From Hydrogenophaga sp. (GTDB lineage: Bacteria; Pseudomonadota; Gammaproteobacteria; Burkholderiales; Burkholderiaceae_C): 64,000 nt of DNA. The notes beneath the pieces were generated by a model. It made no database searches, had not been told where the DNA came from, and saw only the letters and a list, made by a program, of their open reading frames with translations. The position numbers and the translations under genes are program-made. Of the stretch, positions 1 to 64,000 are shown piece by piece (position 1 is the stretch's first letter; every line of letters starts with the position of its first letter). The stretch is taken from positions 1 to 64,000 of the forward strand of contig NZ_JAUSCF010000030.1 of assembly GCF_030651625.1 (NCBI RefSeq). The letters are read 5' to 3'.

Positions 1-59
1 CCATCGTTCTTGCGACCCGTGACCAGGCGCCGTACCACCTCTGCGTCGATCTCTGACAT
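1..59 (-). CDS. IS66-type accessory protein OrfA, N-terminal fragment
   Basis: An ATG at 59 on the minus strand opens a frame reading MSEIDAEVVRRLVTGRKND before it runs off the window. This resembles the start of IS66-family OrfA (TnpA) proteins, which continue into a helix-turn-helix. The position about 80 bases inside the presumed IS terminus fits the family. Only 19 residues are visible, so this is a family-level guess. Confidence 0.45.
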   Translation of the reverse strand, partial: MSEIDAEVVRRLVTGRKND

Positions 60-90
60 ACGTGTCCACCTTGTTCTACATGGACACGTA
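59..90. repeat. Perfect 10-bp inverted repeat upstream of the IS orfA
   Basis: TACGTGTCCA at 59-68 is mirrored exactly by TGGACACGTA at 81-90 with a 12-base loop. The left arm overlaps the orfA start codon, so in the transcript a hairpin would lie just before the start and could limit translation; a protein operator is equally possible. Confidence 0.5.
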
Positions 91-141
91 GCTTCCCCTC
101 TCAAGCGCTCTGTGGGAAGACGTAGTTGGATGACCGCTTAC

Positions 142-403
142 CATAGGGGAACCCCGCCTAGTGCTCATGGACGAACCTGCAGCGGGTCTGAACATGTCCG
201 AGAAGGCCGAGATCGCAGATCTGATCAAGGGCATTGCAGCCCAGGGGGTTTCAATCGTGCTGGTCGAGCACGACATGAAGTTGGTAATGGGTGTGTCGCA
301 AAGGTTGCTGGTCCTCAACCACGGTCGCCGCCTTGCCTTCGGTGCCACGAACTTAGTGCGCCAGGATCCGGCCGTTATAGAAGCCTATTTGGGTGCAGCA
401 TGA
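142..403 (+). pseudogene. livG: livG remnant: C-terminal part of branched-chain amino acid ABC ATPase
   Basis: From 143 the frame reads IGEPRLVLMDEPAAGLN and continues through VLVEHDMKLVMG to a stop at 401-403. That is the Walker B / D-loop / H-loop part of a LivG-type ATPase of high-affinity branched-chain amide or aromatic uptake systems. The N-terminal two thirds, with Walker A and the signature motif, are missing because the IS66-type end interrupts the gene at 141/142. A GTG at 161 could start an 80-residue peptide, but that would lack an ATP site. The stop overlaps the livF start (ATGA), so the two were translationally coupled before the insertion. The 5' half may lie beyond the element. 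Confidence 0.75.
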
Positions 404-1143
404 CCGAACTGCTTCGCATTGAGGGACTTTCAAGCTACTACGGACGTATCCAGGCTCTGGACTGCGTAAAGCTGGAAGTCGGAGCCGGTGAGCTGGTAGC
501 GCTAATTGGTGCAAACGGGGCGGGCAAAAGCACGCTCTTGCGTTGCATCTCTGGTGTTCAACCGGTGTCGGCTGGATGCATCCATTTCGGAGGCCGTGAC
601 ATCTCCCGCATGCAGCCCAAGGGGCGCGTGCAAGCGGGCATTTGCCAAGTACCGGAAGGACGGCAGGTATTCGGACCAATGTCGGTTGAAGACAACCTGA
701 CACTCGGAGCCTTCTGCCGGCCACGGGACAAGTCGGTCGCGGTGGATCTGGACGCCGTGTACACAATGTTCCCAGTGTTGTACCAGAAGCGAAATCTCGC
801 GGCAGGCACCCTGTCGGGTGGACAACAGCAGATGCTCGCTATGGGTCGCGCGCTTATGGGGCGCCCTCAGCTGCTGCTGCTCGACGAGCCTTCAATGGGG
901 CTGGCCCCGCTCATAGTGCGAGAGATATTCGAAATCATCGGGCGACTGCGATCTCAGGGAACAACGATTCTCCTCGTCGAACAGAACGCGCACTTCGCGC
1001 TTTCTGTAGCGGATCGCGGGTACGTGATCGAAACCGGTCGCATCACACTGACAGGTGCGGGGCATGACCTGATCGCACGCCCAGAGGTGCAAGCCGCCTA
1101 CCTCGGTATGCAGGATCCTGCGGAACGCGAACACCCGGGCTAA
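400..1143 (+). CDS. livF: Branched-chain amino acid-type ABC transporter ATP-binding protein LivF
   Basis: The protein has 247 residues, normal for LivF. Walker A GANGAGKST lies near residue 37, followed by the LivF-typical EGRQVFGPMSVEDNL, signature LSGGQQQMLAMGRAL, Walker B LLLLDEPSMGLAP and H-loop region LLVEQN. It energises uptake of a hydrophobic amino acid or, in catabolic clusters, an aromatic acid, together with LivG, two permeases and a periplasmic receptor. ATG at 400 overlaps the livG stop. The partner livG is broken and no permease is visible, so the transporter is probably inactive unless another LivG substitutes. It lies upstream of a ring-degradation-like cluster that it may once have served. 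Confidence 0.9.
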   Translation: MTELLRIEGLSSYYGRIQALDCVKLEVGAGELVALIGANGAGKSTLLRCISGVQPVSAGCIHFGGRDISRMQPKGRVQAGICQVPEGRQVFGPMSVEDNLTLGAFCRPRDKSVAVDLDAVYTMFPVLYQKRNLAAGTLSGGQQQMLAMGRALMGRPQLLLLDEPSMGLAPLIVREIFEIIGRLRSQGTTILLVEQNAHFALSVADRGYVIETGRITLTGAGHDLIARPEVQAAYLGMQDPAEREHPG

Positions 1144-1395
1144 GCGGGCCGTCTTGCTTGACTTCTTCTAACCGGAAGTATTGTGGTGGGCGTCACCCAC
1201 TAAGACGCCTGGCGGCGACAGATGACATGTTTTAGATACGATCCGTATCGCTGTCACAACGTGCGATCTTCGAACAAGTCTTGCTATGAGATTATAGAAA
1301 TATTACTTTGCAATACTAGGGAAAACACCAGTATGTTTTGTTTATTTCGAGACGCATAGTATCGTAATCAAAACAGCCGTTTTATTGGAGCTATT
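1144..1395 (+). promoter_or_regulatory. Intergenic control region with palindrome ATACG-N3-CGTAT
   Basis: This 252-base AT-rich gap precedes the catabolic cluster. GATACG (1235-1240) and CGTATC (1244-1249) form a 15-bp palindrome with a three-base centre. The same core, ATACG-TTC-CGTAT, recurs at 8487-8499 before the aldehyde dehydrogenase gene. A TetR-family gene lies inside the cluster, so these are probable operators. The ribosome binding site GGAG (1387-1390) sits six bases before the GTG start at 1396. No clear -35/-10 pair stands out. Confidence 0.5.
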
Positions 1396-2394
1396 GTGAA
1401 ACTTGGAAGGTTTGTTATCCAGGGCCTCGACGGCCCAGTCCAGCGCATCTGCATGGTGCTGCCAGAGCAATCTCGTGTGATCGACCTGCGCGCGGCCGAA
1501 GCCTTGCGACAGCAGTCGCGCGGCGCCAGCCGTGATGCAGCCCTGCGCTACGCCTCGATCTTGTTCCCTGAAAGTATGTCGGCCGCCATCGCTCTGGGGG
1601 AGCAGTTTCTGGAAACGGCGGCAGAAGCCGCGCTCAAGCACGGGGATGACGCATCCCTTTCGTTTGAAGGGCTGCATTGGGGCTCGGCTTGTGATCCGTC
1701 TGTCGTGCGTGACGGCCTTACCTTCGTGAAGCACATCCGGCAGTTCCATGAACGCATGAATCTCACCCCCGCACCTGCGCTGCTGCAAGTGCCCGGCTAC
1801 TTCAAGGGCACACCGTGGACGGTGATAGGCCATGATGCCGAGGTGCCCTGGCCAGCCCGCGCGGAGAAGATGGATTACGAACTGGAGATCGGCTGGGTCA
1901 TGGGGCGTACCGCTCACAACATCACTCCGGATACCGCGCGATCCCACCTGTTTGGCGTCACCATATTCAACGACTTCTCTGCTCGCGACCTGCAGGCCAA
2001 CGAGTTCGCAATCGGCATGGGGCCCACCAAAAGCAAGGACTTTGCCTATGGCATCGGCCCCTGGATTACCACGATCGACGAATTCCCCCGACTGGACAAC
2101 ATACGCATGTCGGTGCGAGTCAACGGGGAAACCTGGGGCGAGGGCGACAGCTCGGAGTTGCTCTGGAGCGTTGAAGAATTGATCGCTTACGTCTCGCTAG
2201 GCGACCATGTGCAGCCGGGCGACGTTATCGGCTCCGGCACCATGGGCAACGGCTCTGCACTGGAATTGGGTCGCAGCCTCACACCTGGCGACATCGTGGA
2301 GCTGGAGGTGTCGGGCGTCGGCGTCCTGCGCAACCGGATGGGGCCGCGCCAAGAGGGCACCTGGTGGCCTACTCCGCGCAAGCCCTTCATGTAA
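1396..2394 (+). CDS. Fumarylacetoacetate hydrolase (FAH) family protein, copy 1
   Basis: A 332-residue protein of the FAH superfamily: hydrolases, hydratases and decarboxylases acting on ring-cleavage products such as 2-hydroxy-2,4-dienedioates and acylpyruvates. Metal ligands are visible in DYELEIGWVMG (E-x-E) and in NDFSARDLQ, followed by the glycine-rich GDVIGSGTMGNGSALELG typical of the C-terminal domain. The start is GTG with GGAG six bases upstream. Eleven bases separate it from a second FAH gene, so two consecutive reactions, or a heteromer replacing a fused two-domain enzyme like HpaG, are possible. The substrate cannot be read from the sequence. Confidence 0.85.
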   Translation: MKLGRFVIQGLDGPVQRICMVLPEQSRVIDLRAAEALRQQSRGASRDAALRYASILFPESMSAAIALGEQFLETAAEAALKHGDDASLSFEGLHWGSACDPSVVRDGLTFVKHIRQFHERMNLTPAPALLQVPGYFKGTPWTVIGHDAEVPWPARAEKMDYELEIGWVMGRTAHNITPDTARSHLFGVTIFNDFSARDLQANEFAIGMGPTKSKDFAYGIGPWITTIDEFPRLDNIRMSVRVNGETWGEGDSSELLWSVEELIAYVSLGDHVQPGDVIGSGTMGNGSALELGRSLTPGDIVELEVSGVGVLRNRMGPRQEGTWWPTPRKPFM

Positions 2395-2405
2395 GCGGAC
2401 GAGCG

Positions 2406-3407
2406 ATGAAATTTGCCCTGGGTACTTTCTCTCGGCAGGGTGAGCCGCGCTTCGCCGGCCTCTGTTTTGGCGAACACGTACTTCCCTTAGGTGACGTACA
2501 CGCCAATGCCGTGCGGTGCGGAGCCCGGTGGTCCAGCAGGGTTTCGGTTCTCGAGCTCCTGCAGGACTGGCCTACCAACCTGGCGGTGATGCGCACGCTG
2601 GCGGATCAGTTGTCCCCCAAACACCCTGGCTCGTTGCTGATGTCCAGCCTTCAGGTCCATGCGCCTGTTGACCTGCCGCGTCAAGTATTGTGCACTGGAG
2701 CGAACTACCGTAAGCATGTGGTGGACCTCACTCTGGACATGGGCGTCGGCCCGGCGGGTCTTAAAGGTGACGCACTGCGAAAGTGGGCGGAGGAGATGAT
2801 GGACGAGCGGGCGAACAACGGGGAGCCCTATGTTTTCCCGAAGCTGCCTTCAGCCATCACCGGTGCCTTCGACCCAGTCGTCCTTCCCGACACCACACAA
2901 AAGCCGGATTGGGAGCTGGAGCTCGCGGTGATCATTGGTCGCCCGGCTCGCAACGTTTGCCGTGCTGATGCGCTCAGCTATGTCGCCGGATACTCGATCG
3001 TAAATGACGTCTCTGCACGCGACCTAATTGCCCGCACTGACTACAAGATGCTGGGCACCGACTGGCTGCGGTCCAAGTCACCCCCCACTTTCATGCCCTT
3101 TGGCCCAACCCTGGTGCCGGCATGCTTTGTGTCGGACCCACAGAACCTTCGCATGAACCTGAAGCTGAACGGTCAGACCATGCAGGACGAGTCCACGGCC
3201 GACATGCTGTTCGACGTGGCGCGACAGATTGAATACATCAGCTCGCACGTCGCGTTGTGGCCGGGTGATCTCATCGCTACCGGCTCACCTGCAGGTAACG
3301 GCACCCATTACAACCGCTTCCTCCGGCATGGCGACGTGATGGAAGCGGAAATCGAAGGCTTGGGCAGGCAACGCAACGCTTGCGTGCGGCACGAGCAGAA
3401 CAATTAA
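2406..3407 (+). CDS. Fumarylacetoacetate hydrolase (FAH) family protein, copy 2
   Basis: The 333-residue protein starts at ATG 2406. An upstream in-frame ATG at 2364 would overlap the preceding gene. FAH-fold landmarks are LCTGANYRKHVVD, the metal-binding KPDWELELAVIIGRPARN, VNDVSARDLI and LIATGSPAGNGTHYN. It probably acts on a 2-oxo or 2-hydroxydienoate intermediate from ring cleavage, next to copy 1. It has an extra helical stretch (LRKWAEEMMDERANNG) before the metal site that copy 1 lacks, so the two are distinct subfamilies and not a recent duplication. It is followed after 34 bases by a flavin monooxygenase gene, consistent with one operon. Confidence 0.85.
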   Translation: MKFALGTFSRQGEPRFAGLCFGEHVLPLGDVHANAVRCGARWSSRVSVLELLQDWPTNLAVMRTLADQLSPKHPGSLLMSSLQVHAPVDLPRQVLCTGANYRKHVVDLTLDMGVGPAGLKGDALRKWAEEMMDERANNGEPYVFPKLPSAITGAFDPVVLPDTTQKPDWELELAVIIGRPARNVCRADALSYVAGYSIVNDVSARDLIARTDYKMLGTDWLRSKSPPTFMPFGPTLVPACFVSDPQNLRMNLKLNGQTMQDESTADMLFDVARQIEYISSHVALWPGDLIATGSPAGNGTHYNRFLRHGDVMEAEIEGLGRQRNACVRHEQNN

Positions 3408-3441
3408 ATCCATCACCCTCTGGCGAACAAGGAGACATGAC

Positions 3442-4554
3442 ATGACACAAAAGAAAAAGGTACTGGTAGTGGGCAGCGGCATAGGTGGCTCCACCCTGGC
3501 ATACACATTGCAACGAGCAGGTATCGACGCTCACTGCATTGACATCAAGTCGTGCATACCGATGACCGGATCGGGCATCAATTTGATGCACAACACACTG
3601 CGCGCTTTGGGCAGCATCGGACTTGCAGAGCAATGCATGGACAGCGGATTTCCCTTTCAAGCATTCAAGCAGCATGCAGCCTCCGGTCAGTTGCTAATGA
3701 CCAACCCCGCACCTGCTTGCTGCGGTATCCGAAGGCCCGAACTTGCCCGGATTCTCGAGTCAGCAGCCGAGGGGGTTGGTGCCGTGCTCGAAAAGGATCT
3801 GACCGTTACCGATCTGACGGACCGCGCCGACCAGGTTGAAGTCACACTGTCGGACGGTCGCCAGCAGTCCTACGACCTCGTGGTGGCGGCGGATGGCGCC
3901 TATTCGAAACTTCGCGACCGGATCTTTGGCCCGGAACACAAGGTCTGGTTCGCAGGCCAGAGCTGCTGGCGCTTCAACGCGCCCCGACCCAACGACGTAG
4001 ATGCCTTCTGCCTGTGGCGCTCAGCCGACGGCAGACGCACCGTGGGAGCTTTTCCCACCTCGAAGGAGACTTGCTACTTTTTCTTCCTTGAGAGCAGCGA
4101 TAAACACCTCCATCTTGACAAAGACCAGTTGCACACACTGCTGTTCGAGAGGCTTGCAGCTTTCAGTGCACCCGCCCTACGCGACTCCCTCGCACACGTG
4201 ACCTCCGCGAATCAGGTGATTTTTCGACCCTTTGATATCAATCTGGTGCCGCCTCCATGGCACAGAGGAAGGGTAGTCCTACTGGGTGACGCAGCGCATT
4301 CACCTACCCCTCAGATGACGTCCGGTGGCGGCATGGCCATCGAGGATGCGGTGGTGCTCACCGAATGCCTCTCACAGACTGCAAGTGTCCCTGAGGCATT
4401 GCAGAGCTATTCGAATCGCCGGTTCGAACGGGTGAAGACCGTATGGGATGCGTCACTACAGCTTTGCCGGTACGAGCAAGAGCCCGTACCAAATCCACAG
4501 CGGTCGGCGGCTTTGTTGCTGCAGACCTATCAGTACCTCGGTCAGCCCATGTGA
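3442..4554 (+). CDS. FAD-dependent aromatic-ring monooxygenase (PHBH/salicylate hydroxylase type)
   Basis: This 370-residue class A flavoprotein hydroxylase has the N-terminal dinucleotide motif VVGSGIGGSTLAYTL (GxGxxG), the DG motif in VVAADGAYSKLRD and the GD motif GDAAHSPTPQMTSGGGMA that contacts FAD ribityl. Enzymes of this group use NAD(P)H and O2 to hydroxylate phenolic or N-heterocyclic acids in the cytoplasm. GGAGAC lies at 3431-3436, six bases before ATG. With the extradiol dioxygenase and FAH enzymes of the cluster it would prepare a ring for cleavage. The natural substrate is not predictable; relatives act on salicylate, 6-hydroxynicotinate and hydroxybenzoates. Confidence 0.85.
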   Translation: MTQKKKVLVVGSGIGGSTLAYTLQRAGIDAHCIDIKSCIPMTGSGINLMHNTLRALGSIGLAEQCMDSGFPFQAFKQHAASGQLLMTNPAPACCGIRRPELARILESAAEGVGAVLEKDLTVTDLTDRADQVEVTLSDGRQQSYDLVVAADGAYSKLRDRIFGPEHKVWFAGQSCWRFNAPRPNDVDAFCLWRSADGRRTVGAFPTSKETCYFFFLESSDKHLHLDKDQLHTLLFERLAAFSAPALRDSLAHVTSANQVIFRPFDINLVPPPWHRGRVVLLGDAAHSPTPQMTSGGGMAIEDAVVLTECLSQTASVPEALQSYSNRRFERVKTVWDASLQLCRYEQEPVPNPQRSAALLLQTYQYLGQPM

Positions 4555-4615
4555 TTACCCAACCGACTCCCAACAAAAACCAACAAAACCAACAGATCCA
4601 ACAGAAAGACCAGGC

Positions 4616-5182
4616 GTGACCACTGCAACCATCAATGAGAGTCAACCGACGAAGACATCGGGGCCACGGCGACCTGTTCGCCGAATCGTGACCGGCGAAA
4701 ACGCGGCGGGCAAATCCATATTTCTTTCGGACGGGCCAGCCCCGAACCATACAAGTGGCGTTGGTTCTCCACTGGCCCATGTGGTCTGGGTGACGGGCGA
4801 TGCCGCAGCGCCCGGCTCTGACCCGGCGCCTGCCGGTCAAGCCTTTGGTTTTCATTCAAAAGGTGGCTCTTTGCTGCGCATCGTCGATTTTCCGCCCGAC
4901 GAGAGCTACGACACCGAAGAGCTTGCACGCTTCCTAGACGAGCATGGTGTTCGTGACAACGACAATGCCCGTCACTTCTGGTTTCACAAGACCCAATCTC
5001 TAGACTATGCCATCGTCCTAGAAGGAGAAATATTCGCCCTGATGGACGAAGGCGAAACTCTGATGAGACCGGGCGACATCCTGATCCAGCGGGCCACCAA
5101 CCACAGCTGGTCGAATCGTTCCGGCAAACCCTGTCGGATGGCCTTCGTTCTGCTAGACCTTGAGCATGGCGCTAAGGACTGA
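4616..5182 (+). CDS. Cupin-domain protein
   Basis: The start chosen is GTG 4616 (188 residues): the open frame extends back to 4448 but would overlap the monooxygenase gene by 107 bases. The C-terminal half is a cupin barrel: FWFHKTQSLDYAIVLEGEI followed by the turn MRPGDILIQRATNHSWSN. One histidine of each cupin motif is present (FHKT and NHSW), but the usual HxH of motif 1 is missing, so metal binding and dioxygenase activity are uncertain. Small cupins of this kind sit in aromatic pathways as isomerase-like, accessory or sensor proteins. It lies 61 bases after the hydroxylase gene and is probably co-transcribed. Confidence 0.75.
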   Translation: MTTATINESQPTKTSGPRRPVRRIVTGENAAGKSIFLSDGPAPNHTSGVGSPLAHVVWVTGDAAAPGSDPAPAGQAFGFHSKGGSLLRIVDFPPDESYDTEELARFLDEHGVRDNDNARHFWFHKTQSLDYAIVLEGEIFALMDEGETLMRPGDILIQRATNHSWSNRSGKPCRMAFVLLDLEHGAKD

Positions 5183-5304
5183 GATCGGCCCAGGCTTGCA
5201 GTTGCAGCGCATCTACAACGTCCGAAGCCAAGCGCTGGGTCTGGGTTGGTGCTGGGTATGCATGTCCCGGATAATGGTCTTGTCATATTCGATCGCGGAC
5301 CACC

Positions 5305-6030
5305 TTGCCTACCAAATCGACCTCTAAAGGCGCTGCGGCCAAAGCCGGCATCTCAGCATCCATCCGTAAACCTGTGCGCTCAGGCAACGCCGGCACCGGT
5401 TCCCTTCGGGCTCGCCCACCCGGAAGAGCGCGTAGCGACACCTCCAGGGTGGCCATTCTCGATGCCACGCTCAAGCTCCTGGAAACGACTCCGCTGCAGC
5501 AGATATCCATCGAATCCATCGCACGCGAGGCTGGCGTTGGCAAAGCGACTATCTATCGCTGGTGGGAATCGAAGGCCGCAGTGGTCATCGAGGCATTTGT
5601 GCGCGCTCACGTTAGCCACACGCCGATGCAAAAAGGTGGGAGTCCGCGTGCGGCACTGACCCGTCACATCCATCTGCTGGTCGACGAGTACAGTGGATGG
5701 TCGGGACGCATCGTCGCACAGATCCTCGCAGAGGGACAAGGTGACAGGGACGTGCTGCGCGAGTTTCGGGAGCGCTTCTGGTACGGGCGTCGTGCGGTGG
5801 TCCGCGAGGTAGTGGAGGATGCCCGTCGCTGCGGTGAATTCCGCATTGACATGGATGCGGAGCTGCAAATGGACGTTCTCTACGCGCCCATCTACTTCCG
5901 ACTGCTGGTGGGTCACCTTCCCCTCGACAAGAAGTTCGCGGAAACACACTGCACCACAATGATGCAGATGCTTGCCCCACCCGATTCAAACCTTGGGGCA
6001 AAGCCTACGCCCAGGCGCAAGGCAGCCTGA
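5305..6030 (+). CDS. TetR/AcrR-family transcriptional regulator
   Basis: The 241-residue protein has a basic, disordered N-terminus of about 45 residues, then the TetR helix-turn-helix ISIESIAREAGVGKATIYRWWESKAAVV and a helical ligand-binding domain. The start is TTG 5305; a later start before RVAILDATLKLLE is possible. TetR regulators inside catabolic clusters usually repress them until a pathway intermediate binds. The palindrome ATACG-N3-CGTAT in front of the FAH gene (1235) and the aldehyde dehydrogenase gene (8487) is a reasonable operator candidate. The gene stands 122 bases after the cupin gene and faces the leftward dioxygenase operon. Confidence 0.85.
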   Translation: MPTKSTSKGAAAKAGISASIRKPVRSGNAGTGSLRARPPGRARSDTSRVAILDATLKLLETTPLQQISIESIAREAGVGKATIYRWWESKAAVVIEAFVRAHVSHTPMQKGGSPRAALTRHIHLLVDEYSGWSGRIVAQILAEGQGDRDVLREFRERFWYGRRAVVREVVEDARRCGEFRIDMDAELQMDVLYAPIYFRLLVGHLPLDKKFAETHCTTMMQMLAPPDSNLGAKPTPRRKAA

Positions 6031-6055
6031 TTTTGAAGCTCAATGCACTCCTGCT

Positions 6056-6916
6056 TTAGGCTTGAGGCAGCAAAGAAATATCGACAAGTCGTTCATAGGT
6101 GGTTTCTGCACCAGGCAGCCCTGCGCTGCGACGTTGTTCGATCAACAAGGCCACGCCAGCCGGATCAGGCTGCAGCGAAGCCGCCGTAGTGCGGATCATG
6201 ACCTCGACTGCAGGCGCAGGAAAGCCAAAGTGGGTCAATACCTGGCGCGCCGTGCCTGGATCCCTGACCATCCGAATGCGTGCCTCGTCCAATGCACCTA
6301 TCCAGGCCGTGAGCACTGGACGCAACTGCTCTATAGTGCGTCCGCTCACCACCAGACCTTGCCCGGGAAATGAGGGATAGCGATCCTGAATGCTGGCAAG
6401 GCGGCTCATGCCTGCCTCGATCGCCATAGCATCGAATGGCGGGCCCAGCAAAGTGGCGTCACCTCGGCCGCTCACCATAGCATCGAAGCGCTCCTTCACG
6501 CCACCCACCGGTGCAAGCGAATAGGCATGTTGTCCCAATCCGGCTTCAGCCAGCATCGCGCGCAGGGCAACGATGAAACCATTGCTCGGCCCGTCAACCA
6601 GGACGGTTGCGCCGCGCAGATCATCCAGATGGTTCAAACCGGGCCGGGAAATTATTGACAACGGCGTAGTGCTCTCCAATTGTGCAACGACGCGAAGGTC
6701 CTGGGGACCCATACGCAGGTTCCAGTCCATCACGTTGTCCATCGCGGTGACTACAGCATCCGCCGCGCCTGAGGCGAGCGCATCGAACTGCATGTCGGAC
6801 GAAGCGTTGCGCTCGGCCTGAAGTGTCAGCCCCTCTGACAGCTTCCAATTTTCGGCAAGGATGGCCAATGGCGAAGGAACGAACCAAAGCAATCGGAGTG
6901 TGCGCACGGCTTTCAA
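6056..6916 (-). CDS. NMT1/SsuA-like substrate-binding-fold protein
   Basis: A periplasmic-binding-fold protein of the NMT1/THI5-like group, about 286 residues. Recognisable features are LRLLWFVPSPLAILAENW near the N-terminus, FDALASGAADAVVTAMDNV and LRGATVLVDGPSNGFIV. TTG 6916 is preferred as start: it overlaps the stop of the ferredoxin gene (TTGA) and has GGAGG seven bases before it; GTG 6907 is the alternative. No signal peptide is seen with either start, unusual for a receptor, and no permease or ATPase gene is adjacent. It may be a cytoplasmic pyrimidine-synthase-like enzyme or ligand sensor. It is the last gene of the leftward dioxygenase-ferredoxin operon. Confidence 0.65.
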   Translation of the reverse strand: MKAVRTLRLLWFVPSPLAILAENWKLSEGLTLQAERNASSDMQFDALASGAADAVVTAMDNVMDWNLRMGPQDLRVVAQLESTTPLSIISRPGLNHLDDLRGATVLVDGPSNGFIVALRAMLAEAGLGQHAYSLAPVGGVKERFDAMVSGRGDATLLGPPFDAMAIEAGMSRLASIQDRYPSFPGQGLVVSGRTIEQLRPVLTAWIGALDEARIRMVRDPGTARQVLTHFGFPAPAVEVMIRTTAASLQPDPAGVALLIEQRRSAGLPGAETTYERLVDISLLPQA

Positions 6917-7284
6917 CCCTTGTCCTCCAGTTTGGACGCTTCCGCGGGAATGACCGCATGAATGCGCCACTCGGCGTCGATATCCAGTTTCACTGGTTGA
7001 AGCGAATCACCCAGGCAGGGGCCGTGGGTACAACGACCCGTATGAATCTCGAACTCCGCGCCGTGACCGCTGCACACGATGCGGGTGGCATCCCGATTCA
7101 AGTAAGCATCACGTCGCCAGGCCATTGGACTCCCTGGCCAATGTGGGCAGTCGTTCAACCAGGCGTGCAAGCGCCCTTGGTGCTTCACCACGAACAGCTT
7201 GTCACGACCAGGGCTTTTGTATGTGAAGCCCATGGCAGAGCCATCCTCGAGTTCGTCGACGTGACACAGAGGTATTCGGATCAT
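6913..7284 (-). CDS. Rieske-type [2Fe-2S] ferredoxin
   Basis: The 123-residue protein carries the Rieske cluster ligands: CPHW at about residue 46 and CSGHG at about residue 71 (C-x-H and C-x2-H). It has the length of stand-alone ferredoxin components (BphF/NahAb type). No ring-hydroxylating oxygenase alpha subunit or reductase lies near. It is encoded 12 bases after the extradiol dioxygenase gene and overlaps the next gene by four bases. A possible role is delivering electrons to an oxygenase encoded elsewhere, or re-reducing the iron of the neighbouring dioxygenase, as XylT-type ferredoxins do for catechol 2,3-dioxygenase. The second idea is inference from position. Confidence 0.85.
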   Translation of the reverse strand: MIRIPLCHVDELEDGSAMGFTYKSPGRDKLFVVKHQGRLHAWLNDCPHWPGSPMAWRRDAYLNRDATRIVCSGHGAEFEIHTGRCTHGPCLGDSLQPVKLDIDAEWRIHAVIPAEASKLEDKG

Positions 7285-7296
7285 GTCCAGATCAGT

Positions 7297-8235
7297 CTAG
7301 CCAGCGTTGGGCGGTGGACCGCCTGGGGCCCATTTTTCACGCCAGTCAAAGAGGAAGATCTGCGAAAGGTCGGTTTCTGCCATCACTTCGCGCGGCACCC
7401 AACTGTCATCGTGAAGGTCCATATCCGCGTCATATTCGATGTGACAACCGAACGGGGTGTTGAAGTACCAGAACCAGTTGGAGCCAAAGCGGTGCCGGCC
7501 CGGCCCCCAGTAAGACTGGTACCCCTTTTTCGCCAGCTCCCATCCGGCGGTCATCACCTCACCAGGTCCACCCATATGAAACGTAAAGTGCTCGCAGCCC
7601 TGCATGTGAGGTGGGGTCTGGATGAGGAACAGCGTATGGTGTTCGATCGTGCCAGCTGGTCTCAGGAACGGCCCCATGCCAATAAATCGATCACTCACAC
7701 GGAAGCCCAGTCTTTGGGTGTAGAAGGCTTCAGTGCGCTCGATATCCGGAACGAAATACACCACGTGGGACAAGGTGCGCGGCCGAGGTTGCGCGCTTGG
7801 TCCCGCGGCGGGTGATACGGGAGTGTTGACTTGTCGATTCAGATCTCCTGGAGCATTAATCCGTTCTGCTGGGAGACCGACTGGACGCCGCTGGGTGACC
7901 TTGAAGCCCAGCACGAAGCCAACATCATCCACGCACTCGAGCGAACCGTCTGGCAAGTGCTTGACTTCCCTGTCACGCCCGACCTCATCGGCGATCGCGC
8001 GCAGGGTCGCAGCATCAGCGACCCCATACACCGTCTTGCGAAGCAAGTTCGCCGTATCCAACGTCTTGAGGGGGAGCGTGGGATCGCTTTCCTCCTTTAC
8101 AACAACGGCAGTGCCATCAAGCGCTTCGAAACGTCCTTTCCCTTGCGACAGCAGGCCGTAGTCGACAAGGAACTGCTCGCAGGCCGTGACGTCTTTTACG
8201 CCGAATACAAGCTCGTCTGGTCCGATGATGTTCAT
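7297..8235 (-). CDS. Extradiol-type dioxygenase / VOC superfamily protein
   Basis: The 312-residue protein has two vicinal-oxygen-chelate domains, the size of type I extradiol dioxygenases (BphC, catechol 2,3-dioxygenase). The C-terminal domain keeps the candidate Fe ligands: His in LSHVVYFVPDIERTEAFY, His in IEHHTLFLIQTPP and Glu in FGCHIEYDADMD. It would open a dihydroxylated ring in the meta position, giving a product for the FAH and aldehyde dehydrogenase enzymes nearby. ATG 8235 has a GGAGAG site seven bases upstream; a longer frame to 8289 lacks one. It is the first gene of the leftward operon with the ferredoxin and NMT1-like genes. Confidence 0.8.
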   Translation of the reverse strand: MNIIGPDELVFGVKDVTACEQFLVDYGLLSQGKGRFEALDGTAVVVKEESDPTLPLKTLDTANLLRKTVYGVADAATLRAIADEVGRDREVKHLPDGSLECVDDVGFVLGFKVTQRRPVGLPAERINAPGDLNRQVNTPVSPAAGPSAQPRPRTLSHVVYFVPDIERTEAFYTQRLGFRVSDRFIGMGPFLRPAGTIEHHTLFLIQTPPHMQGCEHFTFHMGGPGEVMTAGWELAKKGYQSYWGPGRHRFGSNWFWYFNTPFGCHIEYDADMDLHDDSWVPREVMAETDLSQIFLFDWREKWAPGGPPPNAG

Positions 8236-8581
8236 GGAATCACTCTCCTTGGGAAATGTGCTTAAGGTCAGCTTAGGCGCTAATGGCATGACTGGCTTTG
8301 GGACACTATCAACTCTTAAATACGATACGCTCAGTCTCGTTATCTGATAATGTCATGCAGGGTGACGATGACCGGTATCGGGAAAAACCCGAATACCTCT
8401 GAGAAGACACATACAGACTCAAGCAAGAAGCGGGTCTCTAGTGGTTAGGGTTTTCCCAGGGTTCAAAACCTTAGGTCATTTATACAATACGTTCCGTATC
8501 GCATTTAATCTGTGCACACCTGCGGATCTGGCGCGCATCCAGACCCTGGGCTTCGGAACAGAAACCTCCTCAAGGATTGTC
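8236..8581. promoter_or_regulatory. Divergent promoter region with palindrome copy 2
   Basis: This 346-base gap separates the leftward dioxygenase operon from the rightward dehydrogenase operon. ATACG (8487-8491) and CGTAT (8495-8499) repeat the palindrome seen at 1235-1249. A related half site, AATACGATACGC, lies at 8319-8330, on the dioxygenase side. AAGGA at 8572-8576 is the ribosome binding site for GTG 8582. Both operons may answer to the same repressor. Confidence 0.5.
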
Positions 8582-10060
8582 GTGATTCAACATCTTTTCA
8601 AGAACCCCACTCTGTTCCGCCAGGCTGCACTGATCGACGGGCAATGGATCACCGAGACGCCACACGGGCACACGGAACTGCACAACCCTGCCACTGGCGA
8701 AGTTCTGGCCAAGCTGCCGCGTTGCAAAGAAGCCGAGACCACGCGAGCTGTCGTCGCAGCGGACAAAGCATTTCGGATGTGGCGCAAGACCACGGCCAAG
8801 CATCGCTCTCAAGTTGTGCACCGTTGGTGGGAACTCATCGTCGAAAACAAGGAGGACCTGGCTACTCTAATCACGCTGGAGGAAGGCAAGCCATTGTCGG
8901 AGGCGCGTGGAGAGATCGACTACGCTGCCGGGTTTGTGCAATGGTTTGCCGAAGAAGCAAAGCGGGTGCGCGGCGACGTGATCCCCTCACCCAGGGAAAC
9001 ACAGCGCATCGTCACGCTCAAACAGCCCATCGGCGTGTGCGCGGCCATCACCCCCTGGAACTTTCCTGCGGCCATGATCACCCGCAAAGCCGGACCCGCG
9101 TTGGCCGCAGGTTGCACGATGGTCGTCAAGCCTGCCAGTCAGACGCCGCTGACCGCATTGGCTCTGGGAGAACTGGCGATGCAAGCGGGATTCCCGCCCG
9201 GTGTGTTCAATGTGCTCACAGGCAACGATACGCGTGCAATTGGCGGTGTGTTGACCTCCCACCGCTTGGTGCGCAAGGTGACATTCACTGGTTCGACCGA
9301 AGTCGGCAAGGTGCTGTTGGAGCAGTCTGCCTCGTCCATCAAGAAATGTTCAATGGAGTTGGGAGGCAATGCGCCCTGCATCGTGTTCGACGACGCCGAC
9401 ATTGACATCGCCGTTGAGGGCATTCTGGTCGCGAAATTTCGCAACACTGGTCAGTCGTGCATTGCAGCAAACCGTGTGATGGTGCAGGAGGGAATCTACG
9501 ATGCACTGGCAGCGCGTCTGACTGCGCGAGTGAAGCAGTTCAAGGTCGGTAACGGGCTGGAAGATGGTGTGCAGATTGGCCCGATGATTGACGCAGGTGC
9601 GGTGAGCAAGGTCGAGGAGCATGTCCAAAATGCTGTGGCTGGCGGTGCGCGCGTGTTGACAGGTGGCAAGCGCCACGCGCTTGGCGGCGGCTTCTATGAA
9701 CCTACCGTGCTGGCAGACGTGACAGTGGGCATGGCCGTGGCGGTCGAAGAGACCTTCGGACCGGTGATGCCACTGGTGCGCTTCAGCACCGACGACGAAG
9801 CCATCATCATGGCCAATGACACCGAGTTCGGTCTAGCTTCTTATCTATTCAGCAAGGATGCAGCGCGCATCTGGCGAACGGCCGAGGCAATTGAATCCGG
9901 CATGGTGGGCATCAACACCGGCATGATCTCTAACGAGCTCGCTCCGTTTGGTGGCATCAAGCAAAGCGGACTGGGTCGGGAAGGTTCTCACTATGGCATC
10001 GATGAGTACCTTGAGCTGAAGTACCTGTGCTGGGACGGTCTACAACCCGCATTCGGCTGA
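8582..10060 (+). CDS. NAD(P)-dependent succinate-semialdehyde dehydrogenase family protein
   Basis: The 492-residue protein is close to GabD: ITPWNFPAAMITRKAGPALAAGC, KPASQTPLTALAL, the NAD-loop FTGSTEVGK, catalytic Glu in SMELGGNAPCIVF, catalytic Cys in FRNTGQSCIAANRV and the C-terminal FGGIKQSGLGREGSHYG. It oxidises a small semialdehyde such as succinate semialdehyde to the acid. GTG 8582 was chosen because AAGGA lies five bases before it; the upstream extension to 8441 is not conserved-looking. In this cluster it would handle the aldehyde released by an aldolase step at the end of a meta-cleavage route. GabD of a GABA pathway is the alternative, but no aminotransferase is nearby. Confidence 0.85.
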   Translation: MIQHLFKNPTLFRQAALIDGQWITETPHGHTELHNPATGEVLAKLPRCKEAETTRAVVAADKAFRMWRKTTAKHRSQVVHRWWELIVENKEDLATLITLEEGKPLSEARGEIDYAAGFVQWFAEEAKRVRGDVIPSPRETQRIVTLKQPIGVCAAITPWNFPAAMITRKAGPALAAGCTMVVKPASQTPLTALALGELAMQAGFPPGVFNVLTGNDTRAIGGVLTSHRLVRKVTFTGSTEVGKVLLEQSASSIKKCSMELGGNAPCIVFDDADIDIAVEGILVAKFRNTGQSCIAANRVMVQEGIYDALAARLTARVKQFKVGNGLEDGVQIGPMIDAGAVSKVEEHVQNAVAGGARVLTGGKRHALGGGFYEPTVLADVTVGMAVAVEETFGPVMPLVRFSTDDEAIIMANDTEFGLASYLFSKDAARIWRTAEAIESGMVGINTGMISNELAPFGGIKQSGLGREGSHYGIDEYLELKYLCWDGLQPAFG

Positions 10061-10134
10061 CCTGGACCTCATACACCCTTGAGGGCATGAAACGTATCCC
10101 CTGCATAGCCACAGTCCCCATTGATACCAAATCC

Positions 10135-11139
10135 ATGACCACACTTTCTAACAGCCCAGTCTTCGTATCCGGTGAAGTCGTCCGCCAAGTATTTACTTGG
10201 AGCGAAGCAATCGAGTCACTGCGCGCCACCTACCGACTGCCCCCGCAAGCGGGTACCTCGCCGCCTCGCACCGTTGCCACCGTTGGCAAAGCCTGGCTGC
10301 GCACCCTACCCGCGTTTCCGCCGACTGGCCGCTACTTCGGGGCCAAACTGATGGGCGCAGGCGTACAAGGGGTTTCCGCTGGAGTCGAGTACGTGATCGT
10401 TTTGTTTGATCGAGAAACGAGCCGGATCGCGGCCTTTCTCGACGCGAATGCCATCACAGCCTTCCGCACAGCGGCCACTTCAGCTCTTGCACTGGATGGT
10501 CTTGCAAGGGCAACCCCAGCACGCCTCGCGGTGCTGGGCAGCGGTCTGGAGGCCTCCAATCATGTAAGGGCCTTTGCAGCGGTACGCAAGCTGACGGAAG
10601 TTGTAGTACACAGCCCCACTCCAGAGCGCCGTACGGCTTTTGCCGAGGCATTAACACGCGACCTAGGTGTGCCCGCGCGCGCCGTGGCGAGCGGGGAGGC
10701 TGCCGTGGACGGTGCCGACATCGTACTTGCAGCAGCACGCTCCCAGGGCGAAAAGCCGATTCTCTTCGGCAACTGGCTTCAGCGGCATGCCACAGTGGTC
10801 TCAATCGGGTCCACCATTCCGCAGCAGCGCGAGATTGACGCCAGTGTGGTCGAGCGCAGTGACCTAATCATCTGCGACAGCCTTGAAGAAGTGCTGACCG
10901 AGACCGGCGACATGATCGCTGCCGAGGCCGCCGGTATCAAGTTTCACGCAAAGTCTTTCAGCCTCAACGATCTGGTGAGCGGTTCCTGTGAGGACCGCGT
11001 GCGCGCAGCCGACATTCGCATGTTCAAGTCAGTTGGAGGCGGACTTCAAGACATCGTTGTCGCGGAGCTCCTTGTGCGCAAGGCGTTGGAGGCGGGCCTT
11101 GCCACGTCGCTTCCTATCCAGTTCGAATCCAAGCGCTGA
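10135..11139 (+). CDS. Ornithine cyclodeaminase / mu-crystallin family protein
   Basis: The 334-residue protein has the family pattern: YFGAKLMGAG, ITAFRTAATSALALDGLA, then a Rossmann motif LAVLGSGLEASNHVRAF and DADIVLAAARS-like segments, ending in FKSVGGGLQDIVVAELL. Members include ornithine cyclodeaminase, ketimine reductases and alanine dehydrogenases, all NAD(P)-dependent and acting on alpha-amino or alpha-imino acids. A start at ATG 10135 gives the usual length; ATG 10087 is also in frame with a weak GAGG before it. Its presence suggests that nitrogen or an imine forms in the pathway, which would fit an N-containing substrate, but this is inference. Confidence 0.8.
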   Translation: MTTLSNSPVFVSGEVVRQVFTWSEAIESLRATYRLPPQAGTSPPRTVATVGKAWLRTLPAFPPTGRYFGAKLMGAGVQGVSAGVEYVIVLFDRETSRIAAFLDANAITAFRTAATSALALDGLARATPARLAVLGSGLEASNHVRAFAAVRKLTEVVVHSPTPERRTAFAEALTRDLGVPARAVASGEAAVDGADIVLAAARSQGEKPILFGNWLQRHATVVSIGSTIPQQREIDASVVERSDLIICDSLEEVLTETGDMIAAEAAGIKFHAKSFSLNDLVSGSCEDRVRAADIRMFKSVGGGLQDIVVAELLVRKALEAGLATSLPIQFESKR

Positions 11140-11172
11140 TGCGCAACCATCCACCCAACAGAGGAGTACAAA

Positions 11173-12183
11173 ATGGCTAAATACAACCGTATGCAAGCGC
11201 GCGAATGGGCGCGTGAGCACATGAACGGAGTCGCAAACGTCACGATCCCAACAATGACGTCCGACTTCCAGCGCATCAACGCCAAGGCGGCAAGACACGA
11301 CGTTGAAACGGCAATCGGCCATGGCTTTGTCGGCACGTTGGCTTGTTCCGAGCACGCGATTACCCTCGCTCAGTACGCTGAATTCACGCGGGCTATGGTG
11401 GAGCAGGCTGACGGGCGCATTATGGTAATTCACCATGCGGTGTTCAATTCGCTTGAAGAAAACATCGAGGCGGCCAAGCTTGCCGAGGAAGCCGGCGCGG
11501 ATCTGGTCCTGCTTGGCTACCCGCCTTTCTTCCACCCCACTTCGCTGGAGGATATATACACCTACACAAAAGCGTTCTGCGACGCGACCAACCTGGGTGT
11601 GATCCTCTTTCCGGTACCGGCCTGGGGATTCAGCAGCCTCCACCCTGCGGACATTCCCCTGCCCCTTTTGCGGAGGCTGGTAGACGATTGCCCGAACGTA
11701 GTGTCAATCAAAGCCGAAGGCGGCATGCCATACATCATGTCGGCCATCGAGGTGCACCGTGAGTTCCACAAGGAAGTGGTGATCTCCTGCCCCTTGGAAT
11801 ACGAGTACGTTCCACTCGCGCAGGTGATCCCCATACCATTCTGTGGCACAAACTACTCAGCCTACTTCGGCCCCTGGCTTCCGAGCGTGCACAAGCTCAT
11901 TCAAGCGGGCAAGTACGATGAAGCTACTCAGGCTTGGTACAAGATCGATCCTGCACGCAAGGCATTCGGTAGCCTGCCGATGGCAATGAGCGGCCTCCTC
12001 AATCGGACCATCTGGAAGTACCAGGCCTGGCTTCAAGGCTACAACGGCGGTCCCATCCCGCACCCGACACCACGCCTGCATGCTCGCGATATGGCGGCGT
12101 TGCGTCGCGGTCTCGAGGCCTCCGGCCTGACGCCCACGTCCGAACCCGACGAGGCCTTCTTCGTCGGACGGAATCCGCTATGA
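11173..12183 (+). CDS. Divergent dihydrodipicolinate synthase (DapA) family aldolase/hydratase
   Basis: The 336-residue TIM-barrel protein keeps the Schiff-base lysine in VVSIKAEGG, but other DapA active-site positions differ. The GTTGE loop is GTLACSE, the PYYNRP loop is GYPPFFHP and the LYNVP tyrosine is replaced by phenylalanine in ILFPVP. It is therefore not lysine-biosynthetic DapA. Relatives include hydratase-aldolases that release pyruvate from ring-cleavage products (NahE type) and assorted sugar-acid aldolases. AGAGGAG lies ten bases upstream of ATG. The stop overlaps the start of the Bug receptor gene. An aldolase here could supply the semialdehyde for the dehydrogenase two genes upstream. 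Confidence 0.75.
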   Translation: MAKYNRMQAREWAREHMNGVANVTIPTMTSDFQRINAKAARHDVETAIGHGFVGTLACSEHAITLAQYAEFTRAMVEQADGRIMVIHHAVFNSLEENIEAAKLAEEAGADLVLLGYPPFFHPTSLEDIYTYTKAFCDATNLGVILFPVPAWGFSSLHPADIPLPLLRRLVDDCPNVVSIKAEGGMPYIMSAIEVHREFHKEVVISCPLEYEYVPLAQVIPIPFCGTNYSAYFGPWLPSVHKLIQAGKYDEATQAWYKIDPARKAFGSLPMAMSGLLNRTIWKYQAWLQGYNGGPIPHPTPRLHARDMAALRRGLEASGLTPTSEPDEAFFVGRNPL

Positions 12184-13160
12184 GCACGTCGCGCCGCCAA
12201 CTGCTTGCACTTGGCGCCATGGCCGCATTTCCCGGCCTGTCGCTCGGCCAAGTGCGCGAAACGTACCCATCTCGGCCGCTGCGGCTAGTCGTACCGGTGC
12301 CACCAGGCGGCCCGGCTGATCTGGCTGCTCGAGCGATTGCCGAACGTCTACGCGAAGAACTGGGCCAACCAGTGGTTGTGGACAACCGGGCTGGAGCGGC
12401 GGGTACGCTGGGCTCTTCTCTTGCCCTTCAGGCTCCTTCTGACGGTTACACGCTATTGCTGTCCTTGCCTTCGGCACAGATCACCGCGCCGCTTCTGTTC
12501 GCGAAGCCGCCCTTTGATGGCGCAAAGGACTTCACCGCCATAGGCCAGTTTCTACGCACAACGGCCGTTCTCTTGGTGAACAAATCCGTGCCCGTTAGTA
12601 ACTTCCAGGGTCTGGTGAACCATGTCAAGGCTCGACCTGGGCAATTGAACTACAGCTCGACAGGTATCGGCAGCAATCCACACTTGATGATGGAGCTGGT
12701 CAAACAAACCACCGGCATGCACATCGTCCACATTCCCTACAAGGGCGGAGCCCCCATGCTGCAGGCCGCAATAGCCAACGAGGTGCAGGTGCTTTTCGGT
12801 GAACTGTCCACCGCGATGCCTTGGATCCAGGCAGGCCAACTGAAACCGTTGGGTATCGTTTCCCGCAAGCGCTCTGCCCTGCTGCCAGACGTGCCGTCAC
12901 TTGTCGAAGAACAAGTGATCGATGCTCCAGCGGACTTTTGGATGGGTTTGGCAGGCCCACCACGCATGCCCGCTGACAGGGTGCAACAACTAAACCAAGC
13001 CTTGGCAAAGGCCGTTGAACACCCCGAGATGAAACAGTTCTTCGCGAAGACGGCAACCGAGGCGGCATTCACCACACCCGAGTCCTTCGCCGCTCTTTGG
13101 CAGGCGGAACAAAGCCGGTGGGAGAACCTGATTAATACTCGCAAGATTCGAGTCGAGTAG
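12180..13160 (+). CDS. Bug-family tripartite tricarboxylate transporter receptor
   Basis: The 326-residue secreted binding protein begins STSRRQLLALGAMAAFPG, a twin-arginine-like signal peptide, followed by YPSRPLRLVVPVPPGGPADLAAR, the hallmark of Bug receptors. Later landmarks are YSSTGIGSNPHLMMELVK and HIPYKGGAPMLQA. These proteins bind carboxylates in the periplasm and are very abundant in Comamonadaceae and Bordetella, often as orphans without TctAB. None is adjacent here, so uptake would rely on membrane components elsewhere, or the protein acts as a sensor. It overlaps the preceding gene by four bases (ATGA) and closes the rightward operon. The ligand is probably a pathway carboxylate. 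Confidence 0.9.
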   Translation: MSTSRRQLLALGAMAAFPGLSLGQVRETYPSRPLRLVVPVPPGGPADLAARAIAERLREELGQPVVVDNRAGAAGTLGSSLALQAPSDGYTLLLSLPSAQITAPLLFAKPPFDGAKDFTAIGQFLRTTAVLLVNKSVPVSNFQGLVNHVKARPGQLNYSSTGIGSNPHLMMELVKQTTGMHIVHIPYKGGAPMLQAAIANEVQVLFGELSTAMPWIQAGQLKPLGIVSRKRSALLPDVPSLVEEQVIDAPADFWMGLAGPPRMPADRVQQLNQALAKAVEHPEMKQFFAKTATEAAFTTPESFAALWQAEQSRWENLINTRKIRVE

Positions 13161-13368
13161 CGACTTGCAAGTGAATGGTGGGCGTGAACATGGATTTGAT
13201 CCGTCTGTCTGTTGGACTCGAAGATCCGGAAGACCTGCTGGCCGACTTGAAACAGGCCCTGGATCCGTTGAGCGCATAGCAGCTTGGAGAGTCCGTCCGA
13301 GGGGCTTGCAGCCAAGTTCAATCGATTCCTAGATTCACCTAGCTCCGGGGGGATCCCTGGACTCTTGG

Positions 13369-14010
13369 TCAGCCTGCTTCTATTTCCTTACGCACGAGTC
13401 CTGCCATGACATGCGCCTGGGTGTCGGGCTCCTGCATCAAACCCTCGACCGTGCCCAAACGGTCTTCATGATTCTCATCCTGGCTGACCTTGAGCCTGCC
13501 TTCCATACGCCCGATCACTATTTCGATGCCGACAATCGCCCCCAGCATCTTTCGAACGTAATCGTCAGGCGCATCGGCAACGCTCCAAGGATTGGACCGA
13601 GACCTTTCCTGTGACTCCGTCAGGCGCTGAAGCATGTCCAGTATCCAGTCGGGATCTTCCACCGCGCGTGCCGCACCATGCGCATGAACTGTGACGTAGT
13701 TCCAAGTGGGAACGACCTTGCCGTGCGTGCGCTTGCCCGGGTACCAACTCGGGGTGATGTAGGTCTGCGCACCCATGAACATCACGACGGAAGGCATACC
13801 CACACCCAGCTGTCTCCAAACCGGATTGGCGCGTGATACATGACCGATCAACCGCCCATACGGTCCAAGTGTTCTGTCCAGGATGAACGGGATGTGATTG
13901 GCGACCAAGGCTCCATCTTCCTGGCAGACCCAGGCACCCAGAGCGTGATGTTCAATGTGCGTTTGCATCGCCTCCAAGTCGGTCAAGGCATGGTATTTTG
14001 GAAGGTACAT
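13369..14010 (-). CDS. PaiB-like FMN-binding protein
   Basis: The 213-residue protein matches the PaiB family (FMN-binding split-barrel, annotated as negative transcriptional regulator): MYLPKYHALTDLEAMQTHI at the start, GALVANHIPFILD, HVSRANPVWRQ and YITPSWYPGKRTHGKVVPTWNY. ATG 14010 is preferred over 14031 because GAGGAG lies seven bases upstream. In Bacillus, PaiB influences sporulation and protease genes; elsewhere the role is poorly known and the fold suggests flavin-dependent oxidation or heme binding. It follows the exporter gene after 10 bases and is probably co-transcribed with it. Confidence 0.85.
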   Translation of the reverse strand: MYLPKYHALTDLEAMQTHIEHHALGAWVCQEDGALVANHIPFILDRTLGPYGRLIGHVSRANPVWRQLGVGMPSVVMFMGAQTYITPSWYPGKRTHGKVVPTWNYVTVHAHGAARAVEDPDWILDMLQRLTESQERSRSNPWSVADAPDDYVRKMLGAIVGIEIVIGRMEGRLKVSQDENHEDRLGTVEGLMQEPDTQAHVMAGLVRKEIEAG

Positions 14011-14020
14011 CTGAATCTCC

Positions 14021-14671
14021 TCAGGCCACAATCAGCGCGTGGCGCACCAGCAGAGCTGAGAGCACCCACATGGTGACGCCGATGAGTCCGTCCAGCACTT
14101 GCCAGGCCCGTGGTCGGGCAAACCACGGGGCGAGCCACCGAGCGCCAAAACCCAGCAATGTGAACCACGCCATGCTTGCCGCGCTGGCCCCTGCCACGAA
14201 CCAGCCTTGCAGCATGGCGGGCTGTTGCGCGCCGATGCTACCCACGAGCAACACAGTATCCAGATAGACGTGCGGATTGAGCAAGGTAAACGCGGCAGCC
14301 TGAGCCAGCGCCGCACCTCGATGCAGGCCATCGCCGCCGGGCGCAGCCTGCAAGCGACCTGCGTGTCGGACTCTCAGCAGCGCTTTCCATCCGTACCATG
14401 CAAGAAACAAGGCGCCCGCCAATGCCAATGCACGTGCCAGTTGGGGCCGATCGCCCAAGGCTTGGGCCATTCCGAAGACACCCGCAGCAATCAGCACTGC
14501 GTCGGCCACACCGCAAAACAGCACGACACTGCCCACGTGTTCACGACGCAAACCTTGCCGCAAGACAAATGCGTTTTGAGAGCCAATGGCCACGATGAGC
14601 CCGAAGCTCAGTGCGAGGCCTTGCAGGAAGACCGGCCATGCGACGGCCATGGTGGAGGGAAGCGAGTTCAT
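14021..14671 (-). CDS. argO: LysE/ArgO-family amino acid exporter
   Basis: About 216 residues with five to six hydrophobic helices. The family signature GLIVAIGSQNAFVLRQGLRREHV lies near the N-terminus, and NPHVYLDTVLLVGSIGAQQ matches the conserved mid-protein loop of LysE/ArgO. It exports basic amino acids or analogues such as canavanine across the inner membrane. Three in-frame ATGs (14698, 14677, 14671) compete and none has a strong ribosome site; 14671 gives the usual length. It is divergent from an ArgP-like LysR gene, the classic arrangement of lysE/lysG and argO/argP, so arginine or lysine probably controls it. Confidence 0.85.
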   Translation of the reverse strand: MNSLPSTMAVAWPVFLQGLALSFGLIVAIGSQNAFVLRQGLRREHVGSVVLFCGVADAVLIAAGVFGMAQALGDRPQLARALALAGALFLAWYGWKALLRVRHAGRLQAAPGGDGLHRGAALAQAAAFTLLNPHVYLDTVLLVGSIGAQQPAMLQGWFVAGASAASMAWFTLLGFGARWLAPWFARPRAWQVLDGLIGVTMWVLSALLVRHALIVA

Positions 14672-14715
14672 TCGCATAGCTTGCCGAAGTGGCCTCATGA
14701 ATGCAAACTACATTT

Positions 14716-14732
14716 CATTAGCCAACATTAGC
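14716..14732. promoter_or_regulatory. Direct repeat CATTAGC in the argO/argP intergenic region
   Basis: CATTAGC occurs at 14716-14722 and again at 14726-14732, exactly 10 bases apart, so both copies face the same side of the helix. The 73-base gap between the divergent genes holds both promoters, making this a likely ArgP site. Start ATG 14745 of the regulator lies 12 bases further on. Confidence 0.4.
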
Positions 14733-14744
14733 AATACTTACTTC

Positions 14745-15641
14745 ATGCTGGACTACCCTTCGCTGTACGCCCTCGCCGCCGTGTTGCGCGAAGGGAGCTT
14801 CGAGCGCGCGGCTCGCACACTTCATGTCACACCTTCGGCCATCTCTCAGCGCATTCGGTTGCTGGAAGAGCGTGCAGGCTGCGCGCTGGTGATCCGTGGT
14901 CAACCCTGTGAAGCAACTGAAACGGGACGCCAACTGTGCCAGCACGTCGATCGAGTTCTTTTGCTTGAACACGAGCTTCAAAGCAACGTTCCCTCACTTT
15001 TGCGTGATGAACAGCTCTGGATAAATGTGCCTATCGCAGTGAATGCGGACAGTCTGGCCACCTGGTTTGCAAAGGCCATGCCTCAGATGGTGGTACACGG
15101 GCCGGTCCTGTTGCAACTGTCCGTGGACGATGAGGGCCACACAACAGAATGGTTGCGCAGCGGCTCGGTACTGGCCGCCGTCACAGCCACTGAACAGCCA
15201 GCGGTCGGCTGCAGCAGTCAGCCCCTGGGTGCAATGAGGTACGTGGCGGCAGCCAGTCCGAGCTTTGTGGCGCGCCATTTTCCGAATGGTGTTGACCTAG
15301 AAGGCCTGCGCACAGCCCCAAGTCTTCGGTTCAACGCTAAGGATGAGCTTCAGCAACGGTGGATCATCCGCCTGTGCGGCCACCAGGTGGAGCCGCCTCG
15401 CCACGCACTGCCATCACCACAAGGGTTTGTGGCAGCTGCCATGGCTGGAATGGGCTGGGCGATGCATCCATTGGCTTTGATTGCGGATCAGCTGCGCAGC
15501 GGACAAATGGTCGAACTGGTGCCGAATACCCCTCTGGATGTACCCTTGTACTGGCAGCACACCAGGGCCGCCTCCACGTTGCTCGACTCCTTGACAAAAA
15601 CTGTGGTCAAAGCCGCAAGCGAAGAGTTGCGGCAAGCGTAG
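14745..15641 (+). CDS. argP: ArgP/LysG-like LysR-family regulator
   Basis: The 298-residue LysR protein starts MLDYPSLYALAAVLREGSFERAA, followed by the helix-turn-helix LHVTPSAISQRIRLLEERAGC, which is the ArgP (IciA)/LysG subgroup pattern. The C-terminal part is a periplasmic-binding-like effector domain. It should activate the divergent exporter gene when arginine or lysine accumulates. The longer frame to 14586 overlaps the exporter gene and is rejected; ATG 14745 aligns with the family start. Confidence 0.85.
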   Translation: MLDYPSLYALAAVLREGSFERAARTLHVTPSAISQRIRLLEERAGCALVIRGQPCEATETGRQLCQHVDRVLLLEHELQSNVPSLLRDEQLWINVPIAVNADSLATWFAKAMPQMVVHGPVLLQLSVDDEGHTTEWLRSGSVLAAVTATEQPAVGCSSQPLGAMRYVAAASPSFVARHFPNGVDLEGLRTAPSLRFNAKDELQQRWIIRLCGHQVEPPRHALPSPQGFVAAAMAGMGWAMHPLALIADQLRSGQMVELVPNTPLDVPLYWQHTRAASTLLDSLTKTVVKAASEELRQA

Positions 15642-15691
15642 TGGCTGCATCGATAGATTCACCGCCAAAGCGTCGTTTATCGCCCTAAAGC

Positions 15692-16576
15692 TCAAGTCTT
15701 CGCTGCTTCGCTGTGCAACCAGGACAAGAACGCTTCGACGGCGGGACGTTTGGCATGGCGCTCAGGGTATACGGCGAAGTGCGCCTTCACCCGGATCGCC
15801 TTCTCCATACCAAAAACCGCCTTCAGCCTGCCGTCAGACAGGTGGCCACCGGCATTCACCGCACTGTCCAGTGCTACGCCCAAACCTTGCATGGCAGCAT
15901 CGAGCGACATCTGCGTTCGGTCAAATCGCAAGGGAAAGCGGTCAGGCGCGCGCATGTTGGTGAAACGTGCAAACCAGTCCGACCACTGCACCACATTCAC
16001 ATTGCTCTGTATCAGGGGGAGCTCCAGCAACTGCTCCATTCGCTTGAGCTTGTGCTGCTTGATGAACGCCGGACTGGCCATGGGTACGATGGACTCCTCG
16101 AACAATGGCTCCACGACCAGGTCGCCCCACTGCGGTGCGCCGTAGCGGATGTCAATGTCCGCCTGACCGAGCGCGAAATCGCTCGGCGTGTGCGCGGCAG
16201 AAAGGTTCAAGGAAATGTCGGGGTAGGCCTGCGCAAAGCGGTGAAGGCGTGGCATGAGCCAGAGGCTGGCCAGGCTGGGAGCCGAATGCACGTACAGACT
16301 GTTGCGAATGCCCTGGCGCAAATCATCGGTGGCCACCGCAATGGCATTGAGCGCGGACCCCACATGCAAGAGGTAGTGATCGCCTGCCGGGCTCAGGCGC
16401 ACCCCGTGCGCGCTGCGCTCGAACAGGCGAATGCCCAGTTGAGCTTCCAGTCGAGAAATCTGATGACTGACTGCAGACGCCGTGAGGTGCAGTTCCGCTG
16501 CAGCGAGTGCAAAGCTTCGACGGCGCGCTACGGCTTCGAAGGCCTGGAGATTGGCAATGGGGGGCAAGGCAGACAT
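15692..16576 (-). CDS. GcvA-like LysR-family regulator
   Basis: The 294-residue protein has the GcvA-type N-terminus MSALPPIANLQAFEAVARRRSFALAA and helix-turn-helix ELHLTASAVSHQISRLEAQLG, then a complete effector domain. It is divergent from the SDR/transketolase/TRAP cluster and probably regulates it in response to the imported substrate. A 7-bp inverted repeat lies 20 bases before its start. The 189-base divergent gap is typical for a LysR regulator controlling both sides. Confidence 0.85.
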   Translation of the reverse strand: MSALPPIANLQAFEAVARRRSFALAAAELHLTASAVSHQISRLEAQLGIRLFERSAHGVRLSPAGDHYLLHVGSALNAIAVATDDLRQGIRNSLYVHSAPSLASLWLMPRLHRFAQAYPDISLNLSAAHTPSDFALGQADIDIRYGAPQWGDLVVEPLFEESIVPMASPAFIKQHKLKRMEQLLELPLIQSNVNVVQWSDWFARFTNMRAPDRFPLRFDRTQMSLDAAMQGLGVALDSAVNAGGHLSDGRLKAVFGMEKAIRVKAHFAVYPERHAKRPAVEAFLSWLHSEAAKT

Positions 16577-16595
16577 GGGGACAACCCTGACTTCA

Positions 16596-16612
16596 GATGA
16601 CGTTTCGTCATC
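16596..16612. promoter_or_regulatory. Inverted repeat GATGACG-TTT-CGTCATC, likely LysR site
   Basis: A perfect 7-bp inverted repeat with a three-base centre sits between the divergent LysR gene (start 16576) and the SDR gene (start 16766). Its closeness to the regulator start suggests autoregulation. Confidence 0.45.
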
Positions 16613-16765
16613 TTACGCTGACATTTAATCGCTTGCCATCAACTTAGGCGGGTTTGAGAATCCGTTTCCAGAACAGGAGACAAGGCGCACAAGTGCCACG
16701 CCACACAAAGCCCGCCCGGGTCGGCGCGTCTCCTGCCTTTGTTCAAACCACAGGAGACAAGACTC

Positions 16766-17515
16766 ATGTTGCTCATAGACCAGGTTGCCATCATCACCGG
16801 AGGCGCCGGCGTCAATGGCCTGGGGTTCGCCACCGCCCGCCTGATGGCTGCCCAAGGCGCCAAGGTGGCCATCCTCGATTTGGAACGTGCCGACCCCGTT
16901 GCAGCTGCCGCCCAATTGGGCGCAGGCCACATCGGCCTGATAGCAGACGTGACCGACAAGGCCTCTTGTGAAGCCGCCGCTGCGGCGGTACTCAAGGCCT
17001 TCGGCCGCATTGACACGCTGGTGAACAACGCAGGCATCACCCAACCGGTGAAGACGCTGGAGATCACTGGCGCCGACTACGACCGCATCCTCGACGTGAG
17101 CCTACGCGGCACGTTGTACATGTCGCAGGCTGTGTTGCCTTCCATGCGCATGCAAAAGAGCGGGTCCATCATCTGCATCTCTTCCGTGTCTGCGCAGCGC
17201 GGCGGCGGCATCCTCGGTGGCCCACACTATTCGGCCGCCAAGGCCGGGGTGCTTGGTCTGGCCCGCGCCATGGCACGCGAATTCGGTCCCGAGAGCATCC
17301 GGATCAACTGCATCACGCCCGGCCTGATTGGCACCGACATCATCAAGGGCAAGCTCACCGAAGAGAAGAAGGCCGAGATTGCAGAAACCATCCCGCTGGC
17401 CCGCCTTGGCCGCGCCGACGACATCGCCGGCGCCTGCGTTTTTCTGGCCAGCGACCTTTCCACCTATTGCACCGGTGTCACGCTTGACGTGAACGGCGGC
17501 ATGCTGATTCATTGA
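16766..17515 (+). CDS. Short-chain dehydrogenase/reductase (SDR)
   Basis: A 249-residue classical SDR: VAIITGGAGVNGLGFATARL (TGxxxGxG cofactor site), LVNNAGITQP, catalytic Ser in ICISSVSAQRGG, YSAAKAGVLGLARAMA (YxxxK) and the C-terminal DVNGGMLIH. D in AILDLERAD after the second strand suggests NAD(H) preference. It would oxidise or reduce an alcohol of the substrate taken up by the TRAP system. ATG 16766 has AGGAGA about ten bases upstream. It is the first gene of a tight cluster; 13 bases separate it from the transketolase gene. Confidence 0.85.
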   Translation: MLLIDQVAIITGGAGVNGLGFATARLMAAQGAKVAILDLERADPVAAAAQLGAGHIGLIADVTDKASCEAAAAAVLKAFGRIDTLVNNAGITQPVKTLEITGADYDRILDVSLRGTLYMSQAVLPSMRMQKSGSIICISSVSAQRGGGILGGPHYSAAKAGVLGLARAMAREFGPESIRINCITPGLIGTDIIKGKLTEEKKAEIAETIPLARLGRADDIAGACVFLASDLSTYCTGVTLDVNGGMLIH

Positions 17516-17528
17516 GAAAGCCCCTGCC

Positions 17529-18380
17529 ATGAACACTCCCACGAACACCCGCAGCTTGGCCGAGCGCGCGTACCGCATTCGCCGGTACGCCCTGCAGATG
17601 GGCGAGATCCAGGGCCAGGGCTACATCGGGCAGGCCCTAGGCTATGCCGATGTGCTGGCCGCCGCCTATTGCCACTCCATGCAGTTCCGCCCGAAGGAGC
17701 CCGAGTGGGATCAGCGGGACCGCTTCCTGCTTTCCCACGGGCACTACGCCATTGCCCACTATGCCGCCCTGATCGAGGCCGGCATCATCGAAGAAGCCGA
17801 GTTGGAAAGCTATGGTTGTGATGACAGCCGCCTGCCCATGTCCGGGATGGCAACCTACACGCCCGGCATGGAGATTTCGGGCGGATCGCTGGGCCAAGGG
17901 CTGCCGATCGGCGTGGGCATCGCGCTGGGCCTGCGCCACCAGGGCATCCCTGCGTTCGTCTACAACTCGATGTCCGATGGTGAACTCGACGAAGGATCGA
18001 CCTGGGAAGCGGCCATGTCGGCTGCTCACCATCAGCTTTCCAATCTGATCTGCATGGTGGACATCAACAACCAGCAAGCAGACGGTCCCTCCGGCAAGGT
18101 CCTCGGCTTCGAGCCACTGGCTGACAAGTGGGAAGCCTTTGGCTGGCACGTACAGCGCGTCAACGGCAACGACCTGGCCGCTGTGGTGGCTGCATTTGAT
18201 ACCGCACGCAACCTCACGGACCCCCTGCCACGGATCATTCTGTGTGACACGCTGATGGGCAAGGGCGTGCCCTTCCTCGAACAGCGAGACAAGAACCATT
18301 TCATTCGCGTAGACCCGCCCGAGTGGCAGCAAGCCCTCGCAATACTGGACGAATCCTTCCATCAGGGAGCTGCAGCATGA
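17529..18380 (+). CDS. Transketolase, N-terminal (thiamine-diphosphate) subunit
   Basis: The 283-residue protein equals the N-terminal third of transketolase: RDRFLLSHGHYAIAHYA with the active-site histidines at about 70-72, SGGSLGQGLPIGVGIALG and the TPP/Mg motif SDGELDEGSTWEA (149-160) with DINNQQADG. Split transketolases transfer a two-carbon ketol unit between a ketose and an aldose, usually of unconventional sugars. Its stop overlaps the start of the partner subunit (ATGA), ensuring equal synthesis. No sugar kinase is nearby, so the sugar may be unphosphorylated or be phosphorylated elsewhere. Confidence 0.9.
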   Translation: MNTPTNTRSLAERAYRIRRYALQMGEIQGQGYIGQALGYADVLAAAYCHSMQFRPKEPEWDQRDRFLLSHGHYAIAHYAALIEAGIIEEAELESYGCDDSRLPMSGMATYTPGMEISGGSLGQGLPIGVGIALGLRHQGIPAFVYNSMSDGELDEGSTWEAAMSAAHHQLSNLICMVDINNQQADGPSGKVLGFEPLADKWEAFGWHVQRVNGNDLAAVVAAFDTARNLTDPLPRIILCDTLMGKGVPFLEQRDKNHFIRVDPPEWQQALAILDESFHQGAAA

Positions 18381-19375
18381 ACGCCACCACCGAGAAGAAA
18401 CCTCGTCTCACCACCTCGGCCATGATCGCATCCATCGCCAATGAGGGACAGAAAGTGAAGGCTGCTCCGTTCGGCAAGGCGCTCGTGGAACTCGCCCAGA
18501 CACACCCCGACATCGTGGGCATGACGGCGGACCTTGGCAAGTACACCGACCTGCACCTGTTCGGCCAGGCCTACCCCGAGCGCTACTTCCAGATGGGCAT
18601 GGCAGAGCAGTTGCTGATGGCCGCTGCAGGGGGCATGGCCAAGACCGGCCTGATCCCTTTCGCGACCACCTACGCCGTGTTTGCGACCCGCCGAGCCTAT
18701 GACTTCATCCATCAGGTCATCGCAGAGGAAGACCTGAACGTGAAAATCTGCGCCGCCCTGCCCGGGCTGACAACAGGCTACGGACCCAGCCACCAGGCCA
18801 CAGAGGACATTGCCATGATGCGTGGCATCCCGGGACTGACGATTGTTGATCCCTGCGATGCGCTGGACACCGAACAGGCTGTGCCAGCAATTGCTCTGCA
18901 CAAAGGCCCCGTCTATATGCGCCTGCTGCGCGGCAATGTGCCGCTGGTGCTCGACGAATACGACTACAAGTTCGAACTGGGCAAGGCCAAGATGCTGCGC
19001 GATGGGCGTGGCGTGCTGATCATTTCCTCCGGGCTGATGACCATGCGTGCACTGGAGACCGCAGCCAGACTGCAGACCGACAGCATCGATGTAGCGGTGC
19101 TGCATGTGCCCACCATCAAGCCGCTGGACGAAGCCACCATCCTGCGCGAGGCTGCAAAGCCAGGGCGCCTGGTGATCGTGGCAGAAAACCATTCGGTGGT
19201 GGGCGGATTGGGTGAGGCGGTTGCCAGTTTGCTGCTGCGCTCGAGGGTCACACCAGCGTTCCGTCAGATCGCCCTACCCGACGCCTTCCTTGATGCCGGC
19301 GCATTGCCCACCCTTCACGACCGCTACGGCATTTCAACCGAGGCCATGGTGCAGAGCATCAAGTCCTGGCTTTGA
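18377..19375 (+). CDS. Transketolase, C-terminal (pyrimidine-binding) subunit
   Basis: The 332-residue protein covers the pyrimidine-binding and C-terminal domains: FGKALVELAQTHPDIVGMTADLG, RYFQMGMAEQLLMAAAGGMAK with the catalytic glutamate, PFATTYAVFATRRAYD and the C-terminal HVPTIKPLDEATILREAA. With the preceding gene it forms an alpha2-beta2 transketolase. ATG 18377 overlaps the upstream stop; the longer frame from 18323 is an artefact of overlap. It carries about 30 extra N-terminal residues compared with most split transketolases. Confidence 0.9.
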   Translation: MNATTEKKPRLTTSAMIASIANEGQKVKAAPFGKALVELAQTHPDIVGMTADLGKYTDLHLFGQAYPERYFQMGMAEQLLMAAAGGMAKTGLIPFATTYAVFATRRAYDFIHQVIAEEDLNVKICAALPGLTTGYGPSHQATEDIAMMRGIPGLTIVDPCDALDTEQAVPAIALHKGPVYMRLLRGNVPLVLDEYDYKFELGKAKMLRDGRGVLIISSGLMTMRALETAARLQTDSIDVAVLHVPTIKPLDEATILREAAKPGRLVIVAENHSVVGGLGEAVASLLLRSRVTPAFRQIALPDAFLDAGALPTLHDRYGISTEAMVQSIKSWL

Positions 19376-19504
19376 TTCCATCCTTTCATTGGGAACATGC
19401 ACACCGAGCGCGGCGCCGATCAGCGCCGGTGAGTACAACGCAAACCACACTCTTTCCGACAACGCCCGAAACGCCGGGCACCCCATCATCCACAGGAGAC
19501 AAAC

Positions 19505-20482
19505 ATGAAAAAGCTACTCATCGCCATCGCCGCGGGCCTGACACTCGGCTCTGCCCCCGCCTGGGCCCAGGCGCAGAAAGTACTGCGCCTCTCGCACAAC
19601 GCGGCCCCCGGCAACCCCAAGGCCGAAGCCTCTCTGAAATTCGCCCAGCTGGTCGAACAGAAGACCCAGGGCCGGCTAAAGGTTGAAGTCGGTGGCAGCG
19701 CACAGTACGGCGATGATGTCGAATCCCTCACCAACATGCGCCTGGGCACACTGGCCTTCAGCGCCAATTCACAGGGCACAACGTCGGGTGTGATCCCGCA
19801 GTTTTCTGTCATTGGTTTGCCCTTTCTGTTCCGCGATCTGCCCCACGCCTACAAGGTGGTAGACGGTCCGGTTGGCGAAAAACTCGGAGAGATGGCGAAG
19901 GCCAAAGGCTTGGTGCTGCTGGCCTTCTGGGACAACGGCATTCGCCACACCAGCAACAACAAACGACCCATCACCAAACCTGAAGACCTGGCAGGGATCA
20001 AGCTGCGCACGCCTCCAGACCCGATCACCATGGACATCTTCAAGGCCCTGGGCGCCAATCCGGCGCCACTGGCCTTCTCCGAGCTCTACATCGCATTGCA
20101 GCAAGGCGTGTTTGACGGCCAGGAAAACCCATTGATGAACATTCACTCATCGAAGCTGCATGAGGTGCAAAAATTCATCTCGCTGACCGGCCACAAATAT
20201 GAGACCACGCCTCTGCTCGCCAGCCGGATGTTGTTCGACACGCTTTCACCTGCCGATCAGAAGGCTGTTCGCGAAGCTGCCGCCGAAGCGGGCGAGCTCA
20301 ATCGCCAGGCTTCGCTGGCTGCAGATGCAGACCTGCGAAAAAAGCTGGCTGCTGCAGGGGTTCAGATCAATGAGGTTGATCAGGCGCCCTTTGCAGCCAA
20401 GACAAAGTCCGTCTACGACAAGTGGTCCAGTCAGTTTCCAGAGTTGGTTCAACTGGTGATCAGCGAAGCGGCAAAGCCATGA
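19505..20482 (+). CDS. TRAP transporter solute-binding protein (DctP family)
   Basis: The 325-residue periplasmic receptor starts with a clear signal peptide, MKKLLIAIAAGLTLGSAPAWA, then LRLSHNAAPGNPKAEASLKFA typical of DctP proteins. The ligand loop has AGIKLRTPPDPITMDIFKALG, where the conserved arginine contacts a substrate carboxylate, and ALQQGVFDGQENPLMNI. It delivers an acid to the DctQM permease that follows. A 129-base gap before it, with AGGAGA at about 19494, could hold its own promoter. The conserved arginine argues for a carboxylated substrate such as a sugar acid. Confidence 0.9.
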   Translation: MKKLLIAIAAGLTLGSAPAWAQAQKVLRLSHNAAPGNPKAEASLKFAQLVEQKTQGRLKVEVGGSAQYGDDVESLTNMRLGTLAFSANSQGTTSGVIPQFSVIGLPFLFRDLPHAYKVVDGPVGEKLGEMAKAKGLVLLAFWDNGIRHTSNNKRPITKPEDLAGIKLRTPPDPITMDIFKALGANPAPLAFSELYIALQQGVFDGQENPLMNIHSSKLHEVQKFISLTGHKYETTPLLASRMLFDTLSPADQKAVREAAAEAGELNRQASLAADADLRKKLAAAGVQINEVDQAPFAAKTKSVYDKWSSQFPELVQLVISEAAKP

Positions 20483-21042
20483 AGAACGCCGCCCAGCCAA
20501 GCGGCGCGGGCGGGGCCGGTCTGGCGGCCACGCTGGTTCGCTATATCGACGGCACCTTGGTGATCGCTTGCATCGTGCTGGCGATCTCCAGCCTGGTGGT
20601 GATGTTCTTGTCACTGATGGCCGAGGTGGTGGTGCGCTACGTCACCAGCCAGGGCATGGGCTGGCCAAGCGAAATGCCAAATATCCTGTTCCCATGGCTG
20701 GTAATGAGTGGCGTGGTGCTCGGTGCACAACGTGGCCAGCACATCGCCGTGACCGCGCTGCTCAGGTTCCTCGGACGTACGGGCAACCGCATCCTGCTGC
20801 TGGCGCTGCAGGTATTGATCGCCGTCACGTTCTTCTACCTTGCTTATGTCGGTCTCGATGTGCTGGAGATCACCGGCTCCGAGGAATTTCCCGTCACGGG
20901 TATCACGGCCTTCTGGGCCTATCTGGCCCTGATCGCTGGCTTTATCGGTCTTGGCGTGACGGCGTTGACGACGCTCGTTCAACTGTGCCAGGCAAGCAAT
21001 CCACTGAGCGTGCGCATGCACCACATTGAGGACGACATATGA
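20479..21042 (+). CDS. TRAP transporter small permease (DctQ family)
   Basis: The 187-residue protein has four hydrophobic helices with loops typical of DctQ: VVVRYVTSQGMGWPSEMPNILFPWLVMSG and GAQRGQHIAVTALL. It forms the membrane part of the Na+-driven TRAP importer with DctM. ATG 20479 overlaps the stop of the receptor gene (ATGA), and its own stop overlaps dctM in the same way, so the three are translationally coupled. Confidence 0.88.
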   Translation: MKNAAQPSGAGGAGLAATLVRYIDGTLVIACIVLAISSLVVMFLSLMAEVVVRYVTSQGMGWPSEMPNILFPWLVMSGVVLGAQRGQHIAVTALLRFLGRTGNRILLLALQVLIAVTFFYLAYVGLDVLEITGSEEFPVTGITAFWAYLALIAGFIGLGVTALTTLVQLCQASNPLSVRMHHIEDDI

Positions 21043-22298
21043 CGCTCATGATGCTATTGGTGTTTGGTTTGCTGCTGGTATTGGCATTGCCGGTTGGCTA
21101 CGCGCTCATCATCAGCTCTGGCCTGGCGGCGATCACCGTGGGTGGCATACCCAGTGTGGCAGCTGTGGTCAAAATTTTCCAGCCTACCCAGAGTTTCCCG
21201 CTGCTGGCGATTCCGTTCTTTGTCCTTTCTGGACATCTGATGATGGGCGGCATACTGGGCTCCAAGCTGATCCATTTCGCCACCTCGCTGGTTGGCCGAT
21301 TTCATGGGGGCCTGGGCCAGGTCACCGTGGTGGGCTCTACCGTTTTCGGCGGTGTCTCTGGCTCAGCCGTCGCAGAGGCGTCGGCGCTCGGCTCGATGCT
21401 GATTCCCTGGCAGAAGCGAGAAGGCTACCCAGGCGCATTCTGCGCTGCGGTGACCGCGTCCTCCTCGGTGATCGCTGGCCTGATTCCGCCGTCGATTCCG
21501 CTGATCGTCTACGCAGCTGTGTCCAATGCGTCGATTGCTTCTTTGTTTCTGGCGGGTCTGATCCCAGGAGGGCTTCTCTGCCTGGGGTTCATGCTGGTGT
21601 GTTACCTGACGGGTCGCCTACGAGGCTTCCCTCGCCTCACGCAGGAAGTGACCGCCCGTGGCGTTCTGAAAGCCGCACTTGCCGCCGCCCCTGCGTTGGC
21701 CATGCCAGCCTTCATCGTGATTCTGCTTCGAGCCGGCATCGCTACGCCTACCGAAGTGAGCGTGATGGCCGTGTTCTACGGCCTGCTCGTCAGCTCGATG
21801 CTCTACCGCGATCTCAGCATGCGACGCCTTTACGACGCGTTGGTGCACACAGCGGTCACCACCGGTGTGGTGATGCTGGTGATCGCCGCATCCAATCTGG
21901 TCGGCTATGTTCTGACCGTTGAGGCTGTGCCCACATTGGTGGCCGAATGGTCGGTCGACGTTCTGAAGAACCCGATCCTGATCATCCTCATGATGAATCT
22001 CATCATGCTCGTGGTGGGCATGTTTCTTGACCTGCCGGCTGCCATCCTGCTGCTAGGGCCCACTTTCGTGGCCATTGGAAGCGTGATCGGCCTGGACCTG
22101 ATACAGCTTGGGATCATGATGGCGGTGAACCTGAGCATTGGTCTCTTCACCCCACCTGTTGGCACCACGCTTTTCATCGGGGCGGCGATCTCCAAAGAGC
22201 CGGTTGGGGCGATTGTGAAAGAGCTCTGGCCGTTCTATCTGGTGGCGCTGGCAGTGCTGGGCATTGTGTCCTTCGTGCCAGCGGCCACGTTCTACTGA
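21039..22298 (+). CDS. TRAP transporter large permease (DctM family)
   Basis: The 419-residue protein is hydrophobic throughout, about 11-12 helices. Family motifs are IPFFVLSGHLMMGG, VVGSTVFGGVSGSAVAEASALGS, VTASSSVIAGLIPPSIPLIVYA and the late ITPPVG-like LFTPPVGTTLFIGA. It is the sodium-coupled transport subunit. It overlaps dctQ by four bases and is followed 43 bases later by the beta-hydroxyacid dehydrogenase gene. Confidence 0.9.
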   Translation: MTLMMLLVFGLLLVLALPVGYALIISSGLAAITVGGIPSVAAVVKIFQPTQSFPLLAIPFFVLSGHLMMGGILGSKLIHFATSLVGRFHGGLGQVTVVGSTVFGGVSGSAVAEASALGSMLIPWQKREGYPGAFCAAVTASSSVIAGLIPPSIPLIVYAAVSNASIASLFLAGLIPGGLLCLGFMLVCYLTGRLRGFPRLTQEVTARGVLKAALAAAPALAMPAFIVILLRAGIATPTEVSVMAVFYGLLVSSMLYRDLSMRRLYDALVHTAVTTGVVMLVIAASNLVGYVLTVEAVPTLVAEWSVDVLKNPILIILMMNLIMLVVGMFLDLPAAILLLGPTFVAIGSVIGLDLIQLGIMMAVNLSIGLFTPPVGTTLFIGAAISKEPVGAIVKELWPFYLVALAVLGIVSFVPAATFY

Positions 22299-22341
22299 CT
22301 GTTGCTTGCTCCTGCGGTCACGTCATTCTGAAAGGCACACC

Positions 22342-23256
22342 ATGTTCCAACTTGCATTCATCGGCCTGGGTGCGATGGGATTACCCATGGCCAGAAATCT
22401 GCTGCGAAATCGTTTTGCTGTGCGGGGCTTCGACATCAACCCTCAGGCAATGCAGCTCCTCGTGGCAGAAGGGGGCGTGGCAACCCAATCGACTCGGGAA
22501 GCAGCTTGCGACGCTGAGCTGTTGATCCTCATGGTGGTCAACGCGGCACAGGCCGAAGACATTCTGTTCGAGGGTGAGGCCCTGGATGCAATGGCACCCG
22601 GCGGCATCGTATGCCTGATGGCCACCTGCCCGCCCGGATCGGTCGAACGAATCGCCGCAAGAGTGACCAGCAGCGGCCGCCGCTTTGTCGATGCCCCCGT
22701 ATCGGGGGGAACCGCCGGTGCCATTGCCGGTACGCTCACCGTCATGGCGGCGTGTGAAGCCTCCACCTTCACCGCCGTCAGGCCAGTTTTCGAAGTCCTG
22801 GGGAAACGCATCTTTCATGTCGGCACACAACCAGGACAAGGTGCCATGGTTAAAACGGTGAACCAGTTGCTGTGCGGTGTGCACATCGCGGTGGCGGCAG
22901 AAGCGTTCTCTCTAGCAGCCAAAGTCGGAGTTGATCTGAAAGTGCTGCTGGACATCATGGGGGGGTCGTCGGCATCCAGCTGGATGCTCAAGGACCGGGG
23001 GCCACGAATGATTCAGCCAGACCCCCAAGTCACCAGCGCAGTTGACATCTTCGTCAAAGATCTCGGGATCGTTCTCGAAACCGGACGAGAAACACAGACC
23101 GCCTTGCCAATCGCAGCCGTTGCACACCAGATGTTCCTGGCCACGGCTGGCCGGGGTGATGGGCGTGCCGACGACAGTCAGGTCATTCGGAGCTACTCTG
23201 CTCTTAGCGGAGTCGCATCTCTTTCATCTGGGTGCGGATCTGTGTGTAATATTTAG
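22342..23256 (+). CDS. 3-hydroxyisobutyrate dehydrogenase-family oxidoreductase
   Basis: The 304-residue protein has the beta-hydroxyacid dehydrogenase N-terminal motif FIGLGAMGLPMARNLLRNRF, substrate-binding FVDAPVSGGTAGAIAGTLTVM and catalytic lysine in GQGAMVKTVNQLLCG. The family includes 2-hydroxy-3-oxopropionate reductase and L-threonate/D-erythronate dehydrogenase; the sequence leans to the latter. Together with SDR, split transketolase and TRAP uptake it suggests catabolism of a sugar acid. The last 14 residues (after IRSYSALSG) look unlike the family and abut GST-remnant DNA, so the 3' end may have been altered by rearrangement. Confidence 0.85.
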   Translation: MFQLAFIGLGAMGLPMARNLLRNRFAVRGFDINPQAMQLLVAEGGVATQSTREAACDAELLILMVVNAAQAEDILFEGEALDAMAPGGIVCLMATCPPGSVERIAARVTSSGRRFVDAPVSGGTAGAIAGTLTVMAACEASTFTAVRPVFEVLGKRIFHVGTQPGQGAMVKTVNQLLCGVHIAVAAEAFSLAAKVGVDLKVLLDIMGGSSASSWMLKDRGPRMIQPDPQVTSAVDIFVKDLGIVLETGRETQTALPIAAVAHQMFLATAGRGDGRADDSQVIRSYSALSGVASLSSGCGSVCNI

Positions 23257-23365
23257 CATTGATCGGGATTCACGCCAAGACCTCTGCCGCACGGACCCCT
23301 TTCAGGCCGATGTGAGGTTGAAGTTGGAGTGGTTTTATGGAGGCTGTTCCTTGGCCCACCTTTTT

Positions 23366-23689
23366 TGTACTGAACACATCACCTCATTGGGTATCTCCGA
23401 GAAACTTTGGAAAGCCCGGTTTGACTCCACACCCCCCTGTGTCGTCCAGGATGGCCACCGCCAACGCTTGTTTGGCCGGCTTCAATGGTTGAGCCAGACC
23501 TTGATTAGAAAGGCCTATCTGCTAGGAGAGCACTATTCGATGGGCAATACCTACCTTTTTGTGATCCGTGGTTGGAGCAAGCTGGTGGGCTTGAACCTAT
23601 CGGACTTCACTCACCCGCAAGTGCTATTGGCCCGTGTCGGCAGTCACCCAGCGGTGCAGCGGACGTTGGCTTTCGAGGGGATGGCGTAA
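23366..23689 (+). pseudogene. Glutathione S-transferase remnant, C-terminal domain only
   Basis: In one frame from about 23366 to the stop at 23689 the sequence follows the all-helical C-terminal domain of bacterial GSTs: LFGRLQWLSQTLIRKAYLLG, HYSMGNTYLFVIRGWSK and HPAVQRTLAFEGMA. The thioredoxin-fold N-terminal half with the glutathione site is not found upstream in any frame. The usual aspartate of the DAYLFV capping motif is replaced (NTYLFV). A long in-frame extension back to 23042 overlaps the dehydrogenase gene and is not GST-like. It is a decayed or truncated copy. Its stop directly touches the GTG of the next gene. Confidence 0.65.
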
Positions 23690-24517
23690 GTGAAAAGCTG
23701 GTTCATTACTGGTATTTCCCGCGGCTTGGGTCTGGCCTTGGCCCGGGCGGTGCTGGCGGACGGCGACACCGTCGTCGGTACCGTGCGGGGGACGGCCGCA
23801 CCGCTGACAGCCGATGCAGGACGACTTCGGCTGCTTCACGCGGACATGGCCGACGAAGCCGCCGCCGTGTCAACGGTTCATGAGGCCTTCCAGGCACATG
23901 GGCCGATCGACGTCGTCGTCAACAACGCCGGCTACGGGCTGCTGGGTACGGTCGAAACTTCCACCGACGAGGAATTGCGGCACCTCTTCGAAGTGGACGT
24001 CTTCGCCCCGATCCGTGTCGTGCGAACCGCCTTGCCATACCTGCGGACACAAGGTAGCGGACACATTGTCAACATCACATCCATCGCCGGTCGCGCGCCG
24101 GGACCGGGCATTGCGCTCTACGCGGCGGCAAAGCATGCACTCGAAGGGTTTTCGGCGTCGCTGGCCCAAGAACTCGCGCCGCTGGGAATTCGAGTCACCG
24201 CTGTGGCCCCCGGCCAATTCCGCACGGATTTCCTGGACCAGCGTTCGGTGCGCATGAGCCGCCCAGCCGACTCGGCCTACGACACCTCCGTGGGGACCAG
24301 TCTGGTAGCACTGGACAAGATCAACCATCATCAACTGGGGGATCCCGCCAGGGCGGCGCGCGCCATCATTGAGGCCGTGCGCTCGGACAAACCACCGCTG
24401 CATCTGCTGCTGGGCTCCGACGCCCTGCGGCGTGCACGCGAGAAGTCGGCGGCTCAGGCCAGCGAGATGGAGGCCTGGGAAGCACTAAGCAAGGGCACCG
24501 ACTGCGACGACCTCTGA
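23690..24517 (+). CDS. Short-chain dehydrogenase/reductase (SDR), oxidoreductase
   Basis: The 275-residue protein reads KSWFITGISRGLGLALARAVL (TGxxxGxG), VVNNAGYGLLG, NITSIAGRAPGPGIALYAAAKHALEG with catalytic Ser, Tyr and Lys, and VAPGQFRTDFLD. This is the SDR subgroup with SRGLG and YxxxK common as stand-alone NADPH-dependent oxidoreductases; the arginine after the glycine motif and VRG before the second acidic position suggest NADPH. GTG 23690 follows the GST stop immediately, and GAGGGG at 23676-23681 serves as ribosome site inside the GST remnant. Substrate unknown. Confidence 0.85.
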   Translation: MKSWFITGISRGLGLALARAVLADGDTVVGTVRGTAAPLTADAGRLRLLHADMADEAAAVSTVHEAFQAHGPIDVVVNNAGYGLLGTVETSTDEELRHLFEVDVFAPIRVVRTALPYLRTQGSGHIVNITSIAGRAPGPGIALYAAAKHALEGFSASLAQELAPLGIRVTAVAPGQFRTDFLDQRSVRMSRPADSAYDTSVGTSLVALDKINHHQLGDPARAARAIIEAVRSDKPPLHLLLGSDALRRAREKSAAQASEMEAWEALSKGTDCDDL

Positions 24518-24883
24518 GCCTCTGGCAGCCTCAATGGCATAGATGCGTACGACACTGCCGCGCCACAGAGCCTCGTGCGCTGTGAAACTTCGGGCCTTGA
24601 GCGCCTTGGACACCATCAGCACCTTCTGGCTGGCGAATGCGCTGTCGCCATACGTGCACTGTTAGTGTCCGTACCGACCTGCCTCCTCGAGACGTACCAT
24701 CCAAGAATTGGGGAGTCCCCGCAACGGGCCTACTCACTTTGCAAGTATCAAATGTCTCCGGGTGGAGGCAAGGCCGTCGATCCCGGTGGCGAACGACATG
24801 ACTGTAGCTAAAGGACGGCACAGAGCCAGTGGCACTCCACCAAAAGTCGATCACCGCAATCTCACGGCCTCGACCATGAACCA
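24518..24883. other. Gap without a supported gene
   Basis: This 366-base stretch separates the SDR gene from the leftward hypothetical gene and begins the accessory region. On the minus strand a stop-to-stop frame from about 24665 to 24485 reads AFASQKVLMVSKALKARS and LWRGSVVRIYAIEAARG, which is protein-like but has no start codon and overlaps the SDR 3' end. It may be the tail of a broken gene. Nothing else is recognisable. Confidence 0.3.
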
Positions 24884-25324
24884 TCATTGAGAAGGCGTCC
24901 TCGCACACTGACTCCGGTCGCTGTTGCAGATGAACCGCGTTCCCGTTTCCCGTATCTCCATCTTCAGCTCCTCGCCCTTCTTCAGCACGATCACGTCGAA
25001 GAGCGGGTAGAAGGCATCGGCGGTCTCCACCACCATGCCGTGTGGCCGAAGAGCACGACCTGCATCCGCTGGGGTAACGGAGATTGCAGGACCAATGGAA
25101 ACGACCTTCGCCACCCGAAAGTACATCAGGAGGCCCCACACATGTATGAGCAGCGCAGCGATGGCGGCGGTCAGCAGGATGTACCACCACCATCGGCTTT
25201 CGTATCCCTCACTGTCGCTATTCGGCGATGTCGTCGGATGTTTCTCTGGCCACGAACTGCCGTTTCTGTTGGTTGGTTCTGATTCGCTCGGTGTCGATGG
25301 TGGCCGGGATGGATCGGGGGTCAT
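24884..25324 (-). CDS. Hypothetical single-pass membrane protein
   Basis: The 146-residue protein has a proline/serine-rich hydrophilic N-terminus of about 44 residues, one membrane helix (WWWYILLTAAIAALLIHVWG), then a C-terminal part with ISVTPADAGRALRPHGMVVE and VIVLKKGEELKMEIRETG. The layout suggests a cytoplasmic tail and a small extracytoplasmic domain, with Cys residues near the end. I do not recognise the family. It lies leftward near the integrase module and may belong to the mobile region. No strong ribosome site precedes ATG 25324. Confidence 0.55.
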   Translation of the reverse strand: MTPDPSRPPSTPSESEPTNRNGSSWPEKHPTTSPNSDSEGYESRWWWYILLTAAIAALLIHVWGLLMYFRVAKVVSIGPAISVTPADAGRALRPHGMVVETADAFYPLFDVIVLKKGEELKMEIRETGTRFICNSDRSQCARTPSQ

Positions 25325-25523
25325 GAAGTGGCTTTCAATGTTGTGATGAATGAAGATGTTTTGGGCTGGCTGTGCCGAGGGAAGCGCTTGACAAAGCGTT
25401 CACGGCAAACTCAGACACACCCTCTCAAAAAGGCTCTCATGCAAGTGCTCGCTGTCAAGGGTGACTCGTGTACTCCGCAGACCGATAAACATCGCTGCGG
25501 GTTGTTTGGATTGAGTCAATCGA

Positions 25524-26327
25524 TCAAACGCCTTTGAGCACCTGCCCTGCTCCCCACTCCGCCTGAATCGGCAGGTTGCTCAAATGCACCGCTGCGGCAA
25601 TGCGGGCCACCTGCTCAGCGTTACGCACATCGCGCGGCGCTTGGTCCAGCACGGCGGTCATAGTCTCTCCCCTGGCTGGGTCCTGGCTACGCAGATCGCG
25701 CAATGCGTCTTCCAGCAGCAGTAGCTTGATCTTCTGCACCTCTGCGGGCGTGATCCCGTCCGGCCCGTAGTGGGTTTTCACATAAGGGTGTGCGCAGTGG
25801 AACAAGGCGCAGGACTGCACAAAGGCGGCCGTGAAAACAAAGCCACGTTCCCGGGTATCGATCACCTTCATGCCCGCAGCTCTCTGTCCAGCCCGAATGG
25901 CTTCACGCAGGGGAAGAAGCGCCGGCATGGGTACAGCTGGGTCACCACCCTTGGGCAGGCGCATGTGGTGGAACACCTCCACCATCAGGTTGTCCTGGAA
26001 CACCTTGTTCAGGAAGCGTTCCAGGAAAGTGTCATTCACCTGCGGGCGTTCAGCGTGCATGCGGTTGCGCAGCAGGCTGACCCACTTGGGATGCATGCGC
26101 ATCGGATCACCGGGGAGGTAGACCTCGGGCACTTCTCGCGTGGGAGGAAGCGCCACCGGGCCGGTCAGGCCCTGCAGGATGAGTGAATCCGCGGGCACCA
26201 GTGGTGCATGCTGAGCGAGGCCAGCGCTGGGCACTGGTGGAAAAACACTCACCTTCTGCGCGCGCACCGGGCGGCTGGTGCTGTTTGCAGAAGAAGCGTG
26301 AACATTGCGTCGGATGGGATTGTTCAT
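25524..26327 (-). CDS. Hypothetical mobile-element-associated protein
   Basis: The 267-residue protein has a basic 25-residue N-terminus, then REVPEVYLPGDPMRMHPKW, LERFLNKVFQDNLMVEVFHHM and RGFVFTAAFVQSCALFHCAHPYV. The last stretch recalls the core helix of HD-domain proteins found in integrative elements, but the HD pair itself is absent, so no activity is proposed. AAAGGA lies six bases before the ATG, a good ribosome site. It runs in the same direction as the integrase, downstream of the gene at 26446-26973, and is probably part of the same element. Confidence 0.6.
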   Translation of the reverse strand: MNNPIRRNVHASSANSTSRPVRAQKVSVFPPVPSAGLAQHAPLVPADSLILQGLTGPVALPPTREVPEVYLPGDPMRMHPKWVSLLRNRMHAERPQVNDTFLERFLNKVFQDNLMVEVFHHMRLPKGGDPAVPMPALLPLREAIRAGQRAAGMKVIDTRERGFVFTAAFVQSCALFHCAHPYVKTHYGPDGITPAEVQKIKLLLLEDALRDLRSQDPARGETMTAVLDQAPRDVRNAEQVARIAAAVHLSNLPIQAEWGAGQVLKGV

Positions 26328-26445
26328 GATGTGTCCTTTGGTGCAATGAAGGTTTCAGAGATTGGTCTCAGGGGGCAAAGCAGTCGTGGACGGAGTGAAG
26401 CGCGCACAGACAGAAGTGGCTTGCGGTTTCACCCCTCCAAACCGG

Positions 26446-26973
26446 TCAGGTCGCCTTGCGCAGCGGTGAGTTCTTGTTGGGAGACTTGGGCGCCATATCC
26501 GTCCTATCCGCCCTATTCGCCCTATTCGCCCTCTCACCCTTCTCCGCACGGTCTGCAGGCGCTGGCTGTTTCGCTCGACCACCCGGCATCACCGGAAACA
26601 CCGTTTCAGGGGCCATCAAGGCAAGCGTGATTTCGAAAGCATCGGTGTCGGTGAAGACAGCCAGTGGCAGGACGGCTTTATCCAGCGCCTCTCTCAGTCG
26701 CATGGCCGCCTCTTTGCCCAGTGCGTTGTGGCACCTGTCGGAGAGGCCGACGAGCCCGATGGCGAACAACTTGTGCACTTTCACGGTGTTTTCAGCTTGA
26801 GGTGGCCTTGGCCCACTGGCCGTGGCGCTACCTGCTGCTTGGGTGGCTTGAGTGGTTTCGGCATCCGGCTTGTTTGTGCTGGCCTTCGCCCTGGATCGGC
26901 TTTTCTTCGTTGCAGCTGCACCCGGCTTGTTTGGTGCGGCAGCTGGTTTGGTGCTGGTGGTCTTGCGGTTCAT
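26446..26973 (-). CDS. Hypothetical Lys/Ala-rich protein with repeat tail
   Basis: ATG 26973 gives 175 residues and has AAGGA five bases upstream; earlier starts lack a site. The first 60 residues are lysine/alanine/threonine-rich and disordered, like a DNA-binding or histone-like tail. The middle (VKVHKLFAIGLVGLSDRCHN, MRLREALDKAVLPLAVFTD) looks folded. The C-terminus carries a short repeat, RANRANRADRTD, from a 9-bp tandem repeat, and ends basic. I do not recognise it. It lies between the integrase and the gene at 25524. Confidence 0.55.
   Translation of the reverse strand: MNRKTTSTKPAAAPNKPGAAATKKSRSRAKASTNKPDAETTQATQAAGSATASGPRPPQAENTVKVHKLFAIGLVGLSDRCHNALGKEAAMRLREALDKAVLPLAVFTDTDAFEITLALMAPETVFPVMPGGRAKQPAPADRAEKGERANRANRADRTDMAPKSPNKNSPLRKAT
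26496..26534. repeat. Short tandem repeat (about 9 bp unit, CGCCCTATT-like)
   Basis: Units of the form CGCCCTATT repeat about three to four times with slight changes inside the gene at 26446-26973, encoding the peptide RANRANRAD on the minus strand. Such a tract can vary in copy number by slippage without shifting the frame. Confidence 0.55.
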
Positions 26974-27178
26974 GGGAATCCTTTTCATGGGTGGCGTTGA
27001 AGGGAAACGGTTCGAGGTGTCTGGTCTGCCTTGCGGCGGTGGCTTCTGCATTGGCTGAGCGCTGGCTGAGGTCTGATCTGACGTTCGACAGGCAAAGCTC
27101 CGCCCTGCCCTCTGGCTCACCGTTTCTGAAACTCGGTAGCTGAGAGGGTTGAAGGTTTTGGCTGGGAGGTTGGAGGGC

Positions 27179-28654
27179 TTAGCAGCCCATGGCGGTTACT
27201 GCGTTCGCTCTGCTGTATTGCGGGTGCGGCACAGAGAACGAATTCGCAGGAAACCACCGGACACCCGGCGGTGGCTGGGCATCACCGGGGGCCTGTCGCT
27301 GTGCTTTGGCGCGTTGGCCTGAGATGCCCCTGGGCTTGGGTGTGGGTTGTGGGCTCTGCTGGTCGGCCGTCACGTACAGCGGAAGGCCGGGCGCACCAGT
27401 CTGGCTTGAAGAGGCATCCGGCTGGTGGCGCACCAGGGGGCCGTGGTTCATCCGGTTGGCCAGCAGGCGTTCCATGGCCGAGCCGTCCTGGCGGGTCATG
27501 TTGGGCACGTACCGGCTGTAGGTGCGAAACAGCATTTCGGTGCTGGTGTGGCCCAGTTGCCGTGCGATCCATTCGGGTGCTTCGCCCGAGGCCAGCCACA
27601 GGGTGGCGGCGGTGTGCCGCATCTGGTACGGGCGGCGCTGCTCGTAGCCCAGGTGGCGCAGCAAGGGATACCAGACCCGCTTGGTGAAGTTGGTGTTGTC
27701 CAGGGGTTGGCCCAGCAGGTTGCAGAAGACGTATTCCGACACTTTCCCGGTGACTTGATGCTGGCGCAGCAAGGCATCGAACACCGGCTGGCTCATCTGG
27801 ATGTCGCGCTGGCTGCCGTCGGTCTTGGTGTAGTCGTCTTCACCCAGCACGTGGGTCTCACGCACCAGGATCAGCCGATGATCGAAGTCAAGGTATTTCC
27901 ATTTCAGTCCATTGATCTCGCCGGTGCGCATGCCGGTAAAGAAGCGCACCATCAGGTAGTCCTTGAAGTCAGAACGGATGGTGGCCAGGATGGTTTGCAC
28001 CTGATCCAGCGAGAACGGCTGGATATCGGCCTTGCGCACCCGAAGGCGTTTCACGTTCACAGCGGGTGAGGTGAACTCGAAGCGTTCTGCGGCTTCGGCC
28101 ATGATCTGTCTGAGCGTGCCCATGATCTCGTTGATGCGCTTGGCAGACAGGCCCGTGCTTTCTCCACGACCGGGTTCTTTGGCCAAAGCGGCACGAAATG
28201 CCAAGACGTCCGTCTTGGTGATGCTGGCGATGGGCTTCTGACCGAAGTGCGGCTTGATGCGGCCATCGAGTGTAGAGAGCAGCGAGCGGATGTGGCTGCG
28301 GCGCCATTCGATGCTGCGTTCTTGTACCCACTGGTCCGCGAAGTCGCTGAAGGTGGGGCCTGCAGCTGACTCGGCCAACACCTCCGGCGGGGCAGGTGCA
28401 ACTGACAGGACCGATGGGGTCTCCTCCACCTGAGGTTTCGTGAAACGCGCCAGCGCCTTGCTTGAGGGGAAATAGGCTTTGTAGTCAAACGAGCCTGCCT
28501 CGATCTCTGCCTCGATGCGTGCCAGTACTTTTTCCATTTTCCGGCGGTTCACAGGGCTGTCAGGCAGCGCGGTGTATTCGCGGCAGCGTTGACCCTGGTA
28601 GCGGAAGTCGAAAAAGAGCATGCCATTCGGCTTGTGCACACGAATGTTAGGCAT
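27179..28654 (-). CDS. Tyrosine recombinase / phage-type integrase
   Basis: The 491-residue integrase has an N-terminal Arm-type domain (MPNIRVHKPNGMLFFDFRY, YTALPDSPVNRRKMEKVL), a SAM-like core-binding domain and the catalytic domain. The catalytic residues are Arg in FFTGMRTGEINGLKW, H-x-x-R in YQMRHTAATLW, His in LGHTSTEMLFRTYSRY and the Tyr in that last motif. The C-terminal 90 residues are proline-rich and variable. ATG 28654 has GGAGG eight bases upstream and overlaps the excisionase-like gene by eight bases. It would insert or excise a genomic island; the attachment site is not identified. Confidence 0.9.
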   Translation of the reverse strand: MPNIRVHKPNGMLFFDFRYQGQRCREYTALPDSPVNRRKMEKVLARIEAEIEAGSFDYKAYFPSSKALARFTKPQVEETPSVLSVAPAPPEVLAESAAGPTFSDFADQWVQERSIEWRRSHIRSLLSTLDGRIKPHFGQKPIASITKTDVLAFRAALAKEPGRGESTGLSAKRINEIMGTLRQIMAEAAERFEFTSPAVNVKRLRVRKADIQPFSLDQVQTILATIRSDFKDYLMVRFFTGMRTGEINGLKWKYLDFDHRLILVRETHVLGEDDYTKTDGSQRDIQMSQPVFDALLRQHQVTGKVSEYVFCNLLGQPLDNTNFTKRVWYPLLRHLGYEQRRPYQMRHTAATLWLASGEAPEWIARQLGHTSTEMLFRTYSRYVPNMTRQDGSAMERLLANRMNHGPLVRHQPDASSSQTGAPGLPLYVTADQQSPQPTPKPRGISGQRAKAQRQAPGDAQPPPGVRWFPANSFSVPHPQYSRANAVTAMGC

Positions 28655-28892
28655 GGAGCATTCCTCCATTCGCCATAGGGATCCCCGTCATGCCCACCGG
28701 TCTCGTCTGGGAGACGGACTTCATGTCCCGCTCGATCGTCTCCCACACGTAAAGGATCTTTCGGCCCCCAAAGGGCCGAAAGTAGTGAACGCCCTCAATC
28801 AACACGCTGTCCTTGAGGCGTTCGCGGATGGTGCGCACGTCGTACTTGATCCGTGTGGACAGTTCGTCAGTGGTCAACAACTCAGATGTCAT
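28647..28892 (-). CDS. Excisionase-like small helix-turn-helix protein
   Basis: The 81-residue protein begins TSELLTTDELSTRIKYDVRTIRERLKD, a MerR/excisionase-type winged helix that binds att DNA, followed by GVHYFRPFGGRKILYVWETIE, the wing pattern seen in excisionase-like proteins next to integrases. It is directly upstream of and overlapping the integrase gene, so the pair is one operon. It probably directs excision and may regulate the promoter at 28893-29034. Confidence 0.75.
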   Translation of the reverse strand: MTSELLTTDELSTRIKYDVRTIRERLKDSVLIEGVHYFRPFGGRKILYVWETIERDMKSVSQTRPVGMTGIPMANGGMLHA

Positions 28893-28909
28893 CGCTTACT
28901 CCTTGTTAT

Positions 28910-28932
28910 GTCTACCGTACGTATTGGTAGAC
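28910..28932. promoter_or_regulatory. Operator-like inverted repeat GTCTACC-N9-GGTAGAC
   Basis: GTCTACC at 28910-28916 and GGTAGAC at 28926-28932 are exact mirror copies, and a third half site GGTCTACC lies at 28969-28976. They sit in the 142-base gap between the leftward xis/int operon and the rightward ribbon-helix-helix gene. A dimeric regulator, most simply the RHH protein, could bind here and control both directions. Confidence 0.6.
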
Positions 28933-29034
28933 AAACAAATACTAAGCGACATCAACAGAAAAGCAAGAGGTCTACCGATGATTTTTTCTAGAGATATGGC
29001 GATTGGCTAAAATATCGGCAACCAGGACTGACCC

Positions 29035-29229
29035 ATGGAACGAAGCCAACTGAATTTGCGCATGTCTGAACAACTGGGGAAGCTCATCGATGCCAAGCGC
29101 ATTGAGCTTTCTCAAACCATGGGCGTGATCCCGAGTCGCTCAGACATCCTGCGCTTCGCGTTGTCGCAGTACCTCAACGTGGATCTGAGTCAAACGGAAC
29201 AAGACCGGCGGCGGACCGGCGAGGCATAG
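29035..29229 (+). CDS. Ribbon-helix-helix (Arc/CopG-like) small regulator
   Basis: The 64-residue protein reads ERSQLNLRMSEQLGKLIDAKR (beta strand then first helix) and IPSRSDILRFALSQYLN (second helix), the ribbon-helix-helix layout. It probably acts as a dimeric repressor of the divergent integrase operon through the inverted repeat at 28910-28932. It could also be an antitoxin, but no toxin gene follows. Confidence 0.7.
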   Translation: MERSQLNLRMSEQLGKLIDAKRIELSQTMGVIPSRSDILRFALSQYLNVDLSQTEQDRRRTGEA

Positions 29230-29690
29230 CTTGCCGTTTCCGTCCTTAAGGAAGCTTGCGCCGCCCTGATCAACCGCCCACCGCTGGCGGTCCTAGGCAC
29301 CCACTGGAGGCCAGCGGGCGGAAAGCACACATTGACAGACAGGTTGCCCTTGGACCGCAGGGGGTCGTTCAATCGCATGCACTGTTTCAGCATCTGCTGA
29401 AACAGGCGTTTTGAATGAAATTCTGCGGAATACCTGTAGCTTCCATCCTGAAGTGCCCAGCATTCTGAGCACGTAAACAGTCACGGTCCAGCTCCCAGCT
29501 TGGAACCCGGTGAAGCTTGTGCCTCCAGTTCGTCTGCAGGCTTGCGACTCACGCTGGTGTGGAGGGCCGATGCAATGGGCGACCGGTCGCGATGCAGCGG
29601 GTGCAGTCGCTCGTACTGCACGCCATGCGTCCGCTGACAAATGCTAGTCACCAATCGAAGACAGTCGCGGAATACTTCGCAAGTGCCGCA
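29230..29690. other. Gap without a supported gene
   Basis: This 461-base stretch lies between the RHH gene and the terminator of the leftward defence operon. Several short open frames exist on both strands but none has a plausible protein pattern or ribosome site. It may contain remnants of the element boundary. Confidence 0.4.
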
Positions 29691-29721
29691 AAAAAGAAAA
29701 AGCGTCCTAAGGACGCTTTTT
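29691..29721 (-). terminator. Strong intrinsic terminator closing the leftward defence operon
   Basis: AAAAAGCGTCCT (29697-29708) and AGGACGCTTTTT (29710-29721) form a 12-bp stem with a one-base centre. On the minus strand the stem is followed by a further T-run from 29691-29696 interrupted by one C. This ends transcripts arriving from gajA and its downstream genes. It can also work for rightward transcription. Confidence 0.8.
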
Positions 29722-29850
29722 CAAATTGGCGGGGGATGGGGCACTCTTAGGGCCTAAGTCTTCCAAAGCGAATCCGTGACTTCCCTGCAGTGTCCAGTGC
29801 GCATACCCCCAGTAACCCCGCGCCCTTTCGATTGCTTTTCAGCTTGAGTT

Positions 29851-30036
29851 TTAGCTTGATTTTTTCCCCTTTCGCTGCATCTCGAACTCCAAAGAGATCT
29901 CGAACACCATGAACAAGGAAGCAAACAACACCAGACACCCGCTGAGGAAGTCTCCGAACAACGCCGTGGTAGACACAGCACCGAAGACGGAAATTTGGTA
30001 CCAGTGTAAAGCAACCGCGAGGTGCATGCCCAGCAC
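29851..30036 (-). CDS. Candidate small membrane protein at end of the Gabija operon
   Basis: A 61-residue frame starts GTG 30036 (or ATG 30027) 12 bases after the DUF4238-type gene. It has hydrophobic stretches HLAVALHWYQISVFGAVST and SGCLVLFASLFMVFEISLEF and a basic tail QRKGKKSS, giving one or two membrane helices with a cytoplasmic end. Such tiny hydrophobic proteins are common as toxins or effectors in defence loci. The other two frames here are also open for a while, the ribosome site is poor and no family is recognised, so it may be chance. Confidence 0.35.
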   Translation of the reverse strand: MLGMHLAVALHWYQISVFGAVSTTALFGDFLSGCLVLFASLFMVFEISLEFEMQRKGKKSS

Positions 30037-30048
30037 CCGCGTTGATGG

Positions 30049-31056
30049 TTAGAAGTGGCCTGAGCCTTCCACAAATCTCGTTCCCCAACGAACGGATTCG
30101 TCTTCCTGGATCATCTCACTGACCATGGAAAAATCATTCTTGACGGAGAACACGTAACGCTCCGCTTCCAGCACCTGCAGCGAATTGAAGTGTTCAACGT
30201 TCTCGGGGCGGACTTCCGTCATGGAGCCTGCCAGAAGCGCCTCTACGATGCCGGAAATCTCCTTCCGCTGCGCTCTGAGCGAGCTAGGCTCCCCGAGCCT
30301 GCCCACAAGCAGCCGATCAATGCGCTCGGTCCCATCGATCATCATTTCTAGAAATGTAGGGCACATCAAGGAAAGCGCTAGTGTTGGAGACAGCGGAAAG
30401 TACAGCTGAACCCCGATGGACGCCAAGCCGAGCTTCCAGCGGCCTTCCGCATTGGGGTCATTGAACCGAACGACCGGATGATCCCCCATGAAAAAAGGCG
30501 TGTCGTCGGTGGTCTTGATCAGATGCCACACCTTCTGCAGCAGCAGGGGCGCCCAGTCCCTCGACGCATTGGCTATCAATGCCGCGTAGTGGGCCTTTCG
30601 CGCGTTCTCCTTGCTGCCGACCAAAGGGTCGGGCTGGAAGAACTCCTCCGGGGCGCCCTCCGCACGAAAAAACCCTTCCATGCGACTAGAAAGATCGTCG
30701 AAGTTTGCCATCGTCGCCTTGGTGCGCACGAGCTGTACCGCCATGAAGCTGGCGAGAATTGCCTTCTCTTCATGCCAGGCAGGGGGAAGCGCATGAGCCG
30801 CGATGACCCGCGCAGTGACATCGGCGGCCTTGGTTTCAAGGCTGCTCAGTGCGGGTTCCAGTGTCAGGGGAACCCCCTGAAAATCAAAATCGTAAATGGC
30901 CCGCTCCGCCGCGACACCTACTTTAGATTTCTTCGACGTGGAGAACGCAAAAATCTTGTCCTGGTGCTTGTCGAACGCATGCACCAATTCACGCCCACCA
31001 GAGGAGAACCGCCGCAGCATGAACTTGGGCACGTAGTGCTGCAATGGTTCGCTCAT
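30049..31056 (-). CDS. DUF4238-type protein in the defence operon
   Basis: The 335-residue protein begins SEPLQHYVPKFMLRRFSSGG, the start pattern of DUF4238 proteins (QHYVP..YLR.F), followed by IYDFDFQGVPLTLEPALSSLE and, in the centre, TPFFMGDHPVVRFND, the second conserved block of that family. Biochemical function is unknown; the conserved His and Asp positions might form a nuclease-like site. ATG 31056 has GGGAGCGG upstream; a longer frame to 31080 has no advantage. It follows the AbiJ-type gene after 89 bases in the same direction, suggesting an accessory of the Gabija operon. Confidence 0.7.
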   Translation of the reverse strand: MSEPLQHYVPKFMLRRFSSGGRELVHAFDKHQDKIFAFSTSKKSKVGVAAERAIYDFDFQGVPLTLEPALSSLETKAADVTARVIAAHALPPAWHEEKAILASFMAVQLVRTKATMANFDDLSSRMEGFFRAEGAPEEFFQPDPLVGSKENARKAHYAALIANASRDWAPLLLQKVWHLIKTTDDTPFFMGDHPVVRFNDPNAEGRWKLGLASIGVQLYFPLSPTLALSLMCPTFLEMMIDGTERIDRLLVGRLGEPSSLRAQRKEISGIVEALLAGSMTEVRPENVEHFNSLQVLEAERYVFSVKNDFSMVSEMIQEDESVRWGTRFVEGSGHF

Positions 31057-31145
31057 TGAGCCGCTCCCAGGGCCAAGCATGCCCCGATCGAGACTTGCAG
31101 CCCTGCTTCAATGAGATCTGAACCCGAGCACATGAGCCTTGACTC

Positions 31146-32057
31146 CTAGCGAGGTGCGTTCTTGCGAATCACCAGATCCACCAACGAAAAGAGCCTGTGA
31201 AACAGGTAGTCGACATGTTCTGTGTCAATCACAGGTGTTTGGCTTCGCTCGTGATGGCGCAACAGATAGCTGTTCCCAATCTCTCGAAGCTCCAAGGCCT
31301 CCTTCTCAAGAAGCTGCCGAAATGCCGGTTCGGGGCTTGCTCTGTCCAGAACCAACTTCGCCGACTTGGCCTTGTTTTCGTCTGCCAATGTCTTGATGCG
31401 CTCCCATGAATCGAACAGTCGCTCCAGTGCTTCACGGCGGATCAGTGGATCGGGATCGGAAAATTTCCTGCGCGCTTCTTCCAGCATAACGTCGAGCAAT
31501 TGGTCCCCGGTCCGAAAGTAGGTCCTCGCGAGCAAGTCCCCGATGATTGCTGGCAAGATCCGTCGGACATCGCCGCTTTCGGTAATCTCATAAGCCAGCC
31601 CGTTACGCGCGAGGATGCGGTTCACATCGGTCACGAACGCAGAACGCCCGTCCGCACTATCGAAAGTCAGATGGTGATGGCGGTAGTGATCGTGAACTCG
31701 TCCCAGAATCGGCCGTGAAACGCTTCTCCATACGAACTCGATGAAATCGAGCGCCACAAGGGTCGGGGGAGCCCACGGCTTTCCCGACCGCATGAAATCA
31801 TCTTCATCGATCTTGTCACGTTGCAGTGGCCATGACAGGCCCTCGATCTCCGCTTCGATTGCGCTTTTCAGCATGTCCGTGTCGTTGCCACAGATTGCAT
31901 GACCATCAGGACATTCTTGCGGAAACGACGCCCCGAACGCTCCGGACTTCGCCAGGGCCTCAACCAGGACCGCAATGCCGGCCCATGCCACTGGACTCAT
32001 CGTCTGCTCGGTACGGGCCCTCGGCCCGAGCTCCCGATCACTGAAATAGTTGCCCAT
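31146..32057 (-). CDS. AbiJ N-terminal-domain-4-like protein (abortive-infection related)
   Basis: The 303-residue protein starts GNYFSDRELGPRARTEQTMS, then VAWAGIAVLVEAL and ECPDGHAICGND, which matches my memory of the AbiJ-NTD4 domain associated with abortive infection and HEPN proteins. The C-terminal 120 residues are helical with a histidine-rich segment (LLRHHERSQTPVID) and could hold a HEPN-like or other effector fold; the R-x4-H HEPN motif is not certain. It starts 12 bases after gajB, so it is probably co-transcribed and may add an effector or sensor to Gabija. It could also be an independent Abi gene riding in the operon. Confidence 0.65.
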   Translation of the reverse strand: MGNYFSDRELGPRARTEQTMSPVAWAGIAVLVEALAKSGAFGASFPQECPDGHAICGNDTDMLKSAIEAEIEGLSWPLQRDKIDEDDFMRSGKPWAPPTLVALDFIEFVWRSVSRPILGRVHDHYRHHHLTFDSADGRSAFVTDVNRILARNGLAYEITESGDVRRILPAIIGDLLARTYFRTGDQLLDVMLEEARRKFSDPDPLIRREALERLFDSWERIKTLADENKAKSAKLVLDRASPEPAFRQLLEKEALELREIGNSYLLRHHERSQTPVIDTEHVDYLFHRLFSLVDLVIRKNAPR

Positions 32058-32069
32058 GGGATCGGTCCT

Positions 32070-33599
32070 TCAACGGAGCTTGAACAGGGGACTTGGATTG
32101 GATGTCGGAACCACCAAGGTGAGCGACTTTTTCGCCCTGCTAAGGGCTACGTACATCTTGGACTTGGCGTACAGGGTCGATGTGAACTGCGCCTTGTCGC
32201 AGGCCATCAGCATCACGTGGTCGCACTCGAGGCCCTTCGCCTTGTGAATACTGCTGAGCACCTTTTTAGGTAATGAAGGATGGGAATAAGAGCGCATGCG
32301 CGACACCTCCGCAAATCCTTCGTCGGGACCTGCAAACTGGCCGATGCGCACAGCATCCCGCAGCTCGGATCTGTGATCGATCTTCACGGTGTCGAAGCCC
32401 GCAGCAGCGTCCTTAGCCAGCGTACAAATTTTTGAGAGCGCGTCCGACACACCCGTGTGCGAGGGATTGTTCAGCAGGCATCGTGCGACTGCTTGGATGT
32501 TGGCCGGCTTTCCTGTGGTGGGGCGAGCTGCCCCGGTGCGGACTTCCTGCAAAAGTCGGTCACCGTGGCTGGATGGGCTGAATCCCGCCGCAACGCTGCC
32601 CATGAAGGTGATGACACCCTGTGCCAGCGCTTCCGGATCGCCATGACCGGTGCGCAGTGTCTGCACAAGCGCCGCCAGCGCATCACGCGTATGCCCTTCC
32701 CAGATCGGTACTGTCCGAAACCAAAAGGCTCGGAGTGCCGACACCAAGTCGTTTTGCGACGCGAGAACCATCAACTGTGTGTTGTCTTTCAGCACCTTGT
32801 CGATGGGCGCCCTGTGGTCCTTGGACAGTTGGTAGCCCGTTCGCATCTGAGCTGTGTTGTTTCCGATAAGCACCCTCACGGAAAGAGGCAGTCCTCCTGT
32901 CAGGTCGATCGGAGTTCCGCGCTCCAGACTCGCGCGCGCCTCGATGACCCAAGCTCCCAACAGGGGACAACCGGTTTGCCAGCGATGAGGCGTGATCAGC
33001 TTCTCGCCGGCTCCCTGCGCCTTCAAAGCGTCCCAGCGAACAAGATCCTCGCGCGCGGCTTTGTCGGTCTTGGCCCCGTAAATCCGCTGCATGGGATCGC
33101 CAAAAATCCGGACGGTTGATCCAGCGGACAGCAAGGACATGACAACACTGTGCTGATCGACACTGGAGTCCTGATGTTCATCGCACACGATGACTGGATA
33201 TCGTCGGGCCAGTGCACGAGCCACCATTGGCTGATGGCGCAGGAATCCCGCAACCTTGGTCGCCATGATCTCAAAGCCTTGTCCACCACCCTGCCACGCC
33301 CAGGATGTCAGATCTCGCGGCAAATCCAGTGGCTTGTGGTACGCCAGGGCTATCTGCGCAATCAAGGCATCGATGGTCTTGATTTCAACGCGTGACCCAG
33401 CCTTCTTCGTGCGTTCTGCGAAGACACCGCAAGCAGCGTGAGTGTGCGTCAGGATGAGCAAGCGGCCATCACCGAGCCCTCCAACCACCTCCTGCGCGTA
33501 CGCAGCCCCTTGGTATGTCTTGCCGCAGCCCGCTGCAGCTTCGATGATCACCAGTGGCTCGGGGGAGCGGAGAAGCTTGGCGACGGCCTGGTCTCTCAT
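32070..33599 (-). CDS. gajB: Gabija defence protein GajB, UvrD/Rep-type helicase
   Basis: The 509-residue superfamily 1 helicase has Walker A EAAAGCGKT (residues 20-28), motif Ia THTHAA, Walker B VIVCDEHQDSS (136-146), motif III IFGDPMQRIYG, motif V SIHKAKGLECDHVML and motif VI VALSRAKKSL. The size fits GajB, about 500 residues. ATG 33599 overlaps the gajA stop (ATGA); a frame running back to 33836 is only overlap. In Gabija, GajB binds the GajA tetramer and senses or processes DNA ends, enabling GajA cleavage of phage DNA. The pairing with an OLD-family nuclease gene makes the assignment firm. Confidence 0.88.
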   Translation of the reverse strand: MRDQAVAKLLRSPEPLVIIEAAAGCGKTYQGAAYAQEVVGGLGDGRLLILTHTHAACGVFAERTKKAGSRVEIKTIDALIAQIALAYHKPLDLPRDLTSWAWQGGGQGFEIMATKVAGFLRHQPMVARALARRYPVIVCDEHQDSSVDQHSVVMSLLSAGSTVRIFGDPMQRIYGAKTDKAAREDLVRWDALKAQGAGEKLITPHRWQTGCPLLGAWVIEARASLERGTPIDLTGGLPLSVRVLIGNNTAQMRTGYQLSKDHRAPIDKVLKDNTQLMVLASQNDLVSALRAFWFRTVPIWEGHTRDALAALVQTLRTGHGDPEALAQGVITFMGSVAAGFSPSSHGDRLLQEVRTGAARPTTGKPANIQAVARCLLNNPSHTGVSDALSKICTLAKDAAAGFDTVKIDHRSELRDAVRIGQFAGPDEGFAEVSRMRSYSHPSLPKKVLSSIHKAKGLECDHVMLMACDKAQFTSTLYAKSKMYVALSRAKKSLTLVVPTSNPSPLFKLR

Positions 33600-35356
33600 A
33601 GATCGAGCTTTTGCAAGGCTTTGCGACCCACGGCTGTTAGTACCACATTGATCAACGGAAGCAACTGCGGCTGGATGTCCGCCCAAGCGCCTAGCGCGAC
33701 CATTTTCTGGGCCAACTCCTGCCCACCGACAGTGGACTTGAACCACTGCTGGGAATGCTTCTTCCAAGCCTTTTCTTGACCTGCGGGCGCCCCGTCCTTG
33801 CTGCCGCTGGCGGCGGCAGTGATCAGCGCGCGCCACGTTTTTCCAGAGGCTTTCAGCGCCGCGTCTATCGCCTCGGTGCTCTTGTCTTGAAGTCCAAGGC
33901 GTTCCGCCAAAGTCCGAAGTCGATAGCCGTCCAGTTCGCCTTCTGCATCCTTCAGCAGTTCGAGAAGATTTGCTTCGGGAACGGCCCCGATCACATGATC
34001 TTCAGTGCAGCCCTTCTGCCATTGGTGCAGCCGCCCGTTGAGCTTGTCCTTCAGCTTCTTCCAACGCTCCGGAGCGGTGCCCTCGTCGTCCGCCAAGCCG
34101 GCAAATAGCAAACCGGAAGACGCGAGCGTCTCCAACAGATCCAAGGTCGCTCCATTGCCCTGACCATCGCAGACTCGCACCCCGTGATCGAGCGGGTTGC
34201 CCTCGAAAGCCTTCTCTAGTAGGTACTGCAAGAAACCAACTTCGGTGGGTCCTTCTGCAATGACGGCCACGCGCGCCAGGAACGTTTCAGGGTCGCGCTT
34301 CTGCTGTGGCCCGATCTTGGCCCGAGGTAGCGCACCGATGGAGCCCAGGCTGTCCAGATACCAGAGGTGTGCGTCCTCTGCACACGAAATGGCGACAGGG
34401 CTGTGTGTCGTGAGGAAGATCTGCCCGTGTTGGCCAGCCAGGATATTGATGAGCTTGCGCAGACGGTACGGCTCAAGCCCGCGCTCGATCTCATCGATGA
34501 GCGTAACACTTGCTTCTTTGTCCGTTGACGATGCTATCTCGAGTGCAGCCATCCGTCTGGTACCCGCACCCCAACTGCTCAGAGGCAACGCCACCCCGTG
34601 TTTAGTTGCCATCAAACCAATGAGCGCGCCGATGGACAACCCCTGACTGGTAGTAAGGCCGAGTTTCAATTTACTGGGAAGCGCAGCACCGGCCATGCGC
34701 GCATCCAGTGATTCGATCGCCTCCTTACCCTTCTCATTGAGCGAGTCGTGCAAATTGAGCCCCGCCACCTCCTTGCCGATACGCGCCCGCAGTGCATTGT
34801 CGGCAAGCAACCGATCCAGAGCGGAGCCATAGACAAGTCGCATATCGCGATCATTGCGCTCATCAGCGCTCATACGGACTAGACCGATCCGCCGGCGTAC
34901 GGTTGTCGAGAAATGGTCAAATTCTTCGTTAGGCTGCATAACCTCCCACGCGAGTTCTAACTCCGTGGTCCCCCGCAAGCGCACGCGATACACCGGCTGG
35001 CCGGGCACTGGAAAGTCGCCCTCACCGTCGGCGGAGGGGGCAACAGCATCTTTCCCATTCCACGCCCATGGCCAAGCGAAGGTGTTTTGCGAACCTATAC
35101 CGGTTGCCTCGGGAAGTGCCATGACGGCCTCGATGATGAACTCCTGCCCACTGTCCCGCGCCCAGTAGTCGGCCTCGGAGAGGACCGCAGTGTTGGACGG
35201 CGAGAGCAAGAGCGCAATCGCTTCGAGGACTGTCGTTTTTCCTACGTCACCCCCACCCAGGAGAATGTTCATCCCCTCCGCAGGCAGCCATGTCAGGGAC
35301 TGGATGCCCCTAAAACGTAGGATGGTCAGTTTGTGAATACGTGCCGTTTGAGCCAT
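33596..35356 (-). CDS. gajA: Gabija defence protein GajA, OLD-family ATPase/TOPRIM nuclease
   Basis: The 586-residue protein matches GajA in length and order. The ABC ATPase half begins IHKLTILRFRGIQSLTWLP, Walker A is GGGDVGKT (34-41), Walker B TLIDEIERGLEPYR (from 285) and H-loop TTHSPVAIS (about 316). The TOPRIM half has VIAEGPTEVGFLQYLLEKAF with Glu near 368 and LADDEG with Asp near 423-424, which bind catalytic metals. GajA is a sequence-recognising DNA nickase held inactive by nucleotides and released when phage depletes them. It is first in a leftward operon with gajB, AbiJ-type and DUF4238-type genes. Confidence 0.88.
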   Translation of the reverse strand: MAQTARIHKLTILRFRGIQSLTWLPAEGMNILLGGGDVGKTTVLEAIALLLSPSNTAVLSEADYWARDSGQEFIIEAVMALPEATGIGSQNTFAWPWAWNGKDAVAPSADGEGDFPVPGQPVYRVRLRGTTELELAWEVMQPNEEFDHFSTTVRRRIGLVRMSADERNDRDMRLVYGSALDRLLADNALRARIGKEVAGLNLHDSLNEKGKEAIESLDARMAGAALPSKLKLGLTTSQGLSIGALIGLMATKHGVALPLSSWGAGTRRMAALEIASSTDKEASVTLIDEIERGLEPYRLRKLINILAGQHGQIFLTTHSPVAISCAEDAHLWYLDSLGSIGALPRAKIGPQQKRDPETFLARVAVIAEGPTEVGFLQYLLEKAFEGNPLDHGVRVCDGQGNGATLDLLETLASSGLLFAGLADDEGTAPERWKKLKDKLNGRLHQWQKGCTEDHVIGAVPEANLLELLKDAEGELDGYRLRTLAERLGLQDKSTEAIDAALKASGKTWRALITAAASGSKDGAPAGQEKAWKKHSQQWFKSTVGGQELAQKMVALGAWADIQPQLLPLINVVLTAVGRKALQKLDL

Positions 35357-36170
35357 GTTATAGCTGTTTGAGTGGAATAGGCGCGCGGCCAAAAGCCCGA
35401 TTTCTGAACATCGATGGAACGCGAGCTTCGAATTCCCTCGCAGGTCCGCGATCAAATGTATTTCGATACTTGCAACAAGATGCTAAACGCATTGGCGTAG
35501 CATTACCCACCCGAATGAGCAGTCTTGGAACAAACAGTCGTTGCAAAAGAACGGCGAAAGATGGCCATCAGCCTTGCGCTGCCGGTAAGGTCGACTCCCA
35601 AAGCCGGTCACGGCAAACAGCGGGAGTACGTCTTCGCGTCAGCGACTCGATCTCTGATTCGGGTCAATCGGGGGTCGTGAGCTCACGCTCTAGCAACAAA
35701 TGCGCGCAAAGCACTTTGCATACAGCGTAGATCCCACCCCGCACCTGATGTGTTTATGCAGTCTGCATATTGCATAAAGCGACGACGGATGTCAGTCGCC
35801 CAATAGGTGAGTGCTTCGTCGATGTCAATGTCGACGTCGACGTCGCGACCTCGCCGGTCCCTCGTAGGCCGGCATTGAAGGCTGTGCCGCAGAGCCAAGT
35901 GGTTTCGTGCCCAGCCGACTTTGATCCAGTGTAAGGTGATCACTCATGCGTCTGGCGCCATGGAAAATGACTTGGCTGCTCCGACTTACTTTAAGTGCAA
36001 GAAGATCGAAATGGTGGGGGTTGAAATACCCCGGAACCGGCAACTTCTGAGCGGCGCTACGGCAGGAGAGAGGTGGTGTCGTTCGTCGTTCATAGAAGTA
36101 TCTGGGCGCCACCCGAATTTGAGATCACACTCCCGGTCTCGATTCTGTCGGCATATCATAGGATTTACTC
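35357..36170. promoter_or_regulatory. Long divergent intergenic region between gajA and the GHKL gene
   Basis: These 814 bases separate two divergent defence-like operons. TTTATGCA (35753-35760) and TGCATAAA (35771-35778) form an 8-bp inverted repeat with a 10-base centre, a possible operator. A short GTCGAC-rich repeat lies at about 35819-35844. A leftward frame at 35683-35943 (86 residues, including EALTYWATDIRRRFMQYAD) is open but has no ribosome site. AGGA at 36160-36163 precedes the GHKL start. Both operons must be started from here, though no convincing sigma70 promoter can be named. Confidence 0.4.
35753..35778. repeat. Inverted repeat TTTATGCA-N10-TGCATAAA
   Basis: Eight-base arms with a ten-base centre, so the two half sites start 18 bases apart. 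It is the clearest palindrome in the divergent region and a candidate binding site for a regulator of gajA or of the GHKL/PRTase pair. Confidence 0.45.
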
Positions 36171-37400
36171 ATGGCTGAGCCCAGATCGACAATCAACCTC
36201 CTGCTTTCGGACCTTGCGACAACCGCGCCGTTGCCGCAGGCTGGGCAGAGCGTCGTCATCGCAGTTCCAGACAGTTACCTCACTGATGAGCGATTCGAGC
36301 TTGCAGGTGTCGAGGGGCTGGCCATACAACGGCTCATTACGCTGGCACACAATGCCACTTCTTTGAAGGTCATTTGGGATACTGCCGCCGCCCGACGCTT
36401 GCTGGATTCGCCCTCGGTACATCCCTTAGCTGCAGTTGCTCTGTGCTTGAACAACGCTGAGCACTCGCTGGCCGAGAATGCACAACTTCCCCTAGACGCC
36501 TTTGAGCGCGCCCGAACAAAACTGCTGGGCCACAAGCTCGCCACCGATATGTTCTCGGATCGGCAGGCGCTCATCTGCTTGGACTTCGAACGACCGAGTC
36601 TACCCTCCGACCTTTATGAGCCTTCCACTCGCAGGCTTAGGCCGGAAGCTGATTTCGAGTCCCTAATCGACGATCTCGTGTACGCCCAACATGGCGCGGG
36701 CTTCAAGGCGGAAAGACTTTCCAAATTGAGAATGGCTCTGGCAATCATTCTCCGTGAGCTCCTCGAGAATACGGATGATCACGCAAAGACAGGCTTCGAC
36801 GGTAGCGTGCTTAAGCCCAACTCCATCCGGGGACTGTTGGTCAAGCGCATTCTCGAGACCCGGCGACTGCCTAACCGCGCTGCCACAGATTTGCCACCAG
36901 TTCCCTGCTTGGAATTCACCATCTTCGACTCGGGCATTGGCTACTACAACTCCTATCGGCGACAGCTGCTGCGCGGTCAAGCCAGAGGTGATCCGGTCGC
37001 CGTGGGCGACAAACAGGCCGACCTTGTTCGTAGGTTTGAACTAGGCCCTGACCTGTCCGTCGAGACCGAATATGCCATCGTTTTGAAATGCCTTGAACGG
37101 CATTCCGAGAATGCAATACCCGACCCAAGGGCTGGTCATCGTGGGATGGGACTCTACGAGGTGCTTCGAGCTCTGAAGATGATGCAAGGCATGCTCGAAG
37201 TCCGCACGGGGCGTATCCACGGCTACCGTAGCTTTCTAGAAGGTGAACTTCGTATTCAACTTGAGCCAGAAACATCCGAGACTCGGCCCGGTATGCCGAA
37301 GGCATCGCTGCTCGATGTTGATAGAAGGATGCTTAAGTCCCCTGCGCCCCGCGACTTGGTACGCGGCTCTGTTGTTCGTGTTGTCGTACCTCTCGCATGA
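36171..37400 (+). CDS. GHKL-fold ATPase, first gene of a candidate two-gene defence system
   Basis: The 409-residue protein has an unrecognised N-terminal domain (1-160) and a C-terminal GHKL ATPase domain. The N-box is LRELLENTDDHA (about 194-205, Glu and Asn for Mg-ATP), G1 FDSGIG (252-257), G2 AGHRGMGL (321-328) and a G3-like RGSVVRVVVP near the end. No phospho-acceptor histidine helix, PAS, HAMP or membrane helix is present, so it is not an ordinary sensor kinase. It is closer in layout to MORC/Hsp90/MutL-type conformational ATPases. The stop overlaps the next gene (ATGA), so both proteins probably act together. It lies beside Gabija in the accessory region. Confidence 0.75.
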   Translation: MAEPRSTINLLLSDLATTAPLPQAGQSVVIAVPDSYLTDERFELAGVEGLAIQRLITLAHNATSLKVIWDTAAARRLLDSPSVHPLAAVALCLNNAEHSLAENAQLPLDAFERARTKLLGHKLATDMFSDRQALICLDFERPSLPSDLYEPSTRRLRPEADFESLIDDLVYAQHGAGFKAERLSKLRMALAIILRELLENTDDHAKTGFDGSVLKPNSIRGLLVKRILETRRLPNRAATDLPPVPCLEFTIFDSGIGYYNSYRRQLLRGQARGDPVAVGDKQADLVRRFELGPDLSVETEYAIVLKCLERHSENAIPDPRAGHRGMGLYEVLRALKMMQGMLEVRTGRIHGYRSFLEGELRIQLEPETSETRPGMPKASLLDVDRRMLKSPAPRDLVRGSVVRVVVPLA

Positions 37401-39655
37401 GCTACCAAACCGAGATGCAGGGCCTCTGGCTTCATACGAGGTATCGGGAGGCTCAGTATGAAGGCGAGGCCTGCCTATTGGTGTACGACGTCGATTCCTT
37501 CGATGACGCCTTGGTGGGCGCGGACGTTAAGCAGGTCTTCGAGAGGCGCGCTGGAACTGCCAACATCTTCATCGCAGCTCCCTTCCTTAGGAGTGAGACG
37601 TGCAGGGAGGCACTTGGGACTGGCGTGGCGCTACAACGCGCAAGCGCATACATGTCAGCCAAGAGCGGACGCGTCTATCTGCTTGAGATGCAGGTCGACA
37701 CCAACACGACGGAGGTTTCAATCGTGACTAGTTTGCTGAGTTGGGACAGCACCTTGATGAAAGTTCAGTTCGAGGAGCCCAAGCTCCTCGAACCGATCCT
37801 CCGCGAGGGATGGCTTTTCGATCTGTTCGACTCCAACGAAGGCCTTGTAATCGCTCCACCTGGCGTCCATTTCCGCAAGAGTTCTAGCAAGCACACGGAC
37901 AAGTTCCTGCGGGCTGCCAACACCCTTACATCGTCCAGCGCATGCGGCTTGCTGGCAATGTTCGCGTTGGCGACGCTCGCTCCGCGGACGCCCAAGCGCA
38001 TCTTGGTCGATACGGCACCCCTGCTATCGCTGGCCTACGCCATGATGCGTGTGGCGAGAGTTCACGACATTTGGGAAGCAGACGTTCCGGCACGTTCCTT
38101 CAGCTCGTACGGTGGCCAGTCGAGATTGCGCCGGTTGTCTATCAACGACGTGATCCTCATCTCCGCGACGACCTCTGGCTCTCTAGCCGCCAGCCTCAAA
38201 GCCCAGCAGGCGCATGAGGATTCGATCGTCACCCTCTTCTCCCTCTGCTCAAAAGAAGCGGTGCCTCCTCCAAACGTGCTGTGCGACTTGACCGTGACTG
38301 CAGAGCGTAGCTTTGGATACCCGCCGGTAGAAAACTACGCTGCATCTGACTGCTCACTGTGCAAGTCCGAGTTCATTCTTGCGGAGCTTGAGGGCGATCA
38401 GTTCCTTCTGCAGCAGCGACAGCATCGTCTATTGAAGTTTGTGCAGACCACTCAGTCCAACGATGCTCGTACAACGCTTACCGAGCTTTATGGCTTCAAA
38501 GCAATCGAAGTTGTCCTGCGTCCCGACGCGACAAGGCCTTCAACAATCGAGGTTAACGAAGCGCACCTTCTTGAATGTCCAGACATCCGTAAGGACCTCA
38601 TTCGTCATCTTCGTCGGTACGCTCCTCAACCGCTTGCCCTGATCGTGCGGGTCAGTATTACCGAGAGTCAACTCCATAGCTTGATCACCGAAGCCGGCAT
38701 CGGTGCTGCGGTTGCGGGCGCTAGCGTCGTGGAGTGGGCAGACGTCGCCTCTCACGCTGTTTTGGGCGATGGCAAGGGCGCCTTGGTGATTTTCGGTTGC
38801 CTGTCCAGCCATACGGTGGCCCGGCAAATCAACGCATCGCTCCGGTCAAAAGTCAATAACGGAAACGTCGCGTATGTGTCGGCACTAACTCTCGCTGAAA
38901 CGCCTGAGCAGTACCTGGATCTCAAGATGTTCCTCGGGTATGGCGAACGAGGTTCTGACACCTTCACATACCGAGACTCGCGCAGACTAGCGTTGCCTGG
39001 CCGCAGTGCCGACAGGAGCCCCTGGGCGGAAGAACTTGATCTTCTAAATGATCTTGCAGGTCATAGCATCGCTGAATTCGAAGCTCGACGTTCAGTGCTA
39101 TCCACAGCGTTGACTGGAAGAGACGCGATCTTTTGGCCTGGCCTCAACGGCCCACTCGCGATCCAGCGCGACTTCGTTTACCTTGACACTGGTTCGGGCA
39201 CTGAATCAATTTCACAGGCCGACGTCTTCGCTGTCGTATCAAACCTGTTTGCCTCCGCCCGTTCAGGGAGTAACGAGTTGACTAAGAAGCCGTCAGGGAA
39301 CGATGCCATCGCTTTAACGCAGTCCGTATACGGCCACGTACTGTTGACGCCCGAAGCATTCATGACTTTCAACGACGGGGTGCTGAAAGCGAGTCTTCTG
39401 CGGGCAGCTCGAAAGAGCGACCTGATGTACGACGTCGATGCTGGTTACAGCACACGTATGTCGGAGATCGTGCTTGCAGAACTCTCAGGGTGGCCTGCCG
39501 GTACCGGCGATGCGCTTCCGGAGATGCTTCTTGCCCTAGCTACGAATCGCCTGCGGTTGCGTGATGCCGAGCGGACTGCGATTCGCAGCAGGGCAATCGC
39601 CGCAGATTTACCACTTTACCTTTCGGCGCTCGCGCAGGCGATTCCGAACGGATAG
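37397..39655 (+). CDS. Large protein with phosphoribosyltransferase-like core, second gene of the pair
   Basis: The 752-residue protein lacks signal peptide and membrane helices. Residues 1-150 are an alpha/beta domain of unknown type. Residues about 157-290 look like a type I phosphoribosyltransferase fold: HFRKSSSKHTDKFLRAAN, then RILVDTAPLLSLAYAM (strand and PPi-loop-like turn) and DVILISATTSGSLAAS (251-266) at the position of the PRPP-binding loop, where classical enzymes have an acidic pair and TGGT. A Cys pair CSLC (319-322) follows. Residues 400-752 are unrecognised. ATG 37397 overlaps the GHKL stop. The enzyme may make a ribosylated signal or modify a target, but loss of the acidic pair leaves catalysis open. 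Confidence 0.6.
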   Translation: MSYQTEMQGLWLHTRYREAQYEGEACLLVYDVDSFDDALVGADVKQVFERRAGTANIFIAAPFLRSETCREALGTGVALQRASAYMSAKSGRVYLLEMQVDTNTTEVSIVTSLLSWDSTLMKVQFEEPKLLEPILREGWLFDLFDSNEGLVIAPPGVHFRKSSSKHTDKFLRAANTLTSSSACGLLAMFALATLAPRTPKRILVDTAPLLSLAYAMMRVARVHDIWEADVPARSFSSYGGQSRLRRLSINDVILISATTSGSLAASLKAQQAHEDSIVTLFSLCSKEAVPPPNVLCDLTVTAERSFGYPPVENYAASDCSLCKSEFILAELEGDQFLLQQRQHRLLKFVQTTQSNDARTTLTELYGFKAIEVVLRPDATRPSTIEVNEAHLLECPDIRKDLIRHLRRYAPQPLALIVRVSITESQLHSLITEAGIGAAVAGASVVEWADVASHAVLGDGKGALVIFGCLSSHTVARQINASLRSKVNNGNVAYVSALTLAETPEQYLDLKMFLGYGERGSDTFTYRDSRRLALPGRSADRSPWAEELDLLNDLAGHSIAEFEARRSVLSTALTGRDAIFWPGLNGPLAIQRDFVYLDTGSGTESISQADVFAVVSNLFASARSGSNELTKKPSGNDAIALTQSVYGHVLLTPEAFMTFNDGVLKASLLRAARKSDLMYDVDAGYSTRMSEIVLAELSGWPAGTGDALPEMLLALATNRLRLRDAERTAIRSRAIAADLPLYLSALAQAIPNG

Positions 39656-39756
39656 TCGTCTGCAATTGTCTGGGTGGCTATCTACCCAACGGTCGTATTC
39701 AGATGAACCGACCCAAAGGTCGCAAATCCGAATGGGTCAACCATGGCTGTCTACAG

Positions 39757-39789
39757 ATGGGCTAGAAATGGGCTACGGATGGGCTACAA
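39757..39789. repeat. Three tandem 11-bp repeats ATGGGCTA(G/C)-NN
   Basis: ATGGGCTAG/C recurs at 39757, 39768 and 39779 with period 11, directly between the end of the accessory genes and the terminator of the tRNA-fMet gene. The period of about one helical turn is typical of recombinase arm sites or regulator sites. It may mark the island edge. Confidence 0.6.
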
Positions 39790-39790
39790 C

Positions 39791-39816
39791 AAAAAAGCCC
39801 TCGTCTCCGAGGGCTT
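39791..39816 (-). terminator. Intrinsic terminator after tRNA-fMet
   Basis: Read on the minus strand, AAGCCCTCG (39816-39808), a four-base loop and CGAGGGCTT (39803-39795) form a 9-bp stem followed by six T. It ends transcription of the tRNA gene and probably of the whole alpha operon ahead of it. Confidence 0.85.
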
Positions 39817-39843
39817 CAATGACAAGCAAGTGCTTGATTTTGT

Positions 39844-39920
<77 letters not shown>

Positions 39921-39937
39921 TCAAGCCTTGTATTCTA

Positions 39938-40333
39938 TCACGCTTTGTCGGCGTCTTCAGCAGCGGTGGTGTCTTCTCCACGATCGACCAGTTCAACCAA
40001 CGCCATAGGGGCGTTGTCGCCCACGCGAAAACCCATTTTCAGGATGCGCGTGTAGCCACCTGGACGCGCTTTGAAGCGTGGGCCCAGCTCGTTGAACAGT
40101 TTCACGACCACGTCGCGATCGCGCAGGCGGTCAAAGGCCAGACGGCGATTGGCGACGGTGGGGACCTTGGCCAGGGTGATCATGGGTTCCACCACGCGGC
40201 GAAGCTCTTTGGCTTTCGGCACCGTGGTCTTGATGGCTTCGTGCGTGAGCAGCGAATTCATCATGTTGCGGAGCATGGCGAGGCGGTGCTCACTGGTGCG
40301 GTTGAGTTTACGTAGTCCGTGTCCGTGACGCAT
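39938..40333 (-). CDS. rplQ: 50S ribosomal protein L17
   Basis: The 131-residue protein starts [20 protein letters not shown], the fixed start of bacterial L17, and ends in an acidic, alanine-rich tail typical of proteobacteria. L17 binds 23S rRNA near the exit tunnel. It is the last protein gene of the leftward spc-alpha cluster, 72 bases after rpoA and 17 bases before the tRNA-fMet gene. Confidence 0.97.
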
Positions 40334-40405
40334 TTGAGATTTCCTTTCGATGTTTTGCCCCCAGCCGTATCAGGTACTGGAGGTTCGTCAGACAGTTGAA
40401 TGTCT

Positions 40406-41392
40406 TCAGTGTTTGTCGAGACCAGCCGGCGGCCAGTTTTCGAGCTTCATGCCCAAGGTGAGCCCGCGCGAGGCAAGCACTTCCTTGATTTCGTTGAGTG
40501 ACTTGCGACCCAGGTTGGGGGTCTTGAGCAACTCGTTTTCAGTGCGCTGGATCAGGTCACCGATGTAGTAGATGTTCTCTGCCTTGAGGCAGTTGGCCGA
40601 ACGCACCGTAAGTTCGAGCTCGTCGACAGGACGGAGCAGAATCGGGTCGAACTGCTGCGAGCTGCGCTGTGCGGGCTGGTCGAACGCTGAGAGTTCGACA
40701 CCTTCGAGCTGCGCGAACACGGCCAGCTGCTCCACCAGGATCTTGGCGGAGGCACGCACGGCTTCTTCAGGGCCGATGGAGCCGTTGGTCTCGATTTCGA
40801 GCACCAGCTTGTCCAGATCGGTGCGCTGCTCCACACGAGCGCTTTCCACGGTGTAGCTGACGCGCTTCACTGGGGAGAACGAGGCGTCGAGCACGATGCG
40901 ACCAATGGAACGCGACTGCTCGTCGTTGCGGCGCAGGCTGCCAGGCACATAGCCACGGCCCTTTTCCACCTTGATCTGCATGTCGAGCTTGGCGCCGGCA
41001 GACAGCGTGGCAATCACGTGACCGGGATTCACGATCTCGACATCGTGTGGGGTCTGGATGTCGGCCGCAGTGACCAGGCCTTCGCCGTCCTTGCGCAGGC
41101 TCAGCGTGACTTCGTCGCGGTTGTGGAGCTTGAACACCACGCCCTTGAGGTTGAGCAGCATGTTGACGACGTCTTCCTGAACGCCATCGATGGAGGAATA
41201 CTCGTGCACCACGCCCGCGATGGTCACCTCGGTGGGCGCATGGCCCACCATGGAAGAGAGCAACACCCGGCGCAGAGCGTTGCCCAGCGTATGACCATAG
41301 CCACGCTCGAAGGGCTCGAGTGTGACTTTGGCGCGATTGGTCGACAGTTGCTCGACGTTGATGGTTTTGGGCTTCAGCAGATTGTTCAGCAT
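40406..41392 (-). CDS. rpoA: RNA polymerase alpha subunit
   Basis: The 328-residue protein has the N-terminal assembly domain ([38 protein letters not shown]) that nucleates the polymerase, a linker, and the C-terminal domain ([38 protein letters not shown]) that binds UP elements and activators. Length and order are standard. It lies between rpsD and rplQ in the alpha operon. Confidence 0.98.
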
Positions 41393-41482
41393 TCAAACTT
41401 CCTTCAGTACCCTCGGCTCGTTACACCGATAAGGCAGACGGAGCATGGCCCGACCGCACTTGCATGCAGGCCGGGAACGAAA

Positions 41483-42106
41483 TTAACGGGAATAGAGTTC
41501 GACGATCAACGATTCGTTGATGTCGGACGCGAACTCGTCGCGATCAGGCGCCTTCTTGAACACGCCTTCGGCTTTGTCGACGGCCACATCGACCCACGCA
41601 GGGAAACCGATTTGTTTGGCGAGTTCGAGGGCTTCGATCACACGAGCCTGCTTCTTGGATTTTTCACGCACAGCGATCACGTCGCCTGCCTTCACCGAGT
41701 AAGAAGGGATGTTCACGGACTTGCCGTTCACGGTGATCGCCTTGTGAGAGACGATCTGGCGGGCTTCGGCGCGGGTGGAGGCAAAGCCCATGCGGAACAC
41801 CACGTTGTCGAGGCGGGCTTCCAGCAGGAACAGCAGGTTCGCGCCTGTGTTGCCACGGCGGCGATCGGCTTCAGCGAAGTAGCGGCGGAACTGACGCTCC
41901 AGGACACCGTAGGTGCGCTTGACCTTCTGCTTCTCGCGCAGCTGCACACCGAAATCGGAGGTGCGCTGGCCAGAAGTGCGGCCGTGCTGACCGGGCTTGG
42001 AATCAAATTTGGCCTTGTCGCTGATCGAGCGACGGGCGCTCTTGAGCAAAAGGTCGGCGCCTTCACGGCGGGAGAGTTTGGCCTTTGGGCCGAGGTAACG
42101 TGCCAC
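41483..42106 (-). CDS. rpsD: 30S ribosomal protein S4
   Basis: With GTG 42106 the protein has 207 residues and begins [20 protein letters not shown], as S4 does; the frame extends further to 42133 without family similarity. The S4 RNA-binding domain ([22 protein letters not shown]) is intact. S4 nucleates 16S rRNA folding and in enterobacteria represses the alpha operon. A hairpin with a T-run lies between rpsK and this gene, so its level may be set separately. Confidence 0.97.
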
Positions 42107-42194
42107 GTTGTGTTCCTTGTGTGTCTGCCGCAACCCACATCAAAGCGATGTCATTGCGGGAGCCAGTCCCAGTGGGTATCTGGCAGTGGGCTTA

Positions 42195-42226
42195 GTAAAA
42201 ACGCCACCGCAGGAAACTGCGGTGGC
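42195..42226 (-). terminator. Terminator-like hairpin between rpsK and rpsD
   Basis: GCCACCGCAG (42226-42217 on the minus strand), a four-base loop and CTGCGGTGGC form a perfect 10-bp GC-rich stem followed by GTTTTTAC. This is a convincing intrinsic terminator inside a ribosomal operon. It probably attenuates rather than stops transcription, because rpsD, rpoA and rplQ follow, or a separate promoter for rpsD lies after it. Confidence 0.75.
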
Positions 42227-42270
42227 TCGCTAAGAGAAAAGCCTTTGATTCTACCCTGAACGGGAGAATC

Positions 42271-42675
42271 TCAGATGCGGCGACGCTTCTGTGGGCGGCA
42301 GCCGTTGTGCGGCACAGGGGTCACATCAGAGATGGAGTTGATGCGAATGCCCAGTGCACCGAGTGCACGAACCGAGGACTCGCGACCTGGCCCGGGGCCC
42401 TTGATCTCGACATCCAGGTTCTTGATGCCTTGCTCGATTGCGGCGCGACCAGCCACCTCTGAAGCCACCTGGGCTGCAAAGGGCGTGGACTTGCGCGAGC
42501 CTTTGAAGCCCTGACCACCAGACGAAGCCCATGAAAGCGCATTGCCTTGACGGTCGGTGATGGTGATGATGGTGTTGTTGAACGAAGCGTGCACGTGCGC
42601 GATGCCGTCGGCAATGTTCTTGCGGACTTTCTTGCGAACGCGGGCGGATGCGTTGCTGGAGGGTGACTTAGCCAT
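42271..42675 (-). CDS. rpsK: 30S ribosomal protein S11
   Basis: The 134-residue protein has the S11 core [23 protein letters not shown]-type segment and ends [11 protein letters not shown], the universal C-terminus. S11 forms part of the platform of the small subunit near the mRNA exit. It follows rpsM after 18 bases, and the terminator-like hairpin lies 45 bases after its stop. Confidence 0.97.
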
Positions 42676-42693
42676 AGGAATCCTTCAAACCAA

Positions 42694-43059
42694 TTATTTC
42701 TTCAGCGACTGGGCAGCCTTGCGAGGCCCCTTGCGCGTGCGGGCATTGGTCTTCGTGCGCTGGCCACGCATGGGCAGACCACGGCGATGACGGAAGCCAC
42801 GATAGCAACCGATGTCCATCAAACGCTTGATGTTCATCGTGGTTTCACGGCGCAGGTCACCCTCGATCGTGAATACACCGACCTGATCGCGAACTTTTTC
42901 CAGTTCTGCGTCGCTCAGATCTTTGATCTTCTTGGTGTAGTCGATACCACAGGCCTCGCAAATCTTCCGAGCGCGGGTGCGACCAATGCCAAAAATTGCC
43001 GTCAAGCCGATTTCGGCGTGCTTGTGCGGCGGAATGTTGATGCCTGCAATACGAGCCAT
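42694..43059 (-). CDS. rpsM: 30S ribosomal protein S13
   Basis: The 121-residue protein starts [20 protein letters not shown] and ends with the basic tail [15 protein letters not shown] that reaches towards the P-site tRNA. The helix-two-turn-helix ([19 protein letters not shown]) is standard. It is the first alpha-operon gene proper, 22 bases after rpmJ. Confidence 0.97.
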
Positions 43060-43081
43060 GATTTACCTCTGAACTTACCAG

Positions 43082-43195
43082 TCAGCCTTGACGCTGCTTG
43101 TGACGCGGATCGGTACAGATGACCCGCACGATACCGTGACGCTTGATGATCTTACAGTTGCGGCACATTTTCTTGACCGAAGCTGAAACTCTCAT
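43082..43195 (-). CDS. rpmJ: 50S ribosomal protein L36
   Basis: The 37-residue protein reads [20 protein letters not shown] at the start and ends [10 protein letters not shown]. The zinc ligands C-x2-C, a third Cys and the final His (C11, C14, C27, H32) are all present, so this is the zinc-containing form. GGAGAAAA lies before the ATG at 43195. In many relatives infA lies between secY and this gene; here only 198 noncoding bases do. Confidence 0.95.
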
Positions 43196-43393
43196 AGTTT
43201 TCTCCTAAATATTCCAAATACACCCATCAACCATCTGGCTAACCTGTCCTGAAACGGTGCTTGCCCGGGGTCTGGTCGCAGGGCGCGTGCGCCACTTTGA
43301 CCGTGCTTCCGGTTTGACTCTGAACGTTGCAGCGGGAACGTCTTCAACCACCTCAGTCTGCACCTCGCTCACGTCGTCGCTTGGACAAGGACT

Positions 43394-44707
43394 TCAGCCA
43401 GAAGTCTTGAAATTGGCCTTCTTGAGCAGCGATTCGTATTGCTGCGACATCATGTAATTCTGAACCTGGGCCATGAAATCCATCGTGACCACCACAATGA
43501 TCAGAAGTGAGGTTCCACCGAAGTAGAACGGCACGTTGTATTTCAGAATCAGGAATTCGGGGAGCAAGCAGACGGCGGTGATGTAGATGGCACCTGCCAA
43601 CGTCAACCTTAGCAAAATCTTGTCGATGTACCGCGCCGTTTGATCACCTGGGCGAATACCCGGGATGAACGCGCCGCTTTTCTTCAGGTTGTCGGCCGTT
43701 TCGCGGCTGTTGAACTGGAGCGCTGTGTAAAAGAAACAGAAGAAGATGATGGCGCCAGCATAGAGTGCGACATAGATCGGCTGACCCGGCGACAACGCAG
43801 AAGCGATGTCTCGCAGCCAGCGGGTCGAATCACCTGTACTGATCCAGCTCACCAACGTCGTGGGCAGCAGGATGATGCTCGAGGCGAAGATGGGTGGAAT
43901 GACGCCAGCCATGTTCAGCTTCAAGGGCAGGTGCGAAGACTGGCCACCGTAAACCTTGTTACCCACCTGGCGCCGCGCATAGTTCACCAGGATCTTGCGC
44001 TGTCCGCGTTCAACGAACACCACAAAGTAGGTCACCAGGATCACCAAAGCGATGATGAACAGCGCTATCAGAATGTTCATGGCGCCGGTACGAACCAGCT
44101 CCAGCAAACCACCGATTGCGCTCGGCAGACCGGACACGATGCTGGCGAAGATCAGCAGTGAAATGCCATTGCCCAGACCACGCTCGGTGATCTGTTCACC
44201 CAACCACATCAGGAACATCGTGCCGGCCACCAAGCTGACCACGGCCGTCAGGCGAAAGCCCATGCCTGGGTCAATCACCAGACCCTGCTGACCTTCAAGC
44301 GCCAGGGCAATGCCCATGGACTGGAAGATGGCCAGCGCCAGCGTGCCATAGCGTGTGTACTGGGTGATCTTGCGACGACCCGCCTCACCCTCTTTTTTCA
44401 GCTGCTCAAACGTGGGCACCACGTAGGTCATCAGCTGCATGATGATCGACGCCGAGATGTACGGCATGATCCCCAGTGCAAAGACCGCAAAGCGCGACAA
44501 GGCTCCACCCGAGAACATGTTGAACAGGTTCAGGATGCCGCCTTGCTGCCCCTGGAACAGCTGCTGGAGCTGGTCAGGGTCGATCCCCGGAACGGGAATG
44601 TGCGAACCGATGCGATAGACGACCAAAGCCAGCAACAGGAACACAAGTCGGCGACGAAGATCGCCGAACTTGCCTGTTTTGGCCAGAGAGGTGGGTCCAG
44701 TTGCCAC
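43394..44707 (-). CDS. secY: Protein translocase subunit SecY
   Basis: The 437-residue protein has ten membrane helices and SecY landmarks: [56 protein letters not shown] and [20 protein letters not shown]. It forms the channel of the SecYEG translocon. The start is GTG 44707, 22 bases after rplO. It is the last gene of the spc part of the cluster. Confidence 0.97.
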
Positions 44708-44729
44708 AGAATGCCTTCAGCGTTTCTGT

Positions 44730-45161
44730 TTAAGCCAGCGAGCCACCAGCCGCTTCAATGGCCACTTTGGCCCCTGCGGTGGCTGCAATGTTCTTCAGCG
44801 TGACCGCGCGCGCGATTTCGCCGGTCTTGATGACTTTCACGCGCTTGGCCATGTGAGGCACCAGGCCTGCTTGCTTGAGCACGAGCATGTCGACCTCGGC
44901 AGCTTCCAGACCGTTGAGGTCGGTCAGCGTCACTTCGGCGTTGAACTGCAGTTGCGCGGACTTGAAGCCACGCTTGGGCAAACGACGCTGAAGGGGCATC
45001 TGGCCGCCTTCAAAGCCGACCTTGTGGTAGCCACCCGCGCGGGATTTTTGACCCTTGTGACCGCGACCCGCGGTTTTGCCCAGACCCGAGCCGATGCCGC
45101 GACCGACACGGCGCTTGGCATGCTTGGCGCCTTCAGAAGGCTTGATAGTGTTGAGTTCCAT
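44730..45161 (-). CDS. rplO: 50S ribosomal protein L15
   Basis: The 143-residue protein starts [21 protein letters not shown] and has the glycine-rich basic arm [19 protein letters not shown] that threads into 23S rRNA. Length and context, after rpmD and before secY, are standard. Confidence 0.97.
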
Positions 45162-45177
45162 GTCTTGCGACTCCGGT

Positions 45178-45360
45178 TCAGAGTACCTTGACCAGGTAAG
45201 CGATCTTGTTGATCATGCCGCGCACGGCGGGCGTGTCCTGCAGCTCGCTGATGCTGTTGACTTTGCGCAGGCCCAGGCCTCGCACGGTGTCGCGGTGGGA
45301 TTGCTTGGTACCAATGGGGCTGCGCACCAGTTGGACCTTGACGGTGGTTTGTGTGGTCAT
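45178..45360 (-). CDS. rpmD: 50S ribosomal protein L30
   Basis: The 60-residue protein contains [20 protein letters not shown] and [20 protein letters not shown], the complete short bacterial L30. It lies between rpsE (11-base gap) and rplO (16-base gap). Confidence 0.96.
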
Positions 45361-45371
45361 GATCGTTCCAA

Positions 45372-45890
45372 TCAGCCCAGAATGTCTTCGACCGACTTGC
45401 CGCGCTTGGCAGCCACGTCGGAGGGCGTGGTCGAGTTCTTCAGTGCGTCCAGCGTGGCGCGCACCAGGTTGTAGGGGTTGCTTGAGCCGTGGCTCTTGGC
45501 CACGACATCGGTGATGCCCAGCACTTCGAACACCGCGCGCATCGGGCCGCCAGCGATGATGCCGGTACCCTTGGAAGCTGGCAGCATCATCACATTGGAA
45601 GCGCCGTGCTCGCCGTGCACGCTGTGGTGCAGCGAACCGTTCTTGAGCGACACCTTGATCATGTTGCGGCGGGCCTGTTCCATGGCTTTTTGCACGGCCA
45701 CCGGCACTTCGCGCGCCTTGCCCTTGCCCATGCCCACGCGGCCATCGCCGTCACCGACCACGGTCAGTGCTGCGAAACCGAGGATGCGACCGCCCTTGAC
45801 CACCTTGGTCACGCGGTTGATCGCGATCATCTTTTCGCGCAAACCGTCGTCGTTCGCTTCGTTCTTGATGTTTGCCGTAAATTTAGCCAT
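45372..45890 (-). CDS. rpsE: 30S ribosomal protein S5
   Basis: The 172-residue protein begins [20 protein letters not shown], followed by the double-stranded-RNA-binding-like [21 protein letters not shown] and the C-terminal [10 protein letters not shown]-type domain. S5 is important for translational accuracy and is the site of spectinomycin-resistance changes near VVKGGR, which looks wild type. Confidence 0.97.
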
Positions 45891-45908
45891 TGTGTGTATT
45901 CCGTTTGA

Positions 45909-46274
45909 TCAGAACTGCAGGCCAGCTTCACGAGCCGCGTCTGCAAGGGCTTTCACCCGGCCATGGTAGGCAAAACCGGAACGGTCGAACGCCACCTTCT
46001 CGATACCTGCCGCCTTCGCCTTTTCTGCGATGCGCTTGCCGATCAGGGCCGCTGCCGTGGCGTTGCCGCCCTTGCCTGCACCACCGATTTGCGCACGCAC
46101 TTCGGCTTCTGCCGTGGAGGCGGTGGCCAGAACTTTGCTGCCATCGTCGGAAATGACGCTCGCATAGATGTGCAGATTGGTGCGGTTCACGGTCAGGCGA
46201 ACGGCGCTCTGCTGCGCAATGCGGATGCGCGTTTGACGGGCGCGGCGGAGACGTTGCTCTTTTTTGGTCAACAT
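45909..46274 (-). CDS. rplR: 50S ribosomal protein L18
   Basis: The 121-residue protein starts [18 protein letters not shown] and ends [19 protein letters not shown], the canonical ends of L18, which carries 5S rRNA to the large subunit. The gap to rplF is 11 bases. Confidence 0.97.
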
Positions 46275-46285
46275 GATCCTGATCC

Positions 46286-46819
46286 TTATTTTTTCTTGGT
46301 TTCCTTGATCACGACCTTTTCATCCGCATAGCGAATGCCCTTGCCCTTGTAGGGCTCAGGGGGGCGCACTGCGCGCACCTCGGAAGCGATCTGGCCCACG
46401 CGCTGGCGATCCGCACCCTTGATCAGGATTTCGGTCGGCGTCGGGGTTTCCACCTTGATACCGGCGGGCATGTCCATCACCACAGGGTGGGAGTATCCAA
46501 CCGTCAGGTTGAGCTTGGTGCCTTGAGCCTGGGCCTTGTAGCCCACACCCAGCAGCGACAGCTTCTTCTCGAAGCCCTTGCTCACACCATTGACCATGTT
46601 GTTCACCAGCTGACGCAGGGTGCCCGACATGGCATTGGCTTCGCGAGAGTCGTTCACCGGGGTGAACGACAGCGAGCCGGCGTTGTTTTCAATCTTGACC
46701 AGGGCGTTTTCAGCCAAAGCCAAGGCACCGAGAGCGCCCTTGACATTGACCAGGCCGTCCTTGATTGCCACTTCCACCCCAGCAGGGACGGTGACGGGCA
46801 GTTTTCCAATACGTGACAT
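46286..46819 (-). CDS. rplF: 50S ribosomal protein L6
   Basis: The 177-residue protein starts [18 protein letters not shown] and ends [18 protein letters not shown], both characteristic. Two duplicated L6 domains bind 23S rRNA near the GTPase-associated centre. Confidence 0.97.
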
Positions 46820-46842
46820 TCAGTTGCTCCTCAATGCCCGCA

Positions 46843-47238
46843 TCAGGCGACGTAACACAGGACTTCGCCACCGACACCGGTAGCGCGCGCCTTGCGATCG
46901 GTCATCACACCCTGGGGCGTGGTGACGATGGCCACACCCAGACCGTTCTGGACCTGGGGGATGGCGTTGCGACCGCGGTAAACGCGCAGGCCGGGACGGC
47001 TGACGCGCTCGATGCGCTCGATGACGGGACGACCGGCGTAGTACTTGAGAGCGATCTCAAGTTCGTTCTTGCCGTCGGCGCTCTTGACCTGGAAGCCATC
47101 GATATAGCCTTCGTCCTTCAGGACCTGGGCGATAGCGGCCTTGACCTTGGAAGCCGGCATCGTCACAACGGTCTTTTCGACCATTTGCGCGTTGCGGATG
47201 CGGGTCAACATGTCGGCGATAGGATCACTCATGCTCAT
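46843..47238 (-). CDS. rpsH: 30S ribosomal protein S8
   Basis: The 131-residue protein has [20 protein letters not shown] at the start and [20 protein letters not shown] before the end, the S8 signature. S8 binds the central domain of 16S rRNA and in E. coli represses the spc operon via the rplE region. Confidence 0.97.
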
Positions 47239-47256
47239 TTGTGGTTCTCCTAGGGC

Positions 47257-47562
47257 TTACCAGCTGGCTTTGGTGATACCGGGGATTTCACCGGCAAAGG
47301 CCATTTCACGAACCTTGGCACGGGCCAGGCCGAATTGGGCGAAGGTGCCACGCGGGCGACCCGTGATCTCGCAGCGGTTGCGCTGACGGGTCGGGTTGGC
47401 GTTGCGGGGCAGCTTTTGCAGACCCAGGCGGGCCGCATCGCGCTCTTCATCGCTCTTCTTGGCGTCGTTGGCGGTTGCCTTCAACTCGGTGTATTTCTTG
47501 GCAAACTTGGCGGCGAGCTTTTCGCGCTTGAGTTCACGTTGGAGAAGTGCTTGTTTAGCCAC
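47257..47562 (-). CDS. rpsN: 30S ribosomal protein S14 (zinc-free form)
   Basis: GTG 47562 gives the standard 101 residues starting [20 protein letters not shown] and ending [11 protein letters not shown]. The CxxC pairs of the zinc-binding short form are absent, so this is the long zinc-independent S14. The frame extends to 47616 but that part overlaps rplE. Confidence 0.96.
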
Positions 47563-47570
47563 GCGCCACC

Positions 47571-48110
47571 TCAGTTCTTGAACGGGAAACGGAAACCGGC
47601 CAACAGCGCTTTGCACTCTGCGTCGTTCTTGGCGGTTGTCGTGATGCTGATGTTGAGGCCGCGCAAGGCATCTACCTTGTCGTACTCGATCTCAGGGAAA
47701 ATGATCTGCTCTTTGACGCCGATGTTGTAGTTGCCACGGCCGTCAAATGCCTTGCCCGAAATACCACGGAAGTCACGCACCCGGGGCAGAGCCACAGTAA
47801 CGAAACGGTCCAGGAATTCATACATGCGGGCGCCACGCAGGGTAACCATGCAACCAATGGGCTGCTGCTCGCGGATCTTGAAACCCGCAATGGCCTTGCG
47901 CGCCTTGGTCACCACCGGCTTCTGGCCAGCGATCTTGGACAGGTCGCCAACAGCGCTGTCCATGACCTTCTTGTCGGCAACCGCCTCGCTCACACCCATG
48001 TTGAGCGTGATCTTGGTGATGCGAGGCACTTCCATGATCGACTTGTAGCCGAACTTTTCGACCAGGCTCGGCGCAACGGTGTCGCGATAGATGTCTTGCA
48101 AACGTGTCAT
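47571..48110 (-). CDS. rplE: 50S ribosomal protein L5
   Basis: The protein has 179 residues from ATG 48110; ATG 48116, which overlaps the rplX stop, would add two. Landmarks are [41 protein letters not shown] and the C-terminal [21 protein letters not shown]5 binds 5S rRNA and contacts P-site tRNA. Confidence 0.97.
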
Positions 48111-48112
48111 GC

Positions 48113-48433
48113 TCATGCCACCTTGATTTCTTCGCCGCTGGACTTGAAGACGCGCACTTTTTTGCCGTCGGCCAGGAGCTTGATGCCCACGCGATCTGCC
48201 TTGCCCGTGGCGCCATTGAAGATGGCCACGTTGGACTGGTGGATGGGCATGGTCTTTTCGATGATGCCGCCGGTGATGCCCTTCATGGGGTTCGGCTTGG
48301 CATGCTTTTTCACGGTGTTCACACCTTCGACGACCAGCTTGCTGTCGTCGGCACGGAGCACCACCTTGCCGCGCTTGCCTTTGTCGCGACCGGCAATCAC
48401 GATGACTTCATCGCCACTACGAATCTTGTTCAT
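48113..48433 (-). CDS. rplX: 50S ribosomal protein L24
   Basis: The 106-residue protein starts [20 protein letters not shown], the KOW motif, and continues [20 protein letters not shown]24 is an assembly initiator of the large subunit. It lies nine bases after rplN. Confidence 0.97.
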
Positions 48434-48442
48434 GATGATTCC

Positions 48443-48811
48443 TCAGAGAACCTCGGGAGCCAGCGAAACGATCTTCATGAACTTTTCGGTGCGCAGCTCG
48501 CGCGTGACCGGTCCGAAGATGCGGGTGCCGATCGGCTCCAGCTTGGCATTCAGCAACACCGCAGCGTTGCCATCGAATTTGATCAGGGCGCCGTCAGGGC
48601 GACGAATGCCCTTGGCGGTGCGAACCACAACAGCGCTGTAAACCTCGCCTTTTTTGACGCGGCCACGTGGAGCGGCTTCTTTGATGGTGACCTTGATGAC
48701 GTCGCCCACACTGGCGTAGCGACGCTTGGAGCCGCCGAGCACCTTGATGCACATCACGGACTTGGCACCCGTGTTGTCGGCAACATCGAGTCGAGATTGC
48801 GTTTGAATCAT
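48443..48811 (-). CDS. rplN: 50S ribosomal protein L14
   Basis: The 122-residue protein starts [20 protein letters not shown] and ends [20 protein letters not shown], a complete L14. It is the first gene of this ribosomal cluster; the S10-operon genes usually upstream (rpsQ, rpmC and so on) are not here, and glpD occupies the position. A strong promoter lies 158 bases upstream. Confidence 0.97.
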
Positions 48812-48968
48812 TTGATTTAAGTCCCAACTTGAATCCTCCCCGCCACCACGGCCGGGAGTGATCAGTCTTGGGCCCGTCGTTGCCAACCACAACCTCTTGC
48901 ATTGCACAAGATCTGCTGCGGCCTGCTTCGGTGGGCAGAAAGCCTCGCCTTTTCAAGCGAAGCCGCAA

Positions 48969-48997
48969 ATTATGGCATGGGATTTCGTTCGCGTCAA
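48969..48997 (-). promoter_or_regulatory. Strong sigma70-type promoter for the rplN cluster
   Basis: On the minus strand TTGACG (48997-48992) and CATAAT (48974-48969) are separated by exactly 17 bases, near consensus for a housekeeping promoter. It starts about 10 bases after the glpD stop and would give a leader of roughly 150 bases before rplN, room for regulation. Confidence 0.75.
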
Positions 48998-49007
48998 CAA
49001 GCTGCCG

Positions 49008-50594
49008 TTAAATTGCTTCGGTAGACATTGTGTGATGCTGGCAAAGCCCCAGGAATTCCTCCAGCTGGCTCGATGGACAGCCTTCTTCCCGGAGGATGGT
49101 CGCCACCCCGGGCGCCATGGCGGCGGCGGCGGCGGCATCCAGGTAAAGCACCCGCCAACGGCGGGCCAGCACATCTTCCACGGTCTGGGCATGTTCATGG
49201 CGCACAGCGAATCGCACCATGGCTTCGGTGAGCCCCATGCCCAGCTGGGTATCGGCACCCGGACATTCGTTGACATGGACGGCCTCTGTCCCGTACAGAT
49301 GCAGACCTGGTACCGCATAGATGGGAGCCGCCGCAGCACCTGGTCCAGGCGCACCCAGCATGGCGTGACGCTCCGTCAAGCCACCCGGCCTTGCCGTGAG
49401 GAAGCCTTCGTCGAAACAACGCTCCAGCACATCCTCAGCCATTGCCCGGTAGGTGGTCCATTTGCCACCCGTGACGGTGATGAGCCCATTGGGGTCGGTG
49501 ATGATGGTGTGCTCCCTGGACAGGGTCTTGGTGGAACCCTCGGCATTCTGAGGCGGCGCCACCAGAGGCCGCAGCCCCACCCAGACGCTGCGCACGTCTT
49601 GCCTTCGCACCGGGCGGCTGAGCGCGCGGCTGGCTTCGGACAGGATGAAGTCGAGCTCTTCTTCGAAGGCCCGGGGCTCACGGGGGAGGTCCTGGCGCGG
49701 CGTATCTGTCGTACCCAGCACCACCTTGCCCAGCCAGGGCACGGCAAACAGCACACGGCCATCGGGCGTCTTGGGCACCAGCAGAGCCGTTTCACCACCC
49801 AGAAACTCGCGGTCGACCACCACGTGCACGCCCTGGCTGGGGCTGACCATGCGCTGGGGCGGGGCTTGCGGCACCCGTCCATGGGTGACTGCGCGCAATT
49901 CGTCGACCCAGACCCCGGTGGCGTTCACCACACACTGCGCCAGAACCGTTCGGTTTTCGCCGCCAAAGTGATCGCACACATCGACCTCGAAACGGGCGCT
50001 GGTCGACTCAGCCTGCTGGCGAACGGCGGTGACTTTGGCGTAGTTCAGCACCACCGCCCCTGCGGCTTCGGCCGTTCGTGCGAGGGCAAGGGCGAAGCGG
50101 GCGTCGTCAAACTGGCCGTCCCAATACTTCACGCCGCCGCGCAGACGGTGGGCGTTGACGCCTGGCAGAGCGATCACCGTGCGCGCAGCGTTCAGAAATT
50201 CGGTCCGGCCCAGTCCGGCAGCGCCAGAGAGGAGGTCGTAAAGCTTGAGGCCGATGCCGTAGAAAGGGGTCTGCCACCATTGGTAGGAAGGCATGACGAA
50301 GGGAAGTGGTTGCGCCAGGTGCGGCGCCATGCGCAGAACAGTGGCTCGCTCGGCCAGTGCCTCGCGAACCAGCGAAAGATTGCCCTGAGCCAGGTACCGC
50401 ACACCACCGTGCAACAGCTTGGTTGAGCGGGAAGAGGTGCCACCGGCAAAGTCGTGCGACTCCAGCAATATCACGGAAAAACCGCGCAGCGTTGCGTCCA
50501 AAGCCACCCCGAGCCCGGTGGCGCCACCACCGACGACCGCCAGGTCATAAACGGGCTGTCGGGACAGCGAAGCGAACAGTTCTGCGCGTTTCAT
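49008..50594 (-). CDS. glpD: Glycerol-3-phosphate dehydrogenase, FAD-dependent (aerobic)
   Basis: The 528-residue flavoprotein starts KRAELFASLSRQPVYDLAVVGGGATGLGVALD (GxGxxG), with SRSTKLLHGGVRYLAQGN, DPNGLITVTGGKWTTYRAM and a helical C-terminal domain. It oxidises glycerol 3-phosphate to dihydroxyacetone phosphate at the membrane and passes electrons to ubiquinone. ATG 50594 is preferred to 50630 because the extra residues are not family-like. It follows the glycerol ABC receptor gene and completes the route started by GlpK. Confidence 0.94.
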   Translation of the reverse strand: MKRAELFASLSRQPVYDLAVVGGGATGLGVALDATLRGFSVILLESHDFAGGTSSRSTKLLHGGVRYLAQGNLSLVREALAERATVLRMAPHLAQPLPFVMPSYQWWQTPFYGIGLKLYDLLSGAAGLGRTEFLNAARTVIALPGVNAHRLRGGVKYWDGQFDDARFALALARTAEAAGAVVLNYAKVTAVRQQAESTSARFEVDVCDHFGGENRTVLAQCVVNATGVWVDELRAVTHGRVPQAPPQRMVSPSQGVHVVVDREFLGGETALLVPKTPDGRVLFAVPWLGKVVLGTTDTPRQDLPREPRAFEEELDFILSEASRALSRPVRRQDVRSVWVGLRPLVAPPQNAEGSTKTLSREHTIITDPNGLITVTGGKWTTYRAMAEDVLERCFDEGFLTARPGGLTERHAMLGAPGPGAAAAPIYAVPGLHLYGTEAVHVNECPGADTQLGMGLTEAMVRFAVRHEHAQTVEDVLARRWRVLYLDAAAAAAMAPGVATILREEGCPSSQLEEFLGLCQHHTMSTEAI

Positions 50595-50609
50595 GAAATC
50601 GAAATATGA

Positions 50610-50636
50610 CCCCTCGCGCCTGGTGGGCACGAGGGG
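50610..50636 (-). other. Hairpin between the glycerol receptor gene and glpD
   Basis: CCCCTCG (50610-50616) and CGAGGGG (50630-50636) form a 7-bp stem with a 13-base loop in the 71-base gap. It lacks a T-run, so it is more likely an RNA-stabilising or partial-stop element that lets the receptor be made in excess over GlpD. Confidence 0.4.
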
Positions 50637-50665
50637 CGGGTTGCTACAGGATCATGAGCGCTTGA

Positions 50666-52399
<1,734 letters not shown>

Positions 52400-52507
52400 G
52401 TTGTCTCCTCATTCAATGCACTTCCCCGGTGGTTGACACGGAATGGCTCGGCCCCGGGGAAGCAATGGGCCGAATTCGCAAAAGAAAGAGGGTGGATTTG
52501 GGTCGCT

Positions 52508-52816
52508 TCAGCCCTTGCGCATGACCACGACCATCCACACCGCCGCAATACCCAGAGCGATCCAGATGCTGGGTTCCTGCTCCAGTGAGAACCATTGCGC
52601 GATCCAGCCGGTCATGCCGACGAACGCCAGGTGGATGTAGGCAGAGCCAAGCAGACCGATGAAGAGCCGGTCGCCACGCGTGGTGACCATGGGCAGAAAC
52701 CCCTTGCGCTCGATCGTGGGCGACTTGATTTCCCACACCGTCATGCCGATCAGCATGAGCACGATGCAGGTGAAAAAAACAGCAACAGGGGTGGTCCACA
52801 CCATCCAGTCAAACAT
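52508..52816 (-). CDS. glpU: DUF2160 small membrane protein (GlpU type)
   Basis: The 102-residue protein starts FDWMVWTTPVAVFFTCIVLM and has three hydrophobic segments including FIGLLGSAYIHLAFVGMTG. It matches the DUF2160 family that is always next to glycerol ABC importers, where it is called GlpU and has an unclear, possibly stabilising, role. ATG 52816 has GGAGAG about six bases upstream; the longer frame to 52873 is not family-like. Confidence 0.82.
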   Translation of the reverse strand: MFDWMVWTTPVAVFFTCIVLMLIGMTVWEIKSPTIERKGFLPMVTTRGDRLFIGLLGSAYIHLAFVGMTGWIAQWFSLEQEPSIWIALGIAAVWMVVVMRKG

Positions 52817-52957
52817 CAGAGCTCTCCAAAAAATCCAGCCAAAGCAGAGGCAGACGAGCGACGTGCCTCCCATCCAGGGCCACCGTGGAACCGGCTCTGC
52901 CGGGCCACTGGTGGCGCCCCCTTGAAGGGGAAGCGCCGAAGGCGCATCGGGGGTGGG

Positions 52958-53770
52958 TCATACCCTGCCCATGGCAAAGCCCTTGGCGATGTAGTGCCGC
53001 ACGAACCAGATCACGATGGCGCCCGGGACGATGGTGAGCACGCCGGCGGCGGCGAGGGTGGCCCAGTCCATGCCACTCGCGCTCACCGTTCGTGTCATGG
53101 TGGCCACGATGGGTTTGGCGTTGACGCTGGTCAGGGTGCGCGCCAGCAGCAGCTCGACCCAACTGAACATGAAGCAGAAAAACGCGGCCACGCCCACGCC
53201 GGCCTTGATCAGGGGCAAGAAGATGGTGAAGAAGAAGCGGGGAAAGCTGTAGCCGTCGACATACGCGGTCTCGTCGATCTCGCGCGGTATGCCGCTCATG
53301 AAGCCCTCCAGAATCCACACCGCCAATGGCACGTTGAACAGCAGGTGGGCCATGGCCACGGCGATGTGCGTGTCCATCAGACCCAGCGTTGTGTAGAGCT
53401 GGAAGAACGGCAGCAGAAACACCGCAGGCGGTGTCATGCGGTTGGTGAGCAACCAGAAAAAGACGTGCTTGTCACCCAGGAAGCGGTAGCGAGAAAATGC
53501 GTAGGCGGCTGGCAGGGCCACGGTGAGTGAGATCACGGTGTTGATCCCCACATAGATCAGGCTGTTGATGTAGCCCGAGTACCAAGAGGGGTCGGTGAAG
53601 ATGGTCTGGTAGTTGGCCCAGGTGAACTCGGCCGGCCAGAGCGTGAACGAAGACAGGATCTCCTGGTTGGTCTTGAAGCTCATGTTGACCATCCAGTAGA
53701 TGGGCAACAGGGCGAAGATCAGGTAGGCGAAGAGAAACAGGGTGCGTTTCTTGAACCGGCGCTCAACCAT
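52958..53770 (-). CDS. glpQ: Glycerol ABC transporter permease (GlpQ type)
   Basis: The 270-residue protein has six membrane helices, starting KKRTLFLFAYLIFALLPIYWMVN, and the inner-membrane coupling motif EIDETAYVDGYSFPRFFFTIFLPL (EAA loop) that docks on the ATPases. It resembles the MalG/UgpE group of carbohydrate permeases and pairs with GlpP upstream (29-base gap). A 141-base gap follows before glpU. Confidence 0.87.
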   Translation of the reverse strand: MVERRFKKRTLFLFAYLIFALLPIYWMVNMSFKTNQEILSSFTLWPAEFTWANYQTIFTDPSWYSGYINSLIYVGINTVISLTVALPAAYAFSRYRFLGDKHVFFWLLTNRMTPPAVFLLPFFQLYTTLGLMDTHIAVAMAHLLFNVPLAVWILEGFMSGIPREIDETAYVDGYSFPRFFFTIFLPLIKAGVGVAAFFCFMFSWVELLLARTLTSVNAKPIVATMTRTVSASGMDWATLAAAGVLTIVPGAIVIWFVRHYIAKGFAMGRV

Positions 53771-53799
53771 GGTCGACCCCCCTCCGGATGGCGTGCAGA

Positions 53800-54693
<894 letters not shown>

Positions 54694-54819
54694 TCGGTTG
54701 CCTCCGTGCCGCGCACTGCGGCGCGAGCTTGTTTGGAGCGGTGCTGCACTGCGCTCACTGGACTACCCTCCGTGCTACACACTGCGGGGCTACGCGCCTT
54801 CGGAGCGGCCGTGCGGCGC

Positions 54820-55895
54820 TCATGAAACCAATGCCTCGTTTTGATAGAAGCAGGTGTGGTCGCCCAGCACCTGCAGGTGGACGGTGTCGCCGGGCGATGG
54901 CGCGGCGGCTTCGGGCGAGAGCCGGGACTTCAAGCTGTGTTCGCCGACCTGGCAGGTGACCATCAGGTAGGTACCGATGTCTTGCACTCGCTGCACCTGT
55001 GCAGGCAAAGTGCCCGCTTCTCCGGCGGCGGACAGCGCCAGGTATTCCGGGCGGATGCCCAGGGTGAGCGGGCCCGATGGGAGGTTGCGCTGCTGGGACA
55101 CCTCCAGCGTCTGGTTCAACACCTGCAGCTGGCCGGCCTCGTGTTGGGCGGGCAGGAAGTTCATGCCGGGGGATCCGATGAAGTGGCCGACGAAGGTGTG
55201 GGCCGGGCGTTCGAACAGCGCTTCGGCGGGGCCCACCTGCACTGCGCGGCCGCGTGTCATGACCACCACTTCATCAGCAAATGTGAGGGCCTCGACCTGA
55301 TCGTGTGTCACGTATATGAGCGTGAGCTTGAGTTCGTGGTGGATCTGCTTGAGCTTGCGGCGCAGTTGCCACTTCAGGTGCGGGTCGATCACGGTCAACG
55401 GTTCGTCGAACAACACCGCCGACACGTCAGAGCGCACCAGGCCGCGGCCGAGCGAGATCTTCTGTTTCTGGTCGGCACTCAGGCCGGCGGCGCGCATGTC
55501 GAGCTGATGGCTCATTTCCAGCATTTCTGCGATGCGGCCCACGCGCTGTTTGATTTCTTCCGCTGGCACCTTGCGGTTCTTCAGCGGGAATGCCAGGTTC
55601 TGCGCCACGGTCATGGTGTCGTAGATCACCGGGAACTGGAACACCTGCGCAATGTTCCTTTGCTGGGGACTGAGTCGGGTGGCGTCGCGGCCATCGAACG
55701 TTACCGTGCCCTGGGACGGTTGCAGCAGGCCCGACATGATGTTGAGCATGGTGGTCTTGCCGCAGCCTGAAGGACCTAGCAAGGCGTAGGCGCCGCCGTC
55801 CTCGAAGGTCATCTTCAGGGGCAGCAGGGCGTAGTCTTCGTCCTGCTGGGGGTTCGCCTTGTAGGCGTGCGCGAGGTCGAGTTCGATACGGGCCA

Positions 55896-55896
<1 letters not shown>
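54820..55896 (-). CDS. glpT: Glycerol ABC transporter ATP-binding protein (GlpT type)
   Basis: The 358-residue ATPase has Walker A GPSGCGKTT, Q-loop QVFQFPVIYDTMTV, Walker B AVLFDEPLTVIDP, an intact H-loop YVTHDQVEAL and a C-terminal regulatory OB-type domain. The signature motif is degenerate: LSADQKQKISLGRGL instead of LSGGQ. It pairs with GlpS, whose signature is normal but whose H-loop is lost, so the dimer probably has one competent ATP site. ATG 55896 overlaps the glpS stop. Name by analogy to rhizobial GlpSTPQUV, not to the unrelated E. coli GlpT antiporter. Confidence 0.88.
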
Positions 55897-56972
<1,076 letters not shown>

Positions 56973-57016
56973 TCGAATCCCAGTGTGAAAAAACGCACAT
57001 CCGGAAGCGGCGTGTT

Positions 57017-57107
57017 GTTTCGTTTCGCCAATTTTATTGTTCGTTTATGTTCCTTTTTATTCGGTATTTACCCTGAGTCGGGTGATTTTGTTTTCCGTTA
57101 TGTTCGA
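57017..57107. promoter_or_regulatory. Repeated TTCG/TGTTC motifs, likely GlpR operators
   Basis: The divergent glpS/glpR gap contains TTTCGTTTCG at about 57018-57027, TGTTCGTTTATGTTCC with TGTTC repeated 10 bases apart (57038-57042, 57048-57052) and TTATGTTCGAG near 57098-57108. Such TTCG-rich, helically phased repeats fit the sites bound by DeoR-family glycerol regulators. GlpR would block both promoters until glycerol 3-phosphate appears. Confidence 0.5.
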
Positions 57108-57134
57108 GCTGTCCCATCTTTGTCTGCCCATCGA

Positions 57135-57917
57135 ATGAACCTGAATCCGCGCCACACGCAACTGCTCGACGAGGTGCGCACCAGCGGACCGCAAACCATT
57201 GAGGCACTGGCCGAGCGCTTTGGCGTGACCCTGCAAACGGTTCGCCGGGACGTGCAACGCCTGGCCGAAGCCGGTCTGCTCTCGCGCTTCCACGGCGGCG
57301 TGCGCCTGCCAGGATCAACCACCGAAAACATTGCTTACCGGCAGCGTCAGGCCATGTCCTCAGAGGCCAAAACCTGCATTGCGCGCGCGGTGGCACGACG
57401 GGTACCCAACGGCTGCTCGCTGATCATGAACATCGGCACCACCATCGAGGCGGTGGCCCACGAACTGCGCCACCATCGGGGCCTGCGCGTGATCACCAAC
57501 AACCTGCACATTGCATCGCTGATGAGCACCCACCCGGATTGCGAAGTGATCGTCGCCGGCGGCCAGGTGCGCAGCGCCGACCAGGGCATCGTGGGTGAGG
57601 CCACGGTGGATTTCATGCGCCAGTTCAAGGTCGACATCGGCCTGATCGGCATCAGCGGCATCGAAGGTGACGGAACGCTGCGCGATTTCGACTACCGTGA
57701 GGTGAAGGTGGCACGCACCATCGTCGAACAGTCGCGTGAGGTGTGGCTGGCGGCCGATCACAGCAAATTCAACCGGCCAGCCATGGTGGAACTGGCACGG
57801 CTGGACGACATCGATGTGCTGTTCACCGACCAGCCGCCCCCGCCCCCGTTCGATGAACTCATGGCGCTGGGCAATGTGGAATGTGTGCTGTGCGTCGCCG
57901 ACCCTGACATCCACTGA
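57135..57917 (+). CDS. glpR: DeoR-family glycerol regulon repressor GlpR
   Basis: The 260-residue protein begins [20 protein letters not shown], with the DeoR helix-turn-helix [23 protein letters not shown]. The sugar-phosphate-binding domain has [42 protein letters not shown] and [13 protein letters not shown], as in GlpR of gamma-proteobacteria. ATG 57135 is chosen; the frame running back to 56910 overlaps the divergent promoter. It lies 29 bases before glpK and divergent from the uptake operon, placing both under its control. Confidence 0.88.
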
Positions 57918-57946
57918 TCCTGCCTATTTTTTTTCCGAAAGCCGAG

Positions 57947-59440
57947 ATGACCTACCTGTTGGCCCTGGACCAGGGCACCTCCAGCTCCCGCAGCATCGTG
58001 TTCGATCGTGAGGGGCGCGTCGTGACCATGGCGCAGCGCGAGTTCCCGCAGATCTACCCCCAGCCCGGCTGGGTGGAACACAACCCGCTGGATCTCTGGC
58101 AAACGCAGCTGGCCACGGCCCGCGAAGCCTTGAAACAGGCCGGGCTGCGTGCCGATCAGATCCACGCCGTGGGCATCACCAACCAGCGCGAGACCACGCT
58201 GGTGTGGAACCGCAAGACGGGCGAGCCGGTGTACAACGCCATCGTCTGGCAGGACAGGCGGGCGGAAGCCACTTGCGCGGCGCTGCGCGAGCAAGGCTTG
58301 TCGGACACCGTACTGCAGAAGACCGGCCTGCGCATCGACGCTTATTTCTCAGGCACCAAGCTGAAGTGGATCCTCGACCACGTGCCCAGCGCCCGCGCAC
58401 AGGCCAAGCGCGGTGAGCTGGCCTTCGGCACCGTGGACAGCTGGCTGATCTGGCAATTGACTGGCGGCGCGCGCCACGTGACCGATGTGAGCAACGCCTC
58501 GCGCACCATGCTGTTCAACGTGCACACGCGTCAGTGGGACGCCGAGTTGATGGCGGCGCTGGACGTGCCGGTCAGCCTGATGCCAGAGGCTCTGCCATCG
58601 AGCGCGCACTTCGGGCAGATGGACGCCGAGTGGCTGGGCGCACCGCTGGAGATTGCCGGCGTCGGTGGTGACCAGCAGAGCGCATTGTTTGGCCAGGCCT
58701 GCTTCTACGCGGGCATGGCCAAGAACACCTACGGCACGGGCTGCTTCATGCTCATGCACACCGGCGAGCGCTTCCAGACCAGCCAGAACGGCCTGATCAC
58801 CACCGCCACCGCGCAGCCGCCTGGCACGCCACAGTACGCGCTGGAGGGCAGTGTGTTCATTGGCGGTGCGGTGGTGCAGTGGCTGCGCGACGGCCTGCGC
58901 GCAATCGAGTCCAGCAGCGAGGTCCAGGCCCTGGCCGAGAGCGTACCGGACGCCGGTGGCGTGGTGCTGGTGCCCGCCTTCACCGGCCTGGGTGCGCCCT
59001 ACTGGCAGCCCGAGGCGCGTGGCAGCATCACCGGCCTCACCCGCGGCACCACCATGGCCCACATTGCCCGCGCAGCGCTGGAAAGCATCGCATTTCAGAG
59101 TGCAGCGCTGCTGGACGCAATGAGCCGGGATGCGGTTGCCGCAGGGGGCGTGCCGGTGAGCGAGCTGCGCGTGGACGGTGGTGCCTGCGTGAACGACCTG
59201 CTGATGCAGTTCCAGGCCGATCTGCTGGGTATCCCCGTGGTGCGCCCGGCCGTGATCGAGACCACGGCCCTCGGCGCGGCCTACCTGGCCGGCCTGCACA
59301 CCGGGCTGTACACGGGGCTGGAAGAGTTGTCGAGCCAGTGGAAGGCTGAACGAACCTTTCACCCCACGCTGTCGCGCGAACGCGCAACCGAGAAGATGGC
59401 GCAGTGGGAACATGCGGTCAGACAAACTGTGGCGGCGTAG
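57947..59440 (+). CDS. glpK: Glycerol kinase
   Basis: The 497-residue protein has the FGGY-kinase start [20 protein letters not shown], the substrate loop [35 protein letters not shown] and the C-terminal [18 protein letters not shown]. It phosphorylates glycerol with ATP, trapping imported glycerol for GlpD. No EIIA-binding or histidine-phosphorylation segment was examined closely. It follows glpR after 29 bases, in an operon with it. Confidence 0.96.
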
Positions 59441-59603
59441 CCGCCACACCCCCCGCGCCGCTTCGCGTCACCCCCCTGGAAGGGGGGCGGCACCTTGGAC
59501 CGGCGAAGCCGGATCTTCGGTGCCCCTGGACTGGTGAACTTCGCTCCGGAGCCGCGCTTGGTTCGCTGCTTGGATTTGACTTGCCTCGGGCGACAATGGC
59601 GGA

Positions 59604-60431
59604 ATGAACACTCCTACCCATCCCACCATCACTTTCATCGGCGGCGGCAACATGGCCAGCGCCATTGTGGGCGGCTTGCTGCGTCAGGGTCATCCGGCCA
59701 GCGCCATTCAGATTGTCGAGCCCTGGGACGAACAGCGCGTCAAGCTGGGTCAGCAGTTTCCTGGCGTCGCCGTTCTGCCCGCTGCTGGCCCGGCGCTTCG
59801 GCCCTCCGACCTGGTGGTCTGGGCGGTCAAGCCGCAGACTTTCAAGGAAGCGGCCACCAGCAGCCAGCCGCACCTGGCCGGCGCGCTGCATTTGAGCGTG
59901 GCGGCCGGCATCACCAGCGAGAGCATGGCTGGTTGGTTGCAGACGCAGCGCATCGTGCGGGCGATGCCCAACACCCCTGCCTTGGTGGGGCTGGGCATGA
60001 CCGGGCTGTTTGCCCGTGCGGGTGCCAGCGATGCCGACCGCGTGCTGGTCGAGACCGTGGTGAAGACCACGGGTGAGCTGGTGTGGGTAGCGTCGGAGGA
60101 ACAGCTGGACGCAGTGACCGCGATCTCAGGTTCAGGCCCGGCCTACGTGTTCTATTTTCTGGAAGCCATGCGCGACGCAGGTGCCCGCATGGGCCTGCCA
60201 CCCGAGGTGGCCTATCAGCTCGCGGTGGGAACGTTCATTGGGGCCTCCACACTGGCGCAGCGTTCGGACGATCCGCCACAGACACTGCGGGAGCGTGTCA
60301 CTTCCAAGGGCGGCACCACCTATGCGGCGCTTACCTCGATGGAAGCGGCGGGCGTGAAGGTCAAGTTTGAGGAAGCGCTGTTCGCCGCGCAGAAGCGAGC
60401 CGAAGAACTCGGCCGCGAATTCGGCGAATAA
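59604..60431 (+). CDS. proC: Pyrroline-5-carboxylate reductase
   Basis: The 275-residue protein has the Rossmann start ITFIGGGNMASAIVGGLLRQG, RAMPNTPALVGLGMTGLF, ISGSGPAYVFYFLEAM and the signature RERVTSKGGTTYAALTSME. It reduces pyrroline-5-carboxylate to proline, the last step of proline synthesis. A 163-base gap with short GC-rich inverted repeats separates it from glpK, so it is probably an independent unit. Confidence 0.95.
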   Translation: MNTPTHPTITFIGGGNMASAIVGGLLRQGHPASAIQIVEPWDEQRVKLGQQFPGVAVLPAAGPALRPSDLVVWAVKPQTFKEAATSSQPHLAGALHLSVAAGITSESMAGWLQTQRIVRAMPNTPALVGLGMTGLFARAGASDADRVLVETVVKTTGELVWVASEEQLDAVTAISGSGPAYVFYFLEAMRDAGARMGLPPEVAYQLAVGTFIGASTLAQRSDDPPQTLRERVTSKGGTTYAALTSMEAAGVKVKFEEALFAAQKRAEELGREFGE

Positions 60432-60451
60432 GCTTCGCGCGGCTCGCGGAC

Positions 60452-60535
60452 GCAGTGTGCTCTGCTCCGCGGCTGTCCCCCGCCATGGGCCTTGCCCTTT
60501 GCTCCTCCTTTATGCCGCTGCGCAGAGCACACTGC
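60452..60535. repeat. Perfect 14-bp inverted repeat after proC
   Basis: GCAGTGTGCTCTGC (60452-60465) is mirrored exactly by GCAGAGCACACTGC (60522-60535) with 56 bases between. The structure starts 20 bases after the proC stop and would form a large stem-loop in the transcript. No T-run follows. It may be a genus-specific intergenic repeat or a 3'-end stabiliser. Confidence 0.65.
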
Positions 60536-61224
60536 ATCCTCGAAAAGGAATGGCGAGCGAGGACTGGAATGGGCACATTGCTGTCACCTGCGAAAGTGAA
60601 CGACGGTCGAGCAGCGATTGCAGACGATGGAGATGCAGCGATGAGCACTTGGTCGTTGCCACACTGCAGTCATTCAAGCTCCTGCAGTGAGAGGGCTTGA
60701 GAGTCAGCCATCGGGGGTGCTGCAGACTTCGCAGGACCAGGTGTGGCACACACACTGAGCTTCGATCCGCCTACCCCAGATGTTCTTCCTTCAGCAAGCG
60801 CACTCCTTTGGCATGTCGGACATCGGCCATAAGCTTCCCGCCAGGCGAGGTGGTCGTCGGCAAGACCTACAGCGAACCGTTTCAGGGCTGGAACGTGCTT
60901 GACACACGAACTACGGAAATGGATGACTGCAATTCCGGTTGCTGTCGATCTGATCAGCGCGAAACGGCTGGCAGGTGCGCGACGCCGGCCCGACTCGCAC
61001 CGCACGCTATCGTACAGACGGCGTCGCATGCAGGGTCGACCATCGTGATCACGATGATCGACGGCGGGCTTTCGATCGACGCGGCTCCTCCTCAAATGCG
61101 AGATTGGCGCGTGTCGGTGCGATCGCAACATGCAGCAGACGGAAGGGCGGCAACGTCACTGACGGCCACTGGACAAAGGAAGCTCCGTCATCCATACCGA
61201 CCCACCCTGTGAGGCCCGCCATCC
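60536..61224. other. Gap without a supported gene
   Basis: These 689 bases before the first Crp/Fnr gene contain several overlapping open frames (the largest leftward, 60670-61131) with no recognisable protein pattern or ribosome site; they are arginine/serine-rich in the way of chance frames in GC-rich DNA. The promoter of the next gene should lie at the right end. Confidence 0.5.
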
Positions 61225-61968
61225 ATGAAACACAAAGAAAATCAACTGCTTGGGGCACTAGACGACGACGTAAGGCAACGGCTCGCAAGTGCGATGAGTC
61301 CCGTCGACCTGAAACTCGGGCACGTCGTCTGCGAGGCCGGCGGCAGGCTGGAGCACGCGTACTTCCCGCAAGGGGCCGTGTTGTCATTGCTCACGGTCAT
61401 GGAAGATGGTTCGGCGATCGAGACCGCCAATATCGGACGTGAGGGTGCGTTTGGCATCTTCGCGGCCATGTACAGCCGTGTCTCCTTCAATCGATCCTTG
61501 GTGCAACTGGCGGGGCCGATGATTCGATGTTCGATCTCAGCGCTTGAGCAGGAGTTCTCGAAAAGCAACAAGGTGCAGAACCTCTTCGTTAGTTATTCCG
61601 AGACGCTGTTGTCCCAGATCCAGCAGACGGTCGGCTGCAACGCGCTGCATACCGTGGAGGAAAGGATGTGTCGCTGGCTACTCATGATGGACGACCGGGC
61701 CGAAGGGGAGGCGATGGCCTATACCCATCAGTTCCTCGCCGAGATCATGGGGGCCAACCGCACGACGGTTTCACTGGCCGCCCAGGCGATGCAGGACAAG
61801 GGACTGATCGCCTACCGCCGTGGAAACATGCAGGTGAAGGATCGCGCAGGGATGGAAAAGGCGTCCTGCGAGTGCTATGCCATCGTCAGACGGCGCTTCG
61901 ATTCCTTTCTGAGTCCCCCTGCTCACGCGGCCAACACGCTGGGCAAAGGCCGGAATACGACCCCCTAG
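61225..61968 (+). CDS. Crp/Fnr-family transcriptional regulator 1
   Basis: The 247-residue protein has a cyclic-nucleotide-binding-like beta-roll (VCEAGGRLEHAYFPQGAVLSLL, MEDGSAIETANIGREGAFG) and a C-terminal winged helix with HQFLAEIMGANRTTVSLAAQAMQDKGLIAYRRG. No Fnr-type iron-sulfur cysteines are present. It ends with the motif ASCECYAIVRRRFD shared by the next regulator. The beta-roll belongs to the group with FPxxxVxSLLxxM/DG, common in stress regulators of unknown ligand. It is preceded by a long noncoding gap. Confidence 0.88.
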   Translation: MKHKENQLLGALDDDVRQRLASAMSPVDLKLGHVVCEAGGRLEHAYFPQGAVLSLLTVMEDGSAIETANIGREGAFGIFAAMYSRVSFNRSLVQLAGPMIRCSISALEQEFSKSNKVQNLFVSYSETLLSQIQQTVGCNALHTVEERMCRWLLMMDDRAEGEAMAYTHQFLAEIMGANRTTVSLAAQAMQDKGLIAYRRGNMQVKDRAGMEKASCECYAIVRRRFDSFLSPPAHAANTLGKGRNTTP

Positions 61969-62112
61969 AAGTTCCCCCCACAGGGTTTCTCTGGTGCCGC
62001 GTTAACCGGCGTTGCAGATCCCTCTCTCGCCGGAAACTGCGCGCTATGTAGCGTATACAACAGACATCGACCGAGCCAGCGACCACGATACCGCCGTTTG
62101 TCGGAGGAACGA

Positions 62113-63072
62113 GTGCGCTATAAGACACCACTTGAGCTGGCCGAACGCGAGGTGCCGAACTTCGATAGGACCGGGGCCGGGTTGACGCCGCGACGGAAGG
62201 TGAAAACCATCACAACGTCGCGATATGGGGAAAATGAATTGATCGAAGAAAATCACCTGCATTTGTCATCGGCCAGTTCGTCCCACCATGAGCAAAACCA
62301 ACTGCTCGCTGCCATACCTTTCGAGGATTGGCGTCTCATTGAGTCCCACTTGGAGTGGGTTGAACTCCTGGCGGGCAGCACGCTACATGTATCAGGCGGC
62401 GCCCTGAGACACGTCTATTTTCCGACGACGGCCGTTGTATCGCTGATTTCGACCATGTTGGATGGCTCAACCGTTGAGGTGGCAGCGGTAGGTCCAGAAG
62501 GCATGGTGGGCGTGGATGCTTTCATGGGCAGCAGCAACTCCAACGACGGCACGTCTGCCAGCGGCACCTTTTCTGTTCAGAACACGTCACTTGTGATGCG
62601 CAGCGGGCACGGCTACCGCATGAGCGCTCAATCAATCGCAGATCATGCCAAGCGATCAGCGCAAGTAATGCACCACCTGCTCAACTACACCCGCACCTTG
62701 TTCTCACAAATATCGCAGACCTCGGCATGCAACCGCCATCACTCGCTCGACCAACAACTCGCTCGCTGGTTGTTGGTGCACCTTGAGCGTCAAGGTGACG
62801 ATGAACTGAACATTACACAAGAGCGCATTGCCAGCATGCTCGGTGTGCGTCGTGAGGGTGTGACCGCCGGAGCAATGCGCCTGCAAAGAGCGGGCGTGAT
62901 TCGTTACGGCCGTGGACAGATATCTGTGCTGGACAAGGACGGTCTGAAGCTCCACAGCTGTGAATGTCACGCGGTGATTCGTGGTGCGTATGAACGGCTG
63001 TCTCGCGATGCAGCGCCGCAAGCACCGCTTTCGGCTGACGTCTCTCCCATCCGCGGTCACTCTCAAAATTGA
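62113..63072 (+). CDS. Crp/Fnr-family transcriptional regulator 2
   Basis: GTG 62113 has GGAGG five bases before it and gives 319 residues; the frame back to 62098 (TTG) is less likely. About 65 extra N-terminal residues precede the sensor domain (LRHVYFPTTAVVSLISTM, LDGSTVEVAAVGPEGMVGVD). The winged helix is TQERIASMLGVRREGVTAGAMRLQRAGVIRYGRG and the end reads HSCECHAVIRGAYERL, like regulator 1. The two are paralogues of the same subfamily in tandem, but quite diverged. Ligand and targets are unknown. Confidence 0.85.
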   Translation: MRYKTPLELAEREVPNFDRTGAGLTPRRKVKTITTSRYGENELIEENHLHLSSASSSHHEQNQLLAAIPFEDWRLIESHLEWVELLAGSTLHVSGGALRHVYFPTTAVVSLISTMLDGSTVEVAAVGPEGMVGVDAFMGSSNSNDGTSASGTFSVQNTSLVMRSGHGYRMSAQSIADHAKRSAQVMHHLLNYTRTLFSQISQTSACNRHHSLDQQLARWLLVHLERQGDDELNITQERIASMLGVRREGVTAGAMRLQRAGVIRYGRGQISVLDKDGLKLHSCECHAVIRGAYERLSRDAAPQAPLSADVSPIRGHSQN

Positions 63073-63292
63073 GTTGGGCGGCTTTCCAGCTGTTGATCTG
63101 GCCTCTTTCTGAGGAACTCCCTCGCATCGCCCGGTTGGTCCGTTAAAGCTGCTAAGTTGCACTCTAGAGTCGTATTCTCGCTACTCCACTGATCGATCAC
63201 ATTGGGCACCCAAAATGCCCAGAGCCAAATTCCTTGTCATTGAATTGAATCGTCGTATTGCAGTGACGTAATCCCGCACCTACAAGGTTCCT

Positions 63293-64000
63293 TTGAAACA
63301 CAATGACCAACTAGCCGCTGAACCAAATCCTCTTGCCTTTCTATTGGGCGGTGGCGAGATGGGCAACTTGATTCGGTCGATGGACTGGTCAGCGAGCGCG
63401 CTGGGACCGGTTGAGGGGTGGCCGCAGAGCCTGCGTACGACCGTCAGCATCTGCCTGGCCTCGGACCTGCCCATTTGCGTCATCTGGGGGCCGGGCCTGG
63501 TCCAGATCTACAACGATGCCTACCGGGTCATTTGTGGCAACAAGCATCCTCGCTCAATGGGGCAAAACTTCTCTGAGTGCTGGAGAGAGGCGTGGCCGGT
63601 GATTGGCGAGGCGCACGACTCGGCCCTGGCCGGCGACACGGCCTTCCTCGAAAGCCAGCAGATTTTCCTTGAACGGCACGGGTACGTAGAGGAGTGCTTC
63701 TTCACTTTCTCATTCAGCCCCATTCGGGACGAGGCCGGTCGGGTCGGCGGCCTGTTCCACCCCGTCATCGAGATGACGACCCAGATGCTCAGCGAGCGAC
63801 GGACACGGGCGCTGCGCGACCTTACAGCTCAAACAAACAAAGCCAAGTCTGTCAGCGAAGCGCTCTGCTTGTCCGCTCAGTCCCTCGCAGAATACGTCCT
63901 TGACGTGCCGTTTGTCCTGTTCTACGAATTGGACCCCGACGGTGATGAAGCCCGGCTGGTCTGCGCGACCGACCTTCAGGCTGATACTGTCGCCAACACG
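63293..64000 (+). CDS. PAS/GAF-domain sensor protein, probably hybrid histidine kinase (partial)
   Basis: The start chosen is TTG 63293, with AAGG five bases upstream; 236 residues are visible before the window ends. Residues 25-60 read LIRSMDWSASALGPVEGWPQ, a common opening of PAS-containing hybrid kinases, then a PAS core (ICVIWGPGLVQIYNDAYRVI, FFTFSFSPIRDEAGRVGGLF) and the beginning of a GAF domain (DVPFVLFYELDPDGDEARLV). The catalytic part is beyond the window, so kinase versus diguanylate cyclase is not shown. It follows the two Crp/Fnr genes in the same direction with a 220-base gap. Confidence 0.75.
   Translation, partial: MKHNDQLAAEPNPLAFLLGGGEMGNLIRSMDWSASALGPVEGWPQSLRTTVSICLASDLPICVIWGPGLVQIYNDAYRVICGNKHPRSMGQNFSECWREAWPVIGEAHDSALAGDTAFLESQQIFLERHGYVEECFFTFSFSPIRDEAGRVGGLFHPVIEMTTQMLSERRTRALRDLTAQTNKAKSVSEALCLSAQSLAEYVLDVPFVLFYELDPDGDEARLVCATDLQADTVANT

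Follow-up and report, generated by a model that had tools for sequence, protein, structure and literature searches.

A divergent PDC-M65 gene pair next to Gabija in Hydrogenophaga sp. encodes a GHKL-type ATPase and a PRTase-like protein

The stretch of DNA analysed here (64,000 nucleotides of Hydrogenophaga sp. contig NZ_JAUSCF010000030.1, hereafter the window) carries two adjacent genes, A and B, in the following setting:

27179..28669, minus strand: tyrosine integrase, left of the Gabija/pair region (Pfam Phage_integrase, 1.3e-19)
32070..33704, minus strand: gajB, the Gabija helicase gene, start codon uncertain (PADLOC GajB, 4e-53)
33596..35356, minus strand: gajA of Gabija, divergent neighbour of the pair (PADLOC GajA, 9e-70)
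36171..37400, plus strand: gene A, GHKL-type ATPase of 409 aa, PDC-M65A family
37397..39655, plus strand: gene B, 752-aa protein, PDC-M65B family
39844..39920, minus strand: tRNA-Met, right edge of the variable region (ARAGORN)

Genes A and B overlap by 4 nt (ATGA), and gajA, which starts at about 35356, reads away from gene A. The arrangement given in the sequence-only reading, two genes with an ATGA overlap that are divergent from gajA and lie by a tRNA, agrees with these coordinates, with the PADLOC matches to GajA and GajB, and with ARAGORN, which reports the tRNA-Met as the sole tRNA in the window. In relatives this tRNA is kept together with rplQ/rpoA and the DNA on its A/B side is not kept. 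No second copy of the tRNA-Met 3′ end is present in the window at up to 3 mismatches; of the stretch adjoining the tRNA there is a single partial copy, inverted, at 39712-39733. On the left, the flank from 22300 to 26400 shows only short matches when compared with 24 further genomes of the same genus, i.e., it is not conserved, and so the left boundary of the element is not placed.

The pair is not itself Gabija, whose make-up of an OLD-like nuclease (GajA) and a helicase (GajB) is that of the neighbouring genes. Rather, both genes belong to the candidate system PDC-M65 of PADLOC-DB 2.0.0, in which A matches PDC-M65A in 39 of 39 cases and B matches PDC-M65B in 39 of 39. The window's own match is weak for PDC-M65A (1e-15, with 3.7e-149 for the best A member) and 6.7e-69 for PDC-M65B, and its genes are adjacent in the PDC-M65 order, A then B. 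With both families and the two-gene make-up alike and no difference at the family level, the window pair is a divergent member of this catalogued, uncharacterised family. The earlier statement that no named system contains such a pair thus holds in part: the two families were already catalogued, but under a number only, and neither a published name nor a phage test for PDC-M65 was found in the open-access library searched.

A search of genome contigs gave 41 loci, which come from several phyla. At 39 of them A lies directly upstream of B, and the remaining pair of loci (L051, L052) have B fragments only. Central members of the family include L021 (Nitrosospira) and L022 (Shewanella). Three loci (L006-L008) that repeat L017, L046 and L031 are excluded from the counts; L024 and L027, whose B proteins are nearly identical, and L041 and L042, from one metagenome bin, are counted separately. 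The spacing of A and B runs from overlap to a gap of 8 nt and is an overlap of exactly 4 nt in 17 of the 39; ORFs were begun at the first start codon, and long overlaps are uncertain. Distances for A and for B are correlated (r = 0.944 over 38 loci), with 0 of 5000 permutations as high. Among 369 class-level genomes, A is matched over its full length in two (G000 and G479), and each of these also has B; the five further A matches cover part of the protein, at weak E values of 3e-5 to 1e-3. In G394 no A match accompanies the B fragment, which contains a stop codon. Because the gene order is identical at 39 of 41 loci, A and B are a real pair and not a chance neighbourhood, and an obligate two-protein module is part of the best explanation. 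As to a third gene, BLAST clusters of the neighbouring genes gave no family at four or more loci besides hsdR, hsdM, hsdS and integrases.

Protein A has two domains, the second of which carries the GHKL motifs:

residues ~20-175: N-terminal alpha/beta domain
residues ~180-407: GHKL domain
36756..36782, plus strand: N-box (E196...N200...H204)
36927..36941, plus strand: G1 box (D253-x-G255-x-G257)
37143..37154, plus strand: G2 box (G325-x-G327-L328)

In the alignment N200, D253, G255, G257, G327 and L328 are invariant (39/39 rows), and E196, H204 and G325 are conserved in 34, 34 and 38 rows, respectively, so that the complete GHKL ATP site described earlier is present in N-box, G1 and G2. No Pfam model matched the window's A; HATPase_c was found in 12 of the 39 A proteins, the window's not among them. 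The top-ranked solved structures in a Foldseek search with A are CheA P4 ATP-binding domains, at a weak best E of 0.012, and PHROGs gave one family of unknown function at 7e-4. A histidine-kinase dimerisation or phospho-acceptor domain is absent by Pfam from the window's A and from the six Pfam families matching the 39 members, as expected from the previous description of A as a GHKL protein devoid of kinase parts.

Protein B is divided as follows:

37829..38431, plus strand: domain 1 (residues ~145-345), Rossmann-like, related to domain 2 (structure model, profile comparison)
38150..38185, plus strand: loop of domain 1 (residues 252-263, consensus LISASTSGxL), Ser at the PRTase second-Asp position
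38564..39031, plus strand: domain 2 (residues ~390-545), PRTase-like (profile against PRTases)
38780..38818, plus strand: loop of domain 2 (residues 462-474, consensus VVVASxIxSGxxL; alignment)
39032..39652, plus strand: C-terminal domain (residues 546-752), mainly helical (model, conservation)

With the model of B, Foldseek gave ten matches at E <= 0.001 (best 5.5e-6, probability 0.93-1.00), to a protein named OPRTase in PDB (4paw), to orotate PRTases and to UMP synthase, with PurR next at E 1.0e-3. A viral structure library returned mostly low-probability matches, the interpretable ones being PRTase-type enzymes and GFAT, and no PHROGs family matched B. In profile comparison domain 2 scores 24.0 against PRTases, with 0 of 200 shuffles equally high and the PRPP loop in register, at an HHalign probability of only 9%; its scores are lower against the narrower orotate-PRTase-only (14.7) and adenine-PRTase-only (18.5) profiles. 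Domain 1 has no direct match to the PRTase profile (49 of 200 shuffles equally high) and scores 23.5 against domain 2, a value equalled in 1 of 200 column shuffles. The reference profiles exclude 5 of 30 PRTase and 9 of 30 SIS loci that were cut by a contig end, partial, weak or interrupted by a stop. A SIS (sugar isomerase) fold, considered since GlmS/GFAT is also among the Foldseek matches of B, is not preferred, with domains 1 and 2 scoring 10.8 and 14.6 against the SIS profile. The first 150 residues of B reach 18.7, a raw score, and a SIS fold may apply there. Structure search and profile comparison thus agree on the PRTase-like core that had been proposed within this 752-residue protein. 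The earlier placing of that core at residues 251-266 stands as PRTase-like and is to be extended, in that B probably holds two tandem PRTase-like domains, the second at about 390-545. The C-terminal domain has the invariant residues E546, R564, N659, D660, R669 and E709, and no known fold was assigned to it.

The PRPP loops of both domains are altered. At the aligned positions of the acidic dyad there is an acidic residue in 0 of 39 sequences, in loop 1 and loop 2 alike, and the Ser that replaces the second Asp in loop 1 is invariant. The loop glycine and Ser/Thr are mostly retained; in domain 2 of the window's B the glycine is replaced by His472. In loop 2 seven of the 39 B proteins, L021 among them and the window's not included, are acidic at 470 as well as 471, three to four residues past the usual place, and another four are acidic at one of these positions. 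B has the fold of a catalytic type I PRTase and lacks the acidic pair at the usual place. PRTase chemistry by B is unlikely, judging from the missing dyad acid in 39 of 39 sequences; the acids at 470-471 in seven proteins, and the single acids in four more, make another loop-2 register or chemistry possible, and the invariant Ser of loop 1 could mark new chemistry instead of a dead site.

B is present in 4 of 147 genomes searched and in 3 of 369 class genomes, the window's own included in both counts; of the three, one holds a fragment that is interrupted by a stop. In the window's genus copies occur in three genomes and are not sisters, and the window's B forms a long-branched pair with that of L012. 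Members of an integrase cluster flank 5 loci and the window (the Pfam check covers the window's integrase), and one IMG/VR contig bears the pair together with STAND-type and SIR2 genes. The pair is widespread, patchy and horizontally moving. The accessory nature attributed to it is supported, and a housekeeping pair is rejected on the low counts in both genome sets and the non-sister copies within one genus.

The neighbours of the pair include type I RM genes at 10 of 41 loci (HsdR at 9) and GajAB, adjoining the pair in the window and in two others (L032, L048), in addition to the integrase cluster. In 40 genomes, 7 of 55 HSDR_N matches fall within 0.72 of 203.7 Mb, where 0.19 are expected. 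At five loci (L022, L031, L039, L046, L048) the pair immediately follows hsdS or hsdR, in the same orientation, and at some loci Avs3a, HamA/LmuA with LmuB, JetC, ZorA, QatC or IetS is nearby. At several loci, e.g., L014, L026, L030 and L037, the surroundings of the pair show no recognised defence gene, and at these four it lies beside genes reading as mutS or gcvP. The pair is thus often found in defence islands, as had been supposed, and it probably protects cells against phages.

Parts of this arrangement are known from other systems. The V. cholerae Shedu protein VcSduA is anti-phage and has an N-terminal GHKL ATPase that its authors hypothesise to control the effector domain; it differs from the pair in being a single polypeptide with a DUF4263 nuclease, and the accessible text describes no PRTase-like part (PMC12137116). 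Type III retrons include PRTase-like effectors, which resemble B but work with a reverse transcriptase and ncRNA (PMC12548924). Among the four flanking window genes and the integrase, Pfam and PADLOC found no reverse transcriptase. With orotate PRTases and PurR (PDB 4paw, 2aee, 7rmw) B shares the core fold, and it differs from them in having two such domains plus others and in missing the in-register acidic pair. PurR is a PRTase fold that serves as a ligand-binding regulator. DprA-PPRT reportedly couples a defence gene to a PRTase; its name did not occur in the papers listed by a literature search, and PADLOC matched no DprA among the four flanking window genes.

The reading we prefer, and hold to with slightly less than even confidence, is that A is an ATP-driven GHKL switch controlling the effector B of a horizontally transferred defence module, PDC-M65. 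It builds on the pairing, the core fold of B, the motifs, the loss of the in-register dyad, the patchy, mobile distribution and the defence neighbourhood, and adds to these by inference the dimer switch of A, ligand binding, the effector role of B and the trigger. GHKL proteins generally close and open as dimers with ATP, and A, a GHKL ATPase with no recognised kinase parts, would do likewise. A may still sense or remodel a target, as proposed in the sequence-only reading. B would be the likely effector of the module. Because the acidic PRPP-binding pair is lost at its usual place, its tandem PRTase-like domains would probably not catalyse transfer but serve to bind a phosphorylated ligand, be it PRPP, a nucleotide or the end of a nucleic acid. 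For an active or target-binding site, the invariant E/R/N-D/R/E set of the helical C-terminal domain comes first among the candidates. A trigger arising during infection would shift A to another ATP state, or B to another ligand state, and thereby release the C-terminal activity of B, which would most likely halt the cell or the phage.

The altered loops also bear on the proposal in which B, as an active PRTase-type enzyme under the control of A, would synthesise a nucleotide signal or act on a nucleotide or macromolecule to modify it. The fold of B, the mostly retained loop glycine and Ser/Thr, the displaced acidic pair of seven loop-2 sequences and the retron effectors are in keeping with this, but the empty dyad positions in all 39 sequences weaken it, as do the 32 of 39, the window's included, that have no displaced pair, and His472 in the window; we regard it as unlikely. 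A little less credit is due to the idea that the pair does not stand alone as a system and is an accessory that adjusts the activity of type I restriction or of Gabija. Its frequent position directly behind hsdS/hsdR and beside gajAB fits this; however, 31 of 41 loci lack a type I RM gene (by BLAST clusters, flanks being cut in many contigs), and the partners vary (components of RM, Gabija, Avs, Lamassu, Wadjet and Zorya), as island clustering would have it.

The N-box of A, E-x-x-x-N-x-x-x-H, presumably resembles that of switch kinases, and A might then be of the RsbW/SpoIIAB type and phosphorylate B, which has invariant serines at S163 and S256, the pair acting by phosphorylation. S256, however, is otherwise explained by its place in the PRTase-type loop, and the window's A has no Pfam match, the sole recurrent match of its homologues being the general HATPase_c; this we consider improbable. 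Least probable of all, two overlapping, patchily distributed genes with integrases close by could be island cargo unrelated to defence, a module that maintains a mobile element or resembles a toxin-antitoxin system, but the proteins are large and include an ATPase, the pair clusters with defence genes, and the IMG/VR contig with its STAND-type and SIR2 genes fits defence.

Within the preferred reading of a GHKL switch and an effector, a bolder version would see in B the first of a class of immune proteins that are receptor and effector at once: its doubled PRTase fold, catalytically dead, would take the level of PRPP or nucleotides, or nucleic-acid ends, as the sign of infection and, gated by a GHKL clamp, turn on an all-helical effector enzyme of an undescribed kind; we think this doubtful, if somewhat less so than an active PRTase. 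The family occurs across several phyla and is known by a catalogue number alone, although it often accompanies type I RM, Gabija and other defences. Its altered PRPP loops shift the question from the product of B to its ligand and to the role of its C-terminal domain and, if the ligand-sensing reading is true, a housekeeping enzyme fold would serve here as an immune sensor.

Genes A (a GHKL-type ATPase) and B (a PRTase-like protein) overlap by ATGA and are both on the plus strand, and gajA and gajB lie to their left on the opposite strand, so the overlap and the Gabija neighbour described in the sequence-only reading are both present. The layout of the region is as follows.

Left of the pair, minus strand: tyrosine integrase
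30049–32057, minus strand: PDC-S32/AbiJ_NTD4 gene and DUF4238 gene, directly downstream of gajB
Left of the pair, minus strand: gajA (PADLOC 9e-70) and gajB (PADLOC 4e-53)
36171–37400, plus strand: gene A, 409 aa
37397–39655, plus strand: gene B, 752 aa
Right of the pair: tRNA-Met

Because the PDC-S32/AbiJ_NTD4 and DUF4238 genes follow gajB directly, the Gabija of the window may be part of a four-gene run. The ORFs beyond tRNA-Met read as a ribosomal protein operon, and the tRNA-Met–rplQ–rpoA segment is near full length in 20 of the 24 other genomes of the genus. In the six relatives whose adjoining DNA was compared, similarity to the window stops at 39787–39789 (five) or at 39843 (the sixth); thus the DNA adjoining the conserved tRNA-Met is variable, in agreement with the earlier placement of the pair in accessory DNA beside a tRNA. 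An inverted partial copy of part of tRNA-Met lies about 130 bp away at 39712–39733 (3 mismatches in 22; chance expectation 0.00). B is present in 4 of 147 genomes, the window's own included.

A single scan of genome contigs gave 41 loci. When their ORFs were searched by profile, A stood immediately before B in 39; in the other two (L051 and L052) B fragments alone are present, that of L051 being acidobacterial. A is split into two ORFs in L034, and in L047 (7208–10432) B is interrupted by two genes whose sequences suggest istA/istB of the IS21 type. Spacing between A and B runs from overlap to 8 nt apart, with an overlap of exactly 4 nt in 17/39. The A and B distance matrices of 38 loci correlate at 0.944, a value to which shared descent of the hosts contributes (highest of 5000 permutations, 0.20). 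A search of 369 genomes of the class gives two full-length A matches, each accompanied by B, besides five that are weak and partial; B is found in the same two genomes and as a fragment with a stop in a third (G394), which has no A match. Members occur in Pseudomonadota, Bacteroidota, Planctomycetota, Melainabacteria and Thermodesulfobacteriota. In the B tree, whose long branches are unsure, the window's copy pairs with that of Trinickia dabaoshanensis; the H. borbori copy falls with Trinickia mobilis and Paraburkholderia elongata, and the H. aromaticivorans copy lies on a remote branch with Variovorax. Horizontal transfer is the best explanation of this scatter, and paralogy a less likely one.

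In protein A the GHKL ATP site recognized earlier is well conserved: N200, D253, G255, G257, G327 and L328 are invariant, and E196 and H204 occur in 34/39. HATPase_c is matched by 12/39 members (best 4.8e-5), and no histidine-kinase dimerisation domain was found in the window's protein or the 39 members, consistent with the claimed lack of kinase parts. The predicted structure of A (pLDDT 77.5) has CheA P4 ATP-binding domains as its top matches, at only E 0.012. That of B (pLDDT 86) has ten matches at E ≤ 0.001, to orotate PRTases, a UMP synthase and 4paw, which the PDB file list names an orotate PRTase; their target-normalised TM-scores are moderate (0.26–0.51, aligned B range unreported), and PurR is next at E 1.0e-3.

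A profile of 25 PRTases from the window's genome and four relatives matches domain 2 of B (390–545) with a score of 24.0, no column shuffle of 200 as high and the PRPP loop in register, although HHalign's own probability is only 9%; profiles of a single PRTase type score lower than this mixed one. Domain 1 (145–345) does not match the PRTase profile (49/200 shuffles as high) and does match domain 2 (1/200); for the C-terminus, a control, the figure is 128/200. The sole PDB match of the whole-family B profile is 4paw (E 0.21), and Pribosyltran is matched by 1/39 members, at 0.063.

The acidic dyad of catalytic PRTases has no acid at either position in the PRPP-type loops of domains 1 and 2 in any of 39 rows. 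In seven members (L014–L018, L021, L031) residues 470 and 471 of the second loop are both acidic, a pair displaced from the PRTase register, which counts against a simple "dead" reading of the loops; these related proteins are perhaps a subgroup of different chemistry. Four further members have one acid there and the window's B has none. Residues S163, D205, S256, R483, E546, R564, N659, D660, L668, R669 and E709 are invariant and spread over the domains, the densest charged set being in the helical C-terminus (546–752), and a CxxC pair stands at 319/322 in 29/39. The window's B carries H472 where 31 members have G, T657 where 37 have R, K664 where 37 have Q and D705 where 36 have E; its nearest relative, L012, deviates at the same four positions.

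Type I restriction-modification genes occur near the pair in 10/41 loci: BLAST clusters of fetched-flank ORFs place HsdR in nine, HsdM in seven and HsdS in six, and a Pfam check of nine of these 22 proteins plus a further HsdS (L046) agreed in all ten. Twenty large neighbours, picked by eye and so a biased set, were run against PADLOC; 15 matched, mostly as single components rather than whole systems. They include GajA and GajB (L032, L048), a GajB-like helicase (L022), Avs3a (L024), JetC (L016), HamA/LmuA with LmuB (L033), QatC with ZorA (L012), IetS (L044), a SIR2-nSTAND protein (L049), PDC-M30A (L038) and a NERD-UvrD protein (L031), and 5/20 had no match. Altogether 17/41 loci have one or more defence or candidate genes, with part of the neighbours scanned and the pick biased. 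GajA/GajB adjoin the pair at L048 11845–14629 and L032 141–4120 in distant bacteria, arranged as in the window. A less biased check with HSDR_N took in the source genomes of every locus but L042 (40 of 41; about 203.7 Mb from rounded sizes), with coordinates and gene positions used to assign matches to loci. Seven of 55 matches (one partly) fall inside the 0.72 Mb of loci against an expectation of 0.19 (for seven, a Poisson P of about 2e-9, ignoring clustering and shared descent), and one more lies just outside L019.

Some copies adjoin core genes (L014, L026, L030, L037). In three marine Gammaproteobacteria (L026, L030, L037) the adjoining cluster reads as gcvP/gcvH/gcvT, possibly an insertion hotspot. 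None of 50,697 phage records has a match; nine of 72,556 plasmid records have one, and in one IMG/VR contig (L113, 4692–9498) a STAND-type NTPase gene and then a SIR2_2 gene come behind the pair.

The pair had been thought unnamed. No paper on PDC-M65 or its spelling variants was found in an open-access library, supplements lying outside the search, but both families are already PADLOC candidates, with PDC-M65A matched by 39/39 A members and PDC-M65B by 39/39 B members. A "guilt-by-embedding" screen yielded the PDCs according to PMC12988326, which calls them putative candidates and mostly still unvalidated. The abbreviations PRTase and HATPase stand in two figure legends of DefensePredictor (PMC13092281), so one system labelled in this way could be related to the pair.

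The pair is very probably a defence system. The mechanism we favour, and propose tentatively, has A as a GHKL switch and B as an effector with ligand-binding PRTase-like domains: A would dimerise with ATP, and B would bind a phosphorylated ligand and act as effector through its C-terminal domain.
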